A stretch of DNA of 64,000 nt, taken from positions 23,755,604 through 23,819,603 of the forward strand of contig NC_088645.1 in assembly GCF_964019385.1 (NCBI RefSeq), read 5' to 3'. Below, piece by piece: positions 1-64,000 of the stretch (within the stretch, counting starts at the first letter, position 1; each line of letters begins with the position of its first letter). The notes under the pieces were generated by a model. It was not told the DNA's origin. It worked only from the letters and a program-made list of their open reading frames with translations, and searched no databases. The stretch comes from Sycon ciliatum. Its lineage: Eukaryota; Porifera; Calcarea; Leucosolenida; Sycettidae. The translations under genes and the position numbers were made by a program.

Positions 1-1705
1 GTGACCCATCGAACTATCGGCCCGTGTCACTTCTTCCAGTTGTTTCGAAGCTGCTGGAGAAAATAGTACATCTTCAACTGGTTCGTTACATTCAAGATCA
101 TGCTGAGCTTCATATCCTCCCCGATGAGCAATTTGCTTACCGGCGAGGGCACTCCTGTAAGGATGCTCTTGCTCTTGCGGTTGACCGCTGGATGACAAGT
201 ATCGACAAGCAAGAGTGCGTTGGTGTGGTCTTTGTCGATATGAGCAAAGCGTTCGATAGGGTGCGCCATCAACTCCTTCTTAATGAGTTGCGGTCGATTG
301 GCATTGGTGGTGTGGCATTGGAATGGTTCGCAAGCTATCTCCAAGATAGACGTCAGTCCGTGTGAATGGGCAGAAGGCAAGGAGAAGCCACAGAATGCAC
401 GCGTGGTGTCCCGCAAGGGTCAGTGTTGGGGCCTCTGCTATTCTCACTGAATGTGAAACATGTTCCTGGACTGCTCGAGCACGCACAGTCTCAGCAATAC
501 GCTGATGACATAGCCTTCTATCTCGCATCTAAGTCAATTGACCATGCAGCTTCAGCACAAACTAACAAGCGACTTGAACCTGCTACAGACATACATGTAC
601 CTGGAAAGTATTGGCCTGATCTTGAATCCCGTGAAAACGAAATTCATGGTGCTCCGGAGGAAGCCTCTTTCCCTCGCCCCAGATCTGGCCATTGCATGCG
701 GTGATGTCGATATTCCACCTTCCCCAACTACTCGGTATCTCGGTCTGATTATTGATGAGCACCTTACGTTTGAAGACCAGGTTGACCATGTTTGCACGTC
801 TGTTTATAAGAAAATAGGAGCGTTCCGACGATGCCGCCGCTCAGTAGATCATGCCACAAGACGCATCTTTTACTTATCCCTAATACAATCCACCATTGAG
901 TATGCCAGTAATTCGTATGTGCACTGTTTAACTGCACATCTGTATTCTCGCCTTGTTACACTAAGTCACACTGGTGTATGAAGAAGGTCTTTGGCCTTTC
1001 TAGGCGCACCCCAACTGCTTTCCTTTTGCAGCATGCTAAATTATGCTCACTGGAGTCTCGCCTCAACTTGCGACTTTTTGTCTTTCTGTTCCGATGTGTC
1101 AACAAGCTGACACGTCCCCTGCTTTCCTCTATGTTCACTCTACAATCAGCTGCTACTTGTACAGATAGGCGCACTAAAGGACAGTCCTTCTCCTCTATTT
1201 CTTTGCCTGCTGCTAAAACTAGATATCGTATTTTCTCTAATATAAGCACAATCTCCAATAATAGAACACCTTGGGGCGGCATTCAAAAAATAAAATGCTC
1301 AGTCTCCATTATAAGCACACTGTGTAAATTCATTTTCTGTACCGGCGAAAAACCCTGAAATGTGTGTGTCATACATGAATTTGGCATGGCAACATGCCTC
1401 TGAAATGAGGTTGAAATAATAATGGAACAGTCTCCAATAAAGGAACGTCTCCATTAATAGCACGGGGCGGAGGTGCATTGAAAAAATAGAGGACCGTGCT
1501 TATATTAGAGATAATACGGTATGGCATGTTCTCTGTTTCTTTTCTTGGCGCTGATCGGTGGAATTCTCTGCCTATGTTGTGTCGCCAAGCTGACCAACCA
1601 TCCGCTTTCATTTCGCTCTGCAAAGAGCACTTAGGGTTCCCTGTAAAAAGATGGCAACGTCTGTAGGAATTTCCCTAACAAAATAATAAATACTACTACT
1701 ACTAC
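1..1705 (+). pseudogene. Non-LTR retrotransposon (LINE) reverse transcriptase, decayed 3' part
   Basis: Reverse transcriptase of a jockey/CR1-like non-LTR element, cut by the window start. Visible motifs are FVDMSKAFD (palm motif A, about 229-255), GVPQGSVLGPLLFSL (about 402-446) and the catalytic YADD at 498-509. The frame is broken by an in-frame stop at 363-365, a frameshift near 520-540 and another near 978. A 294-bp inverted-repeat element (1226-1519) splits the C-terminal region. On its far side the typical LINE end resumes (DRWNSLP at about 1552-1573) and runs to a stop near 1660, followed by an A-rich (TAC)n tail near 1690-1705. It is a dead copy. Clade assignment is inference. Confidence 0.85.
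1226..1519. mobile_element. 294-bp MITE with CCGTA-type termini, TA target duplication, inside the LINE
   Basis: The left end reads TCGTATTTTCTCTAATATAA and the reverse complement of the right end reads CCGTATTATCTCTAATATAA, both followed by GCAC. TA flanks both sides (1224-1225 and 1520-1521). Removing the element and one TA joins the two halves of the reverse transcriptase in frame, which supports these boundaries. It shares the CCGTA start and TA target with the elements at 6176-6527 and 40462-40786. Confidence 0.75.
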
Positions 1706-1748
1706 TAATAATCTACGTGGAGATAAAAGTTTAATAATAGCTATGAAA

Positions 1749-1828
1749 AGTATGAATGCCGCAGACATCATTGGAAACACACAAAACCAAGCCGTGGCGA
1801 TGTGACTGATGTCTGCGGCATTCATACT
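1749..1828. repeat. Perfect 22-bp hairpin with 36-nt loop
   Basis: Positions 1749-1770 are exactly complementary to 1807-1828. No gene is associated. A (TAC)n stretch and a short ACATGT tandem run follow at 1825-1860. Confidence 0.8.
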
Positions 1829-1860
1829 ACTACTACTAGTACATGTACATGTACATGTAC

Positions 1861-2475
1861 AGCACAATCACATCACGGGGCAGCAAGCAGGGCCTACAAG
1901 GGGGCGGGGACGGGGGGGGGCGTTACCATGGTTGCAGTTCGCCGTAAAAGCAAGAGTACAACTTAACTATGAGTATGACCCGGGGTCAGGGGTCAGGGGT
2001 CAGGGCATGGACTCGTCAGAAAATGGACACGACAGCGCGTAGCTAGCTACAATGACTATGCATATGCTATGGCGCCAGTGCCAGCTGCATGCAGTGCCTC
2101 GTCTTCGGGCCTTTTGTCCAAAGATAAATCGAACAACGATCAGGCCAGGTCGAAGAGAAAGGACTTGGACCTTCTCTGTTCTTTTCCAATGAAGTAAAGT
2201 TGAAAGATGGTTCCGTGCTCGAGCGCTCAGCGGCTTATGAACTACAAATGCAGGACACTGACTGTTTCAACTTTGAGATGAGTGTTGGCAGTTACGGTTT
2301 TCCATTCAGTGACTAGACACCGCGATATTCGTCGTGACGGACGAAATGGGCTAGTGAAGGGAGTACGGCGATGTGTCACAAGTGGAGAGTCACGCCATGA
2401 CAAAGCAGGAAGCGTTTTGGCCAACGCCTGCACATATGCGCTCGCGGTGCGGCAAAGGTAGGTCTACGCCTAGTG
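1861..2475. other. No gene seen
   Basis: It holds a short GGGGTCA-type tandem run (about 1980-2006) and a G-rich stretch near 1890-1920. No coding or RNA feature was recognised. Confidence 0.5.
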
Positions 2476-2479
2476 TTAA

Positions 2480-3330
2480 AGGGGAAGTTAAGGCAAAAAT
2501 TAAAATTTCACCAGTTGTAGTCTTCGGGGTGCTGAGTCGAATGGTCTTGGTTCGGGAAAGCAGAGACGCTCCCTTCCTACTTGAATCCCAATCGAACTCG
2601 CGCACTTCCACCGAAACTGGGTGACTGCGCCCTACGAGATGGGGATTTGTATGCAAAATGTCACTAAAAGCGCCATTTCGTTCTTATAAAAGCACGGATG
2701 ACCGCGATTGGCCCATATGTTGTAGTCTTTTGGACGCTGAGTCGACTGGTTTTGGTCCGAAAAGGCTGCGATGCAGCGTTCGCCCCTAATTCCCAATCGA
2801 ACATGGTTGAACAAGCGGTCACGTGCTCCTGCGTACACCAGTCACCTGGTCACCGTGCCTGCAGGGTACAACTTACGGCCTGTTTTGACCTTTTTTGGGT
2901 GCAGTCCTGTCACTCGAGTTGAACCTTGGTGTGAAAGTTGTCGCCTGCTGGCGTGGTGACCAGGTGATTTTGGCACCCAGGAGCACGTGACCGCTTCTTC
3001 AACCATGTTCGATTGGGAATAAAGGAGGAACGCTGCATCGCAGCCTTTTCGGACCAAAACCAGTCGACTCAGCGTCCAAAGGACTACAACATATGGGCCA
3101 ATCGCGGTCATCCGTGCTTTTATAAGAACGAAATGGCGCTTTTAGTGACATTTTGCATACAAATCCCCATCTAGTAGGGCGCAGTCACCCAGTTTCGGTG
3201 GAAGTGCGCGAGTTCGATTGGGATTCAAGTAGGAACGGAGCGTCTCAGCTTTCTCGGACCAAGACCATTCGACTCAGCACCCCGAAGACTACAACTGGTG
3301 AAATTTTAATTTTTGCCTTAACTTCCCCTT
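2480..3330. mobile_element. 851-bp palindromic TTAA-target element (Kolobok/T2-like MITE)
   Basis: The element is bounded by TTAA at 2476-2479 and 3331-3334. Termini are AGGGGAAGTTAAGGC and its reverse complement. The two arms (about 2480-2870 and 2940-3330) are inverted copies with scattered mismatches around a ~70-bp centre. TTAAAGGRR-type ends are known for the T2/Kolobok group, so assignment rests on termini and target only. There is no transposase frame; short frames here are mirror images of each other. Confidence 0.85.
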
Positions 3331-3334
3331 TAAT

Positions 3335-3692
3335 TGATTGATTTTATTTGGATTCGCGAGTCCAAACGAGCAGGAGTGCTCAATAACAGGGTAGCGAATC
3401 ATGTGGTTGAGTTGTTGTGTTGTGTTCTAATGCCTGGTCCAAACTTGCCCGATTTTCCGGCCGATACTCCCACACCGACTCCGACAAGAAATCGACCGAC
3501 TGTGTCGGATGAGTCGGACTAGCTGTTCACACACAACGGTCGCCAATTTCGCTTGTACTATAGTTGTATGCTTGTCTGTTACACACTTACACGTAGCACA
3601 CAGCCGCGCTAGACCGCAGTAGACGCTAGACAGCGGAAATGAGATAGTTTTTACACGAGCTACAAGGCGAAATGCGTGAAAAGGCTAGCGTC
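3335..3692. other. No gene seen
   Basis: Unique-looking sequence between two inverted-repeat elements. No coding or RNA feature was recognised. Confidence 0.4.
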
Positions 3693-3694
3693 TA

Positions 3695-4078
3695 CAGTCC
3701 ATTCAGAAAAGGTTGAGCGCTGGCTCTGGAGAGCCCCTGTGTTTTGGCGATTTTGTGGTACACTGCAGCGCCGCGCGATTCGAAACTTGAAAAAGGGTCT
3801 AAAAAGGCACCTCAACTGGGATTCGAACCGCAAATGTACTGTTATGCAAGTGGAGTGAACGGCCGGGATTTTCATGGTTTTTACCCAATTCAGTGCTTTG
3901 GGGGCAAAACCTGGCCGAAATCCTATTCTTGTTATGGCTTGCTTTTGGGAGAAATAGGCTTCAAAAACACAATTGGAAGAGCATTCCATGGGGGATTGCC
4001 AAAAAAAGGAGACGAAAACTCAAAATTTGACCTGTTTATGGCCAAAAGCTAGGATATCAACCTTTTCTGAATGGACTG
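3695..4078. mobile_element. 384-bp MITE, Tc1/mariner-like
   Basis: Perfect 22-bp terminal inverted repeats start CAGTCCATTCAGAAAAGG. TA lies on both sides (3693-3694 and 4079-4080). The CAGT start and TA target fit non-autonomous Tc1/mariner elements. No transposase is present. Confidence 0.8.
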
Positions 4079-4080
4079 TA

Positions 4081-4750
4081 GTAGCGATCCAGTGCAGTGC
4101 AGCCAGTTCACAGTCTGCACCGACGCTCTCCGCTGTCATGGTGAAAAGCCTACAATGATTGGCCCGATGCCCGCTCCATCACGTGCAAGCACTAAAAACC
4201 GGCTGGCTTTTCGGCTAAATATCGACCAGTTGATACTTGGCCGAAAACTAGTGCGACGAGAAAATCGCCGCAGATCTGTTAGAAACCTGTACGACAAAAC
4301 CGTCCACAACGGGCAATTTTCGCCCCGATCTTGAGGATTTTTCGTACAAGTCCGTATCGGCCGGAAAATCGGCCTACTGTGAACCAGACATTAGAGTCAA
4401 TAGACATGGTTAGCAGTGTACCGTTCACGCTATCTTCGACCATCGGTCCGTAGACCCTACCGTTTTTTGTGTGTTTGCAAGACATGGTTAGCATTTTGGT
4501 TCCTGACACAACGATCGACTCGTGACGCAACCCTAGTTGGAATCTTACCGTTTCGTTCTCCCGCTAAACAGAGCTTTCTACAGGGATCGATTTACTTTGA
4601 TTCTTTTGCATAGCAATCACTGCTACACACAGCTTTATAATTGACTAGCAACTCCCAGTATTGATTAGCAGTTTTCCTTCATCAAAAGTTTACATGACTT
4701 GTATATCTGTACAATAGCAGGATTTTGCACAGAAGAGGACAAAAGCTGCA

Positions 4751-4794
<44 letters not shown>

Positions 4795-5707
4795 CGTAGC
4801 TCTCTCCCTTTTGAAATTCGCTTCCATAGAATTGGGCACCATTGCCCGTTTGGCCTTGCGAAGCAAAATAAAAATCAACAACAACAACAACAGTTGCTAT
4901 TAATTTTGCTTTTCCAAGCGAACGGTTGACCCGAATATTTACGTTAGGGTTTTCGCTTGGGCTCGTTACATGTTCAGCGTCCATCCGACTTCAAGTTCTT
5001 CACAACACAATGTCCTTCAACAGGGCAGTTCCACTGATTCCTTCGACAAAGAAAGCTCAGGAAAGCGCTCAAACGAGCGTGACACTTCGTGGAAAGCACA
5101 CAGAGTTTCCGCTTTTCTCCTTTTCTTCATTGAAATGAATCGACGCTCCTGGCGCTTCCAGTTCTCTTTCTCACTTCTGGACAGTGATCAGATTCACTGA
5201 CATGTTGGCTACATGAGACTAAGAACCATCTACTTCAACTGTGTCTTGTCGCACAGAAACAAACTGAATTGAGCTTGACAGTGAAAGAAGAAAGGAGAAC
5301 TTCAGGGAAAGTCGCCGCCGTGTACAAAACTCCAAACGACTGCAGTCTTGTACCACCAGTGCTAGTGCAGTGTCCAAAATCATACAGAGCGCGATCCGGA
5401 TATCCGCAACCCGTGTACTACAGTCGCATGTAAACTGCACACAATCAGTACAGAATGGTCTTTGTACATACCGCGTACCGGTATGCACGGCCAGCGCATC
5501 GCAGTTTTGGGCGATAAAAAACGAAAAGCGAATCGCAGCCAGTGAATTTTGATTCGCAAACTGCAATGCGAACCCGGATAAATCGATCCCTGTTTCTAGT
5601 TCGAAGAGATACCAAACCGACGGTACTTTGGGTGTTGGATACGAGTACCGTTGGATTTAGCGTGAACGGTAAAATGCTAACCATGTCTAATGCCGGTAAC
5701 TACCAGA
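4081..5707. other. Intergenic stretch with microsatellite and retroposon tail
   Basis: It contains a (CT)n tract at 4753-4792 and a (CAA)n-tailed retroposon end at about 4815-4896. An imperfect 30-bp inverted pair lies at 4402-4431 and 5659-5688. No gene was recognised. Confidence 0.5.
4815..4896 (+). repeat. Retroposon 3' end with (CAA)n tail
   Basis: The stretch TTCGCTTCCATAGAATTGGG followed by CCCGTTTGGC..TTGCGAA and AAATAAAAAT(CAA)n is closely matched at 30973-31050, including the tail. Two copies with the same tail indicate a retroposon family ending in (CAA)n. Confidence 0.65.
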
Positions 5708-8087
5708 TGTCACCGGACAAGGCCAAATTTCCGATTTCGCTCAACATTGGCTCTTTTTATCCCTCGGTGGACCTCACTCACCCGCTATGGCACTTTGGTC
5801 CAGGAATGCTGTGTTCCTTCGATATGGCCCAAAATCCAAAAAATCGACAAATATTCGCTGTGAAATAATGCTTCAAGCAAGGTACAAGAACGATGGGCCA
5901 CCGCTGCTCACAACAGCACTGCGCAGCCCCACCAACTATATTCGCACAACGATCAAAGTTGCCTAGTAATGTTTAGCCATCCTACTTTCGACTATCGACT
6001 TGCTGAGTCCCTCGAACGAATCAACCAATTCAACTTATCCAATGGCGGCCACTACGAATGCCATCCTCAAGAGCCAGTAGCAGCGAGGTTACGTCCTGAA
6101 ATTGGGGGTGGACGACCACCATAGTCTGCTACAACATGTCCCCAAGCGCCAACAAAGTGGTCTTGAAGAAAGTTACCGTAATTCCGCGCATATAAGCCCA
6201 TACGCTTATAATGTGCAATGATGCAGTTTGGGGATAAAATATCCAGTAAAACATGTCCGCTTTTTAGCCCATGGGCCAATATTCGAATTTTGAAGGTTCA
6301 CGAAAAAGTTCAAGTCCGTGCTCAAAGTGGGTCTACCATACTCGACTGGCAAACTGCACTGACCTGCTGTACCACGGTAGGAAGAGTCCATTATTGTGAA
6401 AAATTCTACTTGACACGTGAGTTGCATTTGTGTCTGTTTATTAGCCCATGGGCTTATAAGCGGAGGTGGGCGTATATGCGGAGGTGGGCTTATAAGCGGA
6501 GGTGGGCTTATATGCGCGGAATTACGGTATCCACTAAAAAGCATTTGGGGAAATATTCAAATTTCGAACTCACCAACGGCCATGCCCTAGCCGAAAGCAC
6601 ACATGGAGCGCCTCCACATGCCTCTTCGCTACGCTACCAGCACTGAGACATCATGGGAGTATCCCTGCCCTCGCAAAAACTCGAATGAAGCTGCTACGAT
6701 GCGTCACTTGCTGAACAACAGCCCAACATGACAAGAAAGAAGAACAGCTCCACAACAACCATCAGGAAGAACTACGACAGTAGTGCAAGATGGCCCAGAC
6801 CAGTCTCGTGTACTGAGCAGCTAGTGCATGTGAGTTTCATGGCATGTGCATCGATGTCTCGTCGAACAAGTAGAAAATCACGACAGCAGTTGTGCACTCG
6901 AGGATTTCAGGTATGCATTCCTGTCGGAAAATCAAGAATAAAAAAAAAGCAATTCTCCTTGGGGCACAGCTGCGTCGTTCTGGTACCTGAAAAATGCATG
7001 ATGTAATAGCGCATGCACCAGAAGTAGGTGTGCTCATAGCAACCTGAGAGAAATTGTGATTTTTTTTATGGGAGCGTGGCACACATGTGAAACTCTCGCG
7101 TGCACTGGCTGTTCAGTACATGAGAACTTTCTGAGCCATCTTGCGCTACTGTTGTAGTTCTTGCTGATTTGTTGCGGAGCAGTCTTCTTTCTTGTCATGT
7201 TGGGCTGTTCAGCAAGTGACGCTTCATAGCGGCTTCATTCGAGTTTCTGCGAGGGAAGGGGTTATTCCCATGATGTCTCAGTGCTGGTAGTGTAGCGAAA
7301 AGGCGTGTGGAGATGTTCTGTGTGTACTTTCCTGCTACGAGGTTGGATTCGGCTAGTGCATGGCCGTTGGTGAGTTCGAAATTTGAATATTTCCCCAAGT
7401 GATTTTTAGCGGATAATTTTATTCAAGACCACTTGTTGGCGCTTGGAGACATGTCGTAGCAGACTATGGTTGTTGTGGTCTACCCCTAATTTCAGGACGT
7501 GACCTTGCTGGTACTGGTCCTTGAAGATGGCATTCGTAATGGCCGCCTTGGACAGGCTGAATTGATCGATTCGTTTTGAGGGACTCAGCAAGTCACCAGT
7601 TGAAAGTTGGATGGCTAAACATTATTACAAGTAGGCAACTTGGATCGGTGTGCGAACATAATAAGTTTAGCTGTGCTGCATTATTGGGAGCAGCATTGAG
7701 CCCTCGTTCTTGTACTGTAAATGCAGAAATATTCGTCTGGAATTTAATTTCGTCTTTTTCGTTTAAGGAGCTTTTGGACTAAATTAAATGCCGGACTAAT
7801 GTCAATTTGTCCACCTTTTCAATACACTCTTATGATCCATGAACGAAATTTACAACCGGACGAACTCCCTTTCTTTGGAGTTGGACGAAATTATTGACCG
7901 ACGAAATGTTCTGCCTGTACAGTACCTTGTTTCAGTGGGCATATAGTCGATTTTTTTAATTTTGCCCAAGATCCAAGGAATGGAGGATCTCTGGGCCAAA
8001 CCATCATACTGGGCGAACAAGGTCCACACAGGAATAAAAGGAGCCAACTTTGAGCAAAATCGGAAATTTGGCCAGGTCCGGTGATAT
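5708..8087. repeat. 2.4-kb long inverted repeat (fold-back element) with ~1-kb arms
   Basis: The left arm (about 5708-6893) is repeated in reverse complement at about 7055-8087 with roughly three-quarters identity by eye. Matches run through the whole arm, for example TCACCGGAC..GGCCAAATTTCCGATTT at 5708 against 8087, and GGAAATATTCAAATTTCGAA at 6550 against 7392. The spacer is ~160 bp. The left arm carries a later insertion (6176-6527) that the right arm lacks. It could be a fold-back transposon or a diverged palindromic duplication. No transposase was seen. Confidence 0.75.
6176..6527. mobile_element. 352-bp MITE with CCGTA termini; empty site present in the opposite arm
   Basis: Terminal inverted repeats start CCGTAATTCCGCGCATATAA, with TA on both sides (6174-6175, 6528-6529). 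The mirrored position in the other arm near 7425 has the uninterrupted target, which confirms the boundaries. Inside, a ~20-bp unit resembling AGCGGAGGTGGGCTTATA is repeated about four times near the right end. Confidence 0.85.
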
Positions 8088-8654
8088 TTGGTCGTTCACA
8101 GCGTATAGGCGTTGCCGAGTTTCACAAAATGATGGGTGTAACGGCCTTGCAAACCCCCACCATCTCTGTTCGATTTCGGCACGCACAGGCACAAGAGCAG
8201 TCGGCTCGAGGAGGTTCTTATCTGCAAGGTCATTAGTGTGTGAGTGTGTGCATATCTGGAATCGTGAACCTAACATCTCGATAAAAGACCCTTACTTTTA
8301 TCCACTGCTTCCGATGGCGGCACATCGGTGTAGGGTATACATGTACTAGCCGCCATTATGTACTCTGCTACAGTTATTTCTGACACAAGCAAAGAGCCCA
8401 AGACTATACCGCATCTTATGCAAGCGACAGCTTCTTCCGTTTCTATTTCTTCATGGTCACAACCATCAAAAAAGGCAACTTGTGCAAACGTTAACCAGTT
8501 GTAGTTGGGAGAGCCTCAGACTGATTGAAGAATTATTGACAATGCACAAGATGTGTCGGTTGGTTCCTTGCTGGACCAGGAACAACTATTTATGTTCTTT
8601 CTAAGAAGGGGAGACAAAAAAGGACAACTAATGATATCATGACATTGACATGCT
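8088..8654. other. No gene seen
   Basis: No coding feature, RNA gene or clear repeat was recognised here. Confidence 0.4.
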
Positions 8655-8731
8655 GCTCAACGTCGTGGCTCCGTCGGTAGAGCATGAGACTCTTAATCTC
8701 AGGGTCGTGGGTTCGAGTCCCACGTTGGGCA
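8655..8731 (+). tRNA. tRNA-Lys(CTT)-like, probably a pseudogene or SINE head
   Basis: The anticodon arm TGAGA-CTCTTAA-TCTCA gives anticodon CTT (Lys). The T arm GTGGG-TTCGAGT-CCCAC is intact. Acceptor strands GCTCAAC and GTTGGGC pair in full, with one G-U. The D stem GCTC/GAGC is intact, but six nucleotides separate the acceptor from the D stem where two are normal, so the gene is 77 nt rather than 73. ACCA follows directly (8731-8734), that is, a genome-encoded CCA. The insertion and the CCA suggest a retroposed copy rather than a working gene. Confidence 0.7.
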
Positions 8732-8739
8732 CCAAATGT

Positions 8740-9170
8740 TGTAAATGTAACCTTACTTCTCCATCAGCTCAACCACCACCACTGGACTGCCTGTTTACAC
8801 TCTTTTTATTGCAACAAGCAGGACCCTGGAAAACCACTACATCTTGACAAAGACGACAGACCAAAGACCAGCTCACACAGTCTCGCGCATGCGCACAACA
8901 CCACCAACCAATGACGCGTGTGCACAGCGACCAAGACGAAACAAACACGTTACACAAAATCTACCGCACCTGCCTCCTGTGACTCCATGTTGGCAAATGC
9001 TACTAAAAGTTGTGCATGAGCTTGACGCATAACTTCAACACTTGACAATCGAAGATCACCATGTAACGACCCTGACATGTTACTTTACTCCGAACAATGA
9101 ACAACACAAACGAACAACAGTTAACACTGGGAAATGGCAACCAAGAAGAATGAGTACTGGTGCATATGTA
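8740..9170. other. No gene seen
   Basis: Downstream of the tRNA-like sequence. Neither a SINE body with a clear tail nor a coding region was recognised. Confidence 0.35.
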
Positions 9171-9173
9171 TTG

Positions 9174-9557
9174 CTACAAGAATTCAACCAAGTCCTCAGC
9201 AGACATGGAATAGCGGCAGCCTGGACAGGCAGGGCTTGGGGCGCAGCTGATCCACTCCTTGATGCAATCAAAGTGAAATTCATGCCCGCACACCAACTTG
9301 GAATGAGGAGGGCCCAGGGCATCCTTGCAAACCGCGCAGATGGGTACGTCACGCATTGTTGATGAGTCTACCTCATTAGGTGCTGCATTAGCGCTCTGCA
9401 GCTCCATGGGGTATATTGCCTGGTCTTGATGGTGGTCAGTTGAGGCACCACCCATCTGTCCCCTCCTCCTGGGAGATGAAATCAGGTCCATCTTCCCGAT
9501 GCCGAAGGTTATGCCAGTACTACTCTTGAGCACGATGGTTATCTGTCCAGCGTACAC
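9174..9557 (-). CDS. RING-H2 zinc finger protein fragment
   Basis: A 127-codon frame whose second half is a RING-H2 finger: CAVC, then VCGHEFHFDC, then ACPGC, giving C-x2-C, C-x-H-x2-H-x2-C and C-x2-C. RING-H2 fingers generally serve ubiquitin ligases that bind an E2 enzyme; that role here is family knowledge only. The frame has no ATG at its 5' end, and its upstream neighbour in another frame (9539-9730) encodes the 'LHRADGPA' repeat. The likely original gene was repeat domain plus RING, now frameshifted, or joined by a small intron I cannot place. It may be a pseudogene. Confidence 0.6.
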   Translation of the reverse strand: MYAGQITIVLKSSTGITFGIGKMDLISSPRRRGQMGGASTDHHQDQAIYPMELQSANAAPNEVDSSTMRDVPICAVCKDALGPPHSKLVCGHEFHFDCIKEWISCAPSPACPGCRYSMSAEDLVEFL

Positions 9558-9730
9558 CTGTCACCGCTGGTGCATTGTCCATTCTCCTTATGTAGCTTGT
9601 TATGATAGCACCACTGTGTGGTGGTGAGACCATCATCATCTCTAGTGTTCCTGGCTGGGCCATCTGCTCTGTGTAGACACCCCTGGACATGCCAAGCTTC
9701 CAGCAGCGCGGCAACATCGAAATCCTCCAT
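9539..9730 (-). pseudogene. N-terminal 'W..G.LHR.DGPA' repeat part of the RING gene
   Basis: It begins with ATG (MEDFDVAALLEAWHV..) and has two copies of a short motif: WHVQGCLHRADGPA and WCYHNKLHKENG. The motif recurs in the gene at 13177-13548. The frame stops just as the RING frame begins, and a better continuation of the second motif (APAV) lies in the third frame, so at least one indel has broken it. Confidence 0.6.
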
Positions 9731-9864
9731 TGGAGCAGGACCGCCGCCAGTCCTGTGTCCTGTGTCTCCGAGTCCGTCGCAACTTCTGAGTTATCCTCAC
9801 ACCTCATAGAAATTGGAAATATACAATTTTTTGGGAGGGGGGGGGGGAAGTGTGCAGTGTTCAC

Positions 9865-9866
<2 letters not shown>

Positions 9867-9927
<61 letters not shown>
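9867..9927 (+). repeat. (CT)n microsatellite
   Basis: About 30 uninterrupted CT units. Confidence 0.95.
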
Positions 9928-9929
<2 letters not shown>

Positions 9930-10142
9930 CAACAATAGAGCTCTAGTACTATGACACTTTGCTTTCTGCTGTTCGTTTCATGTTTTATAGCGGGGGACGA
10001 ATGCTGGTGAAGGACCTGCGCAGTGAAGATCATATATCTACATATCGGAGGGCAACAGTAGTTGGACTCAGCGGCTTTTGCTATCCGACTACGCTGATGC
10101 AGTCCAGCGCATAGACGGCCAGTATTCAACGGTGAGCTGTAT

Positions 10143-10292
10143 GTACAGTGCTGGTAACGGAAATCCGACCCCCTGAGCGGTGGGTTCACATTCTAGCGGT
10201 CTCTGTTTCGTAGTTTTACCATCCCGTGTTGGGGGTCTTTGCGATGTGAGCGCACCGCTCGGGGAGTCGGATTTCAGTTGCCAGCACTGTAC
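10143..10292. repeat. 150-bp inverted-repeat element (MITE-like)
   Basis: Arms of ~40 bp start GTACAGTGCTGG and contain GGAAATCCGAC and GAGCGGTG. They pair imperfectly across a ~70-bp centre. No target duplication is evident. Confidence 0.65.
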
Positions 10293-11197
10293 TTGTAACG
10301 TTACTTGCCGAATGATGCACGATGCCCAGTTGTGGCTGGGCAATTATACCCCCCCCCCCCTCCCCCATCAAAATAGAAGAAAACAGATGCACCTAACGCA
10401 TATTGTGCATAGTGCATGCCGGGAAGGCCACAGATTGAAAGAGGTTTACTCCGAGTGCGCAACATGTCATTCCCGGCCGTAGTCCACGATGTGCTCATAA
10501 AGCGATTATACCCAGTGCCCGATCAAAATTTTCAATGTTTGGGTATTTACTGTCAACCAATTACATGCATGCTCCATCCGAGTCACTTAGTTTTTCCAAG
10601 ACGTAGATCAAACCGACCACAGCAAACCCGGAAGCCCACAGAACGCCATGGGTGGGAGCGGCGGGTTCAGTGCGATTATGAATGCTAAGAGGAGACTTGA
10701 AGACACCTATAGGCGATACCTGCATTTCTTGACTTTTCGCAAAATTATGATTGGTTACCCCCTGGGCATTTCACCTAGGCAAAGGTGTTTTCAAGGCCGC
10801 GGACGATCCGCGACATCGTCGACACGCGTATGCCCAAAGCGTTTCGCGCTCGAACTGAAACCGAGTTTGTCGCTGACTGTGGAAATGACAAAGAGGACAG
10901 AGACGTTGGATATTCTTCTTCCCTTTGCTGGTCCTCCTGACCTGCAATCAGTGAGCAGGGAAAGTAAGAGGTGTAGTAGGTGTGATTCTGGAGAGTATGA
11001 AGTGGAAACACTGCCAAAGGTACGCCACAGACAGGTGAGCAACTGCAAAAGAACGATGCATTGTTGTTTGCTTGATTTGATTTTAAAAGTTAGCAGTCAC
11101 CAAACGGCAGAGGTACTCAATAACAAGGAAACGAATGAAGGTGCCAAGAAGTACGAGGCAACTCGAGCGGACAGTAGGAAGGTTTCGCTCTGCATAA
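10293..11197. other. Stretch with one open frame of unknown meaning
   Basis: It holds an ATG-started open frame of 188 codons at 10648-11214 (+). The frame has no recognisable domain, runs into the Harbinger-like element at its end, and has no visible exon structure. I do not treat it as a supported gene. Confidence 0.3.
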
Positions 11198-11200
11198 TTA

Positions 11201-11665
11201 GGGGTCATTCATAAATGTCGTACTTTTTCACAAATCATCACCATCATTACAATGGGATATTTTATTTATTTATTTATTTATTTATTACAGCATCTCATAG
11301 CACAGTGAGAACACCGGCCAATACAAAGAGAGAGGGTGTTAGCCAACCACGGCAAGGAAGGGATATGGATTAAAACAAAACATGATGTGTTAAAATACTC
11401 AGACGTTTGATTGCAGTCCTTTGGTGATGATGATTTTTCAGGAAACGAATTATTTTCGTAATGGGGTGAGAAGGGGTAGACCAATAATTTCGTTTCAGAA
11501 AACATTGATGTACATGGAGGTAGGAGGAGTGACCCACATGCGACTATTATTGTAAGTCAATGCATGTATCAACATGTTTTACGTTCTGAGTGTAGGAAGG
11601 GTTTGGGCTGAAACGAAATAAATTCGTTTCGTGATAAATTATGGATATTAATTAAGGATGGCCCC
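11201..11665. mobile_element. 465-bp Harbinger-like MITE
   Basis: The left end reads GGGGTCATTCATAAATGTCG and the right end ..AAGGATGGCCCC, with TTA on both sides (11198-11200, 11666-11668). A 3-bp TWA target and GGGGCC-type ends fit PIF/Harbinger. Its subterminal motif CACGAAACGAA is shared with the larger element at 35803-36926. Confidence 0.75.
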
Positions 11666-12340
11666 TTAAGTTTGAAAATCCGTACGTCGTACGGGCCGGG
11701 GTTCGTACCTAAATCTCTCTACGGATTTCCGTGTAGGAAAGTGCTTTCCTACATTCGATCCTCCGTTGGGCTTTTTGAAATATTTTTTCAATGTTTCCAG
11801 ATGTACCCATTGCCAAGTTCAAGCTGCGTGAAATACAGGTCCACAGCACTTGGAAAGCTACCGTACCAGTAAATGGAGAATGTAACTTTGTTAACGTTGT
11901 TACGTTGTCGCCGGTATACGTTTGTGGTGCAGGCGGTGGGCGCATGCAGAGTGTGAAGAAATCACGTAGAGCAAAAGCGAACTGAGCGGATTTTCACATC
12001 TGAAAACTATGTGCAGTTCTTACGTTATTTTCATACACCACTAGGTAGAGCGAAACCTCCCTAATATTAGATAATGGGGAAGGGGTAGGTGGAGTCTGGT
12101 CCGAGATGGATGATGACAGCACAGACGGGCAACCATTTAGGAGAGAAACAATTGGCCGGGGGGGGGGGGGAGTGTGGACATATAGTGCCATGTAACACAG
12201 CTGGTATCATAAGGATTAAGCTCATGATCTCTACTGAATGTCGAATGCTGAGCACAAAACTCATCTTTTCTTTGATGGCTAGCCCTCGCCCCTTGAGCCA
12301 GCCTGCCAGTGCAGAGGTAGAAGGAGAGAGTGTATCTGAG

Positions 12341-12481
12341 ATGACTGCCGAGACGGTCCTCTTGTTTGCAAAGGGGAAGCCGGAGTGCGGTGTGCTGTGG
12401 CAGGGCTACACTGTCGACGAAGCTTCTTGGGAACCACGGAACAAAATTTCGGAGTACTTGTTGGCTGAGTTCGTTTCGTCT
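12341..12481 (+). pseudogene. Chromodomain fragment of a retroelement integrase
   Basis: The frame encodes VLWQGYTVDEASWEPRNKI, matching the chromodomain core (..W.GY...D.TWEP..). Such chromodomains sit at the C terminus of chromoviral Gypsy integrases and help bind chromatin. No integrase core lies directly upstream, so this is an isolated remnant or part of an unrelated chromodomain gene. Confidence 0.5.
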
Positions 12482-12519
12482 CCATCTCCACACCTATTCA
12501 CGGTGACTTCTCTGTGAGT

Positions 12520-13176
12520 ACGACCTTTTTCTTTTCACTCGTACACTGTCGCCTGAGGACGTTGTTTCTGCATGAAACTTGTGCTGGCGTTGTTTAGTAG
12601 GCAGCATTATTTCTGCGGCGTTGTGCCGGTTGCTGCTCAGGAGATAGGGCCTAGTCAGCTTCTTTATTCCGTTGATTGGCAGTGGCATTGAGTGCCTTTG
12701 CTTGGTCTTCCAGCAGGTGATGGAATCACCTATACCCCATCTGGCCAGTGTGTCCAAGGATGTGGTTATGAAGTGCTCTTTTGCTTGTGAACGGCTTTCC
12801 GCAGCACCCTGCCCGTAGGCAGTCATACGCTGGAAGAAGCATGCATGACGCGGGCATGTGAATGCCATTGCTGATAATAATATTAATAATAATAATCTTT
12901 TATTTCACCGATTATCCAAAGGCTAATGAGACGGAAGTGAAGGTGTGAACCGCAAAGCAAGACCTTTATCTTCTTCCTGTTGAATTCGCTTCCCAGCTGC
13001 ATACCGGCATCAACCGCTAAAATCCAATCATAGCAAGTAACGCAAAGGTCATCAGTTGACCTTTTGGACTTTTCAACTCTTGTCCAAAACCACCAAGAGG
13101 AAAAATCAGGATGAAGAAGACGTCAGTTGTCGAAACGTTTGTGGAGGAGTTGTTACATTATTCTCAGTAAATAGAT
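12520..13176. other. No gene seen; upstream of the repeat-family gene
   Basis: It holds a short (TAA)n stretch near 12870-12897. A weak hammerhead-like string (GATGAAGAAGACG..GTCGAAACG) at about 13110-13142 lacks the required CUGAUGA core and stem I. Confidence 0.35.
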
Positions 13177-13548
13177 ATGGCCGATACGTTTGGTGTAGAC
13201 TTGGATGACCGGCCGTGGTCTCTCACCATGGGTCCTTTACTAATAGAAAGGCGGACGCCAGTAAGACCTGTTGTGGAGTTGGCAGATGAAAACTCGCAGC
13301 AAGAAATTTGGCACGTCGATGGTACACTCCATCAGGAGGATGGGCCAGCTCTTGTTGATAGTAGGGGAGTGTTCGCCTGGTGCTATGGAGGTCGTCTTCA
13401 TCGCGTCAATGAACCTGCTTGGGTAGGATGGGGTAGCATCGAAGTCTACCTCAACGGTGCCCGTCATAGAGCCAATCGCCCTGAAGTCAGTTGTTGTGAC
13501 TTCTATGCTTCTGAGCTATACCCCACAACCTTTCCACTTGGGTTGTGA
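13177..13548 (+). CDS. Protein with 'W..nG.lHReDGPA' repeats
   Basis: A 123-codon frame with an ATG start. From about residue 46 it carries the motif IWHVDGTLHQEDGPAL, then WCYGGRLHRVNEPAW, then VYLNGARHRANRPE, that is, three units of ~20-25 residues. It ends ELYPTTFPLGL before a stop. Further degenerate units can be read downstream in other frames up to about 13890 (for example WHTVLHEKSA), so the gene was longer or is decaying. From memory, this repeat type occurs in proteins of bacteria, phages and giant DNA viruses; I cannot run a search. Function is unknown. The same repeat is joined to a RING finger at 9.2-9.7 kb. Confidence 0.5.
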   Translation: MADTFGVDLDDRPWSLTMGPLLIERRTPVRPVVELADENSQQEIWHVDGTLHQEDGPALVDSRGVFAWCYGGRLHRVNEPAWVGWGSIEVYLNGARHRANRPEVSCCDFYASELYPTTFPLGL

Positions 13549-14073
13549 ATGCCTATTTTGTTGCCGCAGCTGTCGCTTTGTAGATGCCATCTCTCGCAAC
13601 CGATGGACAAGCTCTTCCCAAGACAGATTGCCATGGGGCTGTGTTGCAGTGTGGCTTGGTGCCATTTCGAAATCATGACAGTTTGCTGCTTAAGGTGATA
13701 TCAAATGTTTTGCATAACGGGCAACGTGTTATCCCTTTCTCCACTTGGATCGAGCAACTATTTGGACGAATCGATCTCTGGGGCACGCAAGTGCATTCCT
13801 TGTGTCGCCGGGGGTTGTTTATGCCAATGGCATACCGTCCTTCATGAGAAAAGTGCAACCATTTTCTTGGTTGTCAACGAGCTCTACGTATTTTCCATGC
13901 GTTGACGACGACGTTGAGGTTGGTTGCGACGACGACTACGTGCCATGTTGAAGAAAGCGTTGTTGGGGAATCTCAGAACTAAGAGAGAGTGAACTTGCGC
14001 ACAGCCAAACCACAAGAAGAGAGGATGTAACTACGAGATCGTAGGGTATATATGATGAACCCAGCAGCAGGCC

Positions 14074-16286
14074 TGTTCCTATAACGGGTCGGTTTGGGTA
14101 TTCTCCCTATAGCGGGTCGGTTTGAGTCGCATATATGGACAGCTCAGAGTGCAGTGCAAGAGGTGCATATCGTATGCCTTATAGACACAAAATAATAGCT
14201 AGCTAAGAGTACACAGGGTCATGTACACTCTGTGCTTCAAATAAGCAAAAAAGCAGATGTAGAAGGTCAACTAAATAAAGGAGAACTGAAGATCAGAGGA
14301 TCAACTAAAGGTTATGGTTACGCAATGCATATCAGAATATTCCCGTAATCTAAACAATAAATGCCGTTGCGCTCCACGTGCAGTGCAGAATCTACACATG
14401 TACAGAGTAAACACGCATGCGTGTATTTAGGAAGGAGATGAAACACCTACTGTTTCGAAACAAGGAGTTACTTCGTTTGGTTTCTGGAAGCCGTGGAAGT
14501 TGACCGTCCTTCTCGGTCTCGTGCCTCGATGGATGCCTGGGTTGGTGCGTTCCTGACATGACTACCAGCAAAGGAGCCGACTGGCGATTCGTCGGTGTCG
14601 ACAATGTCGTACAAGCGGAAGAAATTCTCTCGACGCAAAGCAGCTACGCTCCCCCTATGCCACTGCGTCATCAGTGCCGCTGTGCCGGCTGCTCCGCCTA
14701 GGTTTACAGCTTTCTTGTAGTATACAACGTCTCCTACAGCATGCTCAAATGGAAATTCCTCTGGCGTCCATGCGAGCTCGAGCGGGTATGCTGCTCCTGT
14801 CTCTGGTGCTGTCGGCTGTGGCTCCTGCTGGCCTAAAGGAACGTCCTCATCGTCGACCTCATCATCGTCATTTGCTTCATCGGCCAAGTTCAGGTTTCCC
14901 TGACACTGGAGAAAGTCCTTCTCGTCTGTGGTCAGATTACAGCGCTCCTGCTCGCGAAACAAGGAAAAGTTTGGCCTCTGGAAATACATCTCGTACGGAG
15001 TTTTCCCGTGTAGGCTTCTGTGGACGCGGTTGTTGTAGCTGTAGTAAAACAGCGGCAGACGATCAGGCCAATTTATATCTTTCAGCAGGTCACGTCTTAG
15101 GAATTGCGCCAGTGTCTGGTTGAAGCGCTCTACCCGGCCTTGACTTTGTGGGTGATACGGTCGGCCGTTGATCTTCTGTGCCCGCATCTCGTCCATGAGT
15201 GCCGACAAATCACCATTGTTGAATTCTTTCCCGTTGTCCGTTTGGAGAATTCTTGGAGGTCCGTACAAGTACATCGCAGAAAGGATCACGCGGCACACTT
15301 CCTTCGCAGTTTTGGCTCTGATGGCACCACCCATCGCGAATCGGCTGTGACAGTCCACAATATTACAGACGTATTGGAAGCCTCGACTCGCTGGGAGCTT
15401 TTTCAAGTCCATTTGCCAGCGACTGTTCGGGTAAGTGGCCTTTATTGTTCTTCGTACCAACGTTGTCTTGGGCAAAGGATTCTGTCGGGCACAGTGCTCA
15501 CATTCGAGTGTTTGGCGCAGCAGTTGCAGGACTGTCTCTCGGATGATAGGATAATACGAACACCGTAAGGATTCGTATATCGTCTCGGGTCCCCGATGAT
15601 CAATACTATGTTCTTCTGCAATCTTGCTGATCAATTCCTCCCTTGAGATGCATTTCCTGTGCGCAACGTTTAGCTCGTTTGACTTGTAATAGAGTGCGCC
15701 ATCCTCGTAGAAGAATCTCTCAATAATTTTCTTGATACGTTGTTCATTAAGACTTCCATAGTTTCCATCTTCTACCAGCTGTTTCATTAGCCTCGCTGCT
15801 CCCCACGCTTTGTTCAGAGCTCTTGCCTTGCAAACTAGTATACACTCATCTAGGCCTGCCCAAAACGTTTCTGCATTTCGATCTTTTGTCTTTGATTTTA
15901 CCCTGCTCGTTTTCCGTACTGCAATTCCACTGCCCTCCGCCTCCATCATGCTCTCCCCCTATTCTTCCATATCCATCTTCGCTTCAGTATAATACATTAA
16001 TAGTAATAGTAGTCTTGGTATAACCCATCCCTCATCTCTTTCACAAGATCAATAGTTCCTTCCGTTGCCTGTTTTCGTGTGAGTGCGAAATTGAGTCCCG
16101 GGGTCATGGGGTCAATGAGGATTTCCTGGTTCTTCCATTTCCGTTATACAAGGTCATGGACCCCTTGCACTCAGAGGACCCAGTCAAGACGTCATGTGTG
16201 CACTTGCATGACTTCCTTTTTTGGTCAAACCCGCCCTGCTATAGGGAGCCGACCCGTTATAGGGGCCGACCTGTTATAGGGACCCA
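14074..16286 (-). mobile_element. Ginger-like DNA transposon with intact integrase
   Basis: The ends carry inverted, tandemly repeated copies of CCTATAACGGGTCGG. On the left these are CCTATAACGGGTCGG and CCCTATAGCGGGTCGG (14079-14131); on the right are their reverse complements (about 16230-16284). Between them lies a single integrase gene on the minus strand and no gag, protease or reverse transcriptase. A Gypsy-type integrase flanked by terminal inverted repeats is the defining layout of Ginger1 transposons. The exact ends and the 4-bp target duplication could not be fixed. Confidence 0.65.
14468..15949 (-). CDS. Ginger/Gypsy-type DDE integrase (transposase), 493 aa
   Basis: Uninterrupted frame of 493 codons. 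Residues ~125-170 hold an HHCC zinc-binding N-terminal domain (HSIDH.. and CEHC). The DDE core follows: Asp in WQMDLKK (~residue 191), Asp in LQTDNGKEFNN (~250) and Glu in HPQSQGRVERFNQ (~288), with the usual TPYEMYF ending. The C-terminal part is acidic and low-complexity (~370-410). Such enzymes cut and join element DNA ends in the nucleus. The intact frame, alone between inverted repeats, suggests recent activity. A solo integrase half of a Gypsy element is the alternative. Confidence 0.85.
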   Translation of the reverse strand: MMEAEGSGIAVRKTSRVKSKTKDRNAETFWAGLDECILVCKARALNKAWGAARLMKQLVEDGNYGSLNEQRIKKIIERFFYEDGALYYKSNELNVAHRKCISREELISKIAEEHSIDHRGPETIYESLRCSYYPIIRETVLQLLRQTLECEHCARQNPLPKTTLVRRTIKATYPNSRWQMDLKKLPASRGFQYVCNIVDCHSRFAMGGAIRAKTAKEVCRVILSAMYLYGPPRILQTDNGKEFNNGDLSALMDEMRAQKINGRPYHPQSQGRVERFNQTLAQFLRRDLLKDINWPDRLPLFYYSYNNRVHRSLHGKTPYEMYFQRPNFSLFREQERCNLTTDEKDFLQCQGNLNLADEANDDDEVDDEDVPLGQQEPQPTAPETGAAYPLELAWTPEEFPFEHAVGDVVYYKKAVNLGGAAGTAALMTQWHRGSVAALRRENFFRLYDIVDTDESPVGSFAGSHVRNAPTQASIEARDREGRSTSTASRNQTK

Positions 16287-16469
16287 CATATATGAATGAG
16301 CAATCGGCATGCTACGGGATTGCGATCTGACCCATGCTTCACATGAGAGTGGGATGGGCCTCCCTAACCAGCAAAAGGAGTGCCCAGTGAGTGTGAGGCG
16401 GACCCCGACTTGACACCCACCGTGCACCCTTGGGATACAAAGCGGGCCACTGACGCCTTCCATATCCGA

Positions 16470-16697
16470 TTAGGGGATGTGGCTGAGGTGAACTGTAAAG
16501 TTCGTGAGCACCGAGCCCGCGAAGCCAACTCTATGTTGGCCTAGCATTCTTATACCCTCACCCTGGCATACTCGTATGCACGGATTCATAGTGAGGCCGG
16601 TACGGGGTCGGGTGGGACTTACACCCCCCCCCCCCCACAACTTACAAAGGCAGGACAGAAGGCGACTTTCAAAATTAGGGCTCTGATCAGAGTGCAT
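16470..16697 (-). pseudogene. Gypsy integrase fragment
   Basis: The minus strand begins LHSDQ-type sequence (HSDQSPNFESRLLSCLCKLW), nearly the same as the integrase relic at 20300-20460. It is interrupted by a poly-C/G run and frameshifts. It is the DDE-core part only. Confidence 0.65.
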
Positions 16698-16699
16698 TT

Positions 16700-17846
16700 G
16701 GCTAGGGACATCTTGCTTAAGGAGGCTCCGAACAGTTGCGCAGCGCAGTGTAAAAAGGGCACCTCGAGAATCTGTTTTTTGCCGCGAAATTCAAAAAATA
16801 TCGTGTTCCATGCGGAAACAAGCTGTTGTTCAGAAAGAAGTTTTTTGATTCTCTGTGCTCGCAGTTGTTCCAGGATGTACTTGTTCTACTCGTTGCAGTG
16901 TTTCTGTAGCCGTGGCAGTTTCTACGCTGGAAAGAATCACTGGCCATGGCTAATGCAAAACAAAGGCAGTTCATATGCTGCTCGATTTTTTTCTGAAAAC
17001 TTTGCTGAAGCGGTACGCGGTGGCCACGAAGAACAAATTTCTGACGAAGAATGATGAGAAAAGCAGGCTGAAGTCAGTGAAGACATCGATGTCGAATGTA
17101 GTGATACTAGTACTGGTATTTTAGTATGGACTACCTGTGGAGCGTGAAGTGGCTGCCCACTCGCTGGTAAGTGGACCCACTTGCAGCTCCAGTCGCACGA
17201 GTGCCGTTTGAAACTTTCTGTGGATCCTTGAGAATCCTGAGCTCAGTGGACGACGCATCTCAGAGCTGCTGAACATGGGCTACTGTTCCTGTAGAAATGA
17301 GATTCGTGTCAACCACTGTACTGTACTGATGGTGTAAGGAAAACGCTCCCCAGAAGCTTGTGTTCTGAACCAGGGACGAACTTCTAAATCCTGCTCTTGT
17401 AAAAATGGGGATGTCACAAATAAGATGTGCCCACTCAGGTGTGCATTGGGTAATTGTCTATGGCTGCATATTTTGAATCCTTTCCTATGCGCAAGTACAT
17501 GCGTTTGTGTGTGTGTGTGTGTGTGTGTGTGCGCGTGCGCGTGTGTGTGTGTACGCGCGCGCGCGGGTGTGTGTTTGTGTACGCGCGCATGTGTGTGTAT
17601 ACGCGTGCACGCATGCGTGTGTGTGCAAGCTGTTGAAAGGTGTAATCCGAGCACAAGTTGCTATGTCTAACGTAGTTTGTTCGCTATCCTCGCTTCAGCG
17701 TTGAGCAGGTGTATGAGTGTGTGTGCGCATGTGTGTGTGTGTGTGTGCGCGCGTGCTCGTGCCCGCATGTGTGGGTTCGTACGCAATGTTGATCTGGGTT
17801 ATGCACATGTTCCCACGAGTGCACTGGGTGCATGTGCATGCAAATA
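16700..17846. other. No gene seen; (GT)n-rich
   Basis: It includes CpG/GT-mixed simple repeats at about 17506-17628 and 17715-17760. Short frames over these tracts are repeat artefacts. Confidence 0.45.
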
Positions 17847-18234
17847 GGGACCTTTCGCATTTGCTACGAATCGAATGCGAAACGAAAGTTTGATTCGGCT
17901 CGTAATCGTTTCGTTGAAAACAGATTTCAGGTTTCGCAAGTCGTCATGCAAATGTGCATGCCAACTACGAATACGGCCGGTAGCTTGGCGCCATGGCGTA
18001 CGGGTTTTTACACGCACACGTGCATGGATCATGGAATCAAGGGAGAAATGTGTACCTTGCAAAACATGTGTACCTATCCAAATAAATGTGTACCTGACGG
18101 ATTCGGAGCGCGCCACGAATGAAGAGGCTTCCATTCGTGAAAACGAGTTCTCCGCAGGGACTCTGACGAATCCTCGAACCCAGGTGACGAATCAGCATTC
18201 GTTTCGTATCCGTACGCGTGGTGCGAAAGGTCCC
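17847..18234. mobile_element. 388-bp TA-target MITE
   Basis: Terminal inverted repeats GGGACCTTTCGCA continue imperfectly inward and are rich in TTCGTTTCG motifs. TA lies on both sides (17845-17846, 18235-18236). Confidence 0.7.
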
Positions 18235-18236
18235 TA

Positions 18237-19559
18237 ATGTCTGTGTACATGTATGTGTGTATGCACGTGCGTGTGTGCAAAGCTAGGTGTGTGTGGGGGG
18301 GGGGGGCTCACGGTGCTGGTTCTGTATGGCTTTCCTCTCTGGTGTCCGAAAGGACAGTGTGGCAGTGGCTTTACAGTTTAGGAGGTGCATGTGAATGCGC
18401 ATTTGTGAACCGCATTTGAGACACCAAAAAGAATTGCCAAGAGGTCATGACAGTACACCATTATCGTATGTGTGCACGCCAGCGTGTGTAGATGCATATT
18501 GCCCTTCATGCGTATGTTTTTCTGGAGTCTTCTGCTATCAACACAAGTGACAACCAGCAAATGCATGCCCAGTGCAGTGGCTGGTTTTCATGCTTCTATT
18601 TACACTAAGTCCTATGTACTAGTAGTGTTACAATGATGCATGCACGAGAGTGGGTGGGTGTTTATGTGCGTGTGCACGCACGCGTGTGAGTGTTTAGTGT
18701 GCCTGATTTTGAATGCCTGCTTTCACATCCATGTGCCAGTTTCATGGTCGAGGATGTTATGAAACCTCGCTGCCTTACATGTACACTACTCGTATATCAA
18801 TGTGCTAGGGCTGAAGGCTACATGACATACATGTACATGTAATTATACATGTACCTTTGTACCTTTCCAAGCATAGACTATCTGGTATGTCCAAAGGAAG
18901 TTGCAGCATGAAAATAACTTCTTCTAAAATATATTACCATACCACCATGTCATTGGTAGTTTTATTTAGTCAAGAAGGCAAGAATGGTCAGATTTTCTAA
19001 AAAATGCTATTTTCGGAATTGGCCTTGAAATACCATATTTTGACACCTATATTGTTTCGAAGGGGCCTAAAGTGCCTGGTGACACCATCAAAACTGTCTA
19101 TAATCGGTTTCCTTGGGGCTCAAGGATCACAGAAAGCCACAAAAATCAATATGTCCATGGACAAAATGCTGCAGGCTGAACCATTTCACAATTCAGCTCC
19201 CGATGAAAATTTCGGTACCCGTAATTTTGAGAAAGTGGCTCACCAAGGGCAAAACCAAGACACAGTCTATCTTGTGTACCCAAGATACCTCCAAATGTGG
19301 TTCTTAAACACATGATGAAGAAAATACTTAGTATCCTCCTTCCAGGAGGCTTCTTCGGGTCAAAAACCAATTTTTTTTACCATTTTTTTGCCGAAAATAA
19401 AGAAATTGTACACTCACTAAATACACCAGAATACCTCTTATTATGCCTGGTGACCCTACCTAAAAACCATACCAAATTGAAGAAGAGACATCACTCCACC
19501 ATTCTATGCATAAAAAACAGGGTGTCCATGGACCTTTTATTTTTACTTCTTTAGGTGGG
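18237..19559. other. No gene seen
   Basis: Short GT-rich runs lie near 18240-18300 and 18655-18700. The rest is A/T-rich sequence without a recognised feature. Confidence 0.4.
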
Positions 19560-19680
19560 AGCCTCCTTAAAGCATATGTGGATGGTCAAGTCTTCGACAC
19601 TGGTGAGCTATGCCCCACAAGCTTTCCACTTCCAATGCGGATCACTTTCTTACTGCTATGAATGGCATGGTGGCAAGGTT
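19560..19680 (+). pseudogene. Relic related to the C terminus of the 'LHReDGPA' repeat gene
   Basis: The stretch TGAGCTATGCCCCACAAGCT.. at ~19605 closely matches TGAGCTATACCCCACAACCT.. at ~13513, and the frame reads VDGQVFDTGELCPTSFPL against ASELYPTTFPL. This is a third copy, as a short fragment. Confidence 0.45.
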
Positions 19681-19777
19681 GCCCTTTAGGAACGCTTCAC
19701 AGGTTTCAACGAGCCATACCGGTGCTTCAGTGACATGTTGGCAGAAACCATTAAATGTGTGCCTTTGTTGATAATTA

Positions 19778-19862
19778 TGGTGCACTCGGTCGTCTGTGGT
19801 GCACTCGGTCTTCTGTGGTGCACTCGACTGTGGTGCACTCGGTCGTCTGTGGTTCTTCTGTG
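19778..19862 (+). repeat. ~19-21-bp tandem repeat
   Basis: About four imperfect units of GTGCACTCGGTCGTCTGTG lie in tandem. Confidence 0.75.
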
Positions 19863-20099
19863 CTTCACCTTCGCGTGTGCTCTTCCTCTTTCTTGCCACA
19901 GGTACATGCACTTACTGGAAGTGGGAAAGGTGGCAAGTGCGGTGTGAAGTCAGCTCAGAGGCGGTTTGTGGCCACGAACGTGGCCGGGATGCGGGGAGGT
20001 AGGTGACATGTCTACGCGGTCACTGGTCTGTGATTGGTGTGTTAACGGCGACCTCTATGTGGTCCCCTTTTTCGGTGCAATTATTCTGTGTCCACGCGG

Positions 20100-21360
20100 A
20101 GTGCGTGCGGACTGTGCAGGTTGCGCCACAGCGTGCATGCAGGCACTGTACGCATTCTTGTTTCTTGCCATTTGAAGTCATGGCCATGGATATTAAGGGA
20201 CCCCTACCTCTAACTGCTCGTGGTCATAAACCCATTCTACTGGTTGGTGACTATTTTTTTCTAATTGGGTCGAGATTATTCCTGTTCAGGATTTGAGAGC
20301 AGAGACGGTTGCGGGCTTTTTCGTCAATCGTGTATTCATGAATTTTGGTGTCCCTCGCCAATTGCACTCTGACCAAGGCCCTAATTTTGGGAGTGGCCTT
20401 CTGTCATGCCTTTTTAAGTTGTCGGGGGTGTGTAAGTCCAGCACGACCCCGTACCGGCCTCACTCTGATGGCTTGGTAGAGCGTGCAAATCGCACCATTC
20501 AGATCGCTCTTCGTGCATACGTTGACGGTGCCCAAGCCTCCTGGGATAGACATCTTTCCCTGGTGCAATTTGCGTACAATACCGGGGTCCACCAGTCCAC
20601 CGGGTTTACTCCCCATTTTGTGCTGTTTGGAAGGGAAACCTGGCGTATACCCATGGACTTATTCTTACCTCCACCTAATACCCCTGTGGAAGCCCGTTTA
20701 CCCGTCCGTATACATGTCTTATCTTCAGTCGTCTTTGGGTCGGGCTTTTGGATTTGTACGTGATCGATCGCCTTGCTGTAGCACGCAGGGTGGCTAAGGC
20801 AGTGTATGATCGGCGAACTAAGCTACTCACGGTCTAACCTGGCGACTATGTTTGGCTCCACGCTGTTCCGCCCCTGGGTCCAGTCCTAAGCTGTTCCGCC
20901 CCTGGACTGGCCCGTGGCAGGTTGAAGTAGTCAAGGGAGTTGTGTGTGCTATTGTTCGGGTGGGACCTCCTCCTTCACCCCGACATTCTAGGCGCCTGAC
21001 TGTTCATGTGGATCGGTTGAGGGTGCTGCAGGGAAAGGCAGTTTTTCCCCCAGGGGTTGCAGCTACCGGGCCCACACCTGAAAGACCGGCGGTTCCCTCC
21101 ATGGGTGGGCCCGCTCTATTTCTGCCGGCCCCATTTGCGCCACTTCTTGTGGCGCCGGTCCCAGGGTTGGTTCAGCCCCTGGTTCCCTCCCTACACCTCC
21201 CCCATCTCTTGTAGTCGTGCCCCTGGTGATGCTCAGGGTTCTCCTCCCTTGGTGGGCAGTCCGTCAGTTACCCCGGCCCCTAGTCCTCCGGATCCCTCCC
21301 CCCCCCCCCACCCAGGTTCCCCTTCATTGGCAGGTAGTCCGTTGGTGACCCCAAACTGAG
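20100..21360 (+). pseudogene. Gypsy retrotransposon integrase and 3' end, decayed
   Basis: Integrase with the first catalytic Asp in MAMDIKGPLP (~20185), a frameshift near 20255, then LHSDQGPNFGSG (~20362), PYRPHSDGLVERANRT with the catalytic Glu (~20452-20500) and QFAYNTGVHQSTGFTPHFVLFGRE (~20565-20637). The frame breaks again near 20720. Beyond it come GPWQVEVVKGVV and HVDRLRVL (GPY/F-like tail), then a Pro-rich end to ~21357. A purine-rich stretch at ~21428-21446 could be the polypurine tract before a 3' LTR, but no second LTR was found. Confidence 0.8.
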
Positions 21361-21449
21361 AGTCCTCTGGTCCCCCCCCCCCCCCCCCCGGGGGCTATGC
21401 TGCCCTTGAGGAGGGTCAATTGGACCTCAAGTGGAAGGGAAGATAGTGT

Positions 21450-23990
21450 TTGTCTATAGATATTCCACACACGGAATACTCCCTGTTGGTTTTATTCCGT
21501 CTTTCTCATTTCTTTTCTTTTTTCTTTTTTCCTAGTCATCGCTCCGTCACCAAGGGCCACGGTAATGAAAGTGATCATGATGTGGGAGGGATTTTCCGCT
21601 CATGTCCTGAGGAGCTGCGTCCGCCTTCGTTTCCGGTCGCTCGCCAACCGGTGATGCCAGCAGTGCCTCACCGCCGACAGTCTCGCCGCTCTCGCTGGAG
21701 ACGCAGGGCCCGCCAAGCGGCGCAGCGTTGCGCTGCTCTCGCCGCAATCTCCTGTCTATAACCTCATAGGAATTCCATTCGACAAGACTCTTGCGTAGCC
21801 TAAACCACACTGTCCATTGCCTGTTGCGTTTGTGCATGTGTAGGCCTCGTTATGTGTGAACAGTCCACCTGTTCCTGCAATGGTTGTAAAATGGCATGCG
21901 TATGACCAGGGAGTCGTGTTTTGCAGGGAGTCATAACGTTATTTTTGGACTCGTATCTTTACGACTCCCTGCGTTTGACGTATGGCTGTGTCACAGAGAG
22001 TGTTGTGCGTGTTTGCAGCTTGTGAGGTTGGAGCATTGTATTCATCCGCGTGGAACAGACGGTGGGGGAATCAGTATGCGTGTTACGCATGCCTGCATTC
22101 TGAGTTGGCTGCTCGCTTCTAGTTGAAGCAGAATTTCTTGTTGGCAATCTCACTTCATGTTGCGCAGTGGCCAGCGCCCTTAAATGACTCTTTGAATATG
22201 AAAACTGCCACATTATGCTTGCAGTGTGTGTGTGCGCGCAAGCGCGCGTGTGCGTGCGTATGGATATTATGAGTATGCGTATACGGGTCCGTGTGTGTGT
22301 GTGGGGGGGGGGGGTGTCTGCGTCTGTTGCTGTATGACGTGCTGATGCTGGGAGAGGGGAGTGTCGTGTGCATTGCAACAGGATTACATGCACTCAGGGT
22401 TCAGTCAGAGTGGCGCCACTTTCCTTGCTGTCCAGCCTTGAGGGAAAAACGTGACAAATTATTTAAACCTTTTTAAAACCGCTCCACAAGCAGTTCAGCA
22501 AAACCTTTACCTTTACTGGCGCAGCACCCTGTCACGAAAGTAAGAATTTAGAACCTGTGTGTTGTCCCTACGGTTAGGGCACAGCAGAAGCATGTAGATC
22601 TCAATTGACGTCACCTGAACTTCGCTTTATGCGGCGAGTAATCTCCCTGTATTATCATACAAGTCCGATTGCCAGGGTTCCTGTCGTCAATCGAATTCAG
22701 GAGCGGTTGATCATGGGGCTGCATTTTAAGTGAATAGTGGCAAGAAGGTACAAGAGAAGAGCTAGAGAGAGGAAAAGGAAAGATACTTCAAGTAGGAACA
22801 TAGAAAGGATCGGTCACGCACATCGGTTAATTCCCGCCGTGGATAAGATAAATATCCAATTGACATCCCTATTGACATCACATGTGCTCAGTACTTACCT
22901 ACACGTTGTGCGTAGTTGTAGGGGTGCGTGTGCAGACTCCACTGCAGGCAGATCACTGATGATGTCAACCAGTGTTTTGAAATCGCGAAGCAAAATGAAG
23001 TCCCAAGAACAGCAACTAACGCTTCGTCGAATGGCCGCTGTGATGCATTTGAAAATGAAACGGAAAAATCGACCAAGATTTTTGGTCATGGGCACCATCA
23101 TCAGGATCAATAAGAACCAAACGGTGAGATGGACAGGAATAAATTGACTACACACATGTACTCAAGTATATGTGGTGATAGCAGTAACAGTTACAGTTGC
23201 AGTTCGTTGTTGCTGTTTCGACCGTGTGCGGTCTCCTCATCGGTACGCAGCGTTTAATACTGGCCGAACAGAGCAACAACAAAGCGGTTCGAAATAATTG
23301 TCTCAAAGTACCAAAGTCAGTTTGCTCTAACCGCGAGAAACATATGGAGAGCTTTGCACGAGGGCTGGTAACGTTGTCACTAATCAGGAGGAGTGCTCAA
23401 GAAACCAGAGCCTGCAAGTAGGGAAGTGAGCTCAACTATGCAATCAGTTCTAACAGAAAACAACAATCATGGCTTTGAGAAATTGAGAAATTCCCGCCTG
23501 CGTGTACTCGTCACTAAGTGGTGGCTGGTGACTGGATTTGGTCAGACATTGCTCTATTGCATTGTATTGTTTCATAATTTTATTAATTTTTACGTGTCTG
23601 TTAATGTTATTCTTGTTTTATTTTTTTTATCTTTCGAATAGATCCTTGCATTGAGCACCTATCATCGAACATGAGTTATGTGCCTATCGCCTGCTGTCTT
23701 ACATTTATTTTTTACTTTCCTCTCTGCCCACTCTGCCTGTCTTCTGGCACATGCGAATACGTGGACTCACTGTTGACGTAAACGCGGACGTGCGTATAAT
23801 AATAATAATCTAATATTATTTGTTTTTTTTGGAAGTGAAGTGAACGTATGCAGCGAAGAGACCGTAGTTGGAGAGTTTGAAGTGAGGTACCCTATAATGT
23901 GTGAATGGCTGCAATGGAGTCTGCGAGTGCTTAGAAAAATAATAATAATAATTTAAACAATCGACGAGGAGACAATAGTCGTAAAATGGC
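21450..23990. other. No supported gene
   Basis: It may begin with remnant LTR of the Gypsy element. It contains (GT)n with a poly-G run at ~22226-22315. Around 23830-23900 a frame reading VCSEETV.. resembles the Cys-rich tail of a LINE reverse transcriptase and matches 43150-43180. Frames at ~22740-23150 show no known domain. Confidence 0.4.
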
Positions 23991-23999
23991 AATAAATAA

Positions 24000-24349
24000 G
24001 ATAAATTGTGCACTCATAACAACAGCAAAAATGAAGAAAGTCAAGTTCCATAACGTTTTCTTGTGACTGTCATCAGTGGAACGCCGTCACATAAAAATGT
24101 AATAACTAAAACACACACTTATATACATGTAGCTAATATGGTTTCAGGTAGAAATACAGCAGCTAACAAAATACAAAAAGCGAAGTTTGCACCTTTGCAA
24201 TGTGTGAATATAGTGTATGTGAGAAAGGTAGTGGCAGATGAATGTGATACTGTGTGAATGAATGTAATGGTGCGTGTGACAGTCACAAGAAAACGTTATG
24301 GAACTTGAATTTCTTCATTTTTGCTGTTGTTATGAGTGCACAATTTATC
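24000..24349. repeat. Inverted pair of a 74-bp retroposon end with hammerhead-like core
   Basis: Arms 24000-24073 and 24276-24349 are nearly identical in reverse complement (GATAAATTGTGCACTCATAA at the outer ends). Both arms contain GTCACAAGAAAACGTTATGG. The left arm, read on the minus strand, is preceded by GTTCCACTGATGA. Confidence 0.8.
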
Positions 24350-24504
24350 TGTAATAATAATAAGAAGAAGAAGAAAGGGTTTGCTCCCCACACCGGAGCT
24401 CGCGCTATTCCGCCGACTTTACTTGACACTTGACTGACTCACGACTGCCATCCAGAGCACACGAGAAGTCCATCGAACCTTCGACTCGGCAAACCTGCAA
24501 GAAA

Positions 24505-24544
24505 CTGATGAGGGGTGAATTCCCCGAAACACTGTGTATTGAGC
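24505..24544 (+). ncRNA. Hammerhead ribozyme core, copy A (stem I 5' strand lost)
   Basis: CTGATGA at 24505-24511, stem II GGGG/CCCC with loop TGAATT (24512-24525), GAAA at 24526-24529, short stem III ACAC/GTGT, then TA and TTGAGC. The upstream GCTCAA strand is replaced by AAGAAA at the palindrome junction, so this copy should not fold fully. Confidence 0.65.
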
Positions 24545-24723
24545 AGGGAGTGGTGCTTTCTTGCAGGTTTGCCGAGTCGAAGGTTCGATGGACTTCTCGT
24601 GTGCTCTGGATGGCAGTCGTGAGTCAGTCAAGTGTCAAGTAAAGTCGGCGGAATAGCGCGAGCTCCGGTGTGGGGAGCAAACCCTTTCTTACAAATCATC
24701 GCCGAAGTCGCAACCACTACTTC

Positions 24724-24829
<106 letters not shown>

Positions 24830-25008
24830 GAAGTAGTGGTTGCGGCTTCGGCAATGATTTGTAAGAAAGGGTTTGCTCCCCACACCGGAGCTCGCGCTAT
24901 TCCGCCGACTTTACTTGACACTTGACTGACTCACGACTGCCATCCAGAGCACACGAGAAGTCCATCGAACCATCGACTCGGCAAACCTGCAAGAAAGCAC
25001 CACTCCCT

Positions 25009-25053
25009 GCTCAATACACAGTGTTTCGGGGAATTCACCCCTCATCAGTTGAG
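25009..25053 (-). ncRNA. Hammerhead ribozyme, copy B
   Basis: Read on the minus strand: CTCAA, CTGATGA (25048-25042), stem II GGGG/CCCC, GAAA, ACAC/GTGT, TA, then TTGAG. Stem I has five pairs; a two-nucleotide insertion separates it from the sixth. All core nucleotides are intact. Confidence 0.75.
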
Positions 25054-25125
25054 AGCTTGAGTAGGCTGAAGAAGATTGTGCCTAAAAAGCACCACTTAAT
25101 TAGTTATATAGTGCTCTCCAGGCAC

Positions 25126-25640
25126 TAGGCCTCGACCAAATATGCTTGCGCATATTTCCGCATATTTTGTAAGACAGTTCATATATGGCATATTGAGCGA
25201 CAAAGGGAATATTGGAATAGCCAGCATATAATTCAAATATTCTGAAGAAAATGAAGACAAAACATTCATATTATGGACAAAATGCGTTCAGAAATGCCTT
25301 TTATGGATGAATTTGGAATGGTTGAGGCGTTTGCTACATTTCCCCATGGATGAACACTATCGCTACTGTTGCTGGGGACACACCCCAGCCATACAATTCC
25401 GCATGTGTTTTGATTTGCACCATATTAAAGCATGATAGCCGTGAAGCCAAAGAATATTCCAAGGTTGTAATTTTACTGAAATGATCTACACTTTCTGCTT
25501 ATGTCGAGCATATTTTGGCATATTTTGGCATATCTTTTTCCATATCTTGCTAAACCTTTGGCATATTATGGACGTTTTCCCTGATATGCGACGAGCATAA
25601 TAATTATGCTCTTTTTTTTAGCATATTTGGTGGAGGCCTA
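25126..25640. mobile_element. 515-bp hAT-like MITE with 8-bp target duplication
   Basis: The ends are TAGGCCTCGACCAAATATGC and its near reverse complement (..GCATATTTGGTGGAGGCCTA). Exact 8-bp direct repeats CCAGGCAC flank it at 25118-25125 and 25641-25648. The interior is rich in GCATATTTT motifs. An 8-bp duplication is the hAT hallmark. It inserted into the hammerhead cluster after that cluster formed. Confidence 0.85.
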
Positions 25641-25803
25641 CCAGGCACAAACAAATGACTCACGCTGCTATCTGGTGTTCACAAGGTGTTTGTCGTGCTG
25701 GAAACGGAGCGTCTCTGTAAGTTTGTATCCCTGGTGATGTTTGTGCCTGGAGAGCACTACATAAGTGGTGCTTTTCAGGCACAATCTTCCTCAGCCTACT
25801 CAA

Positions 25804-25849
25804 GCTCAACTGATGAGGGGTGAATTCCTCGAAACACTGTGTATTGAGC
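25804..25849 (+). ncRNA. Hammerhead ribozyme, copy C (complete)
   Basis: Stem I GCTCAA (25804-25809) pairs with TTGAGC (25844-25849). CTGATGA lies at 25810-25816. Stem II is GGGG/CCTC across TGAATT. GAAA is at 25831-25834. Stem III ACAC/GTGT has a minimal loop, and the cleavage dinucleotide UA at 25842-25843 precedes stem I. This satisfies the type-I hammerhead consensus except for the weak stem III, which is typical of copies that act as dimers or concatemers. Confidence 0.85.
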
Positions 25850-26005
25850 AGGGAGTGGTGCTTTTTTGCAGGTTTGCCGAGTCGAAGGTTAGATGGACTT
25901 CTCGTGTGCTCTGGATGGCAGTCGTGAGTCAGTCAAGTGTCAAGTAAAGTCGGCGGAATAGCGCAAGCTCCGGTGTGGGGAGCAAACTCTTTCTTAATAA
26001 TAATA

Positions 26006-27340
26006 ATGTAATGTGCATTCCCTACAGACCCTGAGCTCTTCTTACAAGGTCCCCAAGGTGACGTACCACAACAGCGACAGCACCAAGAGTAGGTAGGTTT
26101 GCCACGAATAACAGCCACACACAAACCCACGGGCATGCATGCAGCAGAAAAAAGCACTCCGCCTCCCTCGACATTTCCCTCCAGGAGAGGCAAATTGTCG
26201 CTCGCATTCAGCTTGCAATTCGCTAGGGTACAAGACTACAAGTAGATTTCGGGGTAAATTATCATTATTATTTTGTTCAATTTTTTTAGGGCAGTCTCCA
26301 CAGACTCAAAGTCTTCCTTCAGGGTACCCTAAGAATGGAAGTAATGCTTGTAAATCATAATGCATCGTCACACGCATTTGCCGGGTATTTGCGGGCAATG
26401 ACTGGAGGGTCCTGTAGCATTCACATTCTTCGCAGTTTCCTAAACCAAAATTTAGCTGTACATGTACTGAAGTATCAGTATTGGAACAAACCACAACAGC
26501 GCGTAGATGTGCTTGTTAGTTTCCAGTGTGAGTTTGAAGCCGGGAGAAGTGGTTGAACGGTATCTGCCGACATAAACACTAACATCCGTACCACAGCTTG
26601 GGAAGGGAAAAGAAAATGTGCGCGAACTATGTCGCACGGCAATAAAAGAATGTCGATGATGAAGACCATCGCTTGCTTCCCTTCCTTCATTGGAACGTTC
26701 CCCGCCTGAGCCTTCCAAGATGGAAGGCTGTAATTTTGTGCTTGGTCGATGGCCCGATGGGTAGGAGCTAGGTGTCACGTCGTCGCATGTCTAAGTACCC
26801 TCACCAGTTTTGTGCCTTATTGTCGCACTATCTGGCTGTATAATCTCGTTACCTTGGTGGACTGTTATTCATGCAAGCACTTCAAGAAACTTGTAACATT
26901 TTGCTCCTTCCTCTTAATATAATTCATGATTTTTTCCCGCCAGCCGGCTACTATCATTTCGTCTTGGGGGTTAGACAAGGGGAATTAGCCATGTAGGGGC
27001 GTGAGCCACCTTTCGGCACCGGGAGTTGCAGCTCGCTCGACTTGACTCTAATGAGTGCAGAGGTTATTCATGAATGCCATTGGCTCGCCATCTGAGTCAT
27101 CTATTATTATAGAACGTTTCCTCGCAGACAAAAATGCTAGACATTTTATATGTTGGTGTTGAAGAGCCTGCACTTTGTGCTCTTTTCTAGTGTTCCAGCA
27201 TTATACTTCATTCTTCTTCTTCCCTCCACCCACACCTTTCGTTCCTCCCACTTCTCTTTAATGTCGTCTTCAAGTAAGTTGAAGTAACAAAGAAAGCAGG
27301 AACTGCTTGTAACGTTTGCGATATGGCAATGAATAAAATG
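26006..27340. other. No supported gene
   Basis: It includes a retroposon tail on the minus strand (about 26245-26334: CCCTAAAAAAATTGAACA with AT-rich tail), related to the stretch at 53984-54042. No exon was recognised. Confidence 0.4.
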
Positions 27341-27344
27341 CAAT

Positions 27345-28330
<986 letters not shown>

Positions 28331-30358
28331 CATTCGAAGTCGTTCCCAGCTGTCATGTAGAACAACAAAGGTTAACTTGAGACCGAAGATTTTTGGCTAA
28401 AACAACCTACAAGCGAGGAAGCCCCGGTTTTATCACAGGTCTTTATCAGCCACGAGTTGCGGCAGGGCCAATCTAATGTCGCGATGATTCAGATTGTGCA
28501 GGCATGTGTAGAATCCCTTGATTTAGGCTTAGGCATGTGGAGAATCCATAACGGTAAATACAAACCTCCAAAATGACCAAATACAAATGTGCCTGAATTG
28601 ACTCTCAGTCTCTCACTCATACTTAAAAAAAAGTACAATGTGCATATATGTACAGACCAACAAGGACAATCAAGGCTTGTTTTTTGCTACTTATAGTTTC
28701 ATGCTTTCGCAATCATCACTGCAGGCAACTGTGCACATCATGTATAAAACTGTTCGAACTATGGAGTGGTCTTCCAGTGGAGTGAAGAAGGCACAAGAGA
28801 GAAATGAGGAATGACTCAAGCCGAATTGCTAGTCAGTACGCACGGGTCCATATTTAGAAATCTAGGCAACCTATTGACGCCATTCACGTGCTAAAAAGTG
28901 TAGTCGGAACGGCATTATGGGGGAACAGGGAGTCGTAACACTGCCTGGCGAGGAGCTGCTTAATGCTTGTGATAAAGGTGGACTCAGCACCAGGAGCTCC
29001 CACTGCCACAAAGACACCACCGCCACACGTCAGTCACCTCAAGGTCATGAACCAAAAGCATGCTAAGGCCTGCGCGCCTAAACCCAGGACGACATTGCTG
29101 GTACCTGTATATTTAAGTTCATGGACACAACATTTACCCCATTATCATCATATTATCAGTCGTTATGGCTGCGACCAGTGCACCAGATCCAGTCACCCTT
29201 GGCCATCTGCGCGGCTCCAACGTCTTGCACCCTGGACGATCCGTCGAACCGCCGAGATGCCTATCGATGCCCTGCGGTCATTCGAGCTAGCGCAGGCATC
29301 CACAGTTGCTTCGTGAGTTTACGGAAAGGCTCCTGGTCAAGTACCCGTAGTGTGACAAGCTTCCTTGCTCCCCATATTGCCGTCTCGAGAGCAGCTAATG
29401 TATACAGGTTACGGCTCTCTCTACCACACCGGATCAAATTGCGGAGTTACCGGCATTTTAGACATGTATGTGGGCACTTGAAGTTGCATTACTTCCGAAA
29501 TGCTATTTTGTAGAACTTGGGAGAATCATGCGCAGCGCATGAGCGCATTGAGTGGTGCATGTTCGGTGGAACTTGACACGGTTCGTTCTTCGATACGATT
29601 ATATTTTGGATTTAAATTTCATTCCCTCAAACTTTTGCCTTTCGACGGGGGACTACTGGGTTCATGCTGTCTCTAATAATTATTTTCATTTCACGAAAAT
29701 GATGGTGATAGTCACCTGTATTAATTAGGATGTCCCCAATGCTAAACTGCCTATCTGTAGGGAGGGGGGGGGGGGTTGTTCACCTCTTCACCGTACTTGC
29801 ATGCAATTGCAAGTGTCACAATACACACGCCACGGGCGCATCCTTTCCAACATATTGGGAAGGAAAACACTACATTTGGGTGCCGAAGCCGCCATACATG
29901 TAATAATTGGTAAGCCGAGCGTCCCCTTTGTAGCCCTGGTGATTTTGCTCTAGGACCGTCTAAATGGCAACTAGTCGATTGCAGAAACTCACACACGTAG
30001 GGTAGTTGGCCTACTGATATCAAGTTTTGACTTCATGAATTCATGGCTCTTTGATTCATTTGTACAGTGTCTTTCTGAATTCTGTGGCACCTGCATATGG
30101 TGCCAGTAATCACACCATGCATCCATATTCAGGTAGTGTCGTCCTCAACCGCCCACGTGCTGGCCCAAGTCAGAATCGGGTGGAAGAGGCGAAGGCAGTG
30201 GGATATCTTGAGAGCCTCCAAAGAGGTGTTTACAGTGCTAGGCTGCTAGCTAGCTGCATGTAAGGGGCAATTCTACACGAAGCATATTATTGTTCACTGG
30301 TTTGAGGGGAAGACGCGAACGGGAAGAGTCTGAAGAAAATAGTACAAAACCTCACTAG

Positions 30359-30442
30359 TGACTATCACCACCAGGACTCGTACCAGGGACCCTTGCTTGA
30401 GGCAAGCGATGCTGAAACCACTGAGCTATGGTGTAGTCGTCA
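30359..30442 (-). repeat. tRNA-derived SINE head
   Basis: On the minus strand, ATAGCTCAGTGGTT (A box) and GTCCCTGGTACGAGTCCTGG (B box region) lie ~40 nt apart. The sequence closely matches the plus-strand copy at 57690-57768, including the shared TTTTCTTCAGAC just downstream. Confidence 0.7.
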
Positions 30443-30972
30443 TCCCAGCAGAAACTGTTCAACATTTTCCTCCGACTTCGTAGCAAAAAAAACCCAAATT
30501 GGTTACTAGTTTTTCTTAGTATAATTATGTAGTTGCTTTGTAGCTGCCGGGCCCTTGCCTTGCAAAGCTTGCCACAAAAAGTGTTCAACCAACTGGCAGG
30601 TACGCGAAGATTTTTCTTTCCTGCTTTTATACCTCGATACTAAATTTTAGGTACTTGTTTCCCTTCTTTCCATGCTTCATCTTCCACTCTCCTCTCCCCA
30701 TTTCCCCATTTTTCTTGCGATATTTATGTGGGAGACTTCCGTGATAAGCATCCATTTGCTTTTGGAGAATCCTTTTAAATAAATACAATACAATACAATA
30801 CAATACAATACAAGAGGAGACCACGACAGACACAATGTCTGGGGCAACTCTAGCGCGTTGTGTGGTCGTTATTGCACACACAGTGTGCACACTATTTGTA
30901 GTACCTCCCGGGATCAGTATTTTCCACTTGAAATAATATCCACCCCAATGCCTCATTCTTAGCATTCTTTTA

Positions 30973-31050
30973 TTCGCTTCCATGTAATTGGGCTTATTCC
31001 CCGTTTGGTATTGCGAATTCAAATAAAAAACAACAACAACAACAACAACT
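30973..31050 (+). repeat. Retroposon 3' end with (CAA)n tail, second copy
   Basis: ATTCGCTTCCATGTAATTGG, CCCGTTTGG and CAAATAAAAAA(CAA)n match the copy at 4815-4896. Confidence 0.65.
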
Positions 31051-31630
31051 GCACTGGAGGTTTCAGACTATTACATGTATCACGCCTGTAGACTGCAAGC
31101 TACTATCACGAGTGCGTGAACATTATAACATGTGCATGACTGTACGTTCCTACGGATGCGGAAAACCCGGCTTCCAGCCGAGTCTCACGCGAACCGTGAA
31201 TTTTTTTATTTTTTTTATGACTGTACGTGCTTGTCCAAGACTGTTCGAACTCATTTGGCACACTTTCTCTTTTCCCAAATCCAATGTTCATTGTACAAAT
31301 AGGAGATCTCCCTGATAGGCGTCAGCCTTTGGGTAATCCTGAAATTAAGATTATATTACGTATACAATGCACTCAATGCTTTCCTTCGCCAGCTACACGG
31401 TGGTGAAGCCCACGATGAAGGCAATGTCACACAGGAAGGTCACAAATTCCACCATGCATCAGTGCAGAACTGTAGGATTTGCTAGGTTATTGCTATGTGC
31501 GCGAGAACCAAAACTTCTCTTTCGATGCTTGTTCTCGCTAATCTTCCCACTGCTGTTTGTATCACATATCCGCTCTAAAAGAGCTGTATCGGTCAGTTTC
31601 TTCTTCTCAATATCATTATTAATAATTATT

Positions 31631-31913
31631 TATTATCAAATTTTTGATAGGGCAATCCCCTTCTGCTTGAAATCCACCTGAAGAGAAGGTTATGAAACTG
31701 CTAGTGAAATAATTCTGAATGATACTTGTGAAGACCTGGAAGCTTGTTCCATTCTTTAGTCCGATCGCTGCTTTGTCCCGTAGAAGAAAAGGTAGACGAG
31801 TTTTACTTGTACCGGTATCATCCTTCAGCATTTGTTTTATCAAAGCGCAGCAGACACGTCACAAAACTGACTTCGTGACTTTCATGCTGCCCTATTAAAA
31901 ATTTGATAATACT
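31631..31913. repeat. Inverted pair of retroposon tails
   Basis: TTATCAAATTTTTGATAGGG at 31631 pairs with ..CCCTATTAAAAATTTGATAA near 31890-31910. Related CCCTA..AAATTT tails appear on the minus strand at 26276 and 53984. Confidence 0.55.
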
Positions 31914-32719
31914 GCTACTTTGCCGGCATTCCCTACTTGTACTATACACCTGCTCTCTATCTGGAGTTGTCGTTACAGCTGGGTGTGGGGAGGACGCCCC
32001 TATTATTGGCTCCTTCGACTCATGTCGATCGCGATGTGATCAGTTTGGGCTGCAAATGCGTGCTGACGGCATAATCCCCACAACCCAAGTTACTCAGAAG
32101 TCCAGTCGCAAAACGAAAGAGTACTATGGCGACCCTGATCTACTGACTCAATGGCTGTCTTCGTGCATAACGCTTCGTTGAAAGGCTTGGACGCGACTGA
32201 TTTGTCCCACCCGCACTGCAAGGACTCCTACCCGCCCCACAATATGTGCGTTGCGGGCCCACTGGAGTTGCGATGCGGCGCGCACGTCCGTGAACCTACT
32301 TGAACCTCTGTCCAAATACGAAAACCAAGCCAGGACGATACAGCCGGCACTGAACCTTTGTGTGCCAAAAAGAAGGAGCTGATCGACAGTTTCAGTTGAC
32401 GTTGTGAGCGGAGCAAACACGGAGGCAAAGGTCGAACGATGGTCGCTCCAAAAGGCGGTGATAGGGAGTGGTCCTCCTCCATACTGCAGGCAGTGCATGG
32501 ATGTATTGTCCACGTATGGCCCTTATGGATGAACCAGGTTTGTGAAAGGCACCTGAGCACGAACCGAGTGCGAAAACGATCGCCATTTTCATTCCGAAGA
32601 AGAGTCGAGGCCCCCGAGCTCGGGAATAACTGCGGTGTTTTCCGCGATTCTTGGCAGAACAGAGTTTCCTTTGCGGAGGCGGTTTTCAAGCGAACTCTCT
32701 GCTGTCAACTCAATCTTAC

Positions 32720-39074
<6,355 letters not shown>

Positions 39075-40270
39075 ACAAGAAGACTAAGTACAACTCCGCT
39101 CCCCTCCCCTCCCTTCCCCAGCCCTCCACTATCAAGCACGTGTCAGCAACGACACCAGCAGCAGCAGCGAAGCCCTGGCTAACTACAGGCCGTCACACTA
39201 GCTCGTGCATGGTCCATAGTTGCCACGACGTCACCATTATCAGCATTGCTGTCGTCGTCGTCGTCGTGGCAATGTTGCTACCCTGTTGCCACCGCCACCT
39301 ATCCACCGTGCTGCTTCCAGCCCTACTGCCACCCACTTAGGTACTAGGACGTCGTCGTTGCTACAGTCGCTGCTCGCCAGTGATCGTCTCCCGGTAGCCG
39401 CCGCCGCTCTCCATCGTCACAGTTACACTGCGCACTCCACCAACAAAACAAAACACGTCGAACTGCCCGCATAGCAGGGCACACGTCTCAATGCCGATAC
39501 AGCTACTAGGTCCATCTCTTATTTCCTACCTGTTTTTTAGCATCGTGCTCCGTCTTACGTTGTACTTTCTGATCTTGTATTCTTATTTATAGAGCGTCCT
39601 CCCCCCCCCCCCCCCTACCCATGCCCCATCCCCCTATCCCCTCCAACGGCGCTGCTCTTTATAATCAAGTCCTCATCTGTGTGATGTGTGTCGGCATGAT
39701 TCTATGCATGTGTGTGTGTGCGTGCGCGTGTATGTGAGCGTGTGCGCGTGTGTTCTTATGTTTGTTTTCCACGATTCCTTCGCACGTATGCGCATCTTCG
39801 TTGCTTATTCTAGTCTTAATTTTTTTCCCGATTTTATCTCGCAAACATGCCCACAGGCATGCCGCGATGTCCACACAGATACATTTGCATGCTCGGTCAG
39901 GTCTGCACCCGAAATTATTATTATCAAAACTAGTTCTTACTGCGTGAGAAATTCCTCGTCCAAGACCGGGACCTCAACCGAGCAGGTCTCTCTCTCTCTA
40001 TACGTATACACCTATTGCACCTATAATATTATTATAATCTCCAAACATTCGGTTACTCGTAATTATGGCAAATATTGTAAGCTTCCATTACCGATTACTC
40101 AACTATTCTTATCCATCGGATCACAATACTCTTGATCTTTTCACACTGCACAATACTCTCCTCAGCCGTATTATTCACCCTATTAACCCGCCGTTGTCAT
40201 CTGAATTCATGTAGATATATTAACATCTGCAGCTCTTACTTGTAGCTGTGTGAATATGCTCGATGCGTGC

Positions 40271-40326
<56 letters not shown>

Positions 40327-40461
40327 TGGGCATGTGTGAGTCTGAGTCTGAGTGCAATGTCATCCCAGTGCCACTGCTTGTCGCACACGCCTGTACACAG
40401 TTATAACAACGACAATTGCCTCCCACAAATACCCATAAATATATCATTACCTACACACCTA
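39075..40461. other. 3' flank/UTR of the SRF-type gene
   Basis: It includes a poly-C run at 39601-39615 and a (GT)n tract at 40270-40325. No AATAAA close to the stop was seen; the site of polyadenylation is undetermined. Confidence 0.4.
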
Positions 40462-40786
40462 CCGTTGTGACGAGGCGCACATAAAGGCCCATGCGCTTAT
40501 GACTGAGTTGTTATTGGCGATTTTTGCGGGTCGTTTTGTCTCACACATAGGCGCATGCGCTTGATTTGCTAGTGTACCGGTGGTACCTTATATTATTATG
40601 CAAATAGTGCGATACCGCAATGCACATTGAACTATGTCAACATTATGTTTTCGTGGTGTCCGTGTGTTGCGGCCCGGGATGGACTGCACGTACAATGTAG
40701 GTTCACTTACAAGCACATGCGCTTATTTGTGAGGGTGCGCTTATGCCTGGATATAGGCACATGCGCTTAAATGCGCATCACTACGG
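40462..40786. mobile_element. 325-bp MITE with CCGTA-type termini
   Basis: The left end reads CCGTTGTGACGAGGCGCACA and the reverse complement of the right end CCGTAGTGATGCGCATTTAA, with TA on both sides (40460-40461, 40787-40788). Internal CACATGCGCTTA-like repeats occur. Same group as 6176-6527. Confidence 0.7.
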
Positions 40787-41084
40787 TACTCGTAAATGCA
40801 CATGTATGCTGAAATTTCATAGTTGACGTTGTACTCACTTATACCGAGCCTTCCCCATCCGTAGGAATGCCGCCACCTTTAAGGATGAAAGGGGCGAGAT
40901 GCAGCTCCAAAAGCGGTGGGAGGTTTTTTACGGCACCAGACTTATGTGGATCGGCTGCCAGAGTGCAACACGTTTGCTTTTATAAGTGTTCTTCCGATCA
41001 AATGAACCCCTCGATAGGCATGTTGCCTTTGCAGTTTGGGTCTTTTTCATAACAAGAGAGCTTGGAAGCTCAGGGCCCTACGCT

Positions 41085-41245
41085 ATGCTTTTTTTGCCTT
41101 AATGACCTAGACAAAAAAAAGCATAGGGATGTTATAAATTCTTTTAAAAAATCCTCTTTTTTTTAAGACATAACCTGGGATTCGAACCCGCACTATCGCG
41201 CGCCCTGCATGCATCCCCCGATACACTTCGCATACATTTGTTTGT
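41085..41245 (+). repeat. Partial direct copy of the following fold-back arm
   Basis: It repeats AAAGCATAGG-ATGTTATAAAT and the CCTGGGATTCGAACCCGCAC block of the element at 41238-41817. Confidence 0.65.
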
Positions 41246-41817
41246 TTGTGTCACGCCTGGCACTATCCGTATCTACCAGCAAAAAAAGCATAGGATGTTA
41301 TAAATTTTTCAATTCTTCTATTTTTTCAGGCATATCCTGGGATTCGAACCCGCACCATCGCCCTACATGCATTCCCCCATACACTTCGCATTCATACCCA
41401 TTCTTCCAAGTTGTTTCACATTGTGATCTTGCATTTGAAAGCCCTATTTGAATATGCATTGTGGCCAGCCGTCTTTGATGGCACGGTATGGTAGGGGATA
41501 GGTACGGGACACGTACGATCGAGGGTAATACGACACCGTCTCCCGTACCGTACCGTACCATCAAACACAGCTGGCCACATACAGCTGCCCGCAATATTCA
41601 AATAGGGCTTTCAAACGCAAGATAATAACGTGAAGCAACTTGGAAGAATGGGTATGAATGCGAAGTGTATGGGGGAATGCATGTAGGGCGATAGTGCGGG
41701 TTCGAATCCCAGGATATGCCTGAAAAAAATAGGAGAATTGAAAAAATTATAACATCCTATGCTTTTTTGCCGTCAGATACGGATAGCGCCAGGCGTGACA
41801 CAAACACACAAACAAAT
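41238..41817. repeat. 580-bp fold-back element with tRNA-like B box in each arm
   Basis: Arms of ~250 bp (41238-41490, 41560-41817) are inverted copies around a GC-richer centre. Each contains GGGTTCGAATCCCAGG, a consensus pol III B box, preceded by GCGATAGTGC. The arms resemble SINE copies joined tail to tail. Confidence 0.75.
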
Positions 41818-42165
41818 ACCAAATTAAAGCTGTGTTGACCCTGGCTAGCGCCAGACGTTACTGAAGTAACATCCCAGACGTTACTGAAGTAACGTCTTCT
41901 GCATAGCTACGGGAATAATAATTAATAGTAAAATTAATAACGGGAGCGGATTCTTCTCTCACCCATGCACCCCTGCCGGCACATTCATGACCACGAGATA
42001 TCGCTGCCACAGTGAAGCCAGCAGCCCATTCGTTGTCATCCACGTTTTACAGGCATGGCGATGAAACCTAACCATACAGTATCATACAGTAGCATACAGT
42101 ACCATACATGTTTACTTGCAGGCACAGTGAATGCATTGATTCTACTCCGATCGGCATCTGGTTCG
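41818..42165. other. No gene seen
   Basis: It holds two ACGTTACTGAAGTAAC repeats (about 41854-41905) and a CATACAGTA tandem run (about 42074-42110). Confidence 0.45.
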
Positions 42166-42482
42166 TCACTGTTTACATTTTATTATTATTATTATTATTA
42201 CGAAGTAGTGGTTGCGACTTCGGCGATGATTTGTAAGAAAAGGTTTGCTCCCCACACCGGAGCTCGCGCTATTTCCGCTAGTCGGCGGAATAGCGCGAGC
42301 TCCGGTGTGGGGAGCAAACCTTTTATTATTATTATTATTATTAATGAAGTTGATTGTTCCAACTAGGAACACACGCTTCTTGCCGAACTTGACACTTGAC
42401 TGACTCACGACTGCCATCCGGAGCACACGAGGAGCACGTCGCACCTTCCACTCGGCAAACCTGCAAGAAAGCACCACTCCCT

Positions 42483-42528
42483 GTTCAATACACGGTGTTT
42501 CGGGGAATTCACCCCTCATCAGTTGAGC
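42483..42528 (-). ncRNA. Hammerhead ribozyme, copy D
   Basis: Minus strand: GCTCAA (42528-42523), CTGATGA (42522-42516), stem II GGGG/CCCC, GAAA, ACAC/GTGT, TA, then TTGAAC. One C-A mismatch weakens stem I; the core is intact. Confidence 0.75.
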
Positions 42529-42777
42529 TTGAGTAGGCTGAGGAAGATTGTGCCTGAAAAGCACCACTTATATACTGCTCTCCAGGCCAAACCATCACCA
42601 GGGATACAAACTTACAGAGACGCTTTGTTTCCAGCGCGACAAACACCTCGTGAAGCTCCAGGTAGCAGCGTGAGTCAGAGTCGCTCATGGAGTTGTGATA
42701 AACAGACGTTGAGAGCCAGTATAGCTATTCACAACGCTGTCACCTCCAACAACTAGTCGCACGTCAGCCTACTCAAG

Positions 42778-42823
42778 CTCAACTGATGAGGGGTGAATTC
42801 CCCGAAACACCGTGTATTGAGCA
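42778..42823 (+). ncRNA. Hammerhead ribozyme, copy E (complete)
   Basis: Stem I GCTCAA/TTGAGC (42778-42783, 42818-42823), CTGATGA 42784-42790, stem II GGGG/CCCC, GAAA 42805-42808, stem III ACAC/GTGT with loop C instead of T, UA at 42816-42817. All consensus positions are intact. Confidence 0.87.
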
Positions 42824-43014
42824 GGGAGTGGTGCTTTCTTGCAGGTTTGCCGAGTGGAAGGTGCGACGTGCTCCTCGTGTGCTCCGGATGGCAGTCGTGA
42901 GTCAGTCAAGTGTCAAGTTCGGCAAGAAGCGTGTGTTCCTAGTTGGAACAATCAACTTCATGACTATTACCGCCGAAGTCGCAACTTCTAAGTTCGTATT
43001 ATTATTATTACGCA

Positions 43015-43215
43015 CACACTCATGGCCAAGGCCAATCAAGGAGGAGGTGAGGGCGATTATAGCCAGCCATGGCAACAAAAAAAATACTGTTTCACTCTGC
43101 TGATGGGCGGCCCAGGTCCGAAAATTTGGTGTTCCCCATTTTTGTGATGTTTGCAGCGAAGAGACTGTGATTGAGTGTTTGATTTGAGGGAACCTTACAT
43201 GATTCGTTAATCGCA
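43015..43215 (+). pseudogene. LINE reverse transcriptase C-terminal relic
   Basis: Frames read THSWPRPIKEEVRAIIASHG and then HFCDVCSEETVIECLI, the Cys-containing tail seen after many LINE reverse transcriptases. A related piece is at 23830-23900. Confidence 0.45.
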
Positions 43216-44078
43216 GCTTTTCGATCATTAGTGTTTTGAATATGTGAGCTGTGCAGACCACAGGTCAGTGTTGCACAGAAAAACGCTTGGTCACCCAACG
43301 CAACACGAACGCAATGTCCACCTACCGATCGATCTCATGCATGGTCCAGCTAACGTTACTTCACCGTACACCGTTCGCTTAGTCGCTGCACGGACAGGCT
43401 GTTGTCGGACAGAGCAACAACACATGCACAACTAGAACAACTGGTGCCTCAGGCCATCTTGAAATCAATACCCGACTTTCGAGGGCGGACGATGCAGGCA
43501 ATGATATGCCCATCCTCACCGTACCAGTCATCATTGGTAATACTTGCCGTAAAAGTAAAAATCATATTCGTTCCCAAGGGAACTCAACCGCTGCTACCAA
43601 GCAGAATAATGACCCACTTATCAGTGACAGGCGTGCGTTCCCTTGGGAACGGATACCTCCACTCCCTTGGGAACGGACACGAAAAATATTTCATAATCCG
43701 AAAATGATTGTTCTCATTAAGAAGTTGTCTAAGCAGGATGAGCTGCAGTAGATATCAGCGACTGTAGGGTAACGGAATATCGCATGCACGTAAAACATAT
43801 TCCGCACGCATTCGATATACTGGAATGCTGTCATTATAATCCTTGACAGCATTGTGGACATCACGATGGTGCCCTGGTATGTACCTCAAGATGATTACAT
43901 GATACCTCAAGGTGATGTCGTAATACTTCAAGATGATGTCATGTTACCTCAAAATGATGTCATCACATGCTGATATGATGTCATGTACCTCAAGTACGTC
44001 AGAAACGACTACAGGTAGCCTGCACAGGCGCGGAGAGACGCACAGCCCTGCCTGCCGACTTACTCACCACTGACAGGC
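43216..44078. other. Downstream flank of the kinase gene; small repeats
   Basis: It contains three GTTCCC..GGGAAC palindromic motifs (43572-43677) and a ~25-bp imperfect tandem repeat of TACCTCAAGATGATGTCATG type (43878-43998). No exon was recognised. Confidence 0.5.
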
Positions 44079-55262
<11,184 letters not shown>

Positions 55263-55395
55263 CTGTCCAGGATGGATAAAAAGTAGGAACAGAGATTGTG
55301 TATCTTAGGTTGCACAGAACTTTAACATACCAGGAGTTGTGCTGTACGTCACACAACTGTGCGTATTGAAGATCCACGTAGATATGTTATAATGT

Positions 55396-55405
55396 GTGTG
55401 TGTGC

Positions 55406-55440
<35 letters not shown>

Positions 55441-55517
55441 TGTGTGCATGTGTGCTTATGTGTGTGTGTGTGTGTGCGTGTGTGTTTATGTGTGTGTGTG
55501 TGTGTGTGTGCGTGTGT
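55396..55517 (+). repeat. (GT)n microsatellite
   Basis: Interrupted GT repeat. Confidence 0.92.
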
Positions 55518-55716
55518 CCGGCCAGTGAGGCTACTTCGATCAGCTGTGTGGTGGATACCAGGCTAAAATTAGTGGTGGTCAATTCATCAGCCTTGCAAGC
55601 TGTTGAATGGTGTAAGTAATTTAGTTAATCCAAGCACAAGTTACTATGTCTAACATAGCTGTTCGCTATCATCGAGGCTTTCCCTGCCTTCGTCAGTGCG
55701 TGTTTATGTGTGTGTC

Positions 55717-55721
<5 letters not shown>

Positions 55722-55780
<59 letters not shown>

Positions 55781-55865
55781 TGCCTGTGTGGTGATGGTGT
55801 GTGTGTGTGTGTGTGTGTGTCTGCCTGTGTGGTGATGGTGTGTGTGTGTGTGTGTGTGTGCGTGC

Positions 55866-55906
<41 letters not shown>

Positions 55907-55957
55907 TGTGTCTGCCTGTGTGGTGATGGTGTGTGTGTGTGGGGGGGGGGGGGGGGA
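55722..55957 (+). repeat. (GT)n with TGCCTGTGTGGTGATGG higher-order repeat
   Basis: Three copies of TGCCTGTGTGGTGATGG separated by GT runs, ending in poly-G. Confidence 0.9.
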
Positions 55958-58900
55958 GGGCTCAGCCAATTTGTATTGATGAGTTATATAGCGGGTGGTC
56001 AAATCACTTTTGGTGAAAGAGCAAATTGACTGCGTACAAACAACGAGAATCTCTCACTTTATTTTAAAGACAGTTCAGATCACCAATGCGTCCGCAGTAA
56101 AAAAACAGATTAGGGGGTTGGCCTGGCACAAGTGGCTCATTGGATGATCACAAGCCCGTATTCATGGTATTGCACAGTATAACATGTTGCCTGACAGCAC
56201 ATTGTATTGTGGATAGGTTGCACCCCTATTCTCCCACCGTGTACTGGGCATCGCTATTGCCTGTCTCACTCGGCCCACGCAGACATCAATCAATCAACAT
56301 TGCGGTGCATGCTCAAATTAATTCCCATATGGAATCACTCGCCTAACCTTGTTCCTTTCCACGAAACTCCACACCGGATGCGTCGTGCTAACCCACACCA
56401 CACGCACAACAAGCGCTGGCTAGCGACTACCTTTGAATGACCAAATAGCGTCCACGTCTCTCTCTCTTCTCGCTCGCCCATTCGGAATCCTTGCAGTTGC
56501 ACTGCTCTGAACCACTAACTTACTAAGTACTAACTAACCGAGGAGTGAGCGTTCCCAGGTGTGTGTTTTTGACGGATTGGAATTTTGCAACGAGTTTACG
56601 CTTTACCGTGGAATCGCGGGCAGTTCATGACGCCTTCGGCTTCGGTGAAGCCAAGGCAGGCACAAAATGCCCGTGCAGTGCGCCAGGTGTGCACCATGTA
56701 CTAGGCCCATTCAGGGTCATGGAGTTGTGAAACCCGTAGATTCGCGCCCTGCTGTGCGTCTACGGTGTAGTCTATGGTCGCATCCCAACGCCAATGATAC
56801 TGATGTAGTGATACCTAAGTCCTTGGATACTGATAGGAGGTGGTCCATCCACATATCCATGGTAGACTCAACCACTCTGCTTGCTGGCTCCGTGCTGTGG
56901 ATCTGTGTCACCTGAGCATACCACTCAGGATGCCAACGGCTGAGGCCACGCCGCGCACGCCGGTGAGTGCTTACCTGCTTGTGCGGTGCCATAGGCTTGA
57001 CTCTGCGCTGGCAGTTCATATCGCTCGCAAACTGACACGGACAGTTCGGGCACTGTTGCAGTGCGCTCAGCCTTTTCACGGTCTACTCGCCGATATGGCG
57101 AGGCGATGGAGCGCGCAATTCTTCGATCCGTCCTTGAGGCATGGACCAGGTTCAGTAAGGAATGCCGATTCGTGTGCATCTGATATCTCCTGAAGTCTAT
57201 ATAAATACTTTTTATCTGATTCTGTGGCCACCAACTAGGTAATTGCGCAAACGATTTTTGAGTAAGCTAGCTGCCTTGACTTTGGCAACATGTGACGGTT
57301 TAGAGCTCCAGCCAAATATATACATACCGGTCCCGATCGCCGAGAACAATTGGTCGGTTTGGGAAAGTGGTCGGAGACTGAGGCTCCGCTGTATTTAGCG
57401 AGTTAGCTTGGGAGGTCCCACTGTGTGTGTAGATCTACAAGACATGTAAATACATGAAAGCTTGTAAAGTGAACTCATTGTGTTCTTGTGCTGATGTGCA
57501 CGTCCTTACAGACACTGACAAAGGTAGGGAAAGCCTCGCAACGACTTGTGCTCACCACACAGTTGACTGCAGCGCTGGGTTAGGGCGATAACGTGATGGG
57601 TGATATTCTATATACAAGGTCTCAAAATATCAAATGCATCAAAAGTTACAACACGTATTTAAAAAAAGAAAAGAGTAAGAACTATAATGACAGCTACACC
57701 GCAGCTCAGTGGTTAGAGCATCGCTGGCCTCCAGTGAAAGTCCCTGGTTCGAGTCCTGGTGATGACGGTCAACTTTTCTTCAGACGTTTCTCGTTTGCAT
57801 TATTCCTCAAACCAATGATACGCTATGACTGCTACGAGTTCTGATAAACTGTTCACCAAAGGCATCACTTCATTATACAGTCAGAAAGTGAAACAACAGC
57901 CTGAACAGGGCACAACAACCAACAGGGAGTAAGTACATGACATTGTCGGTAATGCCACCCGTCTGAATGGCAAGGCCTAGGATAGTCTCGTGATTATTGT
58001 TGTTGGTGTCTAGTCGTTGACAGGTCAGACGGAGTACAGTGCACCAACAACGCCAACATACATTGTATATGTAGCATGCACTTGCGGGTAGCCACTAACT
58101 GAAGTAGCGAAGGATGCAGACTGTTTAGCCCTTTGGCTTTGCGGATAATGCTTCAACAATTGGCACATTCTGCTCGAAAAGCATTAAAAAAAAAAAAAAA
58201 AAAATTATTTTATTTTATACGAAAGTCCACTATATTCCCGAATATGTGCGAGAAGTGGTGGCGGGGCCAGGCTGCTCTGCCGACCTCAAAGGTCTCGGCG
58301 TCTACGCAGACAAAGCGCGCCATAATGCAGTAAAACCATGAAGAGGGGAGGAAGAGGGGAAATGAATAATAGTGTGAAACAAGGACAATGGGCAGATGGT
58401 CGTGAGAGAAGCAGAGTGAAAGATAACGTCACATTGTGGTAAGGGGGGGGGGAGGATGCTAGTGAGGCACTGGTCTAAACCGTTCCATAGGGCGTCGGTG
58501 GCTGCTTGCCAGTTCAGGTGCAGCAGATACTTGTTGCATTTTTCCTTGAATGATTGGAGCTGTCTGGGTTGCGGCCGTGCTTGACATTTGCAGAACAATA
58601 CAGAGCCTATGGCAGGCAATTTCCTGCATTGAAAAATGTAGTGAATAATTCCCCATTTTTGATGGACTTTGAAAATAATATTACCCAGGAGCACTGATCG
58701 CGCAAGTACAGTACCCCTCTCCCACTCCCCGTTAGCCTAGGGTCTTTGTGGTCCACTTTCACAACAATAACACCCACAGAGTAGTCTCCGCGGTGAGCAC
58801 GGTGGCTCGGCAATGGCGACGTACCCCTGGCCCTCTTACCGATAGCCGAAGGCCTTTTCAGCACCGGCATTCTTGAAAGTTGACAACGATAATTATTTAG

Positions 58901-59041
58901 CAGTCAAGCACGTGACTGTAACGCATACAACACCACGTGACCGTAGACAGATACAACAAGCATTTGGCTTAGATAACTTACATAATTATTATTATAACAA
59001 TTATGCCGTTGTCGCATTCTTGACGTACTGCACAGACAATA
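55958..59041. other. No supported gene between kinase and the large frame
   Basis: It contains a SINE at 57690-57768, a poly-A run at 58186-58203 and scattered short frames. A minus frame at 56717-57079 has a Cys-containing start (CPNCPCQFASDMNCQ) and a GTAAGC-like donor, but no recognised domain. Kinase ectodomain exons could be here. Confidence 0.4.
57690..57768 (+). repeat. tRNA-derived SINE head, second copy
   Basis: GCAGCTCAGTGGTTAGAGCA (A box) and CCCTGGTTCGAGTCCTGG (B box) in tRNA-like spacing. Same family as the minus copy at 30359-30442. Confidence 0.7.
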
Positions 59042-59340
59042 CGGAGGATTAGCAAGACGAAATTCGCGTTCGCGTTCGCTCTCCAAGGGAAGTCGAACTC
59101 AGTGACGGAATTCGCGTTATGAGAAGGATTAGCAAACAGACTTCGCACATGCATGACGTTGACACGTCGTCAGAGTCTGCAGACAGTATAGCGTAGTAAA
59201 TTTATGACTGTCCTTACACGAATCCGCGATTCGTGTTCCGACTACTTTTCCGAACGAAAAATGCGAAAGTTCGCAATCCAGTTCGCTAACTGAAAAATGT
59301 TTGCGAACGCGAACGCGAATTTCGTCTTGCTAATCCTCCG
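59042..59340. mobile_element. 299-bp TA-target MITE
   Basis: Terminal inverted repeats of ~38 bp start CGGAGGATTAGCAAGACGAA and are rich in CGCGTTCG. TA is at 59040-59041 and 59341-59342. Confidence 0.85.
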
Positions 59341-59553
59341 TAATGAGCCTTGTGGTGTCGCATAGACTCGCCGAGCGCTCACGTGGACTTATGATCTTGA
59401 TTGACGTGTCATGGTCTATGATAGTGTCTGTGGTGCTGAAAAATGATTGGCAGATTCACTCATTCTCTGTCAGTGTAAATACAGTACAGAGTAATAACAG
59501 CTTATAGGCTCAACCTTCCGCAGTATCTTAGCAAACGTGATAAGCGTGCAAAG

Positions 59554-59565
59554 GTCTCTCTCTCC

Positions 59566-59616
<51 letters not shown>

Positions 59617-59622
59617 CCTCCC

Positions 59623-59708
<86 letters not shown>

Positions 59709-59748
59709 TCCCTCTCTCCCTCTCCCTCTCCCTCTCTCTTTTTCTTTC

Positions 59749-59787
<39 letters not shown>

Positions 59788-59836
59788 TTCTCTCTTTCTC
59801 TCCTTCTCTATTTCTCTCCGTCTCTCTGTCTGTCTT
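59554..59836 (+). repeat. (CT)n microsatellite, ~280 bp
   Basis: Long CT tract with CCCT and TTTCT interruptions. Frames over it are artefacts. Confidence 0.95.
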
Positions 59837-60592
59837 CTAATTACGGTCTCTGTTGGAATGTGCACTTCTGATCTCAATTCAGCATAAAGCAAGGTTCGTC
59901 ATTCGCAAAGGCTCAGTGTAAATGGGGTTTATCCTCTCGATAATTGTTTTATTTTATTTTTTATTGGGAACACAGCCCTACAAAGAGACATGTGGAGACA
60001 AACACAAGACAAGACACAGGGGATGTAGGGACGACGTGCCGATGTGCAGGGAGCAACTCGACCGACCAGGGGTCTCGGCGTTAGCGTTGCAACCTGGCAT
60101 CGAAAAAAGGGGGTTTTTCAACAGGTACTTAACATTGTGAGGTATAACAATATCTAGCACTATCAATGTATGCTCCTACTCGACTTCCTGTACCTCCACA
60201 TCTTGGCACGTATTCAGCCATGCACCAGTACACTGCCTGGGCTCAGCATGATCAGCCAACGTTCACATGGGTTGTGGGTAGAACTGGAGCACTCGTTCGA
60301 TTGAATTAAAACGGTTAAGTACATGTACATGGAAGTAGATCAGTAGTGATTATTGAGATGAGTCAAAATGTATCACAGATAACTGCTATGTTTAAAATTC
60401 TGTTACTTCAAAATTAAAATAAGGGTGGGTATAAACTATGTTCCCATAATCAGGGTTGGAGGTGAAGTATAAAATTGTCGTTGAATTTGGATGGAAATTT
60501 GAGTTATAATCGTAAAAAAACTATTGGAATGAAGCTAAAGTGCTTGATGTGTGATGCATATAAAAATAAGACCTGCAACGATCGACAGTTGT
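59837..60592. other. 3' flank of the large minus-strand gene
   Basis: No coding feature was recognised. Confidence 0.35.
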
Positions 60593-63500
60593 TTACACGA
60601 AGTTTCCGTAGAACTTCTTGGCCAGCTCAGCGGCGTACGCAGCAATGTTGTTCAAGTCGATAGTGGTCGACAATGTCTGTGCCTGACCGGCGGCGACAAC
60701 ATCAAGTGACACTTGCATGCGTCCACCATTCACCGTATCCACGAGGACGTCAAAGCCAATGTGGTTGATGCGGAAAGCACTTAGTAGTCCAGAAATGGCG
60801 CTGTTGACGGCATTGAAGCTTGCCTGGAATCCATCACGAACACCAGCCGCTGTTCTGGAGAGAAGACGAGCATTGGCCACAGCTTGCGTGGCTACACGAG
60901 TTGCTTCAGCGGCAGCATTGAAGGTTGCCTGTGCACCGGACAGGGTAGTTTGGGCTGCTACGCGTGCTGCGAAGGCTGAACTACGAATACCTTCACACAC
61001 TCCGTTAGCAGTCACACAGGCTGGGTCGACATATGGGACACAGTGGGTACCACAGAATGTGGGATAGGGTACACAGGCTGTCTTACAACATGGCTTACAA
61101 CTCCAGCCAGAGCAACATACTGATGGAATGCTGCAGCTACAGTGTTGCTTGGTGCATGGCTTGGGTACATTCTGGCAACCATTGCAGTCACGGATGCTAC
61201 AGAGGCCTCTGATGGTGTCCTCAGCACTACGGAGTGCATTATTTGCAGAGTCAAAAGCTCGTTTAGCGTTACCTTCGGCCACTTTCTTCAGGTCAAGGTT
61301 GCCCACTGCAGCTGCCACAGCACGGTCAGCCTTCTCGAATTCCGCCACGGCCGCATCTAGCTGTGCTTTGGTAGCACGGCTAGCCGCTTCCAACTGGTCC
61401 TTGACGCCATCCACAAGCTGGGCACCCAACGTGCTGAAGCTACCGGCAACACGGAATTGCTCGAAAGAATCAGGTTGTCTCAGATTTCGGAACTGAGCCT
61501 TGAGCAGGAATGATGCAGGGAATCCATAGATGGGGCCGTTAGCCTCTACATTCAAGCCATTGTTATCGATCTTGGCGAGAACTGATGCAGTGTACTGCAA
61601 GGCGGGAATGGAGATCTTACCATCCATGCTCATGTAGAATGTTGGCGGCAGGACCTTGGCGACCATCTCGAACTTTGGTCCCTTACTACTATCGCTGGCA
61701 GCTGTCATGCTGAGTGGCCCAAGTGTGATTGGGTTGACTGCCACCAGGGCGTTGACTGATTTTGGAACGCCGAACAATAGTTCCACCGTGACGTCCACTT
61801 GGACATTGACCAGGAAGAGGACATTGAAAATACCCTTCATGGTGAGTCCAGCCTTGATTGTCTTGCCACCGGGGATGATTCCTGACGGGATGTTACGATC
61901 AATGGAAGAGTACGATGCCTCCACATTACGCATGTTCACTGCATCAAGAAGTACCAGAGCAGGATTGTCAGGGACACCGACGGCCGTCAAGATCTTACGG
62001 TAGCTCAGCTGGTTGACAGCGAAGTAGAAATAGCTATTCTTGACGTCAACAGCATCCACATTGAAAATGGATTGGGCAATAACGCAGTTTGCTGCGTTTC
62101 CTCTGTAGCAGCGCTGGCCGAGAGCTACTTCGCCGCCAAACCTGAGCTGAGAGACACAGACGGGACACGCAATGTTCGTCCTGAATCCAAGGTCGACGTT
62201 ACCGAACGAGAACACTGGGATGCCGAATGCATTCTCATAGATACCAATCATAGCGAGTGATGCCTCGACGTTGGTTGTCGGGTCGATCAACATGCTGCCC
62301 TTGAATTTCAGTGGTTCTTGTCCTTCAGATGGGAACGGTACAGGTACGTCCAGTTCAATGTTGGTCAGTCCAACTGTGGGTGGTCTTGTGGCGCTGAGAG
62401 AGAAGCCGAAGTCGACATTGTACAGCTTCAGTGGTCCCAGCACAAGTTGAGTCGGCAGGCGGTAGGACACTGTGGCTTGGGGTCCGTTTATTCCCGTCAC
62501 ACGGAAGATGATACTCTGGGACCCCAGCATGAGCTGGCAGAAGTTGCAGATGGGATCACCGCTGCAGTCATCTGGCATGCGGAAGGCCACAGTAAATCCG
62601 AGACCACGATCAATGCTTGTTGTCTCATTGAGAGGATATGAAGACACTGGGAAGGGAATGCGCGGGACATTGGTTGCGCTGAGCGTCACACCGATGTTCG
62701 ACGGGCCGTTGAGAAGTCCCAGGAAGGGTATGCCGCTCAAATCCAAGCCAGTCAGAGTCTCTATCATTTTGGCCATGCTGAATTCTCGAGCGTTGAGTGT
62801 CAGGATGAACTGTCGCGGTGCCGTATTTGCCAAAGCTTCGGCAGTAAATAAGCCAAATCCAGAGATGGTTGGAGTGCCCTTGATGCGGAAGGCCAAAGAT
62901 CCGGACTGTTTGTTGACTGCGAAGACTGGATTACGGATAGCCGAGGACTGCAGTTGTAGCGCGGCCACGGCTGGGTTTGTCAAATCGTTGCTGGCTGAGC
63001 CTAGCAAGTCGAAAAGCTTGGCGAATTTGATCTCCCCGGACGGCGACGTTATGCGAATGCCAAATGCCTTCTTCGTCTGCTGATACGCAATCTGGATGCG
63101 GAGGTCCATGCCGAATAGGATGACGTCACCGTTGATTTCAAGTGTGATCTGGGCTCTGTTGTTGGCAGTGCGGACTCCACGTGGCGTCTTAGTGAGTGTG
63201 GCCTTGACGGTGGACGTGGAGATTTCCAGCAGGTTTGGAATGAGAGTGAATGAGTCGAGTGCCGCTTCAACGGACATCTTGCCAATGCTGTTGTCATAGG
63301 CGATGCGATTGATTCGGAGACCGAACACTCCAGGAACAACATTCGGCAGCGCACTGTAGATGTCGTAGGATGCAATGTCAGGAATGAGCATGGCCAGGGC
63401 CTCTTCAAGCGATGGCAGTTCAGCGAGATCCAGGTCAAAGCTGCCAGGGCGCAGGCTCATCTTGAAGTTCTTCAATGATCCACCAATGCTCTGCAGGTAG

Positions 63501-64000
63501 TTGAGAGAGACGCCTTGCGTTATTCTGGCACCAGTCACCAGCGGATTGTAGAAGTTGAAGCCGCTCGGTAGGGATGCAATGTTTTTGCTGGAAATGGTGA
63601 TACTGGATGCAGGAATTGCGAGGTCTCCCAGAACTGGAAGACCATCAATATCCAGTCCACTAACCTTCTTGACTAGCGTTGCCAACTTGATTCTGTTGAT
63701 ACTGAAGACAGCTACGGTACGCTTCTGCGTTGTGCCCAAACCCGAGATCAAGATCTCGATACCAGCTTGGAGACCAGCAACATCGGCCGTACTTGTCATG
63801 ACAACGTTACTGGTCCGTTTTCCGTTACTGGCCGTTGTCGTATTGACGTTGAGCGAGGTTTGAGTCAGTCCAAACGAGTCGAATCCGTTCTGGGTGAGAA
63901 CAGCAGTTAGCGCATCACCATCTGGAATAATTGTAGATCCGAATGCGGTGAGAACATCAGCAACACCCATACGCTGAGGGATGGAAGTGGCCATTTCGAT
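60593..64000 (-). CDS. Very large uninterrupted protein with repeated module and Cys-rich insert (partial, 5' end outside window)
   Basis: More than 1,133 codons without an intron or stop. TAA is at 60595-60593, and the frame stays open to the window edge, so the Met at 63994 may be internal. A ~250-300-residue module appears at least three times, recognised by LATLVKKVSGLDIDGLPVLG (~residue 107), MAKMIETLTGLDLSGIPFLG (~406) and YRKILTAVGVPDNPALVLLD (~660), each followed by I..S..N(I/V). The modules are beta-rich and hydrophobic. Residues ~850-930 and ~1000-1060 are Ala-rich, probably helical or coiled-coil. Between them lies a ~70-residue Cys-rich segment (CNGCQNVPKPCTKQHCSC..). Disulphide-style cysteines suggest an extracellular or lumenal place. 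I do not recognise the family. Confidence 0.85.
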   Translation of the reverse strand: MEMATSIPQRMGVADVLTAFGSTIIPDGDALTAVLTQNGFDSFGLTQTSLNVNTTTASNGKRTSNVVMTSTADVAGLQAGIEILISGLGTTQKRTVAVFSINRIKLATLVKKVSGLDIDGLPVLGDLAIPASSITISSKNIASLPSGFNFYNPLVTGARITQGVSLNYLQSIGGSLKNFKMSLRPGSFDLDLAELPSLEEALAMLIPDIASYDIYSALPNVVPGVFGLRINRIAYDNSIGKMSVEAALDSFTLIPNLLEISTSTVKATLTKTPRGVRTANNRAQITLEINGDVILFGMDLRIQIAYQQTKKAFGIRITSPSGEIKFAKLFDLLGSASNDLTNPAVAALQLQSSAIRNPVFAVNKQSGSLAFRIKGTPTISGFGLFTAEALANTAPRQFILTLNAREFSMAKMIETLTGLDLSGIPFLGLLNGPSNIGVTLSATNVPRIPFPVSSYPLNETTSIDRGLGFTVAFRMPDDCSGDPICNFCQLMLGSQSIIFRVTGINGPQATVSYRLPTQLVLGPLKLYNVDFGFSLSATRPPTVGLTNIELDVPVPFPSEGQEPLKFKGSMLIDPTTNVEASLAMIGIYENAFGIPVFSFGNVDLGFRTNIACPVCVSQLRFGGEVALGQRCYRGNAANCVIAQSIFNVDAVDVKNSYFYFAVNQLSYRKILTAVGVPDNPALVLLDAVNMRNVEASYSSIDRNIPSGIIPGGKTIKAGLTMKGIFNVLFLVNVQVDVTVELLFGVPKSVNALVAVNPITLGPLSMTAASDSSKGPKFEMVAKVLPPTFYMSMDGKISIPALQYTASVLAKIDNNGLNVEANGPIYGFPASFLLKAQFRNLRQPDSFEQFRVAGSFSTLGAQLVDGVKDQLEAASRATKAQLDAAVAEFEKADRAVAAAVGNLDLKKVAEGNAKRAFDSANNALRSAEDTIRGLCSIRDCNGCQNVPKPCTKQHCSCSIPSVCCSGWSCKPCCKTACVPYPTFCGTHCVPYVDPACVTANGVCEGIRSSAFAARVAAQTTLSGAQATFNAAAEATRVATQAVANARLLSRTAAGVRDGFQASFNAVNSAISGLLSAFRINHIGFDVLVDTVNGGRMQVSLDVVAAGQAQTLSTTIDLNNIAAYAAELAKKFYGNFV

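Follow-up and report, generated by a model that had tools for sequence, protein, structure and literature searches.

The hammerhead motif considered here is found at 25804..25849 of the window, i.e. of the whole stretch of 64,000 nucleotides of DNA from the calcareous sponge Sycon ciliatum that was analysed. It lies in an insertion (W2) composed of two arms of opposite strand, both built from one repeated unit, in which position 1 is the first base after the cleavage site and the hammerhead corresponds to about 437-477 and 1-6. The outer ends of such insertions are of two kinds, called tail and no-tail. The hammerheads, the insertions and the repeats which accompany them in the window are as follows.

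24371..24726: insertion W1; minus arm with unit 151-19, plus arm with unit 442-477 and 1-187
24725..24828: (TAA)34 microsatellite between W1 and W2
24827..26004: insertion W2, delimited by unit mapping, which holds the hammerhead at 25804..25849; tail end left, no-tail end right
From 24827, minus strand: minus arm of W2; unit 187 to 1, then 477 to about 370
25009..25054, minus strand: hammerhead of the W2 minus arm, the second in this insertion; its core is at 25048 and its stem I has 5 bp
25126..25640: unrelated MITE nested in the left (minus) arm of W2, seen in the sequence by its inverted ends TAGGCCTC/GAGGCCTA and an 8-bp duplication CCAGGCAC
25656-26004, plus strand: plus arm of W2, after the junction; unit 290 to 477 and 1 to 160
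25796..25858, plus strand: hammerhead including the outer extension of stem I, CTACTC/GAGTGG, as predicted by folding the RNA of the family unit and transferred to the window by eye
25804..25849, plus strand: type I hammerhead, from the sequence and a descriptor scan; predicted cleavage after A 25843
42199..42323: mini-insertion W3, in which unit 187-110 on the minus strand adjoins 105-148 on the plus strand
42336..42997: insertion W4, a member of subfamily B with its no-tail end on the left and its tail end on the right; the minus arm is at 42336-42761 and the plus arm at 42764-42997
42777..42822, plus strand: hammerhead of subfamily B; stems of 6, 4 and 3 bp, with a frame opening at the ATG within CTGATGA

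The MITE, which we take to be hAT-like, judging from its inverted ends and its 8-bp duplication, split the left arm of W2 later than the insertion of W2 itself. The arms of W1 are identical over 133 positions. In W2 the arm difference is 4.2% over 261 positions, which is among the larger values, and this comparison points to W1 as the younger of the two neighbours. The core of W1, at 24505, is missing the 5' strand of stem I.

The window also holds an SRF-type MADS-box gene, apparently split between exons (32630-33358 and 33667-34245, with PF00319 in the first frame and none in the second), a protein kinase exon on the minus strand (46219-46770, PF07714) and two frames with an integrase core domain (PF00665) at 14468-15958 and 20251-20763, probably of retroelements, the second being below the curated cut-off. 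Further, an Rfam tRNA match of 43.7 bits, possibly a tRNA-derived repeat, is found at 8666-8723 without a report by ARAGORN, and a long (CAACAG) array of 143 copies with 97% matches at 27473-28332. Another inverted pair, of 73 nt, 99% complementary and 204 nt apart (24000-24072 and 24277-24349), does not match the hammerhead unit.

The hammerhead motif: sequence, folding and conservation

The hammerhead at 25804..25849 consists of a stem I of 6 bp (GCTCAA/TTGAGC, 25804-25809 paired with 25844-25849), the core segments CTGATGA (25810-25816) and GAAA (25831-25834), a stem II of 4 bp with one G-U pair (GGGG/CCTC, loop TGAATT) and a stem III of 3 bp with a 3-nt loop (ACA/TGT). The core bases are conserved, the three stems are present and stem I is open, as in type I hammerheads, and the sequence is exactly what an earlier note on this DNA had described: a complete type I hammerhead with a six-pair stem I and a minimal stem III. 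When the family unit is folded, stem III is indeed minimal, but stem I is longer than that note had it, six further pairs (25796-25801 with 25853-25858) being formed beyond the internal loop AA/AGG, so that stem III is the only minimal stem.

The motif is not a product of chance, since a descriptor scan (stems I, II and III of at least 5, 3 and 3 bp) detected 3 sites in the window and 0 in 200 simulated windows with the dinucleotide frequencies of the window, and since the family's 27-nt core, at most 3 mismatches being allowed, was found 5547 times in the 538 Mb of genome searched (2822 forward and 2725 reverse), against 0 and 0 for the reversed pattern. Five looser cores occur in the window, all from one repeat family, among them one that lacks the 5' side of stem I and another whose stem I has a mismatch. 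The Rfam covariance check proposed in the earlier note gave no match to the hammerhead families, either at gathering scores over the whole window or up to an E value of 10 for 24700-26100; this says little about the motif, because the same models also missed the hammerhead-like motifs of two Penelope copies in the same genome (L059 and L060). The Rfam models, as far as tried here, do not detect motifs of this kind in this genome.

Self-cleavage of this hammerhead is possible, being predicted from the motif. In the predicted minimum fold of the 46-mer, stems I and II are formed and stem III is absent, and for a stretch of 62 nt the active fold has -12.3 kcal/mol vs. -17.9 kcal/mol for the minimum fold; in these models, the active hammerhead fold is not the predicted minimum. 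The action as a dimer, also raised in the earlier note, is conceivable and draws slight backing from the co-fold of two copies, which is about 3 kcal/mol better than two single copies and in which the two strands of stem III are paired, but the core bases are paired as well, and the predicted two-molecule fold is for this reason not the active form.

As regards conservation, the hammerhead is marginally the slowest-changing part of the unit: when the six loci chosen by their hammerhead are left out, the differences among copies are 4/1119 in the hammerhead vs. 38/4022 (P = 0.06). The selection on the core which had been suggested is thus favoured by the hammerhead being the least-changing part, but only at this marginal level. 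Between subfamilies A and B, the most conserved stretch comprises some 109 bases around the hammerhead, with one difference.

The repeated unit and the architecture of its insertions

The unit has a length of about 477 bp, three direct copies of 300 bases recurring at 477 bp with zero differences in L031, and a GC fraction of 0.53. It contains a TATATAA stretch at unit 392-398 and encodes no helper enzyme, a frame with RT and GIY-YIG domains being absent. The arrays are both tandem and head to head. The earlier placing of the motif inside a repeated unit of the retrozyme or Penelope kind is supported, but the duplicated unit noted around the hammerhead is one arm of a head-to-head insertion, and the two-armed architecture and the Penelope-type ends had escaped that note.

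Subfamily B is 89% alike to subfamily A over the longest alignment (333/375), differs from it past position 100 and has one frame from the ATG inside CTGATGA. A genome search with the subfamily B peptide, in which 150 of 9432 candidates were scored, revealed tandem copies spaced 475-476 bp and a commonest open frame of 96 aa (about 60 of the 150 matches), and in many tandem copies the frame begins at the ATG of the hammerhead core (window 42774-43020 and peptide search). None of these 150 scored matches lies at the listed Penelope places; one of them, C14:18806057, is inside a frame of 1790 aa. The relatives outside this genome, in a search itself restricted to short proteins, are unnamed and short. 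The frame may encode a small independent protein, or be what is left of a Penelope N-terminus. An autonomous element, considered on account of two hammerheads 5.5 kb apart in L052, was rejected, the structure being a subfamily B insertion broken by an LTR retrotransposon.

Insertions were mapped with the unit in 31 sources, matches of 85% identity or less being dropped, including old copies in L036 and L050. Loci L031-L050 had been picked by likeness to the window copy (40 of 1629 first-look candidates scored), whereas for L053-L058 an exact hammerhead core and a minus-plus neighbour had been required, and two arms are expected in these. The mapping gave 41 insertions, 34 two-sided and 7 one-sided; among them, the two-sided L052 begins at the edge of its stretch, and two one-sided insertions (the first of L030 and the second of L046) also end at an edge. 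In the 34 two-armed insertions the minus-strand units are on the left and the plus-strand units on the right, an order which is partly built in, because a minus arm coming after a plus arm was assigned by rule to a new insertion. An independent check on the 100 listed hammerhead places of C1 (exact matches) gave, for neighbours less than 2 kb apart, 15 minus-plus, 12 plus-plus, 11 minus-minus and 0 plus-minus pairs. The arms comprise from 23 to 4345 matched bases and their starts at the central junction are variable.

The outer ends, by contrast with these variable starts, fall at two places: the tail end at unit 183-188 (about 187; 177-181 in subfamily B) and the no-tail end at unit 148-160 (112-153 in subfamily B). 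One end of each kind was found in 33/33 two-sided insertions with both ends visible, the tail being on the left in 18 and on the right in 15, while the 7 one-sided insertions have a tail end (2) or a no-tail end (5). Genome-wide, a search limited to exact subfamily A ends beside A/T runs, which misses other ends, found 608 tail motifs (control 0) and two kinds of no-tail motif (284, control 26, and 198, control 0). Among the 37 inward pairs of such ends on C1, 35 have one of each kind, 2 are no-tail/no-tail and 0 tail/tail; shuffling of the labels reached 35 one-of-each pairs in 0/100000 cases, and outside the mapped loci (three pairs in L041, L042 and L058 set aside) the proportion is 32/34. 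In 15 of the 37 pairs the starts of the two end motifs are less than 132 bases apart, and the insert consists of little else than its ends. The sequence CGAAGTCGCAACCACTACTTCG, with the two ends about 35 bases apart around it, folds in one stretch tried as a stem-loop (163-187, at the tail end) with an A/C-rich loop, which is absent from the fold of a longer stretch.

Some plus-then-minus neighbours lie only 12-100 bp apart (L030, L032, L038, L045, 24726/24827 and 42323/42336), with facing ends alike in 6/6 (4 no-tail/no-tail, 2 tail/tail); on C1, facing ends of such neighbours less than 100 bp apart are alike in 1/3. These neighbours may have arisen in one event of a more complex kind, or by independent insertion into the same microsatellite.

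Perfect target duplications of 12-15 bp were read at seven non-repetitive targets (L027, L028, L031, L033, L034, L037 and L049), for instance CTTAACCCTTTACT in L031, CAGAGTACATTATA in L028 and ACATTATAATGTA in L037. Duplications were scored for 30/41 insertions, of which 3 are without duplication and one, the first of L030, gave a spurious match lying within the element. Elsewhere the target is often a (TAA)n or (TTA)n repeat, as in the window itself at 24725-24828, and the lengths of duplications in (TAA)n are ambiguous. The flanks have 67-97% A+T (30 insertions scored).

The sequences of the arms carry information on their template. Pooled differences amount to 0.80% inside insertions, 0.81% between arms and 3.04% between insertions, and the arm difference per insertion has a median of 1.4%, with values above 3.04% in 4/26 (L039, L047, L053 and W2); in the 26 insertions with at least 60 comparable positions, the arms have diverged in 23 and are identical in L031, L058 and W1. 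Variants with respect to the family consensus are fixed across the full units of both arms, at 6 columns in L033 (8 units) and 12 columns in L048 (5 units). Moreover, same-strand spacing is constant within each of the 4 arrays that have at least two such intervals (four of 480, three of 479, two of 479, and 477 in both arms of one array) and ranges from 476 to 482 between arrays, a lone spacing of 442 (L055) being a shortened unit. From these uniform units, fixed variants and constant spacing, it appears that in most insertions both arms were copied from a single template sequence. A minority base common to at least two units was also found, at 1, 4 and 2 columns in L033, L035 and L048, respectively, a pattern that a single circle would not produce unless exchange or repeat mutation followed.

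Finally, the starts of the arms at the junction show no pile-up at the cleavage site (2 within 3 nt vs. 0.92 expected), and two apparent starts at position 1 (L031 and L032) are really about 3 and 16 nt upstream of it. The arm starts are denser at unit 266-305 (17/73 in 40 nt, reached in 15/2000 simulations, with several at 286-290), a density that could come from a transcription start or an enzyme pause.

Penelope-like elements and the proposed origin of the insertions

The same genome contains Penelope-type elements, represented by a frame of 807 aa with a GIY-YIG domain, the relatives of which carry RT domains. At least 57 matches to the Penelope protein were found in the genome (56 of 3573 candidates scored), most of them without stops and many over about 800 residues. 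Some of the listed copies are in tandem at 2935 bp, neighbouring listed copies within 6 kb are minus-plus in 5 cases and plus-minus in 0, head to head like the short element, and two truncated copies meet at exactly the base C11:4910390. A region of C1 (78524354-78538508) contains five tandem stop-free Penelope frames with 2935-bp spacing and equal scores. The hammerhead-like motifs of the Penelope stretches L059 and L060 are unlike the short-element hammerhead in sequence, and in the three stretches read (L051, L059 and L060) no Penelope copy sharing the hammerhead or the end sequence of the short element was found.

The insertion of Penelope elements has been studied with the purified enzyme of Anolis (PAc), which, according to the available part of the source (PMC11167929), cleaves an AT-rich target and extends its two strands; synthesis begins at two neighbouring internal sites within an AC-rich stem-loop, which accounts for a tail of 30-40 bp, and in vitro the strands showed no difference in start site. 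As far as described in the available part of PMC3846280, Penelope copies of Adineta vaga may stand head to head; a tail of 31 bp is optional on one inverted pLTR, and the duplications are of 8-10 bp. For animal retrozymes, cut and circularised units have been proposed as templates and Penelope elements as candidate helpers (PMC7229834, in part). To judge from sequence, the end signatures of the sponge element match those of Penelope-like elements closely.

The hammerhead at 25804..25849 belongs to a non-autonomous, retrozyme-like element of Sycon ciliatum which is probably moved by a Penelope RT and GIY-YIG enzyme, with both target ends primed. A multi-unit transcript would be made, to which the TATATAA stretch may point, and its hammerheads would cut it to units closed into circles, as the motif and the published animal retrozymes suggest. 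A Penelope enzyme would bind this RNA near unit 150-187 and make a staggered cut in AT-rich DNA, where AT-rich sites and duplications are indeed seen. Both target 3' ends would then prime on the RNA, at about 187 and about 152, the end structure being observed and the order and the enzyme presumed. Both cDNAs would run along the RNA, often for several units, presumably rolling round a circle, and be joined head to head at a variable point, which is the structure found in the insertions.

The template is best read as one multi-unit or circular RNA with one start site per target end. In a more specific form, which we consider quite possible though short of probable, the two subunits of a Penelope dimer would extend both 3' ends of one staggered cut on a single circular ribozyme RNA, the cDNAs rolling round it and joining head to head; each subunit would be tied to its own start site, 35 nt apart, and for this reason nearly every insertion would have one tail and one no-tail end. 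The sponge arrays, with uniform units mostly alike in both arms, fit a circle template. Points against the Penelope explanation as a whole are the two no-tail/no-tail pairs among the 37 on C1, the lack of arm starts piled up at the cleavage site, the 4/26 insertions with arms more than 3.04% apart, the shared minority bases in L033, L035 and L048, the partly built-in order of the arms, the fold-dependent stem-loop at the tail end, the failure to find the hammerhead or the end sequence in the three Penelope stretches read, and the behaviour in vitro of the Anolis enzyme, for which hammerhead mutants and strand made no difference to insertion and start site, respectively. The same Penelope priming of two strands might also use a long uncut multimer transcript, the hammerhead being a passenger or having another role; this is possible, if somewhat doubtful. 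In its favour, PAc hammerhead mutants inserted equally well in vitro (PMC11167929, in part), and one arm of L035 passes through nine cleavage sites. The one-sided insertion L049, which begins at unit 288, continues across two hammerheads, and between its two copies of 288-477 there are 5 differences, all transitions; the denser arm starts at about 266-305 point the same way. Within an insertion, however, most units are almost identical and the two arms agree in unit length, which makes the transcript of an ageing array an unlikely source unless the array was homogeneous, and the hammerhead block, which would be no more than a passenger or have some other role, is the most conserved stretch between the subfamilies.

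Other explanations concern the inverted structure itself. Self-priming, in which the first cDNA folds back and copies itself with an inverted repeat as the result, has been put forward for rotifer Penelope elements (PMC3846280, in part) and would agree with the arms starting within 25 nt of each other in 8/34 insertions (3.6 expected), but with a simple fold-back both arms should start at nearly the same point, which is not so in 26/34, and the two unlike outer ends, both adjoining the target duplication, are left unexplained, so that it appears improbable. Inverted arms with a target duplication, and small versions resembling MITEs, would also be produced by a foldback DNA transposon or a MITE with long inverted repeats, an origin made very improbable by the unequal arm lengths, the tandem units, the fixed end difference of about 35 nt and the one-sided copies. 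Palindromic joins of long reads in the assembly could account for the perfectly identical arms of L031, L058 and W1, but hardly for arms diverged in 23/26 insertions, for duplications which flank the whole structure, or for W2 and L052, which carry another element in one arm only; such an artefact is the least credible of all.

Relation to known elements and significance

The animal non-LTR retrozymes, as described in the available part of PMC7229834, share with the sponge element a type I hammerhead per unit, tandem units, a non-autonomous nature and duplications of more than 4 bp. Their units are of about 170-400 nt with less than 50% GC, whereas the sponge unit is of 477 nt and 53% GC; in addition, the sponge element is two-armed and head to head, with unlike ends, unlike the retrozymes described there, and the word 'inverted' is absent from the main text of that paper. 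Since unit size and GC are outside the described range, the sponge element is here called a retrozyme-like variant and not a typical member. Plant LTR retrozymes, as told in the same source (their own paper being PMC4918200), are also non-autonomous, with a hammerhead and a circular RNA, the sponge hammerhead being type I and its circle presumed; they differ by a type III hammerhead and 4-bp duplications, and they have LTRs with PBS and PPT, which would be a further difference.

With Penelope-like elements (PMC11167929 and PMC3846280, both in part), the shared features are a hammerhead in a repeated end region, head-to-head inverted copies, a one-sided tail, an AT-rich target, a staggered cut and an internal start of reverse transcription. 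The PAc reading frame starts at stem II of the hammerhead, and the frame of subfamily B, at the ATG inside the hammerhead, is close to this arrangement (PMC11167929, in part). The ends lie about 152 and 187 nt after the cleavage site in the sponge element vs. 85-92 in PAc, from the positions given in that paper. Further differences are the missing RT or endonuclease frame, a unit of roughly one sixth of the 2935-bp spacing of Penelope copies and the many units per arm. The sponge element is not itself a Penelope element, because it is too short for an RT and GIY-YIG frame.

Terminons are Penelope-related elements with minimal type I hammerheads, and the sponge hammerhead is likewise of type I with a minimal stem III; they are, however, giant elements attached to telomeres, unlike the sponge element. 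They are named in the available part of PMC7229834.

Hammerhead retrozymes, Penelope tails, head-to-head Penelope copies and, as a proposal, Penelope-driven retrozymes are already known. No description of two-armed multi-unit retrozyme insertions, or of a rule of one tail per insertion, was found in the literature searched, most subscription papers being outside it.

In the thousands of copies of the short element in the sponge genome, the two cDNA starts and the point at which the cDNAs were joined are preserved. The rule of one end of each kind turns the optional one-sided tail into a near-strict asymmetry for which every mechanism has to account, and it suggests that two polymerases are coupled on one RNA. 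The structure of the insertions supports the view, already published as a proposal, that animal retrozymes are moved by Penelope enzymes, and the insertions bear on how Penelope-like elements insert and on the role of their hammerheads.
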